DNA of 64,000 nt from Pirellulales bacterium (GTDB taxonomy: Bacteria > Planctomycetota > Planctomycetia > Pirellulales > Thermoguttaceae). Below the pieces are notes generated by a model. It was not told where the DNA came from. It ran no database searches and saw nothing but the letters and a program-made list of their open reading frames with translations. This document shows positions 1 to 64,000 of the stretch, piece by piece. Both the position numbers and the translations under genes were made by a program. Every line of letters begins with the position of its first letter. Position 1 is the stretch's first letter. The stretch covers positions 1 to 64,000 of the forward strand of contig JAFGRD010000097.1 of NCBI GenBank assembly GCA_016935315.1, written 5' to 3'.

Positions 1-140
1 AAAAACTTCGGCGGAATGCTAAAGCTCGCGTTCATCCAGCAGTACCTACGATACGACGTCAAATTAGCGTTTTGAGACAAAGCCTAGCGGGCCACGACAC
101 GCTGCCGGAGCTGACGGTCTGAGAACACTCAACCGACGAC

Positions 141-184
141 AAACCCCAGTGGCCGCGGTCAAGTAGCCGGGACCACTGGGGTTT
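141..184. other. 12-bp perfect inverted repeat (hairpin) before the first gene
   Basis: The arms at 141-152 and 173-184 are exact reverse complements (AAACCCCAGTGG and CCACTGGGGTTT) around a 20-nt spacer. The structure ends 19 nt before the ATG of the TPR gene. Only short T stretches follow, so it could be a terminator for a gene left of the window or a leader structure. Nothing else was recognised in positions 1-203. Confidence 0.45.
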
Positions 185-203
185 CTACCATTTTGGCCGA
201 AGA

Positions 204-3200
204 ATGTCGCCATCCGTTTCGTCGATCCTTGTCCGGCGCAGGCAGGTTTTCGCCGCGAGCCTGCTGATCGGCGCGCTGACCGTCGCGGTGGGGCGCGCCG
301 ACGAGGCGGATGATCGCTATGCGGTGGCGGCGGGACACTATCAACAGCAGCGATGGAACCTGGCTGTTGAGGCGTTTCAGTCGTTGCTGCGGGAGTATCC
401 GCGACACGCCAAGGCAAACCAGAGCATCTTCTTCCTCGCCGAGGCCCTACTGCAACTGGGCAATACGGAAGAGGCCGATGCGCACTTCCGGCAATACCTC
501 AACCGGGACCCGGAGGGCCGCTACGCACGGCCGGCGCTGTTTCGCGCAGGCGAGGCGGCCTACCTGGCCGGCAAGCCCGAACTGGCCAAGGCCGACCTGA
601 AGCGGTTCCGCGACCAGTACCCGGACGACAACCTCAACGCCTACGTTTTGCCCTACCTGGGTGACTTGGCTCTGGGGGAGGGAGATGCGACCTCGGCGGG
701 GCGATTCTTCCGCGAGGGCCTGGACCGCTTTCCGCAGGGGCGGCTGCAGGACGATTGCCGATTCGGGCTGGCCCGCGCCCTGGAAAGACGGGGTGAGAAC
801 CAGGAAGCCCTGCAACTCTATGGGGCGGTCGCCGCCAAGGCGGACAGCCCGCTGGCCGACGACGCGCAGTTCCATCTGGGCGCCTTGCAGTATGCGATGG
901 GTGAGTACGTCCGGGCGATCGAGACCTTCGGCGTCTTCGAAACGGCACGGACCGAAAGCCCGTGGAAGGCCCACGCCCGACTGGGACGCGGTTGGGCCCT
1001 GCTGAAGCTCGACCGACTCGACGAGGCCCAGCCCTTGTTCGAAAGCACCACGTCCGACCCTCGGGTCGGGATCGAAGCCAGGTACTGGCTCGGCATGACC
1101 CAGCGGGGACGTGAGGATTGGGCCGGCGCGGCCAAGACGCTGCTGGCGGCCACGGCGGCCGATCCCCAACACGCGTTGGTCGCGTCGATGCGGTATCACG
1201 CCGGCGACGCGCTGCGCCGCGTAGGGCGGGCGGAAGAGGCCGACCGGCAGTTCGACGAGGTGATTGCCTCGACGGTCGCCGGCAACGAGTGGATCGACGA
1301 TGTGATGCTCGGCAAGATCCAGATTGCGCTGCAGGCGGAAGATTACGAGTCGGTCGATCGCGAAATGGCGGCGTTGGAGGAGCGGTTTCCCCAGAGCGCG
1401 CTGCGGGCCGACGCCCAGCGTGTGCGGGCACAGTCGCTGTTGAAGCGGAAACGGTACGACGAGGCCCTGCGACTGCTCGAGCCGCTGGTTCAGGCCGCCG
1501 GCGACCAGCAAGGTCCGGCGGACCGCTACCTTCTGGCGCAGGCGTTAGAAGGGCTGGGGCGTTATCAGGATGCGCTCGACGCGTTGCTGCCCGTGCTGGA
1601 TGCGACGGAAACGCGGCTGAAGGCCAGCGCCCAACTGACCCAGGGTTCCCTACTGCTGGCGCTGCGCCGCTACCCGGAGGCGATCGAGCCGTTGGAGGTC
1701 TTCCTGGCGACCGCCCCGTCCGGCGATGCAGAGGTCAAGGGCCGCGGGGAGCTGGCAATCTGCTACGCGCGGGCCGGCCGGCTCGACGACGCGAAGAAGG
1801 CCTATGCCGAGTTGCTCAGCAAACATGCCGCCCACAAGCTAATCGCCGCCACCACCGAACAACTGGCCGAGGCGGCCTACGAGGCCAACGACGCCGATTG
1901 GTCGGCCCAACTGTTTCGCTGGCTTCAGACGGATAGCGACTCCGACGAGTATTCGATCAAGGGGTTGCACGGGGTGGGCTGGAGCCAGTACCGGGCCGGT
2001 CAGCTCTCCGAGGCCGCGGCGACGTTCGAGAAACTGCTGGCGAAGAACCCGCCTGCCGCAGTGGCCGTTGAGGCCGCATGGGTGCGTGGCCGGATTCTCC
2101 AGCAGCTCGGATCGCCTGACGCGGCACTAGCCATGTACGACCTGGTGATCGACGAGTATCCCGACACGCCGCAGCATCCCAAGGCGTTGCTGGCGGCCGC
2201 CCGATTGCGCGACAAGCTCCAACAGGACCAGGAGGCGGCGGTTTTGTACGAACGCCTGGTCGAGCGCTATCCGGAGCTTCCCGACCTGGACGCAGCGCTA
2301 TATGAATGGGCGTGGGTGCTCGATGATCTGGATCGTGAGGATCAGTCGACCGCGCTGTTCGAGCGGCTTCGCAAGCAATACCCACAGAGCCGGTACGACA
2401 GCGACGCCACCTATCGACTGGCCCGCCGGGCGTATGCGGCGCAAGACTACGATCGGGCCAAAGAACTGGTCAAAGCGATCCTCGGCGACCAGACGAACAC
2501 GGCGATTCGAGAACACGCCCTGTATCTGCGAGGCCAGATCGCCGTGGCCCAGGCCGACTGGCCGCAGGTCGGCCAATCGTTCGCCGTCTTGCTGGAGGCG
2601 TTCCCCGAAAGCCCCCGGCGGCTGGTGGCGGAGTTCTGGGTGGCCGAGACGGAGTATCGCCTCGGCAACTACGAGCAGGCCGGGCGACAGCTCGATCGGC
2701 TTGCCCGGCAGACCCAGGCCCGCCAGGAGGCATGGCTGGCGATGATCCCCTTGCGGCGTGCCCAGGTGCTGGCGCAACAGCGGCAATGGACCGAGGCCCG
2801 CACCATCGCGTCGAAGATCGAGACGGAGTACCCGGATTTCGAGCAACAGCACGAAGCGGACTACGTGATCGGTGTCTGTCTGTCCGGCGAGGCCGATTTC
2901 GAGGGGGCCCGGGAGGCGTTCCGCCAGGTCATCCGCTCGACGACGGGGGCCAAGAAGGAGACCGCGGCCATGGCCCAGTGGCGGATTGGAGAGACCTATT
3001 TCCACCAGAAGAACTACGAAACGGCGATCCGAGAATACTTGCCGGTCGAAATCCTCTATGGGTATCCTACCTGGCAGGCCTTGGCCTTGCTGCAGGCCGG
3101 TAAGTGCCACGAAGAGCTAGGCGAACGAGAGGAGGCCGCCAGCCTCTACACACGGATCGTGACTGTCTATCCCAATACACCGTCGGCCGGTTTGGCCGAC

Positions 3201-3266
3201 CAGCGACTGAAGAGTCTCTCGGGCCAACCGGTCGGCGCCACCGGGCCGACCGATTCCGACCCGTAG
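204..3266 (+). CDS. Secreted tetratricopeptide-repeat protein
   Basis: The 1020-residue product starts with an Arg-rich n-region and a hydrophobic segment (about 9-32) typical of a signal peptide. Nearly all the rest is TPR repeats of about 34-36 residues, with recurrent W..A...F..L...YP and G.A....G...A patterns. It should act outside the cytoplasmic membrane as a protein-binding scaffold. It is the first of four same-strand genes followed by ExbB, ExbD and a TonB-like protein. A TPR protein next to such a motor recalls CpoB/YbgF beside Tol-Pal, so a role in envelope energetics is inferred from context. The ATG at 204 lacks a strong Shine-Dalgarno sequence but gives the signal peptide. Function beyond scaffolding is unknown. 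Confidence 0.88.
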
Positions 3267-3354
3267 GCACTGGAAACCGCGTGAACCGCCGTGTCGCAGA
3301 AGCGTACACACCCATAGCCAACCATCCCAAGTCTTTGTGTTGGAGCAAGCTAGC

Positions 3355-4263
3355 ATGAGAAGAGCCATCGCCATGTTCCGAGGGGGGACTGCCTGGCTGG
3401 TCGCGGCGATGTTGTCGATCAGCATTTGGGCCGTTGCCACGCCCTGTCCGGCGCAGCTCGAACCGGGCCCCAACGGGGCGGCCGACTTGGCCAACCCGGC
3501 CAGCGGATCGGCCACCACCGCCGGTGCGGAAGGCCCGGCCACGGCGACTCCCCTTTCCGACGACGCGCGCATTCCCACCAAGGACCTCTGGAGCATCGTC
3601 CGGGAGGGCGGACCGCTGATGATTCCCATCGTGGTCTGCTCGTTGATCCTGCTGGCGTTCGTACTGGAACGGACCATCAGTCTTCGCCGCGGCCGGGTGA
3701 TTCCAGGGCCGTTCGTGAAGCGATTCCTCAAGCAATTGCGCGAGGGTGAGCTGGACCGCGACGAGGCGCTGGCGCTGTGCAAGGCCAACGGCAGCCCGGT
3801 GGCTGAGGTCTTCACCGGCGCCGTCCGCAAGTGGGGCCGGCCCGCCGTCGAGGTCGAACAGGCCATCATCGACAACGGCGAGCGAGTTACCAACGGGCTG
3901 CGACGATACCTTCGGGTGATCAACGGTGTGGCCACCGTGGCACCCTTGCTGGGTCTGCTAGGGACGGTGGTGGGCATGATCCGAGCGTTCAACGACATCG
4001 CCACCGCCGACGCCATGGGCCGCCCCGAATTGCTGGCCGCCGGCATTAGCCAGGCCTTGCTGACCACGGCCGCCGGCCTCAGTGTGGCCATTCCCGCGTT
4101 GATCTTCTACCTGTTCTTCGTTAGCCGTGTCGATCGGCTGATCATCGATATTGACGCAATGGGTCAAGAGGTCGTCAATGTGATTGCCGCCGAGGAACTG
4201 GGGGAGAGCAAGGTTCCCGCTCCCAAGTCGCGCCGCAGCAGCCAACACGAATCGGCCGCCTGA
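3355..4263 (+). CDS. exbB: ExbB/TolQ/MotA-family proton channel protein
   Basis: This 302-residue protein begins with an added N-terminal hydrophobic segment (about 12-30, ending near PCPAQ) that looks like a cleavable signal or extra span. The ExbB core follows, with spans near 84-104, 187-211 and 232-258; the conserved [15 protein letters not shown] stretch is in the second span. With ExbD it forms the inner-membrane proton channel that powers a periplasmic partner. The ATG at 3355 is preceded by GGAG at 3342-3345 with good spacing; a GTG at 3337 would add six residues. The gene lies 88 bp after the TPR gene and 40 bp before exbD. It could power a TonB-like or a Tol-like partner. Confidence 0.93.
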
Positions 4264-4303
4264 GCGGTCGCCGGATAGCTGGACTCGAACCCCCGATCAT
4301 CCC

Positions 4304-4723
4304 ATGCCGCTGAAAACCCACCTCGACGAACAGCCGACGTTGAACTTGACGCCGATGATCGACATCGTGTTTCTGTTGATCATTTTCTTCATGGTGGGCA
4401 CCAAGTTCACGGAGTTGGAGCGAAAGATCGGACTCCGTGTGCCGGAGGTGGCCGACCGGGGCGCCCTGACCGCCGCCCCGGAACGCAAGATCGTCAACGT
4501 CTACCAGGACGGCACGATTACGCTCGACCAGACGCCCGTAACGCTCGACGAGCTGACCGAGCGTCTGGCCGAAGTCCGCAGCCAGTACGAAGACCTCGGC
4601 GTGCTGGTCCGCGGCGACGCCCAAGGCCAGTTCCAGGGCGTGGCCTCGGTGCTCAACGCCTGCAAGCAAGCGGGCGTGCGGGAGCTGGGCATCTCGGTCC
4701 GACTGTTACGTCGAGAGAACTGA
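4304..4723 (+). CDS. exbD: ExbD/TolR-family biopolymer transport protein
   Basis: The 139-residue product has the ExbD layout: a short cytoplasmic N-terminus, one span (about 19-33) and a periplasmic domain. The motif LNLTPMIDIVFLLIIFF places Asp20 where E. coli ExbD has its proton-carrying Asp25. I chose the ATG at 4304 because it gives the usual N-terminus. The open frame reaches back to 4184 but would overlap exbB and add an unrelated stretch. It is the partner of the ExbB at 3355, and the next gene starts 3 bp after its stop. Confidence 0.94.
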   Translation: MPLKTHLDEQPTLNLTPMIDIVFLLIIFFMVGTKFTELERKIGLRVPEVADRGALTAAPERKIVNVYQDGTITLDQTPVTLDELTERLAEVRSQYEDLGVLVRGDAQGQFQGVASVLNACKQAGVRELGISVRLLRREN

Positions 4724-4726
4724 CCC

Positions 4727-6859
4727 ATGGGTGCCCTTCGACTCGACCGGCTGCTCGACTTCCTCACCAGCGTGGAGTTGGTCGTGGGATTGCTCTGGGC
4801 CGGGCTGGCCGTCTTCACGTTGACGCTGCTCGTGCTGATGCGAACTCGCTGGGGCCAGTCCCGACCCCTGCGAAAGTGCATTGTGCTGTCGGTCCTGGCC
4901 CACGCACTGCTGGCCGGCTACGCCACGACGGTGGAAATCGTGGCGGCCAAGCCCTCGCTCGAAGAGCCGGTGCTGCGAGTCTCCTTCGTCGAGGGCCCCG
5001 TCGAGCGGACGCTCCCGACCGAAGCCCCCTTGGCCGAGGAGAAACCGTGGGAGAAGCTCGTCGACGATCACGTTCCCTTGCCTGCCGCGACCGAACCCGC
5101 CCCGCATGAGCCGGCCCTTCCACCCGAGCCGCAACGCCGGGTCCGAGCCGAGCCGAGTCGTCTGCCGGGCGAGTTGCCGCTGGATCATCTGGCGCTGTCG
5201 GAGGCCGAATTGCCCGAGCCGCAGCCGATCGACGTCGAGGAACCGGCCGGTCGCTCGTCGCCCGGCAAGTCGGCCGAGGAGATCGAGGTTCCCACTCCCC
5301 AACGGCGCGAGTCGCCCCTGTTGGCCCTGCCGGACGAGCCCATTCCCGAGAGGCCCGCGGCGATCGCCGAATCGCCCTTAACGCCGGTCCACGCTCCCGA
5401 CAGCAGTCTGCCGACCGAGTTGCTGCAGCAGGACGTTCCTTTGCCGCAATTGGCGGCCGAAGCCACTACGCCGCAGCCGGCGGAGTCGTTGGCCGGGCTG
5501 ACCGATCAACTGGCCCATCCCATGCGGATCGGATCCCGCGACGAAGCTTCCCAGGAGGCGGGTCGCTCGACCTCACAGGATGACGCAGCCCAATCCGGTG
5601 CATCCGATCCCTCGTACTCCGGTTCCCGGCAGCCCTGGTCGCCGGCGATCGACTCGCCAGATCAGACGTCCTCGGGTCCGTCAGAGGCCGAATCGCCCCC
5701 CGGCGACGCCGCGGTGATCGTAATTCCGGGAGCGCGTCGCGACGGGGCCGCGAAGACTCCCGCGGAAGTGCCGAAACCGTATAAGCTCCGGGTGGCGCCG
5801 GACCGTTCCCGCCTGGCCGAGCGCCGAGGGGCAACCCCCGCCACCGAGGCAGCCGTCAAAGCCGCGCTGCGATGGCTGGCCGAGAACCAGAGTGCCGACG
5901 GGCGGTGGGATGCTTCGGCCCTCGGCGCCGGCCGCGAGTCAAACGTGGCGGGGCGCAACCGCCAAAATGCCGGCGTCGAGGCCGACACCGGCCTGACCGG
6001 TCTGGCCCTGCTGGCCTTTCTGGCCTCCGGCCACACGCATCGCGAAGGGCCCTATCAGGAGAACGTGCGACGCGGCCTGGTCTTCCTGCTGAGAAACCAG
6101 AGGGTCGACGGTAGTCTGGCCGGCCAGGCTACCCCGTATGCCAAGATGTATTGTCACTCGATGGCCGCGTTCGCTTTGAGCGAAGCGTACGGGATGTCGG
6201 CCGACGAACGCCTGCGCGAGCCGGTCGGCCGGGCAATCGACTATACGATTGCGGCGCAGCACCCGACGCTGGGAGGCTGGCGATATCTGCCCGGAGATCC
6301 CGGCGACACGAGCCAATGTGGCTGGCAGGTCATGGCCCTGAAAAGCGCTGAGCTGGCCGGCATCCCGATTCCGTTGGCGACCCGCAACGGGGCCATTCGC
6401 TACCTGCGCAGTGCTTCGTCGGGCACGCATGGCGGACTGTCCTCGTATCGCCCCGGCGAGCGGGCCAGCCGACCCATGACGGCCGAGGCCCTGGTCTGCT
6501 GGCAGTTCCTCGGCATGCCCCGCGAGCACCCGGCCAGCGACGAGGCGGGAGACTATCTCTTGGAACAGCTGCCTGGCGAAGACCGGGCGAATCTCTACTA
6601 TTGGTACTATGGGACCCTGGGAATGTACCAGTTGCAGGGCGCCTATTGGCAGCGATGGAACGACGCCTTGAAGGCCGCCTTGCTCGACAGCCAACAGAAG
6701 ACCGGACCGTTGGCCGGGAGCTGGGATCCGAATACGGTCTGGGGTAGTTACGGGGGGCGCGTCTACAGCACGTCGCTGGCGGCGCTCTGCCTGGAAGTCT
6801 ACTATCGCTTCCTGCCGCTGTATGCGGATGCGGCCCCGAAAAACGATCAGGCCGGGTAG
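4727..6859 (+). CDS. TonB-like protein with C-terminal alpha/alpha-toroid domain
   Basis: This 710-residue protein has two N-terminal spans (about 15-38 and 51-72). The loop between them is positively charged (RTRWGQSRPLRK), which orients the second span in-to-out. That span carries S55-x3-H59 (SVLAH), the same spacing as the Ser-x3-His motif of the E. coli TonB transmembrane helix that contacts ExbB/ExbD. A Pro/Glu-rich region of about 290 residues follows, again as in TonB. In place of a TonB C-terminal domain, residues about 371-700 form squalene-cyclase/prenyltransferase-type helical repeats (ALRWLAENQSADGRW, LVFLLRNQRVDGSL). No DxDD cyclase acid motif was seen, so a binding role is more likely than cyclase catalysis. 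It starts 3 bp after exbD. The energy-transducer role is inferred. Confidence 0.82.
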   Translation: MGALRLDRLLDFLTSVELVVGLLWAGLAVFTLTLLVLMRTRWGQSRPLRKCIVLSVLAHALLAGYATTVEIVAAKPSLEEPVLRVSFVEGPVERTLPTEAPLAEEKPWEKLVDDHVPLPAATEPAPHEPALPPEPQRRVRAEPSRLPGELPLDHLALSEAELPEPQPIDVEEPAGRSSPGKSAEEIEVPTPQRRESPLLALPDEPIPERPAAIAESPLTPVHAPDSSLPTELLQQDVPLPQLAAEATTPQPAESLAGLTDQLAHPMRIGSRDEASQEAGRSTSQDDAAQSGASDPSYSGSRQPWSPAIDSPDQTSSGPSEAESPPGDAAVIVIPGARRDGAAKTPAEVPKPYKLRVAPDRSRLAERRGATPATEAAVKAALRWLAENQSADGRWDASALGAGRESNVAGRNRQNAGVEADTGLTGLALLAFLASGHTHREGPYQENVRRGLVFLLRNQRVDGSLAGQATPYAKMYCHSMAAFALSEAYGMSADERLREPVGRAIDYTIAAQHPTLGGWRYLPGDPGDTSQCGWQVMALKSAELAGIPIPLATRNGAIRYLRSASSGTHGGLSSYRPGERASRPMTAEALVCWQFLGMPREHPASDEAGDYLLEQLPGEDRANLYYWYYGTLGMYQLQGAYWQRWNDALKAALLDSQQKTGPLAGSWDPNTVWGSYGGRVYSTSLAALCLEVYYRFLPLYADAAPKNDQAG

Positions 6860-6907
6860 CGCTGCGGTGCCTGGAGCCGCACGCGCTCGTTGCGCCAGAC
6901 GCGGCGA

Positions 6908-7007
6908 TGATGTCTGCATTGCGAATGATCAAAGCCGATCCACGGGAGGCCGGAGAAATCGGGCTCCCGCTGGTCGCCCTCGCGCATTGATCCTGCACAC
7001 GTCAGTA
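6908..7007 (+). repeat. Dispersed ~95-bp palindromic repeat, copy A
   Basis: This copy is in the gap before the beta-helix gene. The inner stem pairs CGGGAG with CTCCCG, followed by CTGGTCGCCCTCGCGC. The outer arms are TGTCTGCAT and TGCACACGTCA. The same arrangement recurs at 13280, 61740 and 62008. Short open frames in such copies are spurious. Confidence 0.75.
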
Positions 7008-7051
7008 AGACAGCCCCACGCGGAGTCGTCCTTGCGCAGAAGGAGAATCCC

Positions 7052-8734
7052 ATGGCGTACTTCCAAATGGTCTTGATCAGCGGTCTGTTGCTCGGCAACT
7101 CGGTGGTGACGGCCGAAACCTACCACGTGGCGCAAGGGCATCGCACCGCGTCCGACGCCAACCCCGGCACGCAGTCGGCACCCTGGAAGACGATCACGAA
7201 GGCGGCCGAAGCGCTCTTGCCGGGCGACACGGTCGTGATTCACGCCGGAACCTACCGCGAGTGGGTGCGGCCTGACCGCAGCGGCACTTCCCAAGCCCCC
7301 ATCGTCTTTCAGGCCGCGGCGGGCGAACGGGTCGTCCTCACGGGCGCGGACGTCGTCTCCGGCTGGGTGCCCGACCGAGGGGCCGTTTGGAGAAAGGAGC
7401 CCTGGCCGTATCGGTTCGCGACACACCCCGACGACCAGCGCCATCGGCTCATCGGCCGATGTGAGCAGGTCGTCGTCGACGGCCGCCTCTTGAAGCAGGT
7501 CGCGCGGCGCGAAAAGATGACGGCCGGCAGTTTCTGTGCCGACACGGACGCGAAAGCCCTTTACGTGTGGCTTCCCGACGGCGGTGATCCCGGCGGGCGC
7601 CTGGTCGAGGCCAGCGTTCGGCCGGTCTGTTTCGGCCCCGGATGGGGTCGGCCGCCGCGGCACCATATCAGGCTGCGCGGCCTGACGATTCGCTATGCGG
7701 CCAACACGGCGCAGCGCGGCGCCCTGTTTGCCACCGGCAACGGTTGGCTCGTCGAGGATTGCGAGGTGCAATGGACCAACGGGTCGGGCATCTCGTTTCG
7801 CGGCGACGACGTCGTGTTTCGCCGTGTCCGCACGCACCACAACGGCCAGCAAGGAATGGGCGGAGGGGGACGCCGGTTCTGCCTGGAAGACGTGATATTC
7901 GACCACAACAACCTCAAGGGATTCGACCAGAACTGGGAAGCGGGCGGCACGAAAATCACTCACGGCCGCAGCGGCGTGCTCCGCCGCTGCCGTGCCGTTG
8001 CTAATACGGGGACGGGCATCTGGTTCGACATCGACGTCCGCGACGTGCTGGTCGAACAGTGTTTCGCGAAAGACAACGCCGGACACGGCATCTTCGTGGA
8101 GATCAGCGGCGGATTCACCATCCGCAACAACCTTTGCGTCCACAACGGCACGGAGGACCGCTGGGGCAGCGGCGGGATCTCGCTGGGCGAAAGCGACCAC
8201 TGCACGATCGAAAACAACACCTGCGTGCTGAATCCCACCGGGATCAGCCTGCGCGAACAGGGGCCCCGCACCTGCCGCAGCATCGACGGCCAGCAAGCCA
8301 CCTATCACATCCACGACGTGACGGTCCGCGGCAACGTCTGCGCGCTGAACCGCCGCTATCAGATCGGCCTCTGGTGGGACAACCCGTTCTTCGGCCCGCA
8401 CCCCAGCAGCAACGTCGGCTTGCGCGGCACGCCGTACGACCCCGACCAGAACCAGATCCAGTTCGAGGGAAATCTGTACTGGTCGGAGGGCGATCAGGCG
8501 CTGGCACTCTGGGGCTGCCCCTGGCGGCCGGAGCACAAGAGATATCTCGACCTGGCGACCTGGCAACGCCAACGCAAGCAGGACCTGCAATCGCTGGCGG
8601 CCGACCCGCAATTCGTTTCGCCGGCGGCGGGCGACTGGAACCTACGGCCGCGGAGCCCGGCCCGCCGGCTCGGGGCCGGCCCGGCGATGCCGCTGCGTAT
8701 CCCTTCTTCCATTCCCGCTCAGTTCTTCAACTGA
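7052..8734 (+). CDS. Secreted right-handed parallel beta-helix protein
   Basis: The 560-residue product has a signal peptide (about 1-21, cut near VVTAE). A DUF1565-like opening follows (SDANPGT, PWKTITKAA, PGDTVVIHAGTYRE), which is the usual entry of pectate-lyase-like beta-helices. Residues about 170-430 hold the solenoid, with turns such as IENNTCVLNPTGISL and IRNNLCVHNG. The family includes polysaccharide lyases and adhesin-like proteins, so a role in binding or degrading acidic polysaccharide is plausible, but the substrate cannot be told. The gene follows repeat copy A. It is convergent with the ThuA gene and overlaps its 3' end by 16 bp. Confidence 0.88.
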   Translation: MAYFQMVLISGLLLGNSVVTAETYHVAQGHRTASDANPGTQSAPWKTITKAAEALLPGDTVVIHAGTYREWVRPDRSGTSQAPIVFQAAAGERVVLTGADVVSGWVPDRGAVWRKEPWPYRFATHPDDQRHRLIGRCEQVVVDGRLLKQVARREKMTAGSFCADTDAKALYVWLPDGGDPGGRLVEASVRPVCFGPGWGRPPRHHIRLRGLTIRYAANTAQRGALFATGNGWLVEDCEVQWTNGSGISFRGDDVVFRRVRTHHNGQQGMGGGGRRFCLEDVIFDHNNLKGFDQNWEAGGTKITHGRSGVLRRCRAVANTGTGIWFDIDVRDVLVEQCFAKDNAGHGIFVEISGGFTIRNNLCVHNGTEDRWGSGGISLGESDHCTIENNTCVLNPTGISLREQGPRTCRSIDGQQATYHIHDVTVRGNVCALNRRYQIGLWWDNPFFGPHPSSNVGLRGTPYDPDQNQIQFEGNLYWSEGDQALALWGCPWRPEHKRYLDLATWQRQRKQDLQSLAADPQFVSPAAGDWNLRPRSPARRLGAGPAMPLRIPSSIPAQFFN

Positions 8735-9576
8735 TTGGCCTTGGGCGTCACCTGAGCGATGTTCGGCGTGACGTCGGCGTCGACGTTGCCCATCGTCCAG
8801 GCGAAGCCGCCGAGCATGATCGATTGGACGGCCGGGTTGGTCCAGATGTCGTCGCGATGGCCGAAGGAGGTGTAGAAGACGCGGCCCTTGTCGTGCATCC
8901 TCGCCCAAGTGGCCGGGAACGGAGGCCGCTGGTAGCAGCCGCCCTGCATTCCCTCGGTCTCTTGCACCAGAATCACGTGCAAGTTCTCGGCAAATTTCTC
9001 CAGAGCGTACCACTCCTCGTGCATCGTGAGCGATTTCTCCTTACCCACGCCCGGAAACTTCGGCGACGTGACCGTCACGGTCGCTTGCTGCTGGGGACCG
9101 TGAGAAACGAACTCTCCGCCCAGCATGGCGATGTACGGGTCGATGCCGCCGCTCTGGAACGAGTCGGTGGCCGCGTGGATTCCAACAAAACCCTTGCCGG
9201 CGGCGATGGCGTCCAACAGCTTTTTCTTTCCCTCGGGCGACATCGGCGGGCCCTGGCCTTCTTTGGGCTGGGTCAGGTCGCCGGACGTGTAGAAGGCGAT
9301 GCAGTCGTATTGGTCCAGATCGCCGTCGAACACCGTGCCGTCCTTGGTACACTCGACCTCGAATCCGGCCTTCTTGCCCATCTCGATCAGCGTCTTTTCC
9401 GAGAAGCTCAGCTCGTCGCCGTTGCGCTTGACGGCTCCGTGCTCGAACCCGGCGCTGCGGGTGAAGTAAAGCACCTTCTGCTTCTTGTTCTCAGCGGCCG
9501 CAGCCCAGCCGAAGGGAAAGGTGGACAAGCCGAGCACGGCGGCCCCGGTGGCGGCCAGCATTTCGCGACGTTTCAT
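8719..9576 (-). CDS. ThuA-domain protein with twin-arginine signal
   Basis: The 285-residue protein begins MKRREMLAATGAA, a twin-arginine (Tat) export signal of the kind common in planctomycetes. A ThuA fold, a class I glutamine-amidotransferase-like domain, fills residues about 34-275. Visible conserved stretches are VLYFTRSAGFEHG at the start, GFVGIHAATDSF in the middle and RVFYTSFGHRDD near the end. ThuA proteins are linked to sugar metabolism (named from trehalose utilisation) and are often secreted in planctomycetes; the reaction is unproven. I chose the ATG at 9576 because the longer open frame would be read out of the inverted repeat of the neighbouring mobile element. Confidence 0.9.
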   Translation of the reverse strand: MKRREMLAATGAAVLGLSTFPFGWAAAAENKKQKVLYFTRSAGFEHGAVKRNGDELSFSEKTLIEMGKKAGFEVECTKDGTVFDGDLDQYDCIAFYTSGDLTQPKEGQGPPMSPEGKKKLLDAIAAGKGFVGIHAATDSFQSGGIDPYIAMLGGEFVSHGPQQQATVTVTSPKFPGVGKEKSLTMHEEWYALEKFAENLHVILVQETEGMQGGCYQRPPFPATWARMHDKGRVFYTSFGHRDDIWTNPAVQSIMLGGFAWTMGNVDADVTPNIAQVTPKANQLKN

Positions 9577-9609
9577 GGCGGGATCTCCAATGGAAGGAAA
9601 GGGAATCGT

Positions 9610-9842
9610 CTGCACTTTCTGAAAAAACGGCACTTAGGCCTACGAATTGGGGGAAAGGCGGTGTAGCCGCGTTTCCCTCAATTTCGACTTCGTATCGCTG
9701 CATGCCCTGCCATCGGACCCATGATTCCTCGACAACCCGCCGGCAGGGCCTGGCGCGGGAAAAACGCCATGAAAGAGCAAAGCCGCTGCGCGCCTTTCCT
9801 CCTTTCATATAGGCCTAAGTGCCGTTTTTTCAGAAAGTGCAG
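9610..9842. mobile_element. MITE-like / foldback element with 33-bp perfect terminal inverted repeats
   Basis: Positions 9610-9642 and 9810-9842 are exact 33-bp reverse complements (outer end CTGCACTTTCTGAAAAAACG). The symmetry continues imperfectly inward for about 30 bp on each side, for example GGGGGAAAGGCGG against the complement of CGCGCCTTTCCTCC. The flanks AATCGT (9604-9609) and AATCTT (9843-9848) differ at one base and may be an old 6-bp target duplication. There is no coding capacity for a transposase in the 233 bp. It starts 33 bp upstream of the thuA start, in the thuA/hydrolase gap (9577-9886), where nothing else was recognised. Confidence 0.7.
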
Positions 9843-9886
9843 AATCTTGGCAGAACGCGCAATTATGGGTTATGCGGGGCGCGGAA

Positions 9887-12187
9887 TCAAGGCTCCGGCC
9901 ACCGAAGGTGCCGGTGGAGGAACTCGAACGTGCCTTGCCCGTGGATCGTGTGGGGGCCGACGAACCATTCGATGCCGCACCGGTCACCGATTCCCAGTTG
10001 GGCCTGGTAAAGATGCCGCACCTTGGCGAATTCGTAGGCGACCCGCTCGTCCGGAGCCACGCCGTCGAAATGGCCGCGCTCGACCATGAACGGCCGGGGA
10101 CAGATCAGCGCGGCCATCTCCGCATAGTTGAACGTGTTGCCCAGGTCGAACTCGAAGATCTCGTATTCACCGGTCCAGACGTAGCTGTGGCGGGCACGCG
10201 TCGAGGCGTTCTTCCAGATCCAATCGTTGAAGTCGGCTGAGCAGATCGACAGGCAATAGCCCTCAACCAGCGGCGGCACCCGCATGGCCGTCTTGCCGCC
10301 GTAGGAGAGACCGTACAAGCCGATCCGCTGCGGGTCGACCTGCGGCAGCGTGGCCAGCCAGCGGACGATCTGCTCGTGCTGGGGCACGATGATCGAGAAG
10401 AGCGTCCTCTTGATCGGATTGGCCTTCCGCTGTAGCGTGCGGAAGCGATCGCCGAACAAATAGAGGTTCTGCGGGGCGAAGGTAACAAAACCCCGCTCGG
10501 CCAGCTTGGCGGCCAGATCGTGATACGCCCGATGGTCGCCGGCAACTAATTGCTGTGGCCGGCCCTCCAGCCCGTGTTGGCAAACGACCACGGGCCGGCG
10601 CTCACCCGGCTTGACGTCCTTCGGCAACAGGAGAATACCGTAGGCGATCACGTCGGGAAAGACGTCCAGGACCACTTCGTAGCCGGTCCATTCTGGCTGG
10701 TCGTATGCCTTGCGGCAACGGACGTTCGGCGGCAACAGTTCGTGCTCGAACCGCCCGATCACCTCGTCGTAGAAGTATTCGCGGCACGACTCGATCCCCT
10801 TCTGAAACGTCTCCAGCGAAGTGCGGTCGAGCTTCGCAAAGAACTCCTCGCGGACATAGGGGCTCTCTGCCAACAGCCACTGGTTGTGGCGGTCGAGTTC
10901 GTGCATCTGCCGCTGGTGACGTGGCGCCGGGTCGAACGAGTCGCGGAGTTGCTCGGGCGGCTTTCCCAAGGCGGCCAGCTTGGCACCGGGGGAAAGGGCA
11001 TCGAGAAACGCCTGCAAGGCCGCCGCCGAGCCGAACGAGCCGACGCCGTCGCCGCTTTCGACCAGCGCGAGCCGTGGGGCCGGCTGAAGACCTTCGGTCA
11101 GGGCTCGCGCCCGGGCCAACTCGCGCCGCACTTCCTCCAGCTCCGGCGTGACCAACCGCCCCGGCCCGCCGCCGGTGCCGGGGGGAATCGCGAACTGCGG
11201 TCCCCGGGCGGCCTCGACGATCAACGTCCGCGGCGCGACCATGGCGGCCAGCTCGGCGTCGCCGAATCGTTCCAGCAGCCCGAAGACGTTGCGGTCCAAG
11301 GGCTCTTGCCAGAGATTCTGCCGCGAGGCGAAGTACCCGCTGACGCACGCCACGTCGATCCGCGGGTCCAAGGCTGCCGAGCATAGGGCGAGCATGCCGC
11401 CCTCGCCGAATCCGAAGACGCTTCTGCGCGACGGTCGGTCACCGTGCGATCGGCTGAACCAGTCGATGCCGGCCAGCACCTTCTGCAACTCGTAGCCGAT
11501 CAGATGACGGCCCAGCTCGAAGGCCGGACGGTAGAGATACTCGCGGTTGGTCAGTCGCACGCCGCAACGCGGCTCGACCTGCCGGTCGACGAGCATCGGC
11601 ACCAGCACGCGACAGCCGCTCTCGGCCAGCCGCCGGGCGAACTGCGATTCGGGCGGCAGACCCTTGGCAAGGCCGGCAATCATTTCGGGCGTTTGTCCCG
11701 CGTCGGGAATCGCCACGACGTCGCCGACAGACTCCGCGCTTGCCGGCACCAGCAACAGCCCCTCGCCGTGCACGTCGCCGAAGGCCGGCCAACGCACGAC
11801 GTATACCCGATATCCGTCACCACGGCCGACCAGGGCCGGCTTCGCCGTCGTGCCGACCAACTCCGGACCGTCAAATGGGATCCGTGCGTCCCGCAGACCC
11901 AAAATATGGGCCAGTCGCTCTCGGCCGGGCCCCATCGAGGCGTCGTATTGCCCCGGTGACGACGTGTCGCGCTGCCAGTGTGCGGCCCGACGCTCGATCG
12001 ACTTCTCGATTTCACGAAGCAAAAACCGATCGACGCCGTCGACCAGTTGCGAGGCGATATCGCCGTCGATCGTCAGCGGCCTGGTGCCCGGCAAGGGGCC
12101 CGCGGCCGCAGACGACGCGACAGCCAGTGAGCAGAAAACAGCAGGCAGCAAGAATCGAAGCCGCGGCAGACGACGGAGAAGCGACAT
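9887..12187 (-). CDS. Secreted double alpha/beta-hydrolase (acetyl-xylan-esterase-like)
   Basis: The 766-residue protein has a clear signal peptide (about 1-29, SLLRRLPRLRF then a hydrophobic core). Two alpha/beta-hydrolase units follow. The second is intact in appearance: nucleophile elbow GLSYGG near 625-630 and a late His in GPHTIHGQG near 745. The first has GFGEGG near 256-261, where the elbow Ser is replaced by Gly, so this half is probably not catalytic. The architecture resembles planctomycete esterases of the AXE1/dienelactone-hydrolase type that act on plant or algal polysaccharide esters. AAGGAGG lies 6 nt before the ATG. Substrate unknown. Confidence 0.87.
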   Translation of the reverse strand: MSLLRRLPRLRFLLPAVFCSLAVASSAAAGPLPGTRPLTIDGDIASQLVDGVDRFLLREIEKSIERRAAHWQRDTSSPGQYDASMGPGRERLAHILGLRDARIPFDGPELVGTTAKPALVGRGDGYRVYVVRWPAFGDVHGEGLLLVPASAESVGDVVAIPDAGQTPEMIAGLAKGLPPESQFARRLAESGCRVLVPMLVDRQVEPRCGVRLTNREYLYRPAFELGRHLIGYELQKVLAGIDWFSRSHGDRPSRRSVFGFGEGGMLALCSAALDPRIDVACVSGYFASRQNLWQEPLDRNVFGLLERFGDAELAAMVAPRTLIVEAARGPQFAIPPGTGGGPGRLVTPELEEVRRELARARALTEGLQPAPRLALVESGDGVGSFGSAAALQAFLDALSPGAKLAALGKPPEQLRDSFDPAPRHQRQMHELDRHNQWLLAESPYVREEFFAKLDRTSLETFQKGIESCREYFYDEVIGRFEHELLPPNVRCRKAYDQPEWTGYEVVLDVFPDVIAYGILLLPKDVKPGERRPVVVCQHGLEGRPQQLVAGDHRAYHDLAAKLAERGFVTFAPQNLYLFGDRFRTLQRKANPIKRTLFSIIVPQHEQIVRWLATLPQVDPQRIGLYGLSYGGKTAMRVPPLVEGYCLSICSADFNDWIWKNASTRARHSYVWTGEYEIFEFDLGNTFNYAEMAALICPRPFMVERGHFDGVAPDERVAYEFAKVRHLYQAQLGIGDRCGIEWFVGPHTIHGQGTFEFLHRHLRWPEP

Positions 12188-12330
12188 GGCAGACCTCCTT
12201 CGGTGAACAGACCGAGTTTTCGATCGCGGTGCAGGCCGGGACGTGGGGCACGCGGTGAGTGTACCACATCGGCGGTTGCGAGCGGTAGCCTGCGGAGGAA
12301 GAACGAGGTGGAGAATATCACCGCTGGAAT

Positions 12331-13239
12331 CTACAAATCCATCTCGTCCATCTCGTCGACCAGTGCGTCCAGATCACTCTTCTCGGCCGACGGATCCTGG
12401 GGAGATTCTCCCGCCAGTGCCCGGTCACGCTCGTCAGCGGCAATGTCCAGGCCGCCTCCCAGCCCGCCGAGCTGCAGCAGATCGGGCGTGTACGTGTCGG
12501 CCGCGGCCGCAGCGTCGCCGCCGATGGCCGGGGTCTGGTGTTCGGGAAACATGATCGCCTGCGACGGGCAGACGCGACTGCAAGCGGGACAGCCGTCGCG
12601 GCACGCGTCGGGCTGCTCCACAATCAATCGCTCGGAGACGTCCACGCCGAACACCCCAAACAGGCAGAAGTTCAAACACTCCAAGCAGTTGGCACAACGA
12701 CCGTAATCGACCACAGGATACCATCGAAAACCGGTCATTTCCTCCACTTGAGCCGACGCGGCGGCAGCAGCCGGCCGGCCCTCGCCGCCAGCGACCACCG
12801 GTTCCCCGATCGCTGCCGCCATCATCCGTCGGATCTCTTCCAGCACCGGTTCGGGCTTCTGATGTGAACGCAGGTCAAGACACCAGATCGTCCGCTGCGG
12901 ACCGTCCGGGGACGCCGAGGTCGAGCCGGCCGACGCTCCGCCGGCTTCGTCGTCCGGCAGCAACGACGCCGGGCCCATCCGACCCTTGATCTCGTTGGCG
13001 TCGAGCAACCAGTAGGTCGCCCGGGGATAGAGCGACGCGAGCACGACCATGTCACCGGGCAGCGATCGCAGAAACGCCATACCCGGCCCGTCCGGCGCCA
13101 GATCGTAGAGATGGGGCAGCGTGGTCAACGAAGTGTTCGGCCAACCGGCCAGCTCGTTTGCCAGTTGCCGTTCGAACGATCGCCGCGGCGACTGGGGGCC
13201 GCGGCCTTGCGAAATGATGATGGCGAGCTTGTCGGTCAT
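12331..13239 (-). CDS. Ferredoxin-like protein with two Cys clusters
   Basis: The 302-residue cytoplasmic protein has an N-terminal part (about 1-150) that I do not recognise. It is followed by CANCLECLNFC and, about 40 residues later, CRDGCPACSRVCP. The first cluster has standard C-x2-C-x2-C-x3-C spacing. The second is C-x3-C-x2-C-x3-C, slightly off the usual pattern. Each could hold a [4Fe-4S] centre. The C-terminus is acidic and Asp/Glu-rich (ending DEMDEMDL). No oxidoreductase partner is adjacent; the gene lies between the esterase and a PQQ lipoprotein on the same strand. An electron-carrier role follows from the motifs only. Confidence 0.82.
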   Translation of the reverse strand: MTDKLAIIISQGRGPQSPRRSFERQLANELAGWPNTSLTTLPHLYDLAPDGPGMAFLRSLPGDMVVLASLYPRATYWLLDANEIKGRMGPASLLPDDEAGGASAGSTSASPDGPQRTIWCLDLRSHQKPEPVLEEIRRMMAAAIGEPVVAGGEGRPAAAAASAQVEEMTGFRWYPVVDYGRCANCLECLNFCLFGVFGVDVSERLIVEQPDACRDGCPACSRVCPSQAIMFPEHQTPAIGGDAAAAADTYTPDLLQLGGLGGGLDIAADERDRALAGESPQDPSAEKSDLDALVDEMDEMDL

Positions 13240-13279
13240 GGGATGAGCTTGTTGGCGTTAGGGCGAGCTTGGCGGGGTG

Positions 13280-13382
13280 ATTGATGTTTGCATTGTGAAT
13301 AATCCAGGCCGACCAACGGGAGGCCGGACGAGTCGGGCTTCCGTTGGTCGCCCTCGCGTATTGAGTGTGCAAGCGTCAATAG
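13280..13382 (+). repeat. Dispersed ~95-bp palindromic repeat, copy B
   Basis: This is the best-preserved copy. The perfect inner stem is GACCAACGG...CCGTTGGTC, and the outer arms ATTGATGTTTGCA and TGCAAGCGTCAAT are near-complementary. It lies between two minus-strand genes and fills most of the gap. Confidence 0.8.
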
Positions 13383-13392
13383 GAACTCTCGG

Positions 13393-14613
13393 CTACTGCT
13401 GCTTGGCGCCGAAACAGTACAAATCGCCCTCGTCGGTGCCGATGATCAGCCGTCCGGCGGCCACGGCGGGCGAGGCGATGATCGATCCGCCGGCCTCGAA
13501 CTCCCAGAGCTTCCGGCCGGTCGCCAGTTCCAGGGCGTAGAGCCGTCCGTCGGCCGATCCCACGAACACGCGATTGCCGACGATGACCGGCGAACTGTCA
13601 ACCTGTCCTTTGGTGGTGAAGGTCCAGACGCCGTCGCCCGTTTCGGTGTCGACGGCGTGGACCAGCTTGTCGCGGGCGCCGACGACCACGATCTGGGGCG
13701 TCACCGCCGCCGAGGAGCGGAACTCGGTTGACTGATGCGGGCTTTGATAGCGCCAAACGACTTCGCCCTTCTGCCAGTCGATGGCGAACAGCGTGTTGCC
13801 GGTCGTGCCGACATAGGCCGTGTTCTGCAGCAAGGCCGGCGTGCAGAGCGTGGGGGCTTGGATGTCCACGCCCACCGACTCCTGGCCGGTGGCCAGATCG
13901 ACGACGTGCAGCCGGCCGTCGCATCCGGCCACGAAAGCCCGGTCGCCCGCAATCGTCGGGCTGCATTGGATCATGTCCTCGCTCTCGTATCTCCAGACTT
14001 CCCGACCGGTGTTGGCATTGAGGCAATAGAGCACGGCGTCTTGGGAGCCGAACAGCACGTTGTCCTGGTGGAAGCTGGCGCCGGCGTTGATTTCGGCCTC
14101 CGTCTGATAACGCCATTTCACCTTGCCGTTCTCCGCGTCGAGGCAATAAAACCACCCGTCGGCGTCGCCGATGTAAATCCCGCCGCTGCCCACGGCGGCT
14201 GACGCCGTGAAGCCCAGGTCGCTAAAGAACTCCCAGCGTTTCGTGCCGTCGGCCAGGCCGATCGCGTACAAGTTCCCGTCAAGGCAGCCCGCATAGACGG
14301 TTCCGTCGGCGATGGCCGCGGTCGCCTCGAAACCCAATTCGTCGACCGAAAAGGTCCAGAGCAATTGAAGCTTGTCGGACATGGTTCCCTCGGCCACCCC
14401 GGTCGCCTGGGGATTCCCGCGGAACATCGGCCAGGCGTTGTGGGCCGTCTGGCGGTTGGCTGCCGGAAGAGGCGACGCTGTCGTCGTGTTGATCGAAGCC
14501 GAGCCCTTCCCGTCGGCTGACGGCAGTGGGCGCCGGCATCCCAGCGCGCCAAAAAACCCCACGACACAACAGACCAGTGCGATCCAGCCGGTGGTCGATC
14601 GGAGATCGGGCAT
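13393..14613 (-). CDS. PQQ-like beta-propeller lipoprotein
   Basis: The 406-residue product has a lipoprotein signal: hydrophobic segment then GALGC, with Cys26 as the lipidated residue. A beta-propeller of seven to eight PQQ-type blades follows, each around a motif such as GTVYAGCLDGNLYAI, GGIYIGDADGWFYCL or DRAFVAGCDGRLHVV. It resembles BamB and quinoprotein-dehydrogenase propellers, but has no separate dehydrogenase signature, so a scaffold role is more likely than catalysis. The ATG at 14613 was chosen because it places the lipobox correctly; the longer frame adds 55 Arg-rich residues that look non-coding. Repeat copy B lies just downstream. Confidence 0.9.
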   Translation of the reverse strand: MPDLRSTTGWIALVCCVVGFFGALGCRRPLPSADGKGSASINTTTASPLPAANRQTAHNAWPMFRGNPQATGVAEGTMSDKLQLLWTFSVDELGFEATAAIADGTVYAGCLDGNLYAIGLADGTKRWEFFSDLGFTASAAVGSGGIYIGDADGWFYCLDAENGKVKWRYQTEAEINAGASFHQDNVLFGSQDAVLYCLNANTGREVWRYESEDMIQCSPTIAGDRAFVAGCDGRLHVVDLATGQESVGVDIQAPTLCTPALLQNTAYVGTTGNTLFAIDWQKGEVVWRYQSPHQSTEFRSSAAVTPQIVVVGARDKLVHAVDTETGDGVWTFTTKGQVDSSPVIVGNRVFVGSADGRLYALELATGRKLWEFEAGGSIIASPAVAAGRLIIGTDEGDLYCFGAKQQ

Positions 14614-14737
14614 CACATACCTCGTGGGGAATCCGTCAGCCCGCCGACAACGCCGGGCCGACCGGTGAGTCGGTGGGTCACAGAAGCGGCGAAGCCGCGC
14701 TGGCAGCCCGTTTCCGCCATCTTGTAAGGCACAGATC

Positions 14738-15220
14738 TCAGGGCGAGTTCGGCGTATTGGCCGGATTGGGCGTGGCACTCAACTGGGAGAGGACTTGCAG
14801 CAATCCGTTCAGGTGCGCCATCCGCGGGCCAAAACGGTCGACAAATTCGTTGAGCATGAATTCGCCGTCCAGCAGCGTCTCGAAGTTCTCGTTGACCTCG
14901 TCGGTCAAGCTGTCGAGGAACTCCGTCTGGACCTTGCTCAGGGCTTCCGCGGCCATCCGGCAATTCTGCGACAGGTGCGGATTGGCCTGCTTCCATTGGC
15001 CCAACTCCTGGGCACGCTGTTTCTGGGCCGCACCCAGCAAATTGACCAACTCCTCCAGCAACTCGTTCTGCCGATCTTGCCCGGCTACCAGTTGGTACAG
15101 TAGCCGTGTTTGCTCGATGTCGGCCTGGCCGCCACCCGGAGACGCGCTGGCATACGCCGTGTGAGCGACGTTGACCTGGCTATAGAGTGGCTGTCGAGGA
15201 GGCTGCTGATCTTGGCTCAT
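14738..15220 (-). CDS. Small conserved-looking protein of unknown function
   Basis: The 160-residue protein is hydrophilic and largely helical. Residues about 35-140 have coiled-coil-like spacing (LLYQLVAGQDRQNELLEELV and similar). It has no signal peptide or membrane span and ends in a Pro/Asn-rich tail. The start at 15220 follows an AAAGGG on the minus strand with 9-nt spacing; an ATG at 15229 would add three residues but leave that site too close. It stands alone, divergent from the gene at 15438. No family is recognised. Confidence 0.7.
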   Translation of the reverse strand: MSQDQQPPRQPLYSQVNVAHTAYASASPGGGQADIEQTRLLYQLVAGQDRQNELLEELVNLLGAAQKQRAQELGQWKQANPHLSQNCRMAAEALSKVQTEFLDSLTDEVNENFETLLDGEFMLNEFVDRFGPRMAHLNGLLQVLSQLSATPNPANTPNSP

Positions 15221-15437
15221 GGTCTTCATCCCTTTCAACTTTCCAGTATAAACAGCGGCCCCACAAGAAGTCGAGCGCCGGACGCCGACTTCTCTCATTC
15301 GGGCGAAAAAAGCCACGAATTGGGCCAGCGCCAACCGGGGGGAAACGACCGGCTCCGCACAATCGCCACCAACCGAGGATTCGCTTCGGACGTGCTAAAG
15401 TCGCGATTGTCTCCGGTCCGATCCTCCTGGAGGTCGT

Positions 15438-16097
15438 GTGCAACCGTCTGCAAAATTGGCGGAAATGCACAGCATAAGCATCGTGAGTGAAGTGGGGGGG
15501 CCAATGCACAGCCGTGACGCTAACTCTGAACACGCCCTGGGCTTCCTGACCGTTATGGAACACGCCCAGCACGGCCTGTTCGGGGGATATCTCCTGTTGA
15601 ACGTGGCCGGTCGGCCGCTGGAGTTCCACTGCACCACACCCATCAAGGCCAATCGGGCCCAGGAGATTCTCTACGGCCCGACACTGCAATCCTTCTTGTA
15701 TGGGGAGCAGATCGGCCAGACGTTGCTCGATAAGGCCAAGACGGCACCGTGCTTCGTTTGCACCGACCAACAACCGGCCTTGGCGGTCCGCCAGTACGTG
15801 TCGGCGCCGGTCGCCCTGGTGCTGGGGGAAGAGGAGCCGCCTGACGACGAGGCCGGTCAGGTCTGGCGGGTTGATGCGGCGCACCGGGGCCTTGCCGGCC
15901 CCAGCGGCCCGGGACTGCTGGCTTTTCAACTCGGACGGAACCGGTTGGCGGTGCCTTGCGACGCCGAGGACGACCGGCAACTGGTTGCCGAGCGGATTGC
16001 CCGGTTGCCCGAATCGTTCGCCGAGTCGTTCGATCTCTGCGAGCCGTTTTTGCGAATTCGCGAAGCCATCGAAGAAGCCCAGAAGGCCGTGCGATAG
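15438..16097 (+). CDS. Protein of unknown function upstream of the SNF2 helicase
   Basis: The 219-residue protein has no signal peptide. Its central part (FLTVMEHAQHGLFGGYLLLN, then FHCTTPIKANRAQ and LYGPTLQSFLYGE) looks like a compact alpha/beta domain. Cys residues in CFVC and CTTP are notable, but no metal site is certain. It ends 5 bp before the SNF2 helicase gene, so the two are probably co-transcribed. GGAGG at 15429-15433 lies 4 nt before the GTG at 15438; ATG codons at 15465 and 15504 are alternatives. Function is unknown; a helicase accessory role is a guess from position only. Confidence 0.72.
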   Translation: MQPSAKLAEMHSISIVSEVGGPMHSRDANSEHALGFLTVMEHAQHGLFGGYLLLNVAGRPLEFHCTTPIKANRAQEILYGPTLQSFLYGEQIGQTLLDKAKTAPCFVCTDQQPALAVRQYVSAPVALVLGEEEPPDDEAGQVWRVDAAHRGLAGPSGPGLLAFQLGRNRLAVPCDAEDDRQLVAERIARLPESFAESFDLCEPFLRIREAIEEAQKAVR

Positions 16098-16102
16098 CCG
16101 TC

Positions 16103-17938
16103 ATGTCCAGCCGTATCCATCCGGACGATCGAAGCGGCGGTTTCAGTTGGCATCCTCCGCCGCGTCCCTTTGTGGCCAGCGTCGATTTGCGGATCCAGCC
16201 TGCCGATACGTCGACCAGCGCCGGGGCGGTCGATTGGAACCGGCAACTCGCCCACTGGCCCGGCGTCGAAGTCAGGACGTCGTGCCCCAAGCCCAATCGC
16301 CCCCGGGCGATCTCCGTGCCGATTGGCCGGCCGGGCGTGAGCGTGCGGAGTTTTGTGTTTGCGCAGCCGGCCGACACGGAAAGGGCCGAAGCTGCCGAAA
16401 ACCTCCCGCATCTGGCGAACCAGGGTGCTGTCGGCGGCAAACCGGTCGCGGCCCAGCTCTCCGGCTCCACGCGGATCAAGCCACCCGGCGACGTGATTAA
16501 GCTGGAGGACCGGCTGCACTACATCCTACAGCCTTCGCTGGAATCGCTGCTGGCCGAAGGGTCGTTGTCGTTTCCGTTCCATCCGTTCCCGTTCCAGTTC
16601 GAGGGCGTGGCGTTTCTGTATCCCCGGCACGCGGCCGTGCTGGCCGACGAGATGGGGTTGGGCAAGACCATGCAGGCGGTCACGACGATTCGCCTGTTGC
16701 TTCGCCGCGGCGAGTTGCGGAGCGCGCTGCTGGTGTGTCCCAAGCCGCTGGTGACCAACTGGCAGCGGGAGTTCGGACTCTGGGCGCCGGAGGTGCCCGT
16801 GATGGTGATCGAAGGCGACCAGTCGCGGCGCTGCTGGCAATGGCAACTGCCGGAGGTGGCCGTGCGGATCGCCAACTACGAGCTGCTCTGCCGCGACCGT
16901 CAGCTTCTGGAGAGTTTTGACACGTCAGGCAGACCGCTGGTCCAGTTCGACCTGGTCGCGCTGGACGAGTCGCAACGGATCAAGAACCGCTCCAGCACGA
17001 CCAGCCAGGTCGTGCGTTCGATTTCGCGGAGGCGAAGCTGGGCGCTGACGGGAACGCCGGTGGAAAACAGCGTGGAGGACCTGGTCGGCATCTTCGAGTT
17101 CCTTGCCCCCGGGTTCCTCTCGCCCGAAATGAAGCCGCGGCGGATGGGCCGCACCATCAGCGACTACGTGTTGCGGCGGACCAAGGATCAGGTGCTTCGG
17201 GAGCTGCCGCCGAAGCTGTTTCGCGACGCCGAAATGGACCTCTCGCCCGAGCAGCGCGAGAGCTACCGGCTGGCCGAGGGCGAAGGCGTCTTGCGGTTGA
17301 CGGAGATGGGTGCCTCGGCCACGATCCAGCACGTTTTCGAGCTGGTCCTGAGACTGAAGCAGATCTGCAATTTCGATCCGGCCACCGGCGAAAGCGCCAA
17401 GCTCGAGCGGCTCCGCGCCGACCTGGAAGAAATCGCCCGCAGCGGACGTAAGGCGATCGTCTTCAGCCAATGGGTCTGTACGCTGAAACGTCTTGCCGGG
17501 GCGTTGCGCAGCTTTGGAACGCTGGAGTACCACGGCAAGGTCCCTTCGGGCCGTCGCGACGCGGTGGTGCGGCGGTTCCGCGAGGACGACGGCAAGCACG
17601 TGATGCTGATGAGCTACGGGGCGGGTGGCGTCGGGTTGAACCTTCAGTTTGCCAACTACGTCTTTCTCTTCGACCGTTGGTGGAACCCGGCCGTCGAGGA
17701 TCAGGCCATCAACCGGGCCCATCGCATCGGCGTGGACGGCCCGGTCACCGTGACCCGGTTCCTGATGCTCGACACGATCGAGGAGCGGATCGACCGGATT
17801 CTCCAGGAGAAACGCGAGCTGTTCGACACCATCTTCTCCGGGGCCGAGTCCCATCGCAAACTGGGGCTGACTCAGCAGGAGCTGTTCGGCCTGTTCAAGC
17901 TCGAATGCCCCGGCGGTCCCATCGACCTGGCAGCATGA
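16103..17938 (+). CDS. SNF2-family DEAD/DEAH-box ATPase (helicase-like)
   Basis: The 611-residue protein has a roughly 150-residue N-terminal region of unknown type. The SNF2 motor follows: motif I DEMGLGKT near residue 182, motif II DESQ near 287, motif III ALTGTPVENS, and motifs V/VI AGGVGLNLQ and QAINRAHRIG in the second RecA lobe. Such proteins use ATP to translocate on double-stranded DNA and remodel bound proteins, and bacterial members occur in repair, transcription recycling and phage defence. I chose the ATG at 16103 because it follows the upstream stop by 5 bp; the frame reaches back to 15956 inside that gene. The next gene downstream is the EVE/nuclease candidate. Confidence 0.92.
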   Translation: MSSRIHPDDRSGGFSWHPPPRPFVASVDLRIQPADTSTSAGAVDWNRQLAHWPGVEVRTSCPKPNRPRAISVPIGRPGVSVRSFVFAQPADTERAEAAENLPHLANQGAVGGKPVAAQLSGSTRIKPPGDVIKLEDRLHYILQPSLESLLAEGSLSFPFHPFPFQFEGVAFLYPRHAAVLADEMGLGKTMQAVTTIRLLLRRGELRSALLVCPKPLVTNWQREFGLWAPEVPVMVIEGDQSRRCWQWQLPEVAVRIANYELLCRDRQLLESFDTSGRPLVQFDLVALDESQRIKNRSSTTSQVVRSISRRRSWALTGTPVENSVEDLVGIFEFLAPGFLSPEMKPRRMGRTISDYVLRRTKDQVLRELPPKLFRDAEMDLSPEQRESYRLAEGEGVLRLTEMGASATIQHVFELVLRLKQICNFDPATGESAKLERLRADLEEIARSGRKAIVFSQWVCTLKRLAGALRSFGTLEYHGKVPSGRRDAVVRRFREDDGKHVMLMSYGAGGVGLNLQFANYVFLFDRWWNPAVEDQAINRAHRIGVDGPVTVTRFLMLDTIEERIDRILQEKRELFDTIFSGAESHRKLGLTQQELFGLFKLECPGGPIDLAA

Positions 17939-18038
17939 AGAGTCCGGCTGGCTGCTCCATGGGACGAGCGAGGTGCCAACGTGGCCGTAATAAAACGACC
18001 ATCATTTGGCGCTTTCTTGTTGGCGCTGTATACTAACG

Positions 18039-18079
18039 GCAGCTACGCTAACGGGGCATAGGCTTACCCCGCACGCTGC
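18039..18079. other. Hairpin in the leader of the EVE gene
   Basis: CGGGG (18052-18056) pairs with CCCCG (18067-18071), and GCAGC (18039-18043) pairs with GCTGC (18075-18079). The internal loop is asymmetric, with eight unpaired bases on the left and three on the right. It sits 43 nt before the ATG at 18123. It could be a leader structure or a remnant of the DNA that carried the gene in. Confidence 0.35.
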
Positions 18080-18122
18080 TCCTCTATGTGCGCGTGAGCT
18101 TGAAGCAAATGGAGTACAGACA

Positions 18123-19244
18123 ATGAACTACTGGCTAGACCTTTTCACCGGCATCACGTGGGAGGAGTTCCAAAAGGCTGGTGCCAACATATCAGGTTTC
18201 CGCGAGCACAATCGGGCACGCGCTGCCAAGATCCGTAGGGGGGACATCTTTTTGTGCTACCTAACCGGTGTAAAGCGGTGGGTCGGCTTGCTCGAAGTGA
18301 GCGGCGAAATGTTCGAAGACGACTCGCCAATATGGGGAGAGGAAGTGTTTCCGATTCGTTTTCCAGTGAAACCCATAGTGATGCTGAAGCCGGAACACGG
18401 CGTCCCCATGGAAATGCTACGAGGAAAGCTCAGCTTCTACGAGACGGACACGCCGCCCGGTAGATGGTCCGGGTGGGTGCGCGGGTCTCCCACGAAATAC
18501 CAGAAGGACGACGGTGCGGTAATCGAAACGGCTGTCAGGGAAGCCGAAGCCCAACCCGTTTCGCGTCCAGTTGATGCAAGGAAGCTGAAGCGATCCAGCA
18601 ACCTGTATCGGCTCAAGAAGAGAAGCGGCGACGACGTCGAGAGCGTTGTAACGGTCCCAACAGAGGAGGACGAAACCGACTCGCCCGTCGATCCCGCGGA
18701 CACAGTCACGCACACGGAGATCCAATGGCGGTTGCTGGACTTGGGATCACAAATGGGCTTGAACGTCTGGGCGCCCAGAAACGACCGAGGCAAGGTATGG
18801 GACGGGAAGGCCGTTGCTGACATACCGCGTTTGTTGAACAGTCTGCCTACACAATTCGACGATGTCACGAACGGTACGATTGAGAACATCGACGTTCTCT
18901 GGCTAAACGGAAACGCGATTGTTGCCGCCTACGAAGTGGAGCATACTACGTCGATCTACTCCGGCCTGCTCCGCATGGCCGACCTGCTGACAATGCAACC
19001 CAATATTGACATCAGACTATACTTGGTGGCTCCAGACGAACGGTACGCAAAATTCACGAGAGAAGTCCCCAGACCAACGTTTGCAGCAAGCAGCAAGCCG
19101 CTTCACACTATGTGTAGCTTCCTGCCGTATTCGAAACTGTGTGAAAGGCTCAACGAGATCAAGAGTGTGCTGCCGTATCTGAAGCCCGAGTTTGTCGACG
19201 AAATCGCCGAATTCTACGATCCGGCTGATGAGTTCGACGCATAG
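18123..19244 (+). CDS. EVE-domain protein with putative PD-(D/E)XK-like nuclease domain
   Basis: The 373-residue protein has an N-terminal EVE/PUA-like domain (about 1-140; NYWLDLFTGITWEEFQ, GDIFLCYLTGVKRWVGLLEV). EVE domains read modified bases in DNA or RNA. A charged linker (about 140-195) leads to a C-terminal domain (about 195-345) with NIDVLW (Asp257) and AAYEVEHT (Glu271, Glu273), an Asp...Glu-x-Glu arrangement compatible with a PD-(D/E)XK nuclease. That reading is inference. The fusion would suit a modification-dependent restriction enzyme. Base composition is visibly lower in GC (about 52-55% by eye) than the neighbours, consistent with transfer. It starts 184 bp after the SNF2 gene. 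The ATG at 18123 gives a clean EVE N-terminus. Confidence 0.78.
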   Translation: MNYWLDLFTGITWEEFQKAGANISGFREHNRARAAKIRRGDIFLCYLTGVKRWVGLLEVSGEMFEDDSPIWGEEVFPIRFPVKPIVMLKPEHGVPMEMLRGKLSFYETDTPPGRWSGWVRGSPTKYQKDDGAVIETAVREAEAQPVSRPVDARKLKRSSNLYRLKKRSGDDVESVVTVPTEEDETDSPVDPADTVTHTEIQWRLLDLGSQMGLNVWAPRNDRGKVWDGKAVADIPRLLNSLPTQFDDVTNGTIENIDVLWLNGNAIVAAYEVEHTTSIYSGLLRMADLLTMQPNIDIRLYLVAPDERYAKFTREVPRPTFAASSKPLHTMCSFLPYSKLCERLNEIKSVLPYLKPEFVDEIAEFYDPADEFDA

Positions 19245-19277
19245 GGTTACGTCAGAGTTGGCTGGATTGCCGTCAAT

Positions 19278-20294
19278 TCACTCGCCGCGAGTGGGATTCA
19301 GACACAACACCTGGTGCAGATGCTCCGGCGAGCGGGGCTCGCCCGGCGGACGCTCTCGATGCCACTGGCGGTGCGTCGGCACCAGCGCGTCGTCCAGCGG
19401 CCAGGGATCGAACGGGTCGTAGCCCAGCCAGCGGATCAGCTTGCCGCTGTCCATGGTCACGTTGCCGGCCCGGGGCGGCATGGGGCCGGCCTCCACCCGC
19501 GGGATCCCCTGCAGACAATCCGGATCGTAGCCGCCCACGCGATTGACGATCTGGGCGATCTCGTAGAGGCTCAATTGCCGTGGGCCGCCGGCATGAAACA
19601 GCCCGCAGACGCTGCCGGCCAGCATCGTCTCGCACAGCCGGTTGAGGCAGTCGGTGTAGGTCGGTGTGCGGATTTCGTCGAAGTAGAGTGTCGCCGGGCG
19701 CGATTTTTTGAAGCGCGAGGCGATCCAGTCGATGGCCCCAGCGTGGCCGTTGGAGCTGACGCCCATCGGTAGCGAGATCCGCAGAATGCACGCCGCCGGA
19801 TAGGCGCCGAGAATCACCCGTTCGGCCGCCACCATGGTCTTGCCGTACACGGTCACCGGGTCGGTCGGAGCCTCTTCCCGGTAACCACCGGCGCCGGCGC
19901 CTGAAAAGACCAGATCGACCGACAGATGGACCAGTCGCAGCCCGCGCGGCACCACGTGGCGCAACACGCTGAGCACGCCCTCGAAGTTGATGCGCCAGGC
20001 CAGCGGCGGGTCCAGCTCGCACGGTTTCAGCGCGCAGTTGCCGGCGCAGTGCAGCACGGCGGCGAAGCGGTAGCGGTCGAACAGCCTTGCCAGCCGGCGG
20101 TCGTCCTCGATATTGCAGGCCACGATGCCCGGGCCTCGCAGCCGCAGATTGTCTTGTTGTCGGATGCCGATCACCCGGCCGGGATACTTCCGCCGGAAGT
20201 AGTCCATCGCGTTGTAGCCCGCCACGCCGGCAATTCCGGTAATCAACAGCGGCAGCGGAGGCTCCGGCGGGGAGACGGCGGGGCGACAGATCAT
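19278..20294 (-). CDS. RmlD-like NAD(P)-dependent sugar reductase/epimerase
   Basis: The 338-residue protein is an extended SDR. It has GIAGVAG for dinucleotide binding near the N-terminus, HCAGNCALKPCE in the middle, and a LSVDLVFSG stretch typical of the RmlD/MAT2B branch. The active-site Tyr is present in VYGKTM, but the Lys expected four residues later is Met (Y-x3-M instead of Y-x3-K), which may impair or alter catalysis. RmlD reduces dTDP-4-keto-rhamnose; here the substrate is unknown and no other rhamnose genes are adjacent. I chose the ATG at 20294; the frame continues upstream antisense to mnmG and is not coding there. It is divergent from mnmG. Confidence 0.83.
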   Translation of the reverse strand: MICRPAVSPPEPPLPLLITGIAGVAGYNAMDYFRRKYPGRVIGIRQQDNLRLRGPGIVACNIEDDRRLARLFDRYRFAAVLHCAGNCALKPCELDPPLAWRINFEGVLSVLRHVVPRGLRLVHLSVDLVFSGAGAGGYREEAPTDPVTVYGKTMVAAERVILGAYPAACILRISLPMGVSSNGHAGAIDWIASRFKKSRPATLYFDEIRTPTYTDCLNRLCETMLAGSVCGLFHAGGPRQLSLYEIAQIVNRVGGYDPDCLQGIPRVEAGPMPPRAGNVTMDSGKLIRWLGYDPFDPWPLDDALVPTHRQWHRERPPGEPRSPEHLHQVLCLNPTRGE

Positions 20295-20501
20295 GGGCGG
20301 CAGACGAGGCAGTAGTCCGGCAAGGTGGTAAATGGAGTCGCAACACGTCAGACCTGGGGCAACAGCAAGTGGCCTCGGCCACCCCAGCTTGCAGGATAGA
20401 CGCAACCGCCGCAAGCTGCAAGGCGTTTGCTCGGGGTCCGGGCGGCCGTGGACTCCGCCGTGGACTTTACAGTCCCGTTGCCGCGAGAAACAATAAGCGG
20501 G

Positions 20502-22325
20502 ATGAGCGTTTCGTACGAGTTTGACGTGATTGTGGTGGGCGGGGGGCACGCCGGGACCGAGGCGGCGCTGGCGGCCGCGCGGATGGGAGCCTCTACCGCC
20601 CTGCTCAGCGGCAACCTCGACACGATCGCCCAGATGAGCTGCAATCCGGCCGTCGGCGGCGTGGCCAAGGGGCAGATCGTCCGCGAGATCGACGCCCTGG
20701 GCGGGGCCATGGGCCGGGCGATCGACGCCACCGGCATCCAGTTCCGCATGCTCAACCGCCGCAAGGGCCCCGCCATGCACGGGCCACGGGCCCAGGCCGA
20801 CAAGCGGGCCTATCAGCAGCAGGTCAAACGGCTCGTCGAGGAGCAGCCCGGCTTGGCACTGCGACAAGAAACCGTCGAAGCACTGCTGGTCGAGGGCTCC
20901 GGTGCCCCGCCACGGGTGGCCGGCGTGCGGGTGCTCGGCGACGCCGTCTATCGCGCCCGGGCGGTCATCCTCTGCACCGGCACGTTCATGCAAGGCCTGT
21001 TGCACGTGGGCGAGGCGACCACGCCCGGCGGTCGCATGGGCGAAGGCACGACCGCGGGCGTCAGCCGCTCGCTGCGTCAGTGGAGCTTCGAGCTGGCCCG
21101 CTTCAAGACCGGCACGCCCGCCCGGCTCAACGGCCGCACGATCGACTACGATCAGGCCGAGATGCAGCAGGGCGACGAGGATCCCGAGCCGTTCTCCTTC
21201 CTCACCGACAAGATCGATTGCCGACAGCTTCCGTGCTGGATTACCCACACCACGCCGGCGGTGCACGAGCTGATTCGGGCCAATTTGCACCGGGCGCCGA
21301 TGTTCAGCGGCCAGATCCAATCGACCGGGCCGCGCTATTGCCCGTCGATCGAAACGAAGATCGTCCGCTTCGCCCACAAGGACCGGCACCAGTTGTTTCT
21401 CGAGCCGGAGGGACGCGACACGCACGAGGTCTACGTCAACGGGCTGGCGACCAGCCTGCCGCGCGACGTCCAGGACGCGATGCTGCGCGAGATTCCTGCC
21501 TTGCAGCGGGCCGAGATCCTGCGCTACGGCTACGCAATCGAATACGACTATCTCCCGCCCGAGCAACTGAAAACGTCGCTGGAAACCAAGCGCGTCGCGG
21601 GACTCTATCTGGCCGGACAGATCAACGGCACCACTGGCTACGAAGAGGCGGGTGCCCAGGGACTGATCGCCGGCGCCAACGCGGCGTTGGCCCTGCAAGG
21701 CCGCGAGCCGCTGGTGCTGGGGCGCCACGAGGCTTACATCGGCGTGATGATCGACGACATGGTGACCCGCGGCGTGGACGAGCCCTATCGGATGTTCACC
21801 AGCCGCGCCGAGTATCGACTCCTGTTGCGCCACGACAATGCCGATCGCCGGCTGACGCCCTTGGGACACCACCTGGGGCTGGTCGAGCGTGGCCGCTTCG
21901 AGAGGGTTCAGCGGAAGCAGGCCGAGATCGACCGGGTGGTCGCGCTGCTCGAGCAGCACCGCTGCGGCCAGATCACGTTGGCCAAGATGCTCCGCCGGCC
22001 GGAGGTGACCTGGGGCGACGTGGCGTCGTGCTTGCCGCAGCTCGGCGAAGTGGCGGCCGAGGTGGTCCGGCAGGTCACCCACGACGCGAAGTACGCCGGC
22101 TACATCGCCCGGCAGGAGATCGACATCGCTCGGCAGCACCGGCTGGCGGCCCGCCGCATTCCCGGCGACCTCGATTTCCGCTCGGTGAACCATCTGCGTG
22201 AGGAAGCCCGTGAGAAGCTCTCGCGGATTCGCCCCACCGATCTGGCCCAGGCGGGTCGCATTAGTGGGATCACCCCTGCCGATCTGGCCGTGTTGATGGT
22301 GCATCTGGAATCCGCGGCGCGGTAG
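20502..22325 (+). CDS. mnmG: tRNA uridine-5-carboxymethylaminomethyl(34) synthesis enzyme MnmG
   Basis: The 607-residue product (family about 620-650) starts with the FAD-binding [19 protein letters not shown]. It keeps the family signatures [40 protein letters not shown] and [18 protein letters not shown], plus the C-terminal helical region with [10 protein letters not shown]. With MnmE it modifies wobble U34 in several tRNAs. mnmE is not in the window, so the pair is split here. The ATG at 20502 was chosen from the family N-terminus; the frame is open to 20427. It is divergent from the RmlD-like gene across about 207 bp. Confidence 0.97.
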
Positions 22326-22544
22326 AGCGCTTGCGGGGGAAGAGAACGACTTCTCGCCCTCCAGATCCCCCAGCAGGGCCGATTTTCACAAAAGCACCCG
22401 CAGATCGACGAGAATTACTTGACAAGCCAATCTCGCCTGCCGAGACTCGGAGCGTTCGCACCGCTGTCGGCAACGCGAGTCGTCAGGATTGCGGACGGCG
22501 TGGTGACCAGGCACTTGTTAGCTCTTTTGCAGGGAGAAAAGCCC

Positions 22545-23753
22545 ATGCGTTTTTCCTGTTGCGTGCTGCTCTTCGCGGTTCTTGTGGCGGTGTGTGTTCC
22601 CGCGTCTGCCCCCGCGGGGGAGTTGAGTTGGGCATTTCAGTGCACGGGCTTTCCGGTCGGCGATGATCAGACGGCGGTGGCTATGCGGGACGGGCGCGTT
22701 TGGCCGGTCATATTCACCGGAGGAGCCGGTCAGACGCTCGATGCTTACTCTCTCTATCCGACGATGAATCCGCAGACAGGCACCTTCTGGCATCAGATCG
22801 GCGGCGATCTGCTCAATTACAGCCAGCAAGGGTCCGTGGTCAGCGGCCCGTTATCGGCGGCCACAAGTCCCGACGGTCGCATTGGTGTGGTGGTGGGGAG
22901 CGCGAGCGCACCATCGGACAGGTGCGCGGCCGTTCTCGGCGCGCCGGCCACCGGCTTTGGATCGCCGATATACGGTGTTCGATCGATTGATTTTGACGCG
23001 GAAGGAAACCTCATCGCGGGGCAAGACACGATCCTGCCACCGCCCTATGGACCCGTTCCGCTTGTGGACCTCGCGGTTTCGCCTTTCGGCGACCGGGGAA
23101 TGATCGACGACAACATGTACTACTGGCACGAAATCGGCTGGGCGCCGGGTGGCTGGGTCGGGCCTGTGGACCTTCGGCAATTCGGTCCCCAGTTGATTCC
23201 CGATAGCATGGATCTAACGTTCGACAGCCTGGGGCGCCCTCACGTCCTGGGCACGAACGCAAGCACGACCGATCTTATCTCCTACGATTTCGACGTGCGA
23301 AGCGGGTTGTGGACGTTCCAGGTCGTAGCTTCCTCCCCCGGCGGCTACCTATGGGAGCCCGCCGTCGCGGTCGACAGTCAAGGGCGCATGGGAGCTGCCT
23401 GGGTGCAGGATCCGGGCACCGGTCCCGTCGAATTGAAGTATGCGTATCAGTCTGCCGCGGGCGATTGGGTAAGTACCACCGTGGCCTCGCAAGTGACGGA
23501 CCCGCTGCACGGCTTTCAGGATTACGTGATACCGCAACAGATCGTGGGGTTATCCTACGACTACAACGACTTCCCGGTGATCTCCTTCGCCGCCGGCACC
23601 GGGACGGTCTGGCTGGCGTACGATCCGCCGGCGCCCGTCTCGGTGCCCGAGCCGTGGTCGCTGGTGCTGCTGGCAATGGGCGTCGTGGGAGTAGGTGTCG
23701 TGCTTCTGCAGCGTGCCGGGAAGTGTCCGCGCTCGCGGCCGAACGACGCGTAG
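22545..23753 (+). CDS. PEP-CTERM sorted secreted protein (I)
   Basis: The 402-residue protein has a signal peptide (about 1-25, MRFSCCVLLFAVLVAV) and ends with a PEP-CTERM tail: VPEPWSLVL, a hydrophobic helix, then a basic end (RAGKCPRSRP). Such tails are recognised by exosortases and mark export to the envelope or exopolysaccharide. The body looks beta-rich, with repeats like ATSPDGRIGVVVG and AVDSQGRMGAAWV, resembling blades of a propeller. AGGGAG at 22531-22536 supports the ATG at 22545. It is followed 28 bp later by a second PEP-CTERM protein with similar blade motifs, so the two probably arose by duplication and are co-transcribed. Ligand unknown. Confidence 0.87.
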   Translation: MRFSCCVLLFAVLVAVCVPASAPAGELSWAFQCTGFPVGDDQTAVAMRDGRVWPVIFTGGAGQTLDAYSLYPTMNPQTGTFWHQIGGDLLNYSQQGSVVSGPLSAATSPDGRIGVVVGSASAPSDRCAAVLGAPATGFGSPIYGVRSIDFDAEGNLIAGQDTILPPPYGPVPLVDLAVSPFGDRGMIDDNMYYWHEIGWAPGGWVGPVDLRQFGPQLIPDSMDLTFDSLGRPHVLGTNASTTDLISYDFDVRSGLWTFQVVASSPGGYLWEPAVAVDSQGRMGAAWVQDPGTGPVELKYAYQSAAGDWVSTTVASQVTDPLHGFQDYVIPQQIVGLSYDYNDFPVISFAAGTGTVWLAYDPPAPVSVPEPWSLVLLAMGVVGVGVVLLQRAGKCPRSRPNDA

Positions 23754-23781
23754 CGTGAACCGTTCTGAAGCGACACTTGCG

Positions 23782-26112
23782 ATGCGTACCTCCGCTACCA
23801 ACGCCGTGGCCCTTGGTCTTTGTGTGCTGTGTGTTTGCGCGTGTCAAGCTCTCCGTGGCGAGGCCTCTGAGTTCTTCGTCCGCTCGCTGGAGTTGGGTGG
23901 ACCTGTCGAGAACGTGGACGTGGTAGTCACGCCCTACGACGATGTGGCCGTAGGCTACGGGCTGCCAGACGGCACGGTGACCCTCTCTTGGATGCGCGCC
24001 GGCGAAAGACTCTTTGACGACCTGCGCGATCCGGCAGCGGGAGACGCTGCGTCGTTCGCTGCCGATGGTTTCGGAAACGTCTTTTACGCCTCGCGCGGCC
24101 CGGGGGGAGAAGGCATCCGGGTGGGGCAGGATTTCCGCGGATACGGCTCGCTTCGGTCGAGTCTGCATCCCGATTCGGCGGATTTCCTGGTCTCCGTGGT
24201 GCCTGCCATGGCTGTTGATCGTGCCGGCTTGCCCGCGGTGGCTGGAATCGATGTCTCTGGAGCGAGGTTCCTTTCGCGGTTCGACGTGCCGTTGGCCCAC
24301 TGGGAGACCGAGCGCGTGGGCTCGTTCGGCTTGGGCCTTTCTCCACCGCCGCCGGCGCCCAACTGCCAAGCGCTGACGTTCGATACGGCTGGCCACGCCG
24401 CGCTTAGCTACGTTCAAGACACGCTCGGTGGTCTCGGACCGCTGGTGGTCGCCCGGGAGGATGCTTCCGGCTGGGCGAACGTCGCCGACGCCACGGCTCT
24501 CTCGGTCTTCGGCACGAGTGTGGCGGCGCCGCCGGACGGCTCGATCGGTTTTCTCTACGTCGACGACACGGGGCAACTGACGTTCGGGGCCCACAGCACG
24601 GGGGCCGCCGATCCGATCGTGATCAGCCCCCTGGCAAGCCATCTCACGCCTCGGAGCCTAGCCTATGATACCGACGGGAATCCGGTCGTCGTCTATAGCG
24701 AGTGGTCCGGCGGAGTGGACCCGCCGTTCGGCCTGCTACACTTGGCTCATCGAGACTCACAGGGACAGTGGACCGATCAGACGCTGCCGGTAGACAGTCA
24801 GCGCGCGAGCGTTACGTTCGACAGCCGAGGCAATCCGCTGATTGCGGCCGTAACGTCCTCGGGTGTTTCGCTGCTGGCTGTGACGCTGAGTTGGGACGGA
24901 TCCGATTCGACCTGGGACCACGTGGCTGCCGGCCCCCCTGGTGATTCGCACTGGGATGGAGGGAGTTCCGCCGCCGTTCCCACCGCGCAGACGGTGGCCG
25001 TGATCAACTCCGGCACATGCACGGTCGATCGCAACGCGGCAACCTGGTCGCTCCAAATTGGCGAAACAGGCGCGGTCCACATCCTGGCCGACGGCGATCT
25101 CTGTGTTGCCGACGAACTGGCCGTCGCTGCCGACGCAACCTTGGCACTGGACGGCACTGCCGCGGCCGCCGCCACGGTCGCCCAGGGCGCCCTGATCGGC
25201 CAGGGCAAGCTTGTCGGTGACGCCCAAGTGGAAGGCGTGCTTGCCCCGGGCAACGGCGTGGGAACGTTTACGGTTGATGGTACGCTCGTCCTGGGCGACC
25301 ATGCGACCTACGCGTGCGAGTTGTACGCCTCGGGCAATGACCGCCTGGAGGTGATCGGCGGGGGAGGCGTTTGGCTTGATGGCACGTTGGAGCTGAGGGC
25401 CCTGGGACCAGTGCCCCCGCCGGAAGCGGCGGCCGAGGCGCCCTGGGGCGACTCGTCCTGTGAGATCATCGCGGCCACCGAAGGCGCTTCACTGAACGGA
25501 GCCTTTCTCAACTTTCCCCGTCCGGGCCCTGATCCGCCGCTCCCGGAGCAACTCGTGGGACAACACTTGGGCTATGGTGTTTTTACCTCAGACCCAGACG
25601 ACGACGGTCAATGCCTGGTCTACGCCGACGACTCCGTCCGGCTGGACGTGTTTCAGGCCGCACCAGGTGATACCGACGGCGCCCGTTTCGTTAACGGCCT
25701 CGACATCCAAGCGATCCTGGCTGCAAACAAGTTCGGCCGCAACGTCGACGCCGAGTGGACCGAGGGCGACTTCGACGGCAACGGGCGGGTCAACGGCCTC
25801 GACATCCAGGCCATCTTGGCCGCCAACCTGTTCGGCAGTGGACCCTACGCCGCCCTGGCCTGCGGCGGCGATGACGAAATGAAAGACATGGAGTGGGCTC
25901 TCGTCGGCTCGATCGGCATGGATCCGTTGGCCGAGTGGAAGGTCGCCGATACCTTCCAGGGGACCGCAGGGATCCGCTCGGTCCCCATCGCCGTCCCCGA
26001 ACCGGGCACCGTCGTGATGCTGGCGGGGCTGGCGTGTGGCTGTCTTCTCGGTATCGCGATCTCTCGGTGGCGTCGCGCCGTGCTGCGCCGGCGCCGGGTC
26101 GAGAGCCTATAG
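23782..26112 (+). CDS. PEP-CTERM protein (II) with dockerin-like repeats
   Basis: The 776-residue protein has a signal peptide (TNAVALGLCVLCVCAC) and a beta-propeller-like body (about 30-390) resembling protein I. A beta-rich middle with LAPGNGVGTFTVDGTL follows, of the kind seen in autotransporter-like passenger repeats. Two dockerin-like calcium-binding repeats come next (GDTDGARFVNGLDIQAIL and DFDGNGRVNGLDIQAIL). The PEP-CTERM tail is VPEPGTVVML, helix, then a very basic end. The ATG at 23782 fits the signal peptide; a GTG at 23755, one base after the previous stop, would add nine residues. The 3' end overlaps the convergent hpnG-like gene by 6 bp. No cohesin partner is in the window. Confidence 0.86.
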   Translation: MRTSATNAVALGLCVLCVCACQALRGEASEFFVRSLELGGPVENVDVVVTPYDDVAVGYGLPDGTVTLSWMRAGERLFDDLRDPAAGDAASFAADGFGNVFYASRGPGGEGIRVGQDFRGYGSLRSSLHPDSADFLVSVVPAMAVDRAGLPAVAGIDVSGARFLSRFDVPLAHWETERVGSFGLGLSPPPPAPNCQALTFDTAGHAALSYVQDTLGGLGPLVVAREDASGWANVADATALSVFGTSVAAPPDGSIGFLYVDDTGQLTFGAHSTGAADPIVISPLASHLTPRSLAYDTDGNPVVVYSEWSGGVDPPFGLLHLAHRDSQGQWTDQTLPVDSQRASVTFDSRGNPLIAAVTSSGVSLLAVTLSWDGSDSTWDHVAAGPPGDSHWDGGSSAAVPTAQTVAVINSGTCTVDRNAATWSLQIGETGAVHILADGDLCVADELAVAADATLALDGTAAAAATVAQGALIGQGKLVGDAQVEGVLAPGNGVGTFTVDGTLVLGDHATYACELYASGNDRLEVIGGGGVWLDGTLELRALGPVPPPEAAAEAPWGDSSCEIIAATEGASLNGAFLNFPRPGPDPPLPEQLVGQHLGYGVFTSDPDDDGQCLVYADDSVRLDVFQAAPGDTDGARFVNGLDIQAILAANKFGRNVDAEWTEGDFDGNGRVNGLDIQAILAANLFGSGPYAALACGGDDEMKDMEWALVGSIGMDPLAEWKVADTFQGTAGIRSVPIAVPEPGTVVMLAGLACGCLLGIAISRWRRAVLRRRRVESL

Positions 26113-26973
26113 CTGTTCGATCATGCCCGCCAGGAATTTCGCCAACCGCTCCGAGGCCAACAGCGCGTTTTCCTTCAGCCGGAACATGTCCTTGAAGCTG
26201 GACGGGCGCCGCCAGAGGGCCCCGGCCGCGGCGCCGAGCCGGGCAGCGCGGGTCGTCTGCGACAGCAGGTATTCGACGTCGTGTGGCAGCGTTTCGTCGA
26301 CCGCATCGTTGACCACGCGCACGGCCAAGAAGCGAACTTGGCGCCGGCGGCAGACCTCGGCCACGGCGAAGGTTTCCATGTCGACCGCCAGGGCATCGTA
26401 TTGCCCGCCCAGTGCCCGCTTTTCGTCGGGCAAACGCACGACCCGATCGGCCGTCAGCAGCCGGCCGACGTGTACGCCCGGCGTCCGCGCCAGCGTTGCC
26501 GGATCGACCTTCAGATCGATCGCCAGCTCGTTCCCGGCCGTGTCGCTGACCCGATCGACCATCAGCACGTCGTTCCGCTTCAAGTCGGGATTGAGCCCGC
26601 CGGCGAATCCGGCCGAGAGAACCCACTGGGGCTGGTGCCCGTCGATCAACGCTTCGGTGGCCCTGGCCGCCGCTTCGCGGCCCGCTCCGGCGACGACCAG
26701 CGCCAGCCGCCGCTCGGCAAGCCGGCCTTGAACCACGAGGAAGCCGTGTCCGCGGGTGGTGGCGGTGCCGTCGAGCAGGTCCTCCAGACCGCCGGATTCG
26801 ATCCTCAACGCGAAGATCAGGCCCAGGCGAGGCTCGTCCGGCTCTCCGGCTGCGTCGCTGGCGTTTTCGGCGGCTGCTTGCACCTGTTCGCGCGCCACCT
26901 CGCTGAGCTTCTCGCGGGCTTTCTGCCGCGCGGCGTTATGAAACCAGCTTCGGAGGAATTGGCGATAGACCAT
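26107..26973 (-). CDS. hpnG: HpnG-like nucleoside-phosphorylase-family protein (hopanoid pathway)
   Basis: The 288-residue protein has an extra charged N-terminal stretch (about 1-45) and then a PNP/UDP-phosphorylase fold (LGLIFALRIESGG, VLSAGFAGGLNPDL). DALAVDMETFAVAEVC matches the ribose-binding motif around the conserved Met-Glu. In hopanoid pathways HpnG removes adenine from adenosylhopane to give ribosylhopane. The call relies on this fold plus position: it is the last gene of an shc-hpnH-hpnG set on the minus strand. The ATG at 26973 is preferred over a TTG at 27012, which would close the gap to hpnH to 19 bp. Alternative: another nucleosidase. Confidence 0.82.
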   Translation of the reverse strand: MVYRQFLRSWFHNAARQKAREKLSEVAREQVQAAAENASDAAGEPDEPRLGLIFALRIESGGLEDLLDGTATTRGHGFLVVQGRLAERRLALVVAGAGREAAARATEALIDGHQPQWVLSAGFAGGLNPDLKRNDVLMVDRVSDTAGNELAIDLKVDPATLARTPGVHVGRLLTADRVVRLPDEKRALGGQYDALAVDMETFAVAEVCRRRQVRFLAVRVVNDAVDETLPHDVEYLLSQTTRAARLGAAAGALWRRPSSFKDMFRLKENALLASERLAKFLAGMIEQL

Positions 26974-27031
26974 GGCAGCGGCACCGAGGTTCTTTCGGTC
27001 CCCTATGCCCAACTTGTTCTTCTGCGAGTCC

Positions 27032-28051
27032 TTAGGTCATCTGCCACACGGCCATCTTCAACAGGTCGCGGAGCCGCCGATGGGCAACCAGCACGGCCGC
27101 CGGCTCAAAGCCGCAATGGACCAAGCAGTGCTCGCAGCGAGGATCGCCTCCCGGACCCAGTCGGTCCCAGTCAGTCGTCTCAACCAGTTCGCGATAGGTT
27201 CCATAGTGGGCATCGGGAATGAGATAGCAGGGGCCGCGCCAGCCGCAGACGTTGAACGTGGGATTCGCCCAGGCGGCGCACGGCAGCGTGCGCTCGCCGC
27301 AAAGAAAGTCCAGGTAAACGGGCGAGGCCGTCAGCCGAAACCGCTGCAGCATCGGCCGGGCACGGCGGAACTTCTCGTGGATTTCCTGCCGGGTCATGAA
27401 GATCTGCCGCGCCGCGCCGGGATCCGCCCGGTGTACCGCCTCGTAGCCGTAGGCGGGCGAGACCATGAAGCCGTCCACGCCCAGTTCGGTAAGATACTCC
27501 AACAGCACGATGATCTCGTGCATGTCGGTCTGCCGGTAGATCGTCGTGTTGGTGCAGACGCGAAATCCGGCGGCCCGGGCTTCCCGAACGCCCGCGATGG
27601 CCGCGGCAAACGCCCCCTTCCGCTCAACCGCCCGATCGTGGGTCGCTTCCATGCCGTCGAGATGGACGTTGATCCACAGCCGGTTGCTGGGGGGGAATCC
27701 GTGGAGCTTCTTTTCCAGCAGCAGCCCGTTGGTGCAGAGGTAGATGTGGCGGCGACCGGCAAGGATCTTGCCGACCAGTTCTTCGATTCCGGGATAGATC
27801 AGCGGCTCGCCGCCGCAGATGCTGACGATCGGCGCGCCGCACTCTTCGACGGCCGCCAGACACTGGTCGACCGAGAGCTTGCGGTCGATCGTGTCGGCAT
27901 ACTCCCGAATCCGCCCGCAACCCGTACACGAGAGGTTGCAGGCGTGCAGCGGTTCGAGCATCAGCACCAGCGGGAACCGCCGTTGTCCGGCCAGTCTTTT
28001 GCGAACGAGATAGCCCGTCATGGACCGCGTCAGCGAGAGGGGAAAACGCAT
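27032..28051 (-). CDS. hpnH: Adenosylhopane synthase HpnH (radical SAM)
   Basis: The 339-residue protein carries the radical-SAM cluster C38-x3-C42-x2-C45 (HACNLSCTGCGR). It also has the GGEPLIYP motif, the glycine-rich IYLCTNGLLLEK stretch and a C-terminal CEHCLVHCGFEP segment typical of the SPASM-like tail of HpnH. It joins 5'-deoxyadenosyl to diploptene to make adenosylhopane, the first step of side-chain extension. It lies 72 bp after shc and before the hpnG-like gene, all on the minus strand. The position makes an operon likely. Confidence 0.93.
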   Translation of the reverse strand: MRFPLSLTRSMTGYLVRKRLAGQRRFPLVLMLEPLHACNLSCTGCGRIREYADTIDRKLSVDQCLAAVEECGAPIVSICGGEPLIYPGIEELVGKILAGRRHIYLCTNGLLLEKKLHGFPPSNRLWINVHLDGMEATHDRAVERKGAFAAAIAGVREARAAGFRVCTNTTIYRQTDMHEIIVLLEYLTELGVDGFMVSPAYGYEAVHRADPGAARQIFMTRQEIHEKFRRARPMLQRFRLTASPVYLDFLCGERTLPCAAWANPTFNVCGWRGPCYLIPDAHYGTYRELVETTDWDRLGPGGDPRCEHCLVHCGFEPAAVLVAHRRLRDLLKMAVWQMT

Positions 28052-28123
28052 AAGGAACTCGTCGGTCGGGGGCTGGAATTCGTGCTTTCCGTGGTTTTGT
28101 GTGTTCGACTTCCATACGGGCGG

Positions 28124-30256
28124 TCATTCGCCGCCCACGACCCGCAGCAACGGCGTGTCGGCGGCGGTCATCAGCGGCCGCACCTCGACGACCCATTGGG
28201 CCAGGGCCATCAGCGGGAAGTAGATCGGATAATAGTGGTAGCGCAGATAGAACACCTGCGGGAATCCCGTGCCGGTGAACTCCGGCTCGTCCCAGGTGCC
28301 GTCCTCGCTCTGGGTCACCACCAAGAATCGCACGGCGCGGGTCACCGCCGGCTCGTCCCGGTATCCGGCAGCCAACAGCCCCAGTAGCGCCCAGGCGGTT
28401 TGCGACGCGGTGGGAGGGCCTTGCCCGCGCAGATGCGGCTGGTGGTAACTATCGGGCGATTCGCCCCAGCCGCCACAGGCCTGCTGGCAGGTCAACAGCC
28501 AGTGGGCCCCCGCGACGATCGCGGGGTCGTCTTGCGGCACCCCGACGGCCACCAGCCCGGCGATCGCCTGCCACGTGCCGTAAATGTAGTTCACGCCCCA
28601 CCGCCCGAACCAGCTTCCGTCGGGCTCCTGCGTGCGTCGCATGTACGCGACCGCCCGATCGACCGCCGGATCGCCCTGGCGGCGTCCCAGTTTGCCCAGT
28701 GATTCCAGCACGCGCCCGGTCAGGTCGGGCGTGCTCGGATCGATCATTGCGTTGTGATCGGCGAAGGGCACATGGCATAGGAATGCGCGGTGGTTGTTTC
28801 GATCGAAGGCCCCCCAACCGCCGTCGTCGTTCTGCATCGCCAGCATCCACTGCAGCCCACGCTCGATCGCCGTGGTGGTTTTCTCCTGCCGGGCCTCTTC
28901 CTGCAGCCCGTCGGGCGAGTCGTCCGCGTCGGAGACCAGCCGCAGCTCAGGCGGCAGGGCGGTTTCCAGCTCCGGCGGCGCATCGAACTGGGCATGAAGC
29001 GCCATCAGCACCATGGCCGTGTCGTCCGAATCGGGGTAGAAGTCATTGGCGTATTCGAAACACCATCCGCCCGGCTCGGCGTGGACCGTTTCCTCCCAGT
29101 CGCCGGTGCGCGTGATCTGTTGCGTAAGCAGCCAATCAACCGCCCTGCGAATCGCGCGGCAATCGGCCCGCACGCCGCCGGCCGCCAGCGCCCGCAGCGT
29201 GATAGCCGTATCCCAAACGGGCGATTTACACGGCTGGATCCGGGCGGTTTCCCCGGTTTCGTCCTCGATGACCAGGTCGGTCAGTTGCTTGTGACACTCC
29301 TGCAACTCGGGGCTCTGGTCGTCGTAGCCGAGGCATTTCAAGGCAAGAATGCTCCAGACGATCGGCGGGTAGATCGCCCCGAGCCCGTCGCTGCGCTGGA
29401 ACCGCCCCAGCATCCATTGTTCGGCCCGGGCGATAGCCCGTCGCCGCAGGGGTACCAGCCGGCGGCGCTGGCACCACTTCAGCAGCCTGTCGATGGTGCG
29501 GAAGAGGCGGTCCCAACTGAACAGGCCCGTGCCGCTGGCCAGTCCCGGACATCGCAGCGGCGGCCAGTCCTCCGGGGCTTTCAGGAACAGCTCACGGATG
29601 CCGTGCCGCGGGTCGATCTGCCGGACCGGCCGCGTGGCGGAGACGATCGACAGCGGCACGATGATCGTCCGCGACCACGCGCTGACGGCGTAGAGGTTGG
29701 CCGGGAACCATTTGGGCAGGAGCACCACCTCGGGCGGAACCGCCGGACACTGGTCGTAGGAGATCTGCCCCAAAATCGCCAGGTAGAACCGCGTGAAGCT
29801 GTTGACGGCGTCGGCGCCGCCGTGGGCGAGGATCGCCGCGCGGGCCCGCTGCATGTACTCGGCGGCGGGATCGTGGCCGGTCAGCTTCAGAGCGAAATAG
29901 GCCTTCACGCTGCCGCTGAGCTCCAGCTCGCCGCCGGGATACATGGCCCAACCGCCCTCGGGCAATTGGGTTTCGCCCAGGCGCGCGGCGGCCCGTTGGG
30001 CCAGATCGCTGTCCTCGCGGCTCAGATAGGCCATCAAGAGGATCGTCTCGCTCTGGAGGATACTGTCGCCTTCCAGCTCCGCACACCAACAGCCCTCGGC
30101 TTGTTGTTGGCCGAGCAGCCACTGACGGGTCCGCGAGACGGCACGCCGCACGGGCATGCCCAGATGCTTAACGAGAAACGGATCCGCGAAGTCGAATCCG
30201 GGTGTGTCGTCGTGCCTTTCCTTAGGCAGGACGCTCACTTTCTGGCCCAGGCTCAT
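28124..30256 (-). CDS. shc: Squalene-hopene cyclase
   Basis: The 710-residue protein shows the catalytic DxDD as DSDD in YPDSDDTAM (near residue 410) and several QW repeats (LLGQQQAEGCW, LAMQNDDGGWGAF, RTQEPDGSWFGRW, VTQSEDGTWDEPEF). It cyclises squalene to hopene at the cytoplasmic membrane. It is somewhat longer than the roughly 630-residue Alicyclobacillus enzyme, as is common outside that lineage. The start at 30256 is supported by GGAGG at 30267-30271 on the minus strand; a TTG seven codons upstream also exists. It heads the hopanoid operon with hpnH and hpnG and is divergent from the DapA-like/BMC operon. Confidence 0.96.
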   Translation of the reverse strand: MSLGQKVSVLPKERHDDTPGFDFADPFLVKHLGMPVRRAVSRTRQWLLGQQQAEGCWCAELEGDSILQSETILLMAYLSREDSDLAQRAAARLGETQLPEGGWAMYPGGELELSGSVKAYFALKLTGHDPAAEYMQRARAAILAHGGADAVNSFTRFYLAILGQISYDQCPAVPPEVVLLPKWFPANLYAVSAWSRTIIVPLSIVSATRPVRQIDPRHGIRELFLKAPEDWPPLRCPGLASGTGLFSWDRLFRTIDRLLKWCQRRRLVPLRRRAIARAEQWMLGRFQRSDGLGAIYPPIVWSILALKCLGYDDQSPELQECHKQLTDLVIEDETGETARIQPCKSPVWDTAITLRALAAGGVRADCRAIRRAVDWLLTQQITRTGDWEETVHAEPGGWCFEYANDFYPDSDDTAMVLMALHAQFDAPPELETALPPELRLVSDADDSPDGLQEEARQEKTTTAIERGLQWMLAMQNDDGGWGAFDRNNHRAFLCHVPFADHNAMIDPSTPDLTGRVLESLGKLGRRQGDPAVDRAVAYMRRTQEPDGSWFGRWGVNYIYGTWQAIAGLVAVGVPQDDPAIVAGAHWLLTCQQACGGWGESPDSYHQPHLRGQGPPTASQTAWALLGLLAAGYRDEPAVTRAVRFLVVTQSEDGTWDEPEFTGTGFPQVFYLRYHYYPIYFPLMALAQWVVEVRPLMTAADTPLLRVVGGE

Positions 30257-30551
30257 CAGCAGTTTGCCTCCCGGCAATTTCTATGTCTTCCGTGACGTGC
30301 TGCTCCCTCGCAACGCAAGGCACGATAGCTTATGGCAAGGCTGACCGATTGACAAGAGCAGTGCCGGCGGGCCGAGGACCCGATGCCGCGCCCGACTGCT
30401 AGCACTGCAATCACAGCAGACGCCGGCCCGTTCGGCGCCGGTTGTCGAAACGGCCGTCCGGCGGCAAGCTATGTTTGTTTGGCGACCGTTCCGGCCGCTC
30501 CGGTTGTAGGCGTTTTACCCACCGTGCGGCCGCGCAGGAGGACTCCCACAG

Positions 30552-31571
30552 ATGGCCGGCCAAGGCAGACTGCAAGGCATTTTCACCCCCAACATGGTCC
30601 CGCTGGACGAGCGGGGGAATATCCACGAAGCGGAACTGCGACGCTACGTCGATTGGCTGATCGACCGCGGAGTCCACGGGCTCTATCCCAACGGATCGAC
30701 CAGCGAATTCACGCGATTCACGCCCGAAGAACGCCGCCGGATCGTCCAGATCATGGTCGACCAGACGGCTGGCCGGGTGCCCATCCTGGCCGGGGCGGCC
30801 GAGGCAAATGTCCGCGAAACGCTCGACGCCTGCGAGTATTACCACGGTTTGGGCGTGCGGGCGGTCGCCATCGTCGCCCCCTACTACTACAAACTCAGCC
30901 CCGACAACGTCTACGCCTATTTCCAGGAGATCGGCCGCAACACGCCGGTCGACGTCACCCTCTACAACATTCCCATGTTCGCCTCGCCGATCGACGTGCC
31001 CACCATCCAGCGACTCAGCGAGGAGTGTGAGCGGATCGTGGCGATCAAGGACTCCTCGGGCGACCTGGCCCAGATGATCCGGATGATCGAGGCCGTGCGG
31101 CCCAACCGGCCGGAGTTCAGCTTCCTAACCGGCTGGGATGCCGTGTTGATGCCCATGCTGCTGATCGGCTGCGACGGCGGCACAAACGCGTCCAGCGGCG
31201 TGGTTCCCGAGGTCACGCGAAAGCTGTATGATCTGACCATGGGTGGCCGGCTCGACGAGGCCCGGCGCGTCCAGGCCTGGCTGATCCGCCTGTTCGACCC
31301 GGCGCTCTACTCCGCCGATTTCCCCGAGGGATTTCGGGTGGCCGTGCAGCTTCGCGGCTTCCGGATGGGCACGGGGCGACAGCCGCTCTCGGAAAGGCAT
31401 CGGGCGATCCTCGGCGAGCTGGAAAAGACGCTGGCCGCCTTGCTCGCCGAGCAGGAACTAACCGACCAGCCGTCCCCGCTGCCGACGGCGCAACTGGATG
31501 CCCGACACGTCAGCCGGATCGTCGAAGGCGTGCTGGCCGAACTGCAGCAACGAGGAGTGACTTTGTCGTGA
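30552..31571 (+). CDS. DapA/NAL-family lyase with candidate encapsulation peptide
   Basis: The 339-residue protein has the dihydrodipicolinate synthase/N-acetylneuraminate lyase barrel: GSTSEF for the carboxylate loop, YNIP with the catalytic Tyr, and VAIKDSSGD with the Schiff-base Lys. These enzymes split or join pyruvate-type aldols; the substrate here is unknown. The family is about 290-300 residues. Here residues about 302-315 form a Pro-rich linker (TDQPSPLPT), and 316-334 form an amphipathic helix ([20 protein letters not shown]) like C-terminal microcompartment encapsulation peptides. AGGAGG precedes the ATG. The stop overlaps the next gene by 4 bp (GTGA). It is the first gene of the BMC operon. 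Confidence 0.88.
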
Positions 31572-34330
31572 ACGCGAGGTTCTTCCAGCAGCCCGCCGTG
31601 TTCCTGGCCCTGGTGGTTCTGGTGAATCTGGCCGCGTGTAGTCCGGCGGCAAGTGCAACGGCCGGTTCCTGCTGGCCGACCTTGCACCACGACTACCAGC
31701 GATCCGGCTACACCGACGAAGTCGTCCGGGGCCCCGTCGAGCAGAAGTGGTTCCGCCACTTCGCCGAGGAGATGATTGGCCCTCGAGTCGAGGCGATCGT
31801 GGCTGAGGGACTCTGCTTTGTGGGCACTTATGCGGGCAATCTCTACGCCCTGGACGTGACCGACGGCAAGACGGTCTGGCAGCACCGGGCGCCGGGCCCC
31901 ATCGGCCACTCACCCTGCTACCGCGACGGCAAGGTCTACGTGGGCTGTGACGATGCGTTTAACTGCGGCACGCTGGCGTGTCTGCGGGCTGGCGACGGCG
32001 AGGTGCTCTGGATCTACCGCGCTGCGGCCGGAATCTTCAACTCGCCGGCCTGCGACGGACGACGGGTTTACGTCGGCGATCGGGCCGGCGTCTTCCACGC
32101 GGTCGAGGCCCAAGGCGGCCGCGTGGCCTGGACCTTTCCGACCGGCGCCATGATCCTCAAGCCCGCCTCGTTCTCGCCCGACGGGCAACGGGTCCTCGTC
32201 GGCTCCGAAGACATGCACGTCTATTGCCTTTCGCCGGAGGGCGAGCTGTTGTGGAAGTCGGCTAAGCTACCAGGCCTTTCGCTCCGCGACCAGGCCCCGA
32301 CCGTCTGGGCCGACAAGGTGATCGTTCGCACCAACCCGGCCATGCCCTTCCACGAGTCGCTCTACGTCAACCGGTCGCTGCTCGGTGGCATCCAACGCGA
32401 TATCCCGCTGGACGACAACGAGGACAAGGTCGTCGTCAACACGCCCAACATGCTGTTTCTACGCCGCACCCAGCGGCGTGAGCAGGCCGAACACCAGGGT
32501 GTGGTGGAGTACCTCGAAGAGAACCCGCACGCGCGGACCTGGCACACGCTCAACCTCAGCGACGGCCGCCAGCCCTGGATCACCAGCGTGATGTTCACCT
32601 CCGGCATGCACAACCCGCCCTCGCCGCCGACCTTCAACCCCAAAACCGGCGAACTGTTCACCATCGTGCCCACGGCCTTGAGCGTCTATTGCTCCGGAGT
32701 CAGCCAGGTGGGCATCGGCATCGGGCGGATCGACTCACAGACAGGCTACCTGGCGAACATTGCCCACGCCGAAGGCGACCGCGAGCCGGGCTACTTCGCC
32801 GGCATGCCGATGATTACCGACGAGACTTCCACGCTGAGCCTGATGGGCGACTTTTTGGTGGTCACCCATATGGGCGCCGTCGGCGGTGTAGACCTGAAGA
32901 CGCGGAAGATCCGCCAACTCGCCGGTGTCCGCGACAGCTACGGCGGCATCTTCGGACCCGGGGTCCACGGCGGCTGGGACGGCTCGCGGAAGCTGGCCCT
33001 GGAGGGATTCGTCGAGAACACGGTCAACGAATGGCACGGCCCCGACCGTTCGTGCGTCTCGATCGCCGAAGGACGCATGTTCTGGGTCGTCGGCGGACAG
33101 GTTGTCTGCCTGGGTGGGCCGGAGATCCCGGCAACCGAATCCGGCGGCGCCAAGGCCCCCGAACCGTTCCGCTGGACGCACATGCCGCGGATCAACGGCG
33201 GCAACGTCATGGGACCGCTGGGAAGCTATGATGCGAACGTCAAGAAGAGGGTTCTCACCGCTGCGGACGTGAAGCCGTACGTCGAATGCCCGGCAGACGA
33301 CAAGCCGTTTGGAGGAGATGAAGAAGAAGCCTTGCCGGAGAAGCTTGCCGCCGAGATGCGGCGCCGGCTCGACGCGGCCGTAGTGGAGCTGATCGACGGG
33401 CATCCCTGGGCGCTGCTGGTCGTCGAGCTGGGCATCTCGCACGAAGAGCAGCACTTCTGGAGGGCCTCGGAGACGATGCAGGCGGTTGCCATGGCGTTGC
33501 CGCACCTTTCGCCTGAGGTCCGCGCGAGGGCCGTGGCGTATCTCGACGAGTTGTTTGCCGAGGGCGTGCCGTTGACCCGATCGATCATCGGCGGCGAAGG
33601 TCGACGGCGGGAGCCTTTTGACCTGGCGCCGGGGATGCTCAAGGGCAACGCGGTGCGCCCGCCCAAACAGCCGCCCGAGGTGGCCGACCTTTACGCTGTC
33701 TGGGCCTACGCCCATTACGCCGACCGCTGGGACCGCGTGCTGGCCGAGCCGGCCACGATTCTCGACGGCTTTCGCCGAGCGTTCAGCGAGCCGGTGGCGT
33801 TCGATCCCGACGCCGGCGGCGGCAACGCCGTCGAGGAGCTCAACCGGCAAATCGCCGGCGTGATCGGCTACATCCGCATTGCCGAGAGGGCGGGCGCGGC
33901 CGACGATGTGAAGATGGCTACCAACAGGCTGGCCGACCTGACCACCGCGCGGGTGCATTTCGAGATCGCCGATCCCCGCCTGCAGGGCAAACGCGAGCAC
34001 CACGGCACGTTTCCCCGCTACCAGCAGTTGGTGCCTGAGCTGGCCCGGATGCTGACCGATCACGCTGGGCAGCCGCTGCGGGCCAACCTGTCGGACTTGC
34101 GGCGGGAGCTGCCCCTCTGGCACCAGGCATGGGGCGAACGCCTTATCGGCGGCGAGAACTACATCAGCCCGCCCGGGTTGGCACGGGGGATGTTCCCGGC
34201 ACTGGCCTACGGACTGCGCGCGAAGCCGGAGGAACTGGCCCGATATCTCGATCAGCCCTGGTGTCGGGCGGATCTGTACTACATTGAGAAGCTGACCGCC
34301 GCTCTGCGTTCAATGGAAGCGGCGCAGTGA
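31568..34330 (+). CDS. Large PQQ-like beta-propeller lipoprotein
   Basis: The 920-residue protein has a lipoprotein signal with lipobox LAAC (Cys24). PQQ-type blades fill about 35-550 ([46 protein letters not shown]). A mostly helical C-terminal part (about 580-920) is of unknown type. It should sit in the periplasm or outer membrane, in contrast to its cytosolic operon partners. It starts on a GTG overlapping the lyase stop by 4 bp and ends overlapping the BMC gene by 4 bp. It may process or sense the substrate that the lyase handles inside the cell; this is inference. Confidence 0.87.
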
Positions 34331-34950
34331 GAACAGGGACGATGCCCTCGACGAGCCTCGCACTGCTGGAAATCGCCAACCTCGCGCCGGCACTGCTGGT
34401 GGCCGATCGGTGCTGCAAGGCGGCCGGCGTGCGGATCGTCGGCGTCGAAAGCACCATGGGAGCCGAGCAATGCATCAAGCTGGCCGGCAACGCCGCCGAC
34501 GTTCGCGAGGCGGGCCGCCAAGGCGTGGCGCTGGCCGAGCAGATGGGCAGCCGGGCCACCGTGGTGGTGATCCCCGGACCGACTGAACAGACACAGCAGA
34601 CCGCAACGCTCCCGCCGGCGTTCATCCCGCTGCTGGGAATCGACGATTCACTTGTCCCCAAGGAGGATTCCATGAAGAGCTCCGACGCACTGGGCCTGAT
34701 CGAAACGCAAGGACTGGTGGCCGCGCTGCACGCCACCGATGAGATGCTCAAGGCCGCCGCGGTCGAACTGGTCGGCAAGGAGAAGATCGGCGCCGCCTAT
34801 GTCACGATCATCGTCCGCGGCGACGTCGCGGCCGTCCAGGCCGCCGTGGCTGCCGGCCGGCAATCGGTAGAACGCCTTGGTGGCAAGCTGATCCTCGCCG
34901 ACGTCATCACCCGCCCGCATCCCGAGTTGGCGGCGCTGCTGCCGGCATGA
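34327..34950 (+). CDS. Tandem-domain bacterial microcompartment shell protein (BMC-T type)
   Basis: The 207-residue product contains two BMC domains, about 10-85 (ALLEIANLAPALLVADRCC) and about 118-205 (ALGLIETQGLVAALHATDEM). The ending VITRPHPELAALLP is close to the canonical IPRPH end of PduT and BMC-H proteins. BMC-T proteins form pseudohexameric trimers in the shell facet. The GTG at 34327 overlaps the previous stop by 4 bp; an ATG at 34342 is an alternative start. No BMC-H or BMC-P gene is nearby, so a shell would need genes elsewhere. The second domain is also preceded by its own strong ribosome binding site (see 34672). Confidence 0.92.
   Translation: MRTGTMPSTSLALLEIANLAPALLVADRCCKAAGVRIVGVESTMGAEQCIKLAGNAADVREAGRQGVALAEQMGSRATVVVIPGPTEQTQQTATLPPAFIPLLGIDDSLVPKEDSMKSSDALGLIETQGLVAALHATDEMLKAAAVELVGKEKIGAAYVTIIVRGDVAAVQAAVAAGRQSVERLGGKLILADVITRPHPELAALLPA
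34660..34666 (+). promoter_or_regulatory. Internal Shine-Dalgarno in the BMC gene
   Basis: AAGGAGG lies 5 nt before an in-frame ATG at 34672, exactly at the domain boundary. It is one of the strongest ribosome binding sites in the window. Confidence 0.65.
34672..34950 (+). CDS. Possible internally initiated single-domain BMC-H shell protein
   Basis: An in-frame start at 34672 with an AAGGAGG site would give a 92-residue protein, the usual BMC-H length. It begins MKSSDALGLIETQG and ends like EutM/PduA-type hexamers. PduB/PduB' is a known case of two shell forms from one gene by internal initiation. Alternatively the site is a relic of two ancestral genes that later fused in frame. It is listed separately because both products could exist. 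Confidence 0.45.
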   Translation: MKSSDALGLIETQGLVAALHATDEMLKAAAVELVGKEKIGAAYVTIIVRGDVAAVQAAVAAGRQSVERLGGKLILADVITRPHPELAALLPA

Positions 34951-35055
34951 CGTTGCCGCGCCTTCCCCTCCCGCCCAGCGAGCCGCCGGATTCGTCCCGG
35001 TGCAGATCCGCGGCTCGCCGTGTTGCCGTGCAGCGACCCGGCGGCAGCAGCGCGG

Positions 35056-36498
35056 TCAACCGGGCAACGTGATCGCAAAGGTCGCTCCTTGGCCGGGCTC
35101 GCTGACGACCTCGATCCGCCCGCCGTGGTTGGTCACGATCCGCCAGGCCTTCGACAATCCCAGGCCGAGTCCTCGTCCCGCTTGCCGGGCCGAATAGTAG
35201 GGATCGAACAGATGGCGACGTTCCTCGGGCGGAATGCCGGGGCCGTTGTCGGCAATGTGAATCTCGACGCCGAGTTCGCGGCGGCGGGCGCCGACCTCGA
35301 TCCGCCCTTCGCGGCCGATCGCTTCCAACGCATTCTGACACATCGCCCTAAGCGCCACCGTCAGTTGCGCCCCGTCCACCTCCAGTTGCAGGGGACCGTC
35401 GTCGCCCGTGCGGCAGAGCGTGGTCTCCTGCCGGGCCGCCTGGGACGCAAGGTCCGCGACAACCCGATCGATCAGTTCCACCACGTCGAGCAACTCGGGT
35501 TCCGGTTGCGGCGGCCGGGCGAAAAGCATCATGTCGGCGATCATCTCATAGACCCGTTTGGCCTGCGTGTTCATCAACGCCAGCGCACGCCGCCGCTCGG
35601 GGTCCTGCTCTTCGCGGAGGAACAATTGGGCCCGACCGGCGATGACCGTCAGCGGGTTGTTGATCTCGTGTCCGGCCCCGGCGGCAAACTCGGCCATGGC
35701 CTCGAGCTTCTCCGCTTCGAGTATCTCGTCAAAGCGATTCTCCAACGCCGACAGTCGGGCCATCCTGGCCGCCAGCAACGGCAGCCATCGGCCGGCGCCT
35801 GCCACCGGCGCCAACCAGCGTCGCCGGCCTTCGGCGGCCCGGTCGCGGCACGCCTGCAAATAGATCTCAACCGACTGCGGCGGCTGGACCTCGCCGGCCA
35901 GCACATCGCCCGCCAGACGCACCGCAACGGCTTCGGGAAGGTCGTCCAGATGGACCAGCCATTGGGGTAGGCCGGCAAGGCGCTGCTCCGCGAGACCGTC
36001 CGCCGACGAGGTAGCCGACGAGGAGGCATCGGCGGTGGGCAGCCAATCGCAGGGGCCGTCCAGCAGCCCCAACAAGAATGCCAGTTCGGGCGAGGCCGCC
36101 GGTTGTTGGCCGGCCAGCCGCCGGGCCAGATCGGCCAGTTCCAGCCGGGCGGCCACTTGATCGGCGTATCCTTTGGCCTCCGGCGGCGGCTGCGCGATTT
36201 CGGCTGCCTCCGGCGACGCTTCGGGGGCCGCCTCCCAGCAGAGCACTTCGAGCCCATGCTCGGCCAGCCACCCGACCAACTCGTCGACAGACCCCGGCCG
36301 GAAGCCGGCACGGCCGTCGGCAACGCAAACCGTCCAGAGCACAAGCGGCGGGTCCATTGCCAACGCGTCGGCCAGTGCCTGGCACACCGCAGTGGTGTTG
36401 CCAAGCAGCAAGAGCGAAGTCAATGCGTCGGCCGAGGCGTCGGCCATCGGCAGACACCACCGGCTCACGTCGGCAACAAGGGGAGGTAGGCGGCGCAT
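35056..36498 (-). CDS. Soluble histidine kinase
   Basis: The 480-residue protein has no membrane span. Residues about 1-230 are of unclear type, with weak HDOD-like spacing (SLLLLGNTTAVCQALADALA). The kinase core follows: H-box GAGHEINNPL, N-box CQNALEAI, G1 DNGPGIPPEE, F-box FDPYYSAR and G2 GRGLGLGLSK. It should autophosphorylate on the H-box His and pass phosphate to a receiver. The response regulator is the next gene upstream on the same strand, 132 bp away. The ATG at 36498 is preferred to a TTG at 36543. The signal sensed is unknown. Confidence 0.87.
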   Translation of the reverse strand: MRRLPPLVADVSRWCLPMADASADALTSLLLLGNTTAVCQALADALAMDPPLVLWTVCVADGRAGFRPGSVDELVGWLAEHGLEVLCWEAAPEASPEAAEIAQPPPEAKGYADQVAARLELADLARRLAGQQPAASPELAFLLGLLDGPCDWLPTADASSSATSSADGLAEQRLAGLPQWLVHLDDLPEAVAVRLAGDVLAGEVQPPQSVEIYLQACRDRAAEGRRRWLAPVAGAGRWLPLLAARMARLSALENRFDEILEAEKLEAMAEFAAGAGHEINNPLTVIAGRAQLFLREEQDPERRRALALMNTQAKRVYEMIADMMLFARPPQPEPELLDVVELIDRVVADLASQAARQETTLCRTGDDGPLQLEVDGAQLTVALRAMCQNALEAIGREGRIEVGARRRELGVEIHIADNGPGIPPEERRHLFDPYYSARQAGRGLGLGLSKAWRIVTNHGGRIEVVSEPGQGATFAITLPG

Positions 36499-36630
36499 GG
36501 CAACAGACGACCAGAAGATACGGGCATGCGTGCCGGTGCGCAAGCACTGCCAGCAGAGACGCTACGGCCCGGCACTGCCGAGCCCCGGCGACCCGGGCCC
36601 GCACGGAAACCGACGGCCACGCCTGGGGCA

Positions 36631-37212
36631 TTACATGCTCGGGACGGCCTCGATATCGAGGTGCAGGCACATCCGCTCAACGAGCTTCTCTACCTCGAAC
36701 GGCTTGTGCATGAAGTCGTTCGCGCCGGCCGCTCTCAGCTCGCCGACCTTGTCTTCCTCGACCATGCCCGATATGCAGATGATCCGCACGTCGTCCATCG
36801 TCTTGTCGCTGCGGACCCGCTGGCACACCTCTTTGCCGTTGATGTCGGGCAACATGACGTCGAGCACGATCAGGTCGGGCCGATATTCCTTGACCATCAT
36901 GCCGGCGTCGAAACCGTTGTTGACGCTGCGGACCTCGAACCGGCCGTCGCGGTCCAGCACGTCGGAGATCAATTCGACCAGCTCTTCGTCGTCGTCGACG
37001 ATGAGGATCTTCCGTTTGCCGCTTTCCAGCGCGTCGGTGGGAATGCCGTTATCACGCATGAACATATAGAGCTGCTCGCGAGGAATCCGCCGGAACCGAC
37101 TGCCGGGGACCCGAAACCCTTTGAGCTGTCCGGAATCGAAACAACGGATGATTGTCTGCTGGCTGACCTTGCAGATTTTGGCCGCCTCACCGGTCGTAAA
37201 CACAGTTTTCAT
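36631..37212 (-). CDS. Response regulator with N-terminal excisionase-type HTH
   Basis: The 193-residue protein has an N-terminal helix-turn-helix of the MerR/excisionase type (about 5-55; FTTGEAAKICKVSQQTIIR). A receiver domain follows (about 67-187) with acidic pocket D73-D75, phosphoacceptor Asp118 in LIVLDVMLP and a conserved Lys in MHKPFE. DNA-binding domain first and receiver last reverses the usual order of OmpR/NarL regulators. The ATG at 37212 gives the HTH start; the longer frame adds 49 residues of low-complexity non-coding look. The histidine kinase gene follows downstream on the same strand, and the two probably form a pair. Confidence 0.9.
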   Translation of the reverse strand: MKTVFTTGEAAKICKVSQQTIIRCFDSGQLKGFRVPGSRFRRIPREQLYMFMRDNGIPTDALESGKRKILIVDDDEELVELISDVLDRDGRFEVRSVNNGFDAGMMVKEYRPDLIVLDVMLPDINGKEVCQRVRSDKTMDDVRIICISGMVEEDKVGELRAAGANDFMHKPFEVEKLVERMCLHLDIEAVPSM

Positions 37213-37918
37213 TTTTGCTTGACCATCCCTTTGCCCAGCCGCGGCTGAAGCTAGCAATAGCGAAGCCCTCAGAGTAGGCGTCGGCCGGTGAAGCCGAGGG
37301 CTTCTAGTCCTCCGTGTTAAACTGGCCCGAAAGTCGCCTTGAGTTCGCCACACACGCAAACTCTTCAGCTCCCTAGGCTGCTACAGACAGCAGGCTCATC
37401 CGGTTCTGCCGACATTGCCGAACTTGCCAATTGGGCTCAATTATAACCATTTTCCCGCAACAGTCAAGACGGGCTTGCATTTTTTAAGTGCATTTGCGAC
37501 AAGGGGTTACGAATGCGCCCTTCCTTTCAGTCTCGGCTATCGTGGACGGTTTTCGCTGTTTTTCACTCGAAAACCCACTGCAGCATCCCCGCCCTGTAAA
37601 CCCGCCAGAGAAGGCCGCACCGGCGACAAGCAGGGTCCAAAGACCCCAGCTTGCGCCAGCCTATATCGCGACGACTCGCAACTCCGACCGGCCTCGAACC
37701 GCGACACACTCGAAGCTGCCATGGTGGAGTCACCTCAACATAGGGTGGTCTGCGCCGCGTGCAGAGTCATCCGGGGGCGCGCCGGTACGAAGCACCAGCC
37801 TGACGCCGTTCGGCGAGTTGCCCCAAGCGAGCGGGCACTCCATGGAGGTATATGAACCTCCGCGAACACGCCCTGCGACGGCCGCCGGGCGAGGTGGCCG
37901 AGGAGATCGCCACGCAAC
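37213..37918. other. Gene-poor spacer between the response regulator and sppA
   Basis: This roughly 700-bp stretch contains the regulator's leader. A 9-bp perfect inverted repeat lies at 37262-37270 and 37296-37304 (GAAGCCCTC and GAGGGCTTC), about 50-90 nt before the regulator start, possibly a leader structure or operator. AT-richer DNA at about 37437-37490 could hold promoters. No gene is supported. A 44-codon plus-strand frame at 37852-37986 has GGAGG before its ATG but overlaps the sppA 3' end. Confidence 0.5.
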
Positions 37919-39013
37919 TCAAGGCTTGGCACTCTCGGCCAACGGTGGCAGCCAAGTGCAAAGGTAATATGCTCGCGGCGCGCTGAGTTCGAGCAACGTT
38001 GCCAGGTCGGGCTGTCCCTTCGCCGCCCGACCTCCCAACAACACGCCGACCAGGCTCGGCTCGCGGTGGTACCGGACCACCTCCACGTCCTTCTCGTCCA
38101 GCTTGGCCAGCTCGATCGCCTTCTCGACGGCGTCTTCGAGGAAACCGATCTTGTCGATCAGTCCGTGTTCCAGCGCTTGCTGGGCCGAGTAGATCTGTCC
38201 GGTGGCCAGGGCATCGAGCGCCTCCGGGTCTTTCCGAAACGCGGGCCGGCCCTCCTTGATCACGTCCTTGAACTGCGTGAAGCTCTCGTCGACCAGTTCC
38301 TGCAAGATCTTGCGTTCCTCGTCCGTCATCGGCTTGGCAAAGCTGCCGATCTGCTTCAGCGGATGACTGGCGATCGAGTCCTCTTCGACGCCCCATTTGC
38401 CGAGCAACTCGGAGAGGTTGTAGTGGGGAATGATCACGCCGATCGATCCGGTCCAGGTGGTCGGCTCGGCAAAGACCGCGCCGTCGTCGCCGCAGGCCAT
38501 CGAAACGTAATAGCCGCCGCTGGCCGCCAGCCCACCCATACTGACCACGATCGGAACCTCCGACTCGTCGCGGAGCCGGCAGAGATGGTGGTAGATGTAG
38601 TCGCTGCCGGTGATGGTTCCGCCCGGCGAGTCGACCCGCAGCACCACCGCCTTGACGTCCGGATCGTCCACGGCCCGGTCGATCTGATCCTTGATGAATC
38701 CCTCGCCGCTGAGGATGGTTCCTTCCAGCGAGAGGATGGCCACCTTGTCGCGTCCACCCGGCTCGTGGGAGAAGAACCTCTCTTGGACCTTTCGCGAGGA
38801 ATCGAGCGATCCGAGACGGGCCAGACCGGCCGCGGCCAGCAACAGCACGTTCAGCAGCAGCGACCCGCCCAGTCCCAAGACTAGCAACAACAGCAGTAGT
38901 CGGGCCAGCGGGCGGGATTTGGGTCCTGAGGGCTGGCCGGGCGGCCTCGACTCGGCCACAGAGATCGCCATCGGCGGTTCCGGGTGACCCTCCGGGTGGG
39001 GTTGGTTGTCCAT
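37919..39013 (-). CDS. sppA: Signal peptide peptidase SppA-type serine protease
   Basis: The 364-residue protein has a cytoplasmic N-terminus, one span (about 36-62, LLLLLLVLGLGGSLLLNVL) and the S49 peptidase domain. VDSPGGTITGSDYIY and the nucleophile region GGLAASGGYYVSMACG (Ser of AASGG) are clear. The general-base Lys is probably in HPLKQIGSFAKP. SppA degrades leftover signal peptides in the membrane. It is the short single-domain form of about 300-360 residues, not the duplicated E. coli form. The ATG at 39013 has no competing start. It is divergent from the TIM-barrel isomerase gene. Confidence 0.93.
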   Translation of the reverse strand: MDNQPHPEGHPEPPMAISVAESRPPGQPSGPKSRPLARLLLLLLVLGLGGSLLLNVLLLAAAGLARLGSLDSSRKVQERFFSHEPGGRDKVAILSLEGTILSGEGFIKDQIDRAVDDPDVKAVVLRVDSPGGTITGSDYIYHHLCRLRDESEVPIVVSMGGLAASGGYYVSMACGDDGAVFAEPTTWTGSIGVIIPHYNLSELLGKWGVEEDSIASHPLKQIGSFAKPMTDEERKILQELVDESFTQFKDVIKEGRPAFRKDPEALDALATGQIYSAQQALEHGLIDKIGFLEDAVEKAIELAKLDEKDVEVVRYHREPSLVGVLLGGRAAKGQPDLATLLELSAPRAYYLCTWLPPLAESAKP

Positions 39014-39235
39014 GGTTGGCTCCGTCGGTTCGGGACTTCTACAGAATGCTAACCCATTCTACTGCCCGTTTCTGCCGGGGCAACGTCGCCGGCTCGGCCG
39101 GCTCGTGGGCTACCGAGGCTGGTGTTGCCACGGAGGGCCTTCAGGAAGTAAGCTACCAAGTGGCGTTGTCCTGTTTCCCCATCAACGGCCGGCAGCCGAA
39201 GAACCTGTCGGAGTCCGTTACAAGTGCCGCCGAAG

Positions 39236-39241
39236 AAGGAG
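39236..39241 (+). promoter_or_regulatory. Shine-Dalgarno deciding the GTG start at 39250
   Basis: AAGGAG lies 8 nt before GTG 39250. It favours this start over the open frame that reaches back to 39016, whose first 78 codons do not look like the barrel family. Confidence 0.6.
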
Positions 39242-39249
39242 TCTCTGGC

Positions 39250-39999
39250 GTGATTGTCGCTGCTACCACCCAATGTTTTCCCGACCTCGCATTCGATGCC
39301 GCACTACGGCGATTGGTCGATCTGGAGTATACGAGCGTTGAAGTGATGATCCATGAGTCAGGGGGGCATCTAAGGCCCTCCGAAGTGCTTTCCGATCTCG
39401 ATCGGCTCACGCAGCTCTGTCGCCAGACCCACCGGCTTACCGTGGTTGCCTTCAGCATCGACATCGAGGCCCCCGAGCCTGCCTATTACTCCCAGTTCGC
39501 GGCGTGCTGCAAGCTGGCCAAGGGCGTGAAGGTCGTGACCATGACGGTCCGATCCTCCGAGATCGGCACGCCTTTTAACGAGGAGATCGAGCGACTCCGG
39601 GAGATGGTATCGATCGCCTCGAACGAGGGCGTGCGGGTCGGCCTGCTTACCGAGGCCGGCCGCATGACCCAGGACCCCGATACGGCCATCGTGCTCTGCG
39701 ACAACGTTAAAGGGCTGGGCATCACGTTGGATCCCAGCCACTATATCGTCGGACCGCATGCGGGCGGCAGGTACGAGCAGATCATGAAGTACGTCTACCA
39801 CGTCCGGCTCCGCGATACCAGCAAGGATCAGTTGCAGGTCCGTGTCGGACAAGGACAGGTGGAATATGGGCGGCTGGTCAATCAGTTGAACAAGGTCCGC
39901 TACGATCGGGCGCTCTGCGTCGACATCCTTCCCATGCCCGATACGGATCACCTTGCCGAGATGCGCAAAATGCGGCTGCTACTCGAAAGCCTCCTCTGA
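39250..39999 (+). CDS. Sugar phosphate isomerase/epimerase-like TIM-barrel protein
   Basis: The 249-residue protein starts VIVAATTQCFPDLAFDAAL, typical of the xylose-isomerase-like TIM barrel (AP endonuclease 2 family). It continues with VEVMIHESGGH, LLTEAGRMTQDPDTA, GLGITLDPSHYI and HVRLRDTSKDQLQVRVGQG. The acidic and His residues in these strand ends are the usual metal-binding positions. Members isomerise sugars or inositol derivatives; the substrate cannot be told. No sugar operon is adjacent. Start chosen from the ribosome binding site at 39236. Confidence 0.85.
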   Translation: MIVAATTQCFPDLAFDAALRRLVDLEYTSVEVMIHESGGHLRPSEVLSDLDRLTQLCRQTHRLTVVAFSIDIEAPEPAYYSQFAACCKLAKGVKVVTMTVRSSEIGTPFNEEIERLREMVSIASNEGVRVGLLTEAGRMTQDPDTAIVLCDNVKGLGITLDPSHYIVGPHAGGRYEQIMKYVYHVRLRDTSKDQLQVRVGQGQVEYGRLVNQLNKVRYDRALCVDILPMPDTDHLAEMRKMRLLLESLL

Positions 40000-40348
40000 T
40001 GTCACCGCTCGGTAACCGACCGCCTCGGATCTTCATGAATCGCTGACTTGGCAAGGGGTGCCGCGGCGGAACGCGAGGTTGGGGCAGGAAACGCCGGGAT
40101 CTCGCCCACCAGGGGGGATTTGCCGGAAACCACCGGCTCGACCGTCGGCGGCTATTGGCAAGGCAAGCCGTTTCCGCCATATTGAAGAGGCAATGGTTCT
40201 TGCCCGGTCTCGTTGGCCGCTTGCCTGCAAAAGGCGACCGGCAATCCGGATCATCGCTGCTGAAGCATCGTTACCGAACGTCCCTGTGACGGCATACTCT
40301 CGGACTCGTATCTCACATTCGTGATTCACTACGGAACGGAGGTGAACG
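40000..40348. other. Intergenic stretch without a recognised gene
   Basis: About 350 bp precede the DUF1598 gene. I see an ACGGAGG-like site close to the ATG at 40349 but no RNA gene, repeat-family copy or convincing frame. Confidence 0.4.
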
Positions 40349-42094
40349 ATGTTGAGGCAATCGAGGCGTGGGGTGTCGCTCCGCGGCGTGTCTGTTGGTC
40401 TGTTGCTCGTCGTGCTTTCGGGGCCGTGGACGAATGCGGTGTGCGCGGCGGAAGGCGATTCGCCCACGGCGCGGATCCCGGCACAGATCGAGGCGGGTGA
40501 GTTTGCCCCGGCGTTGGTGGCGGCCCGAGGGGTCGACGATCCCGTGCAGCGCGACAGCTGGCTTGCCAGGATCGCCGCGGCCCAGGCCCGAGTTGGCGCA
40601 CGCAGCGCCTCGCTGCGCTCCGCGGCAGAGATCTCCGACGACCGGACCCTGAGCCAAGTGCTCTCCAGCGTTGGGGGTGAGCCCTTGGGCGGGCGCGGCG
40701 GCGGGCCCCAAGCCGATTTCGACGAGCTCATCGAACTGATCCAGTCGACTATCGCACCGGATAGCTGGGAGGAAATCGGCGGGCCGGGCTCGATCGCCGA
40801 GTTTCCCGGCGGCGTGTTCGTTGACGCCCGGGGCGTGATCCGACCGCTGTTGCGGGAGCAAGCCAACGGCCACCTGGCGGCACTGCACGCGACCAGCGCC
40901 GCAACGGCCGGCCGGGACAACGTGCGGCAAAGCTCGCCGCTGCGCAAAGTCTCGCTGCCCCGCCTGGAAAAGCACCTCCGGTTACGACTGGCCACCGGAA
41001 TGCCGCCCACCGAGGCCATGCAGGTTTTGGCCGGCTTGCAGCGGGTCCGGTATATGTTCGTATATCCCGATTCGGGCGACCTGGTGCTGGCCGGACCGGC
41101 CGGCAACTGGACCACCGACTCGGAAGGTCGGATCGTTAGCACCGAGTCGGGCCAGCCGGTGGTCCGGCTCGATGATCTGGTGGTGGTGCTGCGTCAGATC
41201 CTCAGCGGGCCCGACGCCCGATTCGGCTGCCTGATCGTTCCTCGCAAGGAAGCTCTGGCTCGTGTCCAGACCTTTCTGGAGGTATCGAATAAGCAGTCGA
41301 TCCGCCCGCATCAGCGCAGGGCCTGGCTGGAACAACTGCGTGGGCAACTCGGCACCCAGGACGTCGAGGTCTATGGCATCGATCCGCGCACACGGGCCGC
41401 CCGGGTGTTGGTCGAGGCCGACTATCGAATGAAGCTGGTCGGCATGGGCCTGGAGGAGGGCGTGCCCGGCGTGACGAGCTATCTGGACCTGGTTGAGGTT
41501 CCCCGAGGCGAGGCCCCGCCGCCGATGGGCGTGTTGCGTTGGTGGTTTACGCTTAACTATCAGGCTGTACTGGCCGCGGCCGACCACCGCGCATTTGAGC
41601 TCCGCGGCCAGGGCGTCCAAGTGCTCAGCGAGAACGAGCTGTTGACCGCCGAGGGTGAGCGGGTCCACACGGGTAAGTCCGAGGCCCTGACACGGCAGTT
41701 CGCCCGAAGCTTCACCGAGCACTTCAAGGCCCTGTGTGTCAAGTATCCCATCTACGCCGAACTGCGAAACATCTGCGATCTGGCCTTGGCGGCCGCCCTG
41801 ATTCGCGAGGAGGACCTGGTGGAGAAGATCGGCTGGCACATGACCTGTCTCGGCAATCCCCAGGCGTATCAGGTGGACTTGGGCGAAGCGCCCCAACACA
41901 CCGAGACGGTGGTCAACCACCGGGTGATCAACCGGGTTCACATTCTGGCGGGGGTCAGCGGCGGCGTGCGGGTGGATCCGACGCGGCTGGCCGCGCGAGA
42001 CGCCGTCGAAACCGACGGTTACGGTGCGCTGGAGAAAGGGAAGGCGCGGGCCGGCCCGCAGCAGCTCCCGCCGGATGCGTGGTGGTGGGACTAA
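40349..42094 (+). CDS. DUF1598 family secreted protein
   Basis: The 581-residue protein has a signal peptide (about 1-35, ending NAVCAAE) and a short Gly-rich stretch (GGRGGGPQ). A long C-terminal region (about 210-560) matches the planctomycete-specific DUF1598 pattern as I know it: LRLRLATGMPPTEAMQVLAGLQRVRYMFVYPD, VEVYGIDPRTRAARVLVEADYRMKLVGMG, and a late conserved KYPIYAELRNICDLA, each quoted in part. Its role is unknown and it appears restricted to planctomycetes. GGAGG precedes the ATG at 40349. A hairpin-rich gap and the 980-residue protein follow. Confidence 0.85.
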   Translation: MLRQSRRGVSLRGVSVGLLLVVLSGPWTNAVCAAEGDSPTARIPAQIEAGEFAPALVAARGVDDPVQRDSWLARIAAAQARVGARSASLRSAAEISDDRTLSQVLSSVGGEPLGGRGGGPQADFDELIELIQSTIAPDSWEEIGGPGSIAEFPGGVFVDARGVIRPLLREQANGHLAALHATSAATAGRDNVRQSSPLRKVSLPRLEKHLRLRLATGMPPTEAMQVLAGLQRVRYMFVYPDSGDLVLAGPAGNWTTDSEGRIVSTESGQPVVRLDDLVVVLRQILSGPDARFGCLIVPRKEALARVQTFLEVSNKQSIRPHQRRAWLEQLRGQLGTQDVEVYGIDPRTRAARVLVEADYRMKLVGMGLEEGVPGVTSYLDLVEVPRGEAPPPMGVLRWWFTLNYQAVLAAADHRAFELRGQGVQVLSENELLTAEGERVHTGKSEALTRQFARSFTEHFKALCVKYPIYAELRNICDLALAAALIREEDLVEKIGWHMTCLGNPQAYQVDLGEAPQHTETVVNHRVINRVHILAGVSGGVRVDPTRLAARDAVETDGYGALEKGKARAGPQQLPPDAWWWD

Positions 42095-42476
42095 GGTCCC
42101 CTATTCACGTAAAGTTGCGTACACGCCCTACATATGTGCTACTTTACCCAGGTGCGCTTTTGGCCGGAGATGCAGTCCGGCCTGTCGCAGGAGGAAGCGT
42201 ACGCACAGGCAGCGCCTATCTGGGGATTCCAAGAAAACCGGCGTTGTATTCTCGAGCAGAGGACGCCACAGCATGCGGGGACCCCACCAGGAATAGTGCA
42301 AAGGGCCGTCGCCACAGGCGATGAGCCGCGGGGTATGTCCCCGCACGGATTTGCGCCGGGATGAATCCGGCCCTTACTGTCGAGTGGCTCGCTGCCGGGA
42401 CCACACCACTAGGGGGGGCACGTACGTCCGCCGTGCCAATCGGGAAACAAGCAAAGCAAAAAGGGAGGATCTTATT
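42095..42476. other. Hairpin-rich intergenic region before the 980-residue protein
   Basis: There are three closely spaced hairpins: TCGCC/GGCGA at 42309-42321, GCGGGG/CCCCGC at 42328-42344 (loop TATGT) and CGGATT/AATCCG at 42346-42369. A 76-codon frame at 42134-42364 runs through these hairpins and is unlikely to be a gene. AGGGAGG at 42462-42468 is the ribosome binding site of the next gene. Confidence 0.5.
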
Positions 42477-45419
42477 ATGAAAACGTTCGCATGGTCATGT
42501 GGTATGGGAGCCGTACTTTGTGGGTTGTTATCGGCCGGCGCCACCATGGCGGCCGAGGAGTTGGCGGCCGACATGTGGCCCTTCCATCACAAGGTGGAAG
42601 TCTATCGCAGCGAACAGGGGGACGTGACCGTTTTCACGTTGCGACTGGAACAGGACTTCCTGGCCGGGGAGTTCGACAAGGGCAGCTTCCTGCGGCTGCA
42701 CGCGACCGACGACCGGGCCTATTTGATCTATCCCAAGGAAACCAAGTTTCAGCAGAAGCACGCCGAGTTCTACGGCCGGCTGCGTGGCGAGGGCAAGGTC
42801 AACCTGAAGTTGTCGTTCGAGATCATTTCGGAGAACCTGGACGGTTCGCGGCGGGTGACGGTGCGTCAGGGCAACATCGAGGTGCCGATTCCGGAATTGC
42901 CCGATCCGCCGGCCGCGGTTGGCCCCAAGAGCATCTATCTCGACTGGGCCCGGCAGCAGAACCTCTACTTCGCCGACCTCTTGCGCTACTATCCCGAAGA
43001 GAGCTTCTACCAGTATTGCATCCTGCAGTCGCAGGCCCGCTACGGGGTGACCCCGCCGCCAATTCCCCAGGGAACGCCCAATGCCACGGCCCTGGAGACG
43101 GATCTGTACCAGGTGGTGACCGGCTCGATGGCGATCCAGGACTCCTTGCAGCGTGCCGCGTTGAGCACCGGCGGGCGCATGGGCGATCTGAACACGCACG
43201 TCAGCACGCTCCGCCCGCCGACGGTCCGCTCGCTGCCCTACGAGAAGCTGCTGGAAGAGAAGCGTACCAAGGAGAAGATCGAGCCGAAGGTTCACGAGAT
43301 GAGCCGGATGGTGCCCCAGGACCAGTACTTCGCCCACTTCAACTCGATGCAATCGCTGGGCGAACTGCTCGATCTGTCGTCGCAATGGGGCAATAACCTG
43401 TTGCGACTGTTCACCGTGCGAGCGCAGGACCAGCGGTTGCAGCCGAAGCTGGAAGACCAGCTATGCCTACGGCGCGATCCGCTGACGAAGCTGTTCGCCG
43501 ACCAGGTGATCGAGGAAGTCGGCTTCACCGGCGCCGATCCGTTCGTGCTGGAAGGAACCGACGTCACGCTGATCCTCCGGCTGAAGCAGCCCGAACTGTT
43601 CGACAAGGCGGCCGCCGGATGGCTGGATGAGGTCCGCGGCAAGTACCCGCAAATGGTCAGCCGGACGTTCAACTACCGCGGGCACGAGGTGGCGGTCCAC
43701 TACACACCGGACCGGATGGTCAGCTCGTTTGTGGCGCGCCACCAGCAGTACGCGGTGTACTCGAATTCCCATCGGGCGATCCGCCGGGTGATCGACGCGG
43801 CGGCGGCCGTTTCGCCCTGCTTGCACGACGCGCTCGACTACCGCTACGTGACCACGATCCTGCCGCCTTCCGCGGCCGCCAACTCCGGCTACTTCTTCGC
43901 CTCCGAGGCGACGATTCGGCGGCTGGTGGGACCGGAGGCCAAGATTTCGGAGAAGCGCCGGTTGCAGTGCTTCAACAATCTGGTGATGCTCAACAATGCC
44001 TCGCTGTTCTATCGGCTCGAGTACGGCAAATCGCCGCAGTCGCTCAGCGACCTGATCGAGGGGCGTTTCATCGACCCCAAGAAGATCGTCTGCCCGCACG
44101 GCGGCGCCTACGCCTTCGACGCCGAGCGCGACACCTGCACGTGCTCGCTGCACAACCGCCTGAAGTACCTGACCCCCAACGTCGAGCTGTCGGTGCTGAA
44201 CGTCTCGAAGGAAGAGGCGGCGGAATACGATCGCTACAAGCAGCGCTACGCATCGTTCTGGCAAAAGGCCTTCGATCCGATCGCGGTGCGGGTGACGGTG
44301 GAGGAGCGGCTGAAGTTGGAGGCTTGCGTGCTGCCCTTTGCCAACGGGGGCTTCTACGAGCACCTCCGCCGCATGGTCGACAAGAACCCGCGGCCGCTGG
44401 CCACGGAGCGGATCGCCCCCTCGGCCGTAGCGTCGGTTTTGATGGTGCCCGGTCGCGAACAGATCGCCGAGTATCTCAACGGCATTCCCGGCGTGTCGGA
44501 AACGCTCCGGGCCGACCCGACGCTGACCGACCTGAAGTGGGTGGGGGATCGCGTGGGCCTGCACTTCTGCGACGGGGAGACCATCCTACAGATCGATCCG
44601 ACGCAACTGACGCCGACCAGCGTGCCGATGCTCGGCGAGGTGCCACTGGAGACGCAGGCGGCCGTCAGCGCGCTGCTGATGGCTATCAAGCTTCCGGTCT
44701 ACGTGACGCTGGAGGTCGAGAATCCCGAGAGCGCGGCCCGCCTGCTCGAGCAGCTCTCGCAGCAGATCTTCCTCAAGCAGAGCACGCTGCTGCCGGGCAT
44801 CCAGACCGTGATGGACGCCTATCGACTGCCCGACTACAAGGAGCACGCGATGTACGTCTTCAGCGGCCAGTTGTACGCCGTGAAGGTCCGCCTGCACGTG
44901 GCCCTGGTGGGCGATCGGCTGGTGGCAGCCACCAAGCCGGAGATCCTCCGCGAGGTGATCGACGTCGCCGGCGCCAACGAGACCCAAACACCGACCGAGG
45001 CCCACATGCTCTGGCGGTTCAACCGTGGGGGGCTGGGGCGACTGCACGACGATGCCCAACTCTACTGGGCCGAGAAGTCGCGGGTGGCCTGCCATCGGAA
45101 CATCATCTCGATCTACAACCTCCGCAAGCTCTACGGCACGCCAATCGACGAGATCCCGCGGCTTTCCGAAGCGAAGTACGGCGTGCGTTACTTCTGCCCC
45201 GACCATGGCGAGTATTCGTTCGACGCCGAGCGCAACCAGATCGTGTGCAGCGTGCACGGGAACCGTGAAGACTCGCGCCAGAATCCGCGTCTCGATCGCC
45301 AATCGTCGTTCTCACAGTTCATCGAAAACCTGGACGAGGTCATTGCCTCGTTGCGGTTCCAGGACGACGCACTGATCACCACCCTGGAAATCGTCCGCAG
45401 CCGCGACAAGGAGAAGTAG
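42477..45419 (+). CDS. Large secreted protein with two CP..G.Y.FDAE..C..H modules
   Basis: The 980-residue protein has a signal peptide (about 1-25, ATMAAEE) and no recognised enzyme domain. Two related modules stand out near residues 539 and 907: CPHGGAYAFDAERDTCTCS and CPDHGEYSFDAERNQIVCS, each with a following His. Similar Cys-rich segments occur in planctomycete type II pseudopilin-like proteins and may bind metal. AGGGAGG lies shortly before the ATG. It precedes a lipoprotein gene by 75 bp and the two are probably co-transcribed. Function unknown; a structural or envelope-sensing role is possible. Confidence 0.82.
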   Translation: MKTFAWSCGMGAVLCGLLSAGATMAAEELAADMWPFHHKVEVYRSEQGDVTVFTLRLEQDFLAGEFDKGSFLRLHATDDRAYLIYPKETKFQQKHAEFYGRLRGEGKVNLKLSFEIISENLDGSRRVTVRQGNIEVPIPELPDPPAAVGPKSIYLDWARQQNLYFADLLRYYPEESFYQYCILQSQARYGVTPPPIPQGTPNATALETDLYQVVTGSMAIQDSLQRAALSTGGRMGDLNTHVSTLRPPTVRSLPYEKLLEEKRTKEKIEPKVHEMSRMVPQDQYFAHFNSMQSLGELLDLSSQWGNNLLRLFTVRAQDQRLQPKLEDQLCLRRDPLTKLFADQVIEEVGFTGADPFVLEGTDVTLILRLKQPELFDKAAAGWLDEVRGKYPQMVSRTFNYRGHEVAVHYTPDRMVSSFVARHQQYAVYSNSHRAIRRVIDAAAAVSPCLHDALDYRYVTTILPPSAAANSGYFFASEATIRRLVGPEAKISEKRRLQCFNNLVMLNNASLFYRLEYGKSPQSLSDLIEGRFIDPKKIVCPHGGAYAFDAERDTCTCSLHNRLKYLTPNVELSVLNVSKEEAAEYDRYKQRYASFWQKAFDPIAVRVTVEERLKLEACVLPFANGGFYEHLRRMVDKNPRPLATERIAPSAVASVLMVPGREQIAEYLNGIPGVSETLRADPTLTDLKWVGDRVGLHFCDGETILQIDPTQLTPTSVPMLGEVPLETQAAVSALLMAIKLPVYVTLEVENPESAARLLEQLSQQIFLKQSTLLPGIQTVMDAYRLPDYKEHAMYVFSGQLYAVKVRLHVALVGDRLVAATKPEILREVIDVAGANETQTPTEAHMLWRFNRGGLGRLHDDAQLYWAEKSRVACHRNIISIYNLRKLYGTPIDEIPRLSEAKYGVRYFCPDHGEYSFDAERNQIVCSVHGNREDSRQNPRLDRQSSFSQFIENLDEVIASLRFQDDALITTLEIVRSRDKEK

Positions 45420-45494
45420 CGCGCTCGACTCCGACGCCGCGCTGCCGGGTCGCGATTGCCGGCGGAGCCGACCCACACAAGCAGGAGATTCACG

Positions 45495-46682
45495 ATGCGA
45501 AAAATGCAACTGGCAACGGCCGTCTTGCTGGCCGTGGGGCTGTTGGCCGTCGGGGGTTGCGTGGAGCTGACCGGACAGCGAATCGCCTGGTTCTACGACA
45601 CCGCCGCCGACGAGTTGCAGGTCTTGATTCACTACGACGGGATCCACGATTCGGGTGGCGATCAACACGGCAAGGGCGCCGACCAAATTCCCGAGTTCGT
45701 GGCCGCCGGCGATGTGATGGTCCTGGACTGGCCGTTCCGCTTCCAAATGGCCGACGCGCGTGCGAAGCTCGAGGATGAGAACGCCGATCCGCGAGAGAAG
45801 GCGTGGGCCGGCCTGGTCGCTTCCATCAAGACCCAAACGGTCGGCTACTACCGGGAGCCGGACGGCCGGGTCGGCGCGGCCCAATTGCTGACGATTCCCA
45901 AGGCGACCGATTTCGTGCGCCGCTTGAACGCCTTGATCGACCGTGAGATTCAGAACGCCGGCACGACGGGCGGGGGTTCACGGGCCCGAACCTGGCAGCG
46001 GGTCCGCGAAGCTGCCCAGAACGGCCACGAGTGGGTCCGCCTCGACGGGCAGGCGATTCGCGTGACGATCCCGGTGCATGCGGGCGAATGGGCCGCAACC
46101 AAGGCCGAGTTCCTCGAAGATACTGCCCAACACGTGGCCAAGTCCCTTGCCGACGACGCCAAGCCGGAGCAGCGCCGGGGAATCGCGTTTGCGATTCAGG
46201 CCTTAAGCACCGCCCCGCTCTCGTACGTGGACGAGGGCGAGCAGGTCCAATTCGTTCTGGGCTCTCCAAAGAAGCCCAGCACGCTGCGGATATCGATTCG
46301 CGACGAGTACGAGCCGAGTCTCGAGACCGTCGTGGCCGAGTCGGTTAAAACCGATTTGGATGGCCGGCTGGCCGATGTTCTGCTCGAAGAAAACGCGAAG
46401 CCGTCGGGACCGCTTGCCGCGGTCTTGAACTGGGGACCGCCCGAGGAACAGGTTCGCGCTCTGGTAGCCGCTGCCGAAAGCGGCGACTCGGCACGCCAGG
46501 CGGCCGCGATGAAGCGGCTCGAGGCGTGGGGAGCCAAGTGGAATCGCGAGCGGGGCGTGCCGGAGGCCATCGAGACGACGGCCAATCGGGACGAGGCGTT
46601 GGCCGCATGGAGGGCGTGGTACGAGACCATGCGTCCGGACACCGCTCCGCGTCACAACGAAGCGGAGAAGCCTGACGAGTGA
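45495..46682 (+). CDS. Lipoprotein of unknown function
   Basis: The 395-residue protein has a lipoprotein signal (LLAVGLLAVGGC, Cys22). The mature part contains no family I recognise. It mixes helical stretches (DPREKAWAGLVASIKTQ) with a central segment (ALSTAPLSYVDEGEQVQFVLG) that looks beta-rich. GCAGGAGA lies upstream of the ATG at 45495. It follows the 980-residue secreted protein in the same direction and may work with it at the envelope. Confidence 0.78.
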   Translation: MRKMQLATAVLLAVGLLAVGGCVELTGQRIAWFYDTAADELQVLIHYDGIHDSGGDQHGKGADQIPEFVAAGDVMVLDWPFRFQMADARAKLEDENADPREKAWAGLVASIKTQTVGYYREPDGRVGAAQLLTIPKATDFVRRLNALIDREIQNAGTTGGGSRARTWQRVREAAQNGHEWVRLDGQAIRVTIPVHAGEWAATKAEFLEDTAQHVAKSLADDAKPEQRRGIAFAIQALSTAPLSYVDEGEQVQFVLGSPKKPSTLRISIRDEYEPSLETVVAESVKTDLDGRLADVLLEENAKPSGPLAAVLNWGPPEEQVRALVAAAESGDSARQAAAMKRLEAWGAKWNRERGVPEAIETTANRDEALAAWRAWYETMRPDTAPRHNEAEKPDE

Positions 46683-46737
46683 GGCCCCGTGTCGAAGGCA
46701 AACGCGGTATCCGCGCAGGAGGAGGGGCGCGCGGCGG

Positions 46738-47799
46738 CTACTCGTTCTTCCACGCAAACTCGACTTCCGGCAGGTCGAGGATGAAATCGGCGCCGAACGC
46801 CGTTGCCGGCGTGTAAAAGCCAGGATACGTGTCGCGATCGAGGACGCGCCCCAGCGATGCCAGCGCGGTGGCGACGGTGAGTCGATAGCCGCCAGGCGTC
46901 TCAAGCGTGGCTTCGACCGCGTCGCCTTGCCGGTTCGAGACGCGGCCCCAGAATGACGCCCGGTCGGCTTGGCTCGCTTCAGGCGAGGGTCCGCCCGGAC
47001 GACGCAGGACGACGTGGCGGAGAAACGCTTTAACCGGCCAGAACCCGAGCAAACGCAACGCCCAACGCATCCCGCGGACCCGTTCGATCAGCCTTCCCGG
47101 CACGGCCATGTAGACCTCGATATTCGGAATTCCGGTGGTGTGCCACGCGGAGGACACGTCGCCCCAGGGGACCGTCATGGCCGCCCGTGGGCCGCCGCGA
47201 AACGGAATCTCCATCGATTTCCAGGCGACGGGGACGGTGGTGACTTGGCCGTCGATCCGCACGCGCCCACCGCGCGGCAGGCCTTCGAGCACCGTGCGGG
47301 CCGTGCCGCGGCTGACCCGGGTCAGCCCCGTGAAGGCAAGCTGCAGGCTGGTGGCGTCGGGCATCCGCCGGGCCAGCATGGCGGCCAGGCAGTCGCTGGG
47401 GACTACGTCGAACCCGACGGCCGGAATCAGGCTGATCCGCGCGCGTGTTGCCCGATCATGGCGCGCGGCGGCGGCCTCGATGACGTCGATCTCGCCGGTG
47501 ATGTCCAGGTAGTGGGTCCCGGCGGCCAGGCAGGCGTCCATCATCGGCTCGCCGGTGGTCGAAAACGGGCCGGCACAGTGCAGCACGGCCGAAAGCGCCA
47601 TCAAATGCTCGGCGATCCCTTCGGTTGTCGTCAGCCGAAAGGCGCGGGCCGGGCAATCCAACTCGGCGGCCAAGGCCTCGACGGCGCGACGGTTGCGTCC
47701 GGCCAGAATCGGGTGCATTCCCCGGGCAATGGCCTCTCGAGTAATCCATCGACCGGTATAGCCGTTGGCCCCGTAGATCATCCATGCCGGTCGGCCCAT
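46738..47799 (-). CDS. Saccharopine-dehydrogenase-like / trans-acting enoyl-reductase-family protein
   Basis: The 353-residue protein starts with a Rossmann motif (YGANGYTGRWI) and keeps HCAGPFSTTGEPMMDACL and THYLDITGEIDVIE, typical of the saccharopine-dehydrogenase-like family that includes mycobacterial trans-acting enoyl reductases. It is a cytoplasmic NAD(P)-dependent oxidoreductase; the substrate could be a lipid or polyketide intermediate, but nothing nearby decides it. It lies 58 bp after the WecA-type transferase and might be the last gene of the polysaccharide cluster, or independent. Confidence 0.84.
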   Translation of the reverse strand: MGRPAWMIYGANGYTGRWITREAIARGMHPILAGRNRRAVEALAAELDCPARAFRLTTTEGIAEHLMALSAVLHCAGPFSTTGEPMMDACLAAGTHYLDITGEIDVIEAAAARHDRATRARISLIPAVGFDVVPSDCLAAMLARRMPDATSLQLAFTGLTRVSRGTARTVLEGLPRGGRVRIDGQVTTVPVAWKSMEIPFRGGPRAAMTVPWGDVSSAWHTTGIPNIEVYMAVPGRLIERVRGMRWALRLLGFWPVKAFLRHVVLRRPGGPSPEASQADRASFWGRVSNRQGDAVEATLETPGGYRLTVATALASLGRVLDRDTYPGFYTPATAFGADFILDLPEVEFAWKNE

Positions 47800-47857
47800 A
47801 CTCCCGTTCCTTCAATCCGGTCAGACCCGCCAATGCGTTGAGCGGAAGAGGCAAGTC

Positions 47858-49063
47858 CTAAGCCGCCTTCGCAGCTTCTTCGGAAGACCCTTTGGCCTGG
47901 ATGACCGGCAACGGGCGAGGCCAGGTCTCCGTCTTATCGGCATGGTGCGGGATCGTCGCCTGGGGCGGCGATGCGGTCATACCAGGCTCCGCCGACCGCC
48001 GGCCGAGTTGCGCGACCCCTTGGGCGACGAAGCGTTTTAGCAGCCTCCATTCTTCGTGCCCCAGCAGCCGCCTGTTGACCGCCCAGATGGTGAGCGTCGC
48101 CAGAATGCCCCACGCCCAGAGTTCGTGGCCCGAGTAGGCCACCAGGCCGGCTGCCGTCCCCGAGATCAGGCAAAAAGCGCCCAGCAGCCCGAGGGTTGTC
48201 CAAATGTTGACCCCGCGGTCCAGCAATCGATGGTGTACGTGGCCTCGATCGGCCACCATCAGGCCCTGGCCGTTGAGCGCGCGGCGGAGCACAGCCAGAC
48301 CTGTATCGAGCAGAGGGACGAACAACAGGGACGCCGCGATGGTGACGTTGGACGTCCTCGGGCCAGCCAGCGACACTTGCAGTGCCAGCACGGAGACGGC
48401 CAGTCCGATGACCATGCTACCACAGTCACCCAGGTAGATTCGGGCAGGCGGCAGATTGTAGACAAGGAATCCGGCCAGCGCGCCCGCCAGGGCCATGGCC
48501 AGCAGCCTCGTTTCGGGCACACCGTGGAACAGCGAAATCACGGCCACGGCGAGCGAGATGGCGATTCCAACGGTCGATGCCAGGCCGTCCATGCCGTCGA
48601 CGAGGTTCAAGGCGTTGATGCCGAGGACCAGCCAGCCCATGGTGAAGAGAATGCCCATCCACCCCAGTTCGAAGCCATAGCCCAACAGGGTGATCCGCTC
48701 AACGTAGTATCCCGCGAGGACAATGGGCAACGTGCAGATGACCTGTCCGAGGAGTTTCCAGCGCGCCCGCAACTCGTGGCAATCGTCGTAGCACCCGAGC
48801 ACGCAGAGCATGCCGGTGGACAATCCCAGCGCGGTCAGGAGCATCACGGTGTAGAGGGTGCCCGGCACAATGCGATAGGATGCCGCGACGCCGAGGAGCA
48901 CGGCCAGATAGACGGCGCCTCCGCCCCAGAGCGCGGTCGGCTTCGCGTGGAGTCGGCGATCGCCGTCGGGTCGGCTCACCGCGTCGAAACGCCACGCCAG
49001 CACTCTGGCCAGAGGCGTCAACAACAGACTTCCAGCGATCGCAATTGCCACTACCAGCGCCAT
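47858..49063 (-). CDS. WecA/MraY-type polyprenyl-phosphate sugar-1-phosphate transferase
   Basis: The 401-residue integral membrane protein has about ten to eleven spans and the family motifs NALNLVDGMDGLAS, YLGDCGSM and the cytoplasmic DRGHVHHRLLDRG (HxHH-like). It loads a sugar-1-phosphate (often GlcNAc-1-P) onto undecaprenyl phosphate, the first step of a lipid-linked glycan. The Pro/Ala-rich C-terminal tail (about 360-401) is outside the fold. I chose the ATG at 49063 because it starts the first span (ALVVAIAIAGSLLLTPL). It is the initiating enzyme of the cluster to its right and lies 193 bp after the deacetylase. Confidence 0.93.
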   Translation of the reverse strand: MALVVAIAIAGSLLLTPLARVLAWRFDAVSRPDGDRRLHAKPTALWGGGAVYLAVLLGVAASYRIVPGTLYTVMLLTALGLSTGMLCVLGCYDDCHELRARWKLLGQVICTLPIVLAGYYVERITLLGYGFELGWMGILFTMGWLVLGINALNLVDGMDGLASTVGIAISLAVAVISLFHGVPETRLLAMALAGALAGFLVYNLPPARIYLGDCGSMVIGLAVSVLALQVSLAGPRTSNVTIAASLLFVPLLDTGLAVLRRALNGQGLMVADRGHVHHRLLDRGVNIWTTLGLLGAFCLISGTAAGLVAYSGHELWAWGILATLTIWAVNRRLLGHEEWRLLKRFVAQGVAQLGRRSAEPGMTASPPQATIPHHADKTETWPRPLPVIQAKGSSEEAAKAA

Positions 49064-49256
49064 GGATGACTCCTTGGTACTGGGGCAATACGTAGCATCG
49101 GAATCCCCTGTGGGCCTGTCAAACAAACAAGGTGGCATCGCCGCAGGCACCCCGCGGGTCTGCACTCCGAGAACGTGTTCTGAGAAGAGGTGGGGGAGTT
49201 TACCGGCAACGCGACGCCGAGGCAAGGCCAGCTTGCCGAGCGGCGGCGATCCGTAA

Positions 49257-50162
49257 TCAGGCAACCTCTCTATGTGAAACGGGAACCTCGGGGACGGCTT
49301 CTCCGGCAATCTCGGCCGGCGCGAGTTGCTGCTCCGCCACGAGTCCCCTCATGGTAACGAACTGGTGATTCCGGCAGAGCCACCGGAGCTTGGATCGGGT
49401 GCTCTTGAGGTTCACATAGCACTTGAAACGTCGGAGCGGGCTCAGCGGCAGCCGGGGGTGGTTCAGATCCATTTCGCGGGGGTGGATGTAGACGATCAAC
49501 GGCCGACCAGCTTTGTGCAGTCGGCTCATGCCCCACTGCATCAGCGGCTTCGGGGCCAGCCTCAGGTAGCCGCCGCCGAATAGACTCCACCTGCGCCCGA
49601 GGATTTCGATAACCGACATGGGGACTTCCGGCAGCACACCGTATCGCGTCTGAATCCGGTAGGGGCCCATCGGGGAATCGACCATCCCACCGTGTCCGCG
49701 AGAAGTGGGGAAGACGCTGGAGTCGTATCGATGGCCGGCTCCCTTGATGACGTCGAAGGCCCAAGAGGCTTCTTTGGTGATGCCGAACCCGGGTGCCCGG
49801 AAACCTTCGACCTCTTCGCCGATAATGTATTCCAGAATGTGCTTGGCACGCACGATATCGCGTTGGAAAGCGACGGGGCCCACCTTGTAAGCCAGCACGT
49901 GACCGTAACCGTGGCTGGCAATTTCATGCCCCAGGTCTCGGCACCTGCGCACCAGAGCGGGAAAACGCTCGGCCATCCAACCCAGCCAGAAGAAGGTGGC
50001 TTTGGTCCCGGTCTCTTCCAGCAACGCAAGGACTTGTTCCATGCTGCGTTGGGCCCGCAGGGGCAACGTCGACCACTGCTCGATGTTGGGCACGGCCGGG
50101 CTGTCCAGAATGTGGAACCAGTCCTCGACGTCGACCGAAAGGACATTGCGAGACGTGTTCAT
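49257..50162 (-). CDS. XrtA-type polysaccharide deacetylase (DUF3473 layout)
   Basis: The 301-residue protein starts LSVDVEDWFHIL, the NodB motif 1 of the exosortase-linked deacetylases. It has HEIASHGYGHV (metal His pair), GFRAPGFGIT and the late VYIHPREMD segment. It removes acetyl groups from an amino sugar of an exopolysaccharide. The absence of a signal peptide suggests cytoplasmic or membrane-associated action, as in this subfamily. It is 25 bp after the formyltransferase gene, inside the cluster. An exosortase link is inferred from the two PEP-CTERM genes at 22-26 kb. Confidence 0.9.
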   Translation of the reverse strand: MNTSRNVLSVDVEDWFHILDSPAVPNIEQWSTLPLRAQRSMEQVLALLEETGTKATFFWLGWMAERFPALVRRCRDLGHEIASHGYGHVLAYKVGPVAFQRDIVRAKHILEYIIGEEVEGFRAPGFGITKEASWAFDVIKGAGHRYDSSVFPTSRGHGGMVDSPMGPYRIQTRYGVLPEVPMSVIEILGRRWSLFGGGYLRLAPKPLMQWGMSRLHKAGRPLIVYIHPREMDLNHPRLPLSPLRRFKCYVNLKSTRSKLRWLCRNHQFVTMRGLVAEQQLAPAEIAGEAVPEVPVSHREVA

Positions 50163-50187
50163 GGGTTACGCTCGTGGAAGCTGCGGA

Positions 50188-50970
50188 TCAGAAGAAACGT
50201 CGCCCGGCGGCCAGGAACTCTCTCTGGTCGCAGACAGTCGGAAAAGAGAAATAGGTGGCCTCCTCCTGCCGATTCGGCTTGCGCTGCACGGTACCGTCCT
50301 TCAATTGCTGGATCGCCTCGAGCAAAGCCTCGACACCGGCGGCCTTCGTTTTGCGGACCAGCGAATCCCAGGTGTCGTTCCGGGCGATCTCCACTTCTTT
50401 TTGCACGAGGATGGCACCGTCGTCGAGCTTTGCTCCCAGGTCGTGCACGCTGACGGCGGTGGTCGTTTCCCCGTTGCGCAAGGCCCAGAAAGTGGGCATC
50501 AAGCCGCGATACTTCGGCAAGGGCGCGCCGTGCACGTTGATGCATCCCTGGGGGATCCGGTCGCGGATCTTCTTGCCGATGATTTGGGGACAACTGATGG
50601 AAATCAGCAGATCCGGCCGGTAGTGGTCCAGCAGTTGCAGGAAACTCTCGTCTCTGACCTTGCCGACCCGGTGATAGGGAATCGCAAAGGCGTCGGCCAC
50701 CTGCCGGATACTGTAGACCTCACGGTCCGGTCTGGGGCGTGTCAAGCGCGCCAGGAGCCTGGCCCGAGCGACCCTCCAGCCCATCAGCCACGTGCCCTTG
50801 AGCCCGAACAGTCGGAAGTGCTTAAGGAAACCCTTGACGGCTCCCCCGTGCGTGCTCATCGCGGGAGAGGCCACAATGCCGATAATCTCCGGCCCCAGCG
50901 CCCGGCAGAGCGTCGCGAAGGACCGCGGCAGATAGAGGTTTTCTTCTTGTGTCAGAATGATGATTCTCAT
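50188..50970 (-). CDS. Formyltransferase-family protein (amino-sugar N-formylation candidate)
   Basis: The 260-residue protein has the methionyl-tRNA-formyltransferase fold. The catalytic Asn and His are in INVHGAPLPKYRG, and a later Asp lies in LDDGAILVQ. Sugar N-formyltransferases of lipid-linked glycans share this fold; the cluster position makes an amino-sugar substrate more likely than Met-tRNA. ATG 50970 gives RIIILTQEENL; the frame extends further upstream without better support. It lies 28 bp after the WecG-like gene. Confidence 0.84.
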   Translation of the reverse strand: MRIIILTQEENLYLPRSFATLCRALGPEIIGIVASPAMSTHGGAVKGFLKHFRLFGLKGTWLMGWRVARARLLARLTRPRPDREVYSIRQVADAFAIPYHRVGKVRDESFLQLLDHYRPDLLISISCPQIIGKKIRDRIPQGCINVHGAPLPKYRGLMPTFWALRNGETTTAVSVHDLGAKLDDGAILVQKEVEIARNDTWDSLVRKTKAAGVEALLEAIQQLKDGTVQRKPNRQEEATYFSFPTVCDQREFLAAGRRFF

Positions 50971-50998
50971 TGCCTGGGCAACTCCAAGGGGCTCGGCG

Positions 50999-51748
50999 TT
51001 ATGTACGCATGAGCATTCTTGCCCCGATGACTTGCAGCATGAAGACCGGGTAGCAGATCTGCCGCTTCCACCGCTTCGGCTCCTTGGCCAACCGGTAGAG
51101 GAATTCGGTTCCCGTCTTTCGGAAGACTTTGGGGGCCCACTCGACACGCCCGCTGACCACGTCGAGCGTCCCTCCCACGCTCATGCAGAACGGTGTCTCG
51201 AGTGCTTCCCGATGGCGCGCGATCCAGATTTCCTGCCTCGGTGACCCCATGGCGACGAACAGCATATCGGCCCCGCTTTCGTTGATCTGGTGCACCATGG
51301 CCTCGTCGTCGTCAAAAAAGCCGTCGTGCCTGCCCGCAATCTGCAACTGGGGATGCATCTGCAGCAGCCTTCGGTAGGCACCTTCGTTGGATTCCGCCGA
51401 CGCTCCCAGCAAGAAGACACTCAGGCCGCGTTGCGCCGCCCGGGCCGTCAACTCAAAGAACAACTGGACTCCCGTCACTCTGCGGACTTTTCTGCCGTAG
51501 AGGATTCGAGCAGCGATCGCGACCCCCACGCCATCGCAGATATGGAAATCGGCCGCATGAATTAGGCCCTTCAGCCCGGCGTCCAGCCGGGCTCGGTAGA
51601 CCTTTTCCGGATTGATCGCCACGCAAAACGTCTTCTTCCGACGCCGGATCCGCTCGATGACACAGTCGACCGCGTGGTCGTACGACCGGAAAACCGTGAT
51701 GGGAATGCCCAGGATGCTCAGCTTTTCCACGGGACTCGTTACCTCCAT
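50999..51748 (-). CDS. WecG/TagA/CpsF-family glycosyltransferase
   Basis: The 249-residue protein shows the family layout: CVAINPEKVYRAR, ICDGVGVAIAARI, RVTGVQLFFEL, FLLGAS, FVAMGSPRQEIWI and a late SVGGTLDVVSGRVEWAPK. These enzymes add the second sugar (often ManNAc type) to a polyprenyl-linked glycan, following a WecA-type enzyme such as the one at 47858. The ATG at 51748 was chosen. The frame continues upstream antisense-like through asnB, but that part is not coding. Confidence 0.92.
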   Translation of the reverse strand: MEVTSPVEKLSILGIPITVFRSYDHAVDCVIERIRRRKKTFCVAINPEKVYRARLDAGLKGLIHAADFHICDGVGVAIAARILYGRKVRRVTGVQLFFELTARAAQRGLSVFLLGASAESNEGAYRRLLQMHPQLQIAGRHDGFFDDDEAMVHQINESGADMLFVAMGSPRQEIWIARHREALETPFCMSVGGTLDVVSGRVEWAPKVFRKTGTEFLYRLAKEPKRWKRQICYPVFMLQVIGARMLMRT

Positions 51749-51765
51749 GTTCCTCGTCCTCCAGG

Positions 51766-53598
51766 CTATGTGAACATTTCTTCCATCCAGCAGCAGATGG
51801 CCAACAGAAGAAAGAGGTGCCTTTCCCGGTTGTGGCCGCCTGCGTGCTTGCGGAGCACCTTCTCCACTTCGGCCAGATCGAAGAAGCACGAGAATCGGGA
51901 ACTCTTGTCCAAGAGAATCTCGCGCAGACCGTTGCCGTTTCGGAACCAGGCGGTCGTGGGCGACTGGAACCCTTTCTTCTTTCTCCTGACGATGGATTCG
52001 GGCAGCATGCTGCGGGCGTAATCCTTGTGGATCACCTTCCCACGCCCCAGTTGGACGCGGTACTTGGCCGGCAACGACTCGACAAATCGCACCAACTCCA
52101 GGTCCAGGATCGGCACGCGGCACTCCAGCGAGTGATGCATGGTGACCTTGTCCGTATACAGCAGCAGATCGTCGGCCAGATTCATCCGCAGATCGATCGA
52201 CATCATGCTCTCGACGCTGTGCCTCCGCCTCCGGCAATCCAGCAAATCGTAGAAGTAGCGGAGCCGCGCGAGCGACCTGCGGTCGTGGCAGCCAATCAGA
52301 CCGCGGATCTCCGCATCGGAGAACACGGAGTAGACGCTCAGGAACCGCTCGGAATCGAATCGCTCGCCCAGACTGGACAGGCCCCGAACGATGCGATCGT
52401 TTTTCACCCCAACCAGGCTCGCCAAGGGGCCGGCCAGCCGCAGCAGCGGCGAGGGTAAGAATCGCTGGTACAACTCTCCCTGGTACCGTCCATAGCCGCC
52501 CAGCGGTTCGTCGGCCCCCTGGCCGGTCAGCACAACCTTCACCTCGCTGGCAGCCAACTCCGCAAGATAGTGCATCGGAATCAGCGAGGTCGTGGCCAGC
52601 GGCTCCTCGACGATCGAGACGCACTTCCTCACGGATCCCAGAAAATCGTCAAAGCCGATACGCGTGACGCGATGTTCCAGGCCGAGTCGGTCGGCCGTGT
52701 CGCGGGCATCCTCGGTCTCGTCGGCCTGATCCCGATCCGTGAAGCCCACGGTGAAGGCTTTCAGCCGACCGTGGCAATGGCGCTGGGCGATCGACGCCAC
52801 CAACGCGGAATCGACTCCCCCGCTCAACAGCACGCCCACCTCGACGTCCGACATCAACTGCCGCCGAACGGCGCTCTCGAACAGCCGCCCGTACTCCTCC
52901 AAGGCTTCGCCATACTCGCAGTGCGAATACTCGGGTGCCACGGCGGCGTAGGGCTCCTCCGACGTGGAGAGATCGCCGCTCGCCAGATCGATCTCGACCA
53001 GATGACCCGGGCGGACCTTCTTCATTCCCTGAAACAGCGTGTCCGGCGCGGGCAAATACCGCAGGCGAAGCAGTTCCGCAAGACTTGCCGGGTCGAGCGT
53101 CGCGCGGACAAGGCGCAACATCGGTTTCAGCTCGGACGAGAACACGAATGTCCCGGCGCCTTGCCAGTAGTAGAGCGGTTTCACGCCGAAAGGGTCTCGG
53201 GCCAGGACAAGCGTACCGCGGACGGAGTCGACGAAGGCCAGGGCGAAGATGCCGTTGAACCGTGCGACGGCGTCCGTGCCCTGGCATGCCATCGCGTTGA
53301 GGATGGTTTCCGTGTCGGAATGGCCCCGAAACGGCACATCCGGCAACTGGCGTCTCAACTCCTGATGATTGTACACCTCGCCGTTGAAAACGAGCGAGTA
53401 CCGCCCACAGGTCGTCTGCATGGGCTGGTGCCCGGCCTCCGAGAGATCGACAATGGCCAGACGGCGGTGTCCCAGCGTGACCCGATGCCCGCCGACGGTC
53501 ACCTCGACGATGCCGTGATCGTCCGGACCGCGGTGGCGGATCAGATCGAGCGTTGGTTCGTCGAGAGGCAGATCGATGGTACCGAGGATGCCGCACAT
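51766..53598 (-). CDS. asnB: Asparagine synthase (glutamine-hydrolysing), cluster-associated
   Basis: The 610-residue protein starts MCGILG, exposing the catalytic Cys2 of the glutaminase domain. RGPDDHG, FNGEVYNHQEL and HSDTETIL follow. The synthetase domain has the PP-loop LLSGGVDSALVAS. It amidates a carboxylate using glutamine nitrogen and ATP. In surface-glycan clusters such AsnB proteins often amidate uronic acids rather than make asparagine, which fits here but is inference. It lies between the methyltransferase (7 bp gap) and WecG (17 bp gap). Confidence 0.92.
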   Translation of the reverse strand: MCGILGTIDLPLDEPTLDLIRHRGPDDHGIVEVTVGGHRVTLGHRRLAIVDLSEAGHQPMQTTCGRYSLVFNGEVYNHQELRRQLPDVPFRGHSDTETILNAMACQGTDAVARFNGIFALAFVDSVRGTLVLARDPFGVKPLYYWQGAGTFVFSSELKPMLRLVRATLDPASLAELLRLRYLPAPDTLFQGMKKVRPGHLVEIDLASGDLSTSEEPYAAVAPEYSHCEYGEALEEYGRLFESAVRRQLMSDVEVGVLLSGGVDSALVASIAQRHCHGRLKAFTVGFTDRDQADETEDARDTADRLGLEHRVTRIGFDDFLGSVRKCVSIVEEPLATTSLIPMHYLAELAASEVKVVLTGQGADEPLGGYGRYQGELYQRFLPSPLLRLAGPLASLVGVKNDRIVRGLSSLGERFDSERFLSVYSVFSDAEIRGLIGCHDRRSLARLRYFYDLLDCRRRRHSVESMMSIDLRMNLADDLLLYTDKVTMHHSLECRVPILDLELVRFVESLPAKYRVQLGRGKVIHKDYARSMLPESIVRRKKKGFQSPTTAWFRNGNGLREILLDKSSRFSCFFDLAEVEKVLRKHAGGHNRERHLFLLLAICCWMEEMFT

Positions 53599-53605
53599 GT
53601 CAGGC

Positions 53606-54460
53606 TCAACCCGTCGTGCCCTTGGTTGCCAGGGGTTTCTCCATGATCACAATCACACCGCTTGCCGTATTGGTGCGCATGTTCTCCCGGCTGGCGGGGA
53701 ATTCGTTGTAGGTGAGATAGCGCCGCGCGAAATGCGGCTGTGCCCAGCGGTAAAGCGTCCGAATCAGTCGCGGTGGCTTCTGAAAGAGGTTTTCGAAGCA
53801 CTGGAAGCCATAATCGCCAAAGAAGACTCGCTGTCGTTCACGCAATCCCGAGGGATGGATCACGCGCTGATCGAGGCTCTTCAGATCGTAGTGCCGCTGG
53901 TAGAAGACCGGTTCGCCCTGGTAGCGGTCGCCGTAGACGTTCTTGCCCACGTAGAACTCCCGGAAATGCCCCTCGTTCACCGGCGTCGTCAGGATGTAGA
54001 CCCCTCCGGGCCGCAGCAGTCTGGCCGAGGCCCGCATGGCTTCGACGTCCAGATGGCCCTCGAAATGCTCGACCACGGAGATGTTGGTGATCACGTCGAA
54101 GGATTCGGCGGGCAGAGCCGTCGCCAAGAAGTCTTCCCGGATCACCCGAAACCGATCCTTGTACGGTTTTCCCCTCATGACCTTCTGGGCATGGCGGTGC
54201 TGCCAGTCGACCCAGTCGCACTTGTCCACGCAGGAGACGTCCCAGTTGGAGTGGCGAAGCAGGAACGTGGGAAGCGGCGAGTCGCCGCCGGAGCCGATGT
54301 CGAGGTGTTTCAGTCGTTGCCCGAACCGGCCTTGCAGTTGCTGAACGATGAAGGGAATCTCGGCGCATCGCTCGTAGGCCAGACCCTTGATCCGATGACG
54401 CAGGCCGAGCCGCTGGTCGTGCTTGCGGATTTCCCTCAGAACGGCACCGTCGATTCTCAT
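53606..54460 (-). CDS. Class I SAM-dependent methyltransferase
   Basis: The 284-residue protein has motif I HLDIGSGGDSPLP, an acidic VDKCD after strand 2, FDVITNISVVEHFEG and LRPGGVYILTTP. It transfers methyl groups from S-adenosylmethionine, here probably to a sugar of the surface glycan by position. The ATG at 54460 with an upstream GGGAG on the minus strand is preferred to an earlier ATG at 54493. It is 29 bp after the unknown gene at 54490 and 7 bp before asnB. Confidence 0.88.
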   Translation of the reverse strand: MRIDGAVLREIRKHDQRLGLRHRIKGLAYERCAEIPFIVQQLQGRFGQRLKHLDIGSGGDSPLPTFLLRHSNWDVSCVDKCDWVDWQHRHAQKVMRGKPYKDRFRVIREDFLATALPAESFDVITNISVVEHFEGHLDVEAMRASARLLRPGGVYILTTPVNEGHFREFYVGKNVYGDRYQGEPVFYQRHYDLKSLDQRVIHPSGLRERQRVFFGDYGFQCFENLFQKPPRLIRTLYRWAQPHFARRYLTYNEFPASRENMRTNTASGVIVIMEKPLATKGTTG

Positions 54461-54489
54461 CCGTTCTTCTCCCGTACTCTGCGGAAGGC

Positions 54490-55653
54490 TCATAGGGTTT
54501 GCGAAACGGCGTAAACGTAGGGCATCACGGCCCAGCGAAGCGTGTTCTTGCTTCTCTTGCGGCAGCCGAGGTCGATCTGTGAATAGACGTCGCGGCCCTC
54601 GCAGAAGTGGGTCCTCACCGAAGCGGCCAGCCTCTCGGCCAGCGGAAGATCCTCGCGAAGCGCGGCCAGATTGAGCATCTCTGCGTTGTCGTAGAGGTCG
54701 AACCGCACCAACCCGCGCTTGTTGGCCACGGCAAACCGGCGGAAGAGTCCCCATCGTGGGTCCAGAAGCTGCTTCTGCAGGTAGGCGTAGCCGCTCTCCA
54801 CCACCGAGGCCGCCTCTTCCAATGCAACCAGCGCGTTCGTCTTAATGACGTTCTTCAACACGATGCACGAATGGAAGCAGTCGATAAACGATCCCTTGTC
54901 GTTCGGGCAATAGTACCAGGAGCCGTCGTCTTGCTGTGTCATCTGGACGAAACGGTAGAGCTTGCGGATCCGGTGGCGGGCACGGGCGCTCTCGGCCTCC
55001 GAAAGGTACGGCAAGAGCAAGGCGTACGAGTACATCGTGTAGGAGACGGCGTTGACGACGATCCGATCACGCAGCGGCCCGTAGGAGGTGATCAGGTAGT
55101 CGCCGCCATCCTCCATAACGACCAGATCGCGCTCGAAGAACGGATAGATGCCCTCGACGACCTGTCGGAACTGCGAAGTCCCGCTGCGCTTCTCGAATTC
55201 CACCATGGCCTCGAGGCAGTAGGGCGTAATCGTGGAAAACGGCGTATTGGGCCCATAGCGAACGGTCTTGCTCACCGCGTGAGCGAACGGCAGCCCCCAC
55301 CCGATCCCGTGCTGCCATCGATGGCAGTTCACCACCAGCCAGTCCAGATGCCTGCGGGCACCGTCCAAGTGGCGGCGGTCCGCCGACTTGCGGTACAGAC
55401 TCAGTAACGCCAAAGCGGCCATGGCGCGGACGACCGGGTATTCCAGCCGGGAGTAGAACATCCTGCGACGATTGTTGATGCAGTTGTCGAACAGCGCCAG
55501 CGTGGCCGCCGACGGCAGACCGGCCACCCGATGACAGTTGTAAAAGTCCTTCACGGCGTATCCCAGTCGCGTCTTCCAGATGTCGTACGGGTCGTACGTC
55601 GACAGGTCTGCTCGCAGGCAGAAGTGTTCGATAAGTGCCGTGTGGTCGCACAT
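54490..55653 (-). CDS. Protein of unknown function, probable alpha/alpha-toroid
   Basis: The 387-residue protein has no signal peptide or membrane span. Helical repeats with conserved aromatics (WLVVNCHRWQHGIGWGLPF, MTQQDDGSWYYCPNDKG) resemble an alpha/alpha-barrel of the kind in glycoside hydrolases, epimerases and prenyltransferases. No catalytic set is obvious. Its position, 3 bp after GT4 and 29 bp before the methyltransferase, ties it to the glycan cluster. It could be a glycan-modifying lyase or epimerase; function unknown. Confidence 0.75.
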   Translation of the reverse strand: MCDHTALIEHFCLRADLSTYDPYDIWKTRLGYAVKDFYNCHRVAGLPSAATLALFDNCINNRRRMFYSRLEYPVVRAMAALALLSLYRKSADRRHLDGARRHLDWLVVNCHRWQHGIGWGLPFAHAVSKTVRYGPNTPFSTITPYCLEAMVEFEKRSGTSQFRQVVEGIYPFFERDLVVMEDGGDYLITSYGPLRDRIVVNAVSYTMYSYALLLPYLSEAESARARHRIRKLYRFVQMTQQDDGSWYYCPNDKGSFIDCFHSCIVLKNVIKTNALVALEEAASVVESGYAYLQKQLLDPRWGLFRRFAVANKRGLVRFDLYDNAEMLNLAALREDLPLAERLAASVRTHFCEGRDVYSQIDLGCRKRSKNTLRWAVMPYVYAVSQTL

Positions 55654-55656
55654 CAG

Positions 55657-56820
55657 TCAAACCTGTACGTCGGTGAGGCGTTGCCTCTGCGGTTGCGGGG
55701 ACCTACTGTCCGCAAGTGGTGTGTCCTGTCCAACCAGGCGGCGAAACGCGGCCGCCAACTCGGTCGTCACGCGGGCCGAGTCGTATTTCCCGGCCGTCTG
55801 CACCGCCCCTTGGCTCAGCGTCCGCCTCTGCTGCTTTGAGAGCCGGCCGAACCGCTCGATGGCCACGGCAAGCTCGTTCACGTTTCCCGGTTCGAACAGC
55901 AGTCCGTTGACGCCTTCGCGGATGTATTCTACAAGGGCCGGGATGCGCGACGCGATGACCGGAACACCGCACGCCATCGCTTCGACGGCGACCAGCCCGA
56001 GGCTCTCCTGCCTGGTCGGAAAAACCAAGACGGAGAAGGCCTGCAAGTGGTCGGCGATCCGGTTGTAAGGCACTGCGCCCACGAAACGAACGCGTTTACC
56101 GATACCGAGTCTGCCGGCGAGTGACTCCAGGTCGGCGCGCTGGGGGCCATCGCCGACGAGGACAATCTCCGGCACCTCGGTGAGCTGCGCTGCGGCCTTC
56201 AGTAGCACGTCGACCGCCTTGATGCTTGCCAAATGGCCAAGGTAGCCGATTCGCAAGGAGCCGTTGCCGGCTTGCGTTGCCGGCCGCAGTCGTGCCATGT
56301 CGACCCCGCCACTGGGAGAGACATGCACCCGCCGAGGCCGCATGACGCGGCAAAGTTCCCGACGGTAATAGTCGGATGGCACCACGACCAGATCCGCTCG
56401 GCGGCAAGCCCACAATGTAATGCACCGAAACATGCGTCCGAGGAAGCGAATCCGCGTATCGGGCAACAGGTCCAGGCCGTGCAGGTTGACGACGAGCTTG
56501 GCGCCGCGGATCCGGCGGAGCAGGACGGGCAGAGCGGTATGCGACGGGTGGTGCAAATAGACGATGTCGTAGCCGTCAAACCGGGCAAGCAGCAGCCGCA
56601 GGTAGAAAAGCAGATACTGCCAAAGCCTTCCCAGGCGCCACCGTGCCATCCCGCGAATCACCAGGCGATCGACGCGGCATCCGCTCGCTTCCAATCCCTC
56701 GGCGATGCGGCGCAACCAGACAACGCAGACCTGCTGCTGCGTGGGATAGGCATTGCCGATCAAGAGGATTTTGATCGTGCCGCCGCGGCCATCGCTGTTT
56801 TTCGATGAGGGGTAGATCAC
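55657..56820 (-). CDS. Family 4 glycosyltransferase
   Basis: The 387-residue protein has a GT-B fold: N-terminal ILLIGNAYPTQQQ, VVNLHGLDLLP, and the C-terminal LRIGYLGHLASIKAVDVLL and VLVGDGPQRADL. The EX7E motif is in RQESLGLVAVEAM. It is a retaining transferase that adds one sugar to the lipid-linked repeat in the cytoplasm. It starts on a GTG overlapping the Wzy-like stop by 4 bp (56817-56820), so the two are translationally coupled. The next gene begins 3 bp after its stop. Confidence 0.92.
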   Translation of the reverse strand: MIYPSSKNSDGRGGTIKILLIGNAYPTQQQVCVVWLRRIAEGLEASGCRVDRLVIRGMARWRLGRLWQYLLFYLRLLLARFDGYDIVYLHHPSHTALPVLLRRIRGAKLVVNLHGLDLLPDTRIRFLGRMFRCITLWACRRADLVVVPSDYYRRELCRVMRPRRVHVSPSGGVDMARLRPATQAGNGSLRIGYLGHLASIKAVDVLLKAAAQLTEVPEIVLVGDGPQRADLESLAGRLGIGKRVRFVGAVPYNRIADHLQAFSVLVFPTRQESLGLVAVEAMACGVPVIASRIPALVEYIREGVNGLLFEPGNVNELAVAIERFGRLSKQQRRTLSQGAVQTAGKYDSARVTTELAAAFRRLVGQDTPLADSRSPQPQRQRLTDVQV

Positions 56821-58241
56821 TCAGCGCAGCCTTTCTGCCACCGGCGGTGCATCGGGGATCGATTCCAGCGCGTTACGCTCGGCCAAACCTGCGCCCTCAA
56901 GCCAGTCACCTCCGCCGGCACGTTGGTTGCCGCCAAGCCGTAGAGGAACACGGTGCTGGAGAAGGCGTACGTGATATCTTGAATGGCGAAAGAGGCGACA
57001 CTGTCCCAAAACAGTATGCCGACCAACCACAGGTACGCGCGCCGTCTGTGTGGCGACACGGACCTGTGGCGGGAAGCGAACCAAGGCAAGAAGAACATCG
57101 CTAAGTACCACAGTCCGCCCAGCAGACCCATCTCCACGAACAGATGGGGATAATACGTGTCCGTGGTGACCAGCAGGCCCGTGTCATGCCATTGGAAATC
57201 GTAATCCCAGTAAGCCGGGGAATCGTAGCGGATCGAGGCCGGACCGCCGAAATACCCCAGTCCTTCTCCGAACAAGTTGCCGCCGGTCAAGGATTCCCAC
57301 ATCACGCGATAGGATTCGTTTCGGGCCGATTCCTGATGGACGACATACGCGTCGATCCGTTCCGTGGCACGCGTCAGCATCTCGTCGGAGATGGCGGAGA
57401 GCCCCGAGGTGCCCAGGGCAATCGCCGCCGGCACCCCCACCAGGGCAACGATGCACAGGAGCCCCACCTGGTATCGCCGATTGTGTGCGATCCGCGCGAG
57501 CACGTACACCAACACAATGGCCCACACCTTGAGGGTGATGGCGGACAGGGCGAAGGCAAAAAGCAGGAAGGCGAGTTTGGTGTTCTTCAGCAGGCGATCG
57601 GCGAGGATGGCGGCGAAGAGGTTCATCGCCCCGAACCCCACGGCCCCGCAGAGCCCACCCGCGCGGATCACGTTGCCTTCGACCTGATAGTAGAGGGTCG
57701 TGTTGCCCGTGAGATAGAAGGCGTAGTTCACGCACTGAAAGGCGTCGTTGGCCAGCACGAGCACGAGGAACGCACGCAGCAACTGCGGTAGCCGGTCTCT
57801 GTAGATGTAGCCGTGGAACAAGGCGAGAACCGGGACCAGGTACTTCGCAAAGGCCCAGCAGGCGGCTTGCGGGCTGAACGAGATGAAGGCGTTGTAGGCA
57901 AACGCCAGCCCGAGGACGGCCAGGTAGGCTCGCTGCAGATTCGTTGTCTTCCAGAAGCGTTGCAGGAAGTTCGCGGCCAGCACGCAAAGCAGCAGCGTAT
58001 TGACGGCGCTGGACAGGAAGTTCGTTTCTCCCTCGCGAAGTAACAGCCCGAGTTGGGCCGACGAAGAGAGAACCTCGAAATACAGACACGCCTGGGACGC
58101 CAGCACCAGCCAAAGCGGCAACGTGCATGGGTCGAGCAGGCCGAGTCCCTGCCCTCGGGCCAGCCGCCCGCGCTGGCCGAGCCGCAGAAAGCGGGCGTCG
58201 CTTTGCCACTGCAGCATGCTGTTGTGCGGAACGTTCTTCAT
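56817..58241 (-). CDS. Wzy-like O-antigen/exopolysaccharide polymerase
   Basis: The 474-residue protein has about ten to twelve spans. A large non-cytoplasmic loop precedes the C-terminal spans (about 310-370, with ESARNESYRVMWESL and a GEGLGYFGG turn). This layout is typical of Wzy polymerases and ligases, which join lipid-linked repeat units outside the membrane. The ATG at 58241 is preferred to a TTG 13 codons upstream. The gene is low in sequence conservation, as expected for Wzy. A short alpha/beta-hydrolase gene lies upstream, and the GT4 stop is coupled to its end. Confidence 0.87.
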   Translation of the reverse strand: MKNVPHNSMLQWQSDARFLRLGQRGRLARGQGLGLLDPCTLPLWLVLASQACLYFEVLSSSAQLGLLLREGETNFLSSAVNTLLLCVLAANFLQRFWKTTNLQRAYLAVLGLAFAYNAFISFSPQAACWAFAKYLVPVLALFHGYIYRDRLPQLLRAFLVLVLANDAFQCVNYAFYLTGNTTLYYQVEGNVIRAGGLCGAVGFGAMNLFAAILADRLLKNTKLAFLLFAFALSAITLKVWAIVLVYVLARIAHNRRYQVGLLCIVALVGVPAAIALGTSGLSAISDEMLTRATERIDAYVVHQESARNESYRVMWESLTGGNLFGEGLGYFGGPASIRYDSPAYWDYDFQWHDTGLLVTTDTYYPHLFVEMGLLGGLWYLAMFFLPWFASRHRSVSPHRRRAYLWLVGILFWDSVASFAIQDITYAFSSTVFLYGLAATNVPAEVTGLRAQVWPSVTRWNRSPMHRRWQKGCAE

Positions 58242-58344
58242 GGCCGTCTGGAAACCGCGTCCAACTCTCTGTGATCTCAAGCATTCGCTGCGAATTCTGC
58301 GGCAATGCCGCGAAGCGGAATCGCCGGCCGGGTGGAGCGCCTAA

Positions 58345-59013
58345 TCAGGCATAAGTGCCCGACATGATTGCCGCCAATCTGCCTTCGTCCTTCAACCGTC
58401 TAACGATTCCATGTCCACCACCGCTGAACTCATGAACGTTGACACCTGGGATACTCTTGAGATGTGCTGCGTGGATGTAGTCAAGACGGTCATCCTTGGA
58501 GACAAAGATGGAGATTTTCTGATTCCGATTCTCTCGCAACAGCAGGGGCCGAATATCCCACGCCTTGCTTCTGAAAAGACTGCGCTTGTAGGTGTTGAGT
58601 ATCTGCCTGGGCCATCGCCAATCCCCGTACCTCAGTCGCAGAAGCGGAGAAATGAAGGTCTGCGGTGCAAATGCCACGACCTCCCCGTACCCGATCAGAA
58701 CGGCAAACAGTATGGCCGCATATCCTCCCATGGAGTTGCCGACAAAGAACACCTGCTCCGGGCTCAGTCGTTGAATTTCGTTGTGAACAAAGCCTGCTGT
58801 TGAGTGGATATCGCTGCTGATCTTCGGGAGTCCCGCATGATACCAGCATTGAGTGAAGTCTCTGACGAAGATCTTGTTTTCGTCGATGATCTTGGAAGAA
58901 CGGTAGAACTCAAAGGGAGGCATTGCTATTCCGGCTGCAATTCCCCCAAAGAATATGTAGACCTTTGAAGCATCCGGTGATCGTTCAATTTCGACTGGCT
59001 TCATTTCTCTCAT
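58345..59013 (-). CDS. Alpha/beta-hydrolase-like protein, lower GC
   Basis: The 222-residue protein has a nucleophile elbow GNSMGGYAA, an acid candidate in VSKDDRLDYI and a late His in GGGHGIVR. It has no clear signal peptide. An esterase acting on acyl groups of the glycan is plausible from position. GC is about 51% by eye, below its neighbours, which may mean later arrival. The start is uncertain: ATGs at 59004 and 59097 also exist, the last overlapping the sulfotransferase gene. Confidence 0.75.
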   Translation of the reverse strand: MREMKPVEIERSPDASKVYIFFGGIAAGIAMPPFEFYRSSKIIDENKIFVRDFTQCWYHAGLPKISSDIHSTAGFVHNEIQRLSPEQVFFVGNSMGGYAAILFAVLIGYGEVVAFAPQTFISPLLRLRYGDWRWPRQILNTYKRSLFRSKAWDIRPLLLRENRNQKISIFVSKDDRLDYIHAAHLKSIPGVNVHEFSGGGHGIVRRLKDEGRLAAIMSGTYA

Positions 59014-59071
59014 GAGATTCCCAGCCTGGGTGCTGCAGCACATGCTGTGGCTGCCCGGCGAGACAGCACGT

Positions 59072-60163
59072 TCAATTGCCGCAGAAGTAAGGGTCATTCT
59101 CCTCGTTGTTCGCGATGCTCAGAAAGCGTGAACTCAGTCTTCCGCAAATGCTCTCCACGATCCTGATATCCTCAGCGGACAGCTCCTGCTTCCACTTGGC
59201 CACGCTGTCGCGATTCAAAGGCTTCATGACGTTCGCATGATGGGATCGCACTTCCACGTCCCCCAGTCTCTTTCCTCGCTGGCTATGGCTGAGCATGGCC
59301 GCTCGAAAGGGGGTTTCCAGGAAGGCCGCCAGCTCGCGGCAAACCTGTTCTGGCTCAGTGACAAGGTCCTCGTAGCAAACCACGACCGACTGGCCCGGGG
59401 GAAGCCGCCGGCGTGCCCGCGCGATCTCTTCATGGGAGCGGCGCCAATGCCAGGCCGCCTCCGACGCGCGGTCGTACATCCCGCATTGCAGATAGGAATT
59501 CGCGCAGGCCCGGGGATCACGAACGAGGTGAATGATCTTCGCCCGAGGAAAGACCTCTACCACCCGCGATGCGAACAGCGAATAGAACGGCGTCTTGTCG
59601 CCCCAGCGATGCGCCCCCGGGAAGTGCTTGTCGCGGTAGGCCAGGTAGATCAGTTCCAGCACATTGGCCAGGCTGCGACGCTCTCCCCGCAGAGCCTTGG
59701 CCTCAGCGCGTGTCTCGCGAAGGTCCAGATCCCAAGTGAAAAACTCGCGATGCTCCTCGAAGGTCCCGATCAGGATGTCGCAGACAACGCTCCAAGGATG
59801 ACCGCCGTATCGCAGGAATTGCTTGATGCAGCGTCCAACCGTGTAGGATTCGGGGGGAATCACCATGTCGCCGTGGGCGCACAGCATCGCGCGCAACAGC
59901 GTGTTGCCCGAACGCCCGCATCCGAGAATGAAGAATGGATCGCTCTGCAGAGGGCCGGCCAGGCGGTACTTCGGCAACGCGGCCCCCACGTTCATCAACT
60001 GCCCGTGCAGCCAGATGCCCCATCGCGGGACCCACCCCTGATAGAGGCGCCGCCGGCCGAGATCGTGCTTCGGTGCGCCGGCGGGGCGTTCCCGTGGCGG
60101 CTCCGTGCATAGGGCGCCGGCTGCGGGCACTGCCTCCGGATCACGCTGGATGACTTCAGACAC
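59072..60163 (-). CDS. Sulfotransferase
   Basis: The 363-residue protein has the PAPS 5'-phosphosulfate loop FILGCGRSGNTLLRAML and the 3'-phosphate motif LVRDPRACANSYL. No membrane span is clear. It moves sulfate from PAPS to an acceptor, here probably a sugar of the surface glycan. The N-terminal 70 residues are Arg/Pro-rich and could be a linker. Start is a GTG at 60163, 3 bp after the flippase stop, so co-translation is likely. Confidence 0.9.
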   Translation of the reverse strand: MSEVIQRDPEAVPAAGALCTEPPRERPAGAPKHDLGRRRLYQGWVPRWGIWLHGQLMNVGAALPKYRLAGPLQSDPFFILGCGRSGNTLLRAMLCAHGDMVIPPESYTVGRCIKQFLRYGGHPWSVVCDILIGTFEEHREFFTWDLDLRETRAEAKALRGERRSLANVLELIYLAYRDKHFPGAHRWGDKTPFYSLFASRVVEVFPRAKIIHLVRDPRACANSYLQCGMYDRASEAAWHWRRSHEEIARARRRLPPGQSVVVCYEDLVTEPEQVCRELAAFLETPFRAAMLSHSQRGKRLGDVEVRSHHANVMKPLNRDSVAKWKQELSAEDIRIVESICGRLSSRFLSIANNEENDPYFCGN

Positions 60164-60166
60164 GGA

Positions 60167-61714
60167 TTACGCCTCCTGCCTCGCTGGGAAGGCATGCAAC
60201 AGCCCAAAGACCGACGGGTCCACGTTCAGTCTGCTGCGAACCAGAACATAGAGCCACACGTTCCACGCCACCATCGAGGTCGTCGTGGCGATTGCGGCCC
60301 CGTACATCCCAAAGTAGGGAATCAGTAGTGCGTTCAGAAGGATATTGAGAATCACGCTGATCAGAAAAACCCTTGCCACAGCCTTCTGATGACCGGTCAT
60401 CTGCAGCAGGTAGCCGACCGAACCGGCCAGGGCGTTCACCGCCTGGGCGATGGCCAAGATGATCAGCAGGTTCTGGGCGGCGACGTATCGCTGGCCAAAC
60501 ACTCCCAGAACCTTGTCGCCGAAGAAGACCAGAGCGATAACGGTCAACGTCGTGGGCCAGAAGATAAGCTGTGCCACGCAAGATACCAACCTTTGAAGCT
60601 CGGCCATCCTCCCCTGGTGATAGAGTGCGGAGATCATCGGCGCCGCGATGGCGTTGACGCCCAGCAGCACGAAGCCTGCCAGCGCGGCCGTTCGGGCTGC
60701 GGCAAAATAGAGGCCTGCCGTCTCGTCGCCCAGCAGCGAACCGACCAGGAAAACGTCGATCTGGCCTTGAAACGTGACCGCGGCAGTAATAATCCACAAC
60801 GGCCAGGCCACCGAGCGCCAGTGACTTCGATCGTAGACCGGTTCGGCGTCGCGCATGGCCGACGGCATCAGACGCCGGAAGACGATGTTCTGCCCGATCA
60901 ACAACACCGCCGATCCTCCCATCGAGACCGCGAGGACCATGACGCTGGTCAGGCGGCCCTTGTCGCCGCCAAAGGACAGATACAGCAGAAGACAGATTGC
61001 CAGAACAATGGCCGGACGCAGCACGTACAGGGGCAGATACGCGGCGACGAGTCGGTGTAGGGCGCGAAGCTGTTCCGCCTGGACCTGCATCAGCGCCAGA
61101 AAAGGCGTCAAGGCAATGCCCAGCAGCAGTGTGGGGTTCCCCTGCATCCAGCCCAGCGCGCTGCCGGCCAGCACCACCGCAGCGGCGGCCAGGGCTGCCA
61201 CCGTGCCGGCCAGGAGCGTTCGGCGCCAGGCATAGCGTGCCGCGCCCCGGGCCAGGGCCGGTTTGCCGGTAGAAACATATTGTGAGATGAATCGCAGCGA
61301 CAGGACGGGCAGCCCCAAGCCGGCCACGCTGGCGAGGATCAGCGAGAGGCTCATTGCCATGCCATAGCGGCCGAAGTGCACTTCGTCGAGCCAACGCCCC
61401 AGGCAGACGTTCAGCAGGTAGCCCAGCCCGGCCTGTGCCACGTACAGAGCCATGGCAACGGACGCGCCACTGGCCAGCATGCTCAGCACGGGATTGCCTG
61501 CCAGGTTCTGGTGCATTGAGCCGATCAGCCGGTGCACGATGCTCTGTTCGGCTCGCGGCGGCTGTGTGGCCCCGCTGGCCGCCTCCGGTGGAGCAGCCCG
61601 ACCGATCAGCGTCCCGGCCGATGGAGGTTCCGCGCAATACGACTTCACCCGCGGCAACGCTTCGGGCGCAATCTCCTCCGGGTGGCAAGCGACAGTGTCC
61701 GGTATTGCGGCCAT
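60167..61714 (-). CDS. Wzx-like polysaccharide flippase
   Basis: The 515-residue protein has about 12-14 spans after a cytoplasmic N-terminal stretch (about 1-75) rich in Ala, Pro and Glu. The MOP-superfamily pattern is visible (ALYVAQAGLGYLLN, LPVLSLRFISQYVS, DVFLVGSLLGDETAGLYFAA). It moves lipid-linked glycan units across the cytoplasmic membrane. The N-terminal stretch is longer than usual and may be regulatory. It is 3 bp before the sulfotransferase gene; upstream is a gap with two copies of the palindromic repeat. Confidence 0.92.
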   Translation of the reverse strand: MAAIPDTVACHPEEIAPEALPRVKSYCAEPPSAGTLIGRAAPPEAASGATQPPRAEQSIVHRLIGSMHQNLAGNPVLSMLASGASVAMALYVAQAGLGYLLNVCLGRWLDEVHFGRYGMAMSLSLILASVAGLGLPVLSLRFISQYVSTGKPALARGAARYAWRRTLLAGTVAALAAAAVVLAGSALGWMQGNPTLLLGIALTPFLALMQVQAEQLRALHRLVAAYLPLYVLRPAIVLAICLLLYLSFGGDKGRLTSVMVLAVSMGGSAVLLIGQNIVFRRLMPSAMRDAEPVYDRSHWRSVAWPLWIITAAVTFQGQIDVFLVGSLLGDETAGLYFAAARTAALAGFVLLGVNAIAAPMISALYHQGRMAELQRLVSCVAQLIFWPTTLTVIALVFFGDKVLGVFGQRYVAAQNLLIILAIAQAVNALAGSVGYLLQMTGHQKAVARVFLISVILNILLNALLIPYFGMYGAAIATTTSMVAWNVWLYVLVRSRLNVDPSVFGLLHAFPARQEA

Positions 61715-61739
61715 AGACCTGACTGTTCAAACGGGAATA

Positions 61740-61831
61740 CACTGCAAACGATCAAGACCGACCAGCGAGGGGCCGGAAGAATCAGGCTCCCGTTGGTCGC
61801 CCTCGCGCATTGACTATGCAAACGTCAATAG
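61740..61831 (+). repeat. Dispersed ~95-bp palindromic repeat, copy C
   Basis: CACTGCAAACGATCAAG opens this copy and TGCAAACGTCAATAG closes it; CTCCCGTTGGTCGCC is its inner right arm. It lies in the 380-bp gap between the flippase and the ligase gene (61715-62094), about 180 bp from copy D in the same orientation. The DNA between C and D holds no gene. Confidence 0.75.
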
Positions 61832-62007
61832 ATGCCTGCCATCCGACGGTACGGCGGCGGGAACCGGTTGCGGGACGGAATCTTATAGCGACAGGCCGGA
61901 GATGGGGCAAGATCATTTCGGCCCCTCGCCCGGGCCGAAACGCGGTGGTGGACTTGTTTTGCGCTGGGGCGATGGGGCCCGTGCCCGACAGCGGCGCTAC
62001 GGATGCT

Positions 62008-62101
62008 TACACTGTTAACGATCAAGGCCGACCAACGAGGCCGGAAGCGAATCGGGCACCCGTTGGTCGCCCCCTCGCATTGATCGTGCAGACGTCAATG
62101 G
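62008..62101 (+). repeat. Dispersed ~95-bp palindromic repeat, copy D
   Basis: This copy has GACCAACGAGGCCGGAAG and CCCGTTGGTCGCC arms and the closing ACGTCAATG. Its last bases contain the stop codon of the O-antigen-ligase/TPR gene (62095-62097 on the minus strand). Confidence 0.75.
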
Positions 62102-64000
62102 AGCGGTCGGCCCAGGTTCTGCGGGCCGGAAACGGGTCGGCTGGAAAGGCGAAGTCGCCCATCGACGGCCTGGTTGAGCTGTCGCCGTAGGTCCTCATCG
62201 TGAGGAGTGCGCTGCTGGCACCAGTTGAAATGCCTCTCAGCTTCTCCAAATTGCTCCAATTCAAGCAACCGTTGCCCCAACGCGAGGTGGGCACGATAGT
62301 AGTTGGGATCGCACCGCAGCGCGTTGTGAAAACAGCGAAGGGACTTTTCACGTTGGTCCGTGTACCAATATGCGTTGGCGGCCTCGAGCCACACCGGCGC
62401 AGCGTTTCCCCCTTGCAGATCGCCGGCGTGATGCTCGGCAACCTCTGCCATGCGCACTCGCAAGAGTCGCAGCTTGTCGGGCCGTTTGATCACGCAGAAA
62501 TGGTCCTCCATGACCCTCAGGCCTGCTAGGTCGGGTTGAAAGATGCTCAGCAGTTCGGGGACGGGCACCTTGTCGGCCAGGCATCGAACCAGCCGCTTCT
62601 GGCAGCCTCGGCCACAATGGAACGACGCCCGCCAATAGGCTACGGCCGATTCTTGGGCCTTCTTCAATCGAGGGGCCTCTCGCTCGACCCTGGCCTGGAA
62701 CTGTTGCAGCGCGTGCTGGTAAGCGGTCTCGTCAAGCTCTCCATTCCAGCGGGCGTCTTGCAGGGCCTGGGCCTCCTCCTCGAGGGCCCGCACGGGGTCC
62801 ATGGCGACCACGCCGGCGCTGAACAGGACGTCGCCGTCGACGGGGCGGACCTTCAAGGCTTGCCGCACGTAATCGGCCCGGATCGGCAGTTCCCGCTGCG
62901 GCCCCTCGAGAAACGCGAATACGACCAAGGGAAGGTAGGCCTCCCCCAGTAGGGGACAAAGCCTCAGGGCCCGGTCGGCTGATTGCAGCGATGCCTCGAG
63001 ATGCCGGCACCGCTGGCCGAGGGCCATCGAGAGCCATCGCTTGGCGTCGGCCGACGATCGAAAGGGCGTTTCCAGTCTCGGATCGTACGACGTCAATACG
63101 TCGTGGCGGATCTCGTCCATGCTCAACGCGTCCGGGTCGTCACCGTGCGCATCGAACAGTTCGAAGTGAACCGAAGCCAGCCTCGCATGGGCACGGGCGT
63201 GATCCGGCTGCCACCGGATTACCTGAGACAATTCCCCGGCCATGGATTCCAGAGCCCGACGACGGCTGGCGCCGTTGAGCTTCCAGGAATCGCCATTCAA
63301 CAGCAGGAAGCGATACCAGGCAGGTTCCGCCCGGGCCGCCGCAAGCCGGCTTTGCACCATCGGAAAACCCACCAGTATCACGCACACCGCTAGCACCAGC
63401 CAGCCGAAACGGGGGATGTCGAACAGTCGGGTGGAGGCTTCCGGGCCGTCGCGATTCGCGCGATCCAACTGCCACAGACGACAGGCGCAGGCGCCCAGGA
63501 TCACGGGCACAATCATGCATCCGGGAACATACCAGATGAAGTCACCGATTGAGTGCACGACGCTGGCCGCCAGGCTGGCCGAAATGGCGGCAAAACAGAC
63601 GGTCGTCCGCGGGGCGGATCCACGGCGGATCGATGCCATGCACCAGTATGCACAGAGCCCAATGGCGGTCAGGACCAGCAGCAAGCCGGGCACACCCATT
63701 TCCAGCGCGACCTGGACGTAGCCGTTCTCAGCATGGGTATATTCGATGCCCGGCGGAATGGTCTTCACGTCCCGAGCGTACATCGGGAAAACTTCACAGT
63801 GGCTGCCGAGCCCCGTTCCCAACAGAGGATACTCGGCGACGCCCGCCAAGACAACTTGCCAGAGTCCGCGTCGGCCCGCATTCTTGTCGAGTTCCTCCAG
63901 CGAGCCGAAGTCGTCCAACTCGTCGACCAGGGCGTCGTATCCGTGGACGAACAAGCATGCCGTCACGAACAGCCCGACGCCGACCAGGGCGAAGAGCATT
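62095..64000 (-). CDS. O-antigen-ligase-like membrane protein with TPR tail (N-terminus beyond the window)
   Basis: The visible 634 residues lack the N-terminus, which lies past 64000. The membrane part (first about 230 residues) has the WaaL/Wzy-C pattern: LLGTGLGSHCEVFP in the periplasmic loop and HAENGYVQVALEMGVPG. A soluble region of about 400 residues follows, with TPR-like helices (FHNALRCDPNYYRAHLALGQ). Such proteins attach or export surface glycans. In this cluster it is the upstream-most visible gene. The stop codon falls inside repeat copy D. No start can be given. Confidence 0.87.
   Translation of the reverse strand, partial: MLFALVGVGLFVTACLFVHGYDALVDELDDFGSLEELDKNAGRRGLWQVVLAGVAEYPLLGTGLGSHCEVFPMYARDVKTIPPGIEYTHAENGYVQVALEMGVPGLLLVLTAIGLCAYWCMASIRRGSAPRTTVCFAAISASLAASVVHSIGDFIWYVPGCMIVPVILGACACRLWQLDRANRDGPEASTRLFDIPRFGWLVLAVCVILVGFPMVQSRLAAARAEPAWYRFLLLNGDSWKLNGASRRRALESMAGELSQVIRWQPDHARAHARLASVHFELFDAHGDDPDALSMDEIRHDVLTSYDPRLETPFRSSADAKRWLSMALGQRCRHLEASLQSADRALRLCPLLGEAYLPLVVFAFLEGPQRELPIRADYVRQALKVRPVDGDVLFSAGVVAMDPVRALEEEAQALQDARWNGELDETAYQHALQQFQARVEREAPRLKKAQESAVAYWRASFHCGRGCQKRLVRCLADKVPVPELLSIFQPDLAGLRVMEDHFCVIKRPDKLRLLRVRMAEVAEHHAGDLQGGNAAPVWLEAANAYWYTDQREKSLRCFHNALRCDPNYYRAHLALGQRLLELEQFGEAERHFNWCQQRTPHDEDLRRQLNQAVDGRLRLSSRPVSGPQNLGRPLH

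Follow-up and report, generated by a model that had tools for sequence, protein, structure and literature searches.

A TonB/TolA-like protein with an alpha/alpha-toroid tip, encoded beside ExbB- and ExbD-family genes in Pirellulales

Introduction

TonB and TolA are arms that pass force from a proton motor in the inner membrane to the outer membrane. Planctomycetes have unusual envelopes and, to our knowledge, divide without FtsZ. The closest precedent for the protein described here is a family of TonB/TolA-like transducers tipped by a vWA domain (Williams-Jones et al. 2025; PMC12204202), the genes of which, in PVC bacteria, often follow a TPR gene, a tolQ-like gene and two tolR-like genes, and the function of which is unknown (PMC12204202). 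Our protein has in common with this family a transmembrane helix carrying Ser and His, a disordered proline-rich linker, a C-terminal domain unrelated to those of TonB and TolA, and TPR and tolQ/tolR-like genes upstream. It differs in its toroid tip, in having one ExbD/TolR gene rather than a pair, and in an extra membrane span; a Pfam search finds no vWA domain in it.

TolA of the Tol-Pal system likewise shares the S-x3-H helix, a TolQ/TolR-like motor and a CpoB-like TPR gene in the operon, and a TolB-type propeller on the transducers of sister classes extends the likeness, but our protein is without TolA domain III, and its order is without a separate TolB_N domain or a Pal above cut-off. 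With TonB it shares the helix, a proline-rich linker and ExbB/ExbD neighbours, yet it has no TonB_C domain and its presence does not track TonB-dependent receptors. Squalene-hopene and type II terpene cyclases have the same alpha/alpha-toroid fold, whereas our protein lacks their D-x-D-D motif and adds a membrane hairpin, a linker and a motor operon.

The toroid transducer is widespread and, as far as the searchable literature goes, undescribed. The main text of PMC12204202 contains no toroid, squalene, prenyl, cyclase or Pirellulales-type names, and the open-access literature yielded no other description of a toroid-tipped transducer, subscription papers and preprints being outside the search. 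The main text of the Planctopirus limnophila essential-gene paper does not name the genes of the operon (PMC10632474).

Results and discussion

Architecture of the protein

The window is the whole stretch of DNA that was analysed, 64,000 nucleotides of contig JAFGRD010000097.1 from a Pirellulales bacterium (assembly GCA_016935315.1). Translation of its open reading frames gives an ATG-started frame of 710 residues spanning exactly 4727-6859 on the forward strand, which is also the strand of the operon genes and protein domains given below. The product begins with a membrane hairpin (4772..4942): the sequence has two hydrophobic spans, at residues 18-36 and 48-66, and AlphaFold2 places the corresponding helices at 16-39 and 47-72. 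A first-pass annotation made from the sequence alone had reported S55-x3-H59 in the second span, and both residues are indeed at those positions, within helix 47-72. The two helices are connected by a basic loop, RTRWGQSRPLRK, which by the positive-inside rule we infer to be cytoplasmic; the second helix would therefore be oriented in the TonB direction.

Beyond the hairpin lies the linker (residues 74-342, about 270 in all; 4946..5752), delimited by pLDDT and proline content. It is 17% proline and has a pLDDT below 50 nearly throughout, in keeping with the long proline-rich periplasmic region that the annotation had described. Among orthologues its length ranges from 107 to 335 residues, and its sequence diverges freely beside the conserved S-x3-H span. 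Just past the membrane there is a strand-like VLRVSFV segment, a possible motor box, with similar segments in many orthologues; the low-confidence model shows no strand at this place.

The C-terminal domain (residues 350-700; 5774..6826), delimited by pLDDT and VIA-align, is modelled with a pLDDT mostly above 90. It had been claimed that squalene-cyclase-like repeats replace the TonB domain here, and this is what we find: Pfam matches SQHop_cyclase_C over the C-terminal ~350 residues and does not match TonB_C, and VIA-align superposes the domain on squalene-hopene cyclase 2sqc with a Z of 26.4 over 292 residues at 3.0 Å. Identity to squalene-hopene and type II terpene cyclases is 16-18% over ~290 residues; scores against the squalene-hopene cyclase TIGR families are far below their cut-offs, and residues 345-710 contain no D-x-D-D cyclase motif. 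A profile of the hairpin found nothing significant among PDB sequences (best E 0.09), and a search of PHROGs was likewise without a match.

The operon and its motor genes

The gene lies directly downstream of three others, in the order TPR, ExbB-family, ExbD-family. The TPR gene (204..3266) encodes a protein of 1020 residues with a predicted N-terminal export signal and CpoB/YbgF- and BamD-like repeats (TPR_6, E 8e-63 in Pfam; TIGR02795 tol_pal_ybgF, 312 bits). The ExbB/TolQ-family proton-channel subunit (3337..4263; 308 residues; PF01618, E 1e-27) has tolQ as its best equivalog at 82 bits against 52 for exbB, both below cut-off, and the ExbD/TolR-family stator subunit (4304..4723; 139 residues, with the proton-carrying Asp20; PF02472, E 1e-26) scores best against TolR, also below the equivalog cut-off. 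Judged by these scores, the motor and accessory genes appear nearer to Tol than to Ton.

The first-pass annotation allowed that its TonB assignment would fall if the gene were usually found apart from exbB/exbD, and proposed a survey of planctomycetes for the four-gene order. The gene proves to be nearly always beside exbB/exbD. Upstream sequence of 1.6 kb or more is available for 68 named loci; ExbD is directly upstream of the transducer in all of them, and ExbB is upstream in 66. The TPR gene is upstream of ExbB in 44 of the 50 loci with at least 5.5 kb. In a whole-genome set of the order, all but one of 30 loci have the ExbB-ExbD-toroid order, the exception (L069) being a paralogue.

The motor residues are also conserved. 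ExbD D20, which aligns to the essential transmembrane aspartate of E. coli ExbD, is invariant in 30 of 30 sequences, as are S102, P203, T210, T244 and P253 in 30 sequences of ExbB. In the cryo-EM structure from E. coli, Ser16 and His20 of TonB touch Ser34 and Trp38 of ExbB, and Trp38 touches Pro190 (PMC12215075). S102 of the window ExbB is the counterpart of Ser34 and the proline is also kept, while Trp38 is replaced by Leu. The residue numbering of the E. coli ExbB sequence used in this alignment matches that given in PMC12215075.

Two further neighbours recur: a TatA-family gene, found 3' of the toroid gene at 56 of the 115 loci examined, and a gene for a BON-domain protein, found 5' of the TPR gene at 18 of 61 loci (both counted over L149-L228 and L039-L078). 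Neither neighbour is universal, and the gene for the partner remains unidentified. A link between the operon and Tat export was considered and dropped, as an N-terminus resembling a twin-arginine signal was seen in only 11 of the 84 TPR proteins.

Conservation of the Ser-x3-His motif

Loss of Ser and His in homologues would likewise have refuted the earlier proposal. Instead, in 77 orthologues from named genomes the His is invariant and the Ser is present in 74, the other three having Ala, against a background rate of 1.2% for S-x3-H in ORFs other than toroids (11 of their 895 hydrophobic spans). H59 is also invariant in an alignment of the window protein with 28 orthologues of the order, a set that shares members with the 77. 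The full SHLS motif is absent, with A66 at the Leu position (+11) and E70 at the second Ser position (+15); the Leu-Ser part of SHLS is less conserved in Ton (PMC12215075).

Distribution

The transducer and motor genes are conserved across planctomycetes, most of which are without standard TonB or Tol-Pal parts. The N-terminus of the transducer was found in 52 of the 57 genomes of the order searched, leaving five without it. Canonical TonB_C was found in 22 and a plug domain (E below 1e-10) in 27, the two co-occurring, with both in 21 genomes and neither in 29. The transducer is kept in 27 of these 29, and thus does not track TonB-dependent receptors. TolB_N was found in none of the 57 genomes and Pal_lipo above cut-off in none, and the tolB and pal expected of a genome with Tol-Pal are not seen in the order. 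Whether a canonical TonB accompanies the protein in its own genome had been left to be checked; no TonB_C was detected in that assembly, which does encode one TonB-dependent receptor (L068:7665-9782, contig C25).

Across the phylum, the hairpin profile matched 39 of 294 genomes, an undercount given that the profile is short and was built from one order. The toroid itself is present in 178 of 199 genomes, a figure that does not count transducers. A tree of the toroids supports a Pirellulales clade (0.905) and no deeper joins, and we therefore make no claim of a single origin.

Sister classes and possible other tips

The hairpin profile search also revealed, in other planctomycete classes, the same TPR-ExbB-ExbD operon with a transducer of 1,100-1,400 residues. 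In these the chain runs from an N-terminal span through a PD40 beta-propeller, the S-x3-H hairpin and a long linker to the toroid, and the predicted structure of one (L145) displays these elements. The best PDB matches of the propeller-fused chain are TolB crystal structures (E 5e-10); TolB structures can match the propeller part alone, so this whole-chain match concerns the propeller. Transducers of the propeller type are found at L129-L132, L135-L137, L139 and L141-L147, PD40 being confirmed in the five that were scanned (L129, L131, L132, L142 and L145). That of L129 additionally ends in a C-terminal PDZ domain.

In another order, the proteins of L134:4315-5838 and L148:2559-4247 have the same hairpin and linker but lack a toroid. 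L148 carries a CarboxypepD_reg domain where the toroid would sit, possibly a third kind of tip, and L134 looks similar by eye.

Interpretation

Our conclusion from these results is that the protein is probably a TonB/TolA-type force transducer whose tip is non-canonical. This agrees with the first-pass annotation, which pictured an envelope machine that, together with the TPR gene, may pull on a partner other than a TonB box. Its architecture, conservation, operon, motor residues and distribution are observed by computation, from which docking, force, partner and role are inferred; coupling to the motor in particular is inferred from sequence conservation alone. We propose that the S55/H59 face of the second helix would dock on TM1 of ExbB at Ser102 and, through TM1, reach the TM3 proline (Pro253), in the manner of TonB and TolA. 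The linker would then traverse the periplasm, and the toroid would grip an envelope partner, be it an outer-membrane protein, a lipoprotein or cell-wall glycan, in cycles of pulling or release powered by proton flux, with the TPR protein probably acting as a CpoB-like periplasmic coordinator.

Several observations sit uneasily with a force transducer: the replacement of ExbB Trp38 by Leu, the missing Leu-Ser part of SHLS, Ala for Ser in three of 77 orthologues, the extra N-terminal membrane span, the lack of an identified partner gene, and the five genomes, out of the 57 searched in the order, that are without the N-terminus. Moreover, the nearest folds of the toroid are enzymes (SHC, type II terpene cyclases, AprG, GH76 and cellobiose epimerase), and it has many invariant aromatic and polar residues, for example W518, R519, Y520, D527, H477 and E587, as expected of a substrate cleft, making it conceivable that the protein is a membrane-anchored glycan lyase, hydrolase, epimerase or cyclase, with the ExbBD motor merely nearby and unrelated. 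We regard this as unlikely, given that the S-x3-H face is conserved beyond the needs of any anchor and is kept by toroids of very different sequence, that synteny of the toroid gene with the motor is near-total, and that the cyclase motif is absent.

If the motor connection is accepted, the protein might still be a true substitute for TonB, energising TonB-dependent receptors by contact between toroid and plug, as the lone receptor of its TonB_C-less genome and the six genomes with a strong plug match and no TonB_C would allow. A strong plug, however, follows canonical TonB_C (21 of 22 TonB_C genomes), and the toroid transducer occurs with or without receptors, making such a substitution very improbable. 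We think it about as improbable that motif and operon survive only as a relic, the protein binding the motor but merely tethering the inner membrane to the cell wall as a static link. In favour of this, neither a partner nor a phenotype is known, and the linker is long and tolerates changes in length, but a static tether would have no need of the invariant proton-path residues of ExbB and ExbD in the same operon.

As to what the force transducer does, a Tol-like role, constricting the envelope or maintaining the outer membrane and not importing nutrients, is an argument by analogy that we would put at about even, no outer-membrane or division phenotype being known. It is favoured by TolQ, TolR and YbgF being the best equivalogs, by the fusion of the sister-class transducer to a TolB-like propeller, and by the absence of TolB_N and of Pal above cut-off from the 57 genomes. 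The operon is a near-universal Pirellulales candidate for outer-membrane upkeep or constriction without canonical Tol-Pal, and the toroid would be a second non-canonical tip of the TonB/TolA design, after vWA. What is new is this distribution (52 of 57 genomes for the transducer N-terminus, against 22 for TonB_C and none for TolB_N), together with the propeller fusions and the S-x3-H toroid paralogues described below. A second tip of this sort suggests that bacteria use the motor end as a general module and attach varied grippers to it. More tentatively, and with somewhat less than even confidence, we suggest that toroid-tipped proteins are the main envelope transducers of Planctomycetota, several to a genome and served by few shared ExbBD-type motors, standing in for Tol-Pal where it is absent, with the propeller version merging TolB-like and TolA-like jobs.

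Paralogues in the same genome

The genome of the window encodes a second complete TPR-ExbB-ExbD-toroid operon (L059:4177-14069, contig C120), with the TPR gene at 4177-7461, ExbD at 8573-8992 and, at 8985-14069, a toroid protein of 1,694 residues that has its own S-x3-H and a linker of more than 1,000 residues. In four more of its toroid proteins S-x3-H sits in a lone membrane span, and no motor gene was found alongside; one-span paralogues of this kind, again with no motor genes found next to them, include L060:5368-7395, L061:4997-8530 and L062:5379-7184, the first of which adjoins MoxR-like and DUF58-like genes (by eye). We had considered other toroids as a control group of soluble, motif-free paralogues, and this was ruled out when S-x3-H was found in 20 of 30 toroid ORFs checked (from several genomes, two of them N-terminally truncated). 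With so many toroid paralogues carrying S-x3-H spans, there are several such proteins per genome, and by inference those without a motor of their own may share motors in trans. The distant toroids of the same genome, L235-L239, have no S-x3-H. Elsewhere in this genome, L066:4886-9416 (contig C77) contains a toroid-like gene (by eye) and, downstream of it, genes for a 291-residue membrane protein and for ExbB, plus a pair of ExbD genes. Finally, a 103-nt interspersed repeat occurs twice in the window (6908-7010 and 13282-13384), the copies being 81% identical, and fragments resembling the translated repeat were seen by eye in other contigs.
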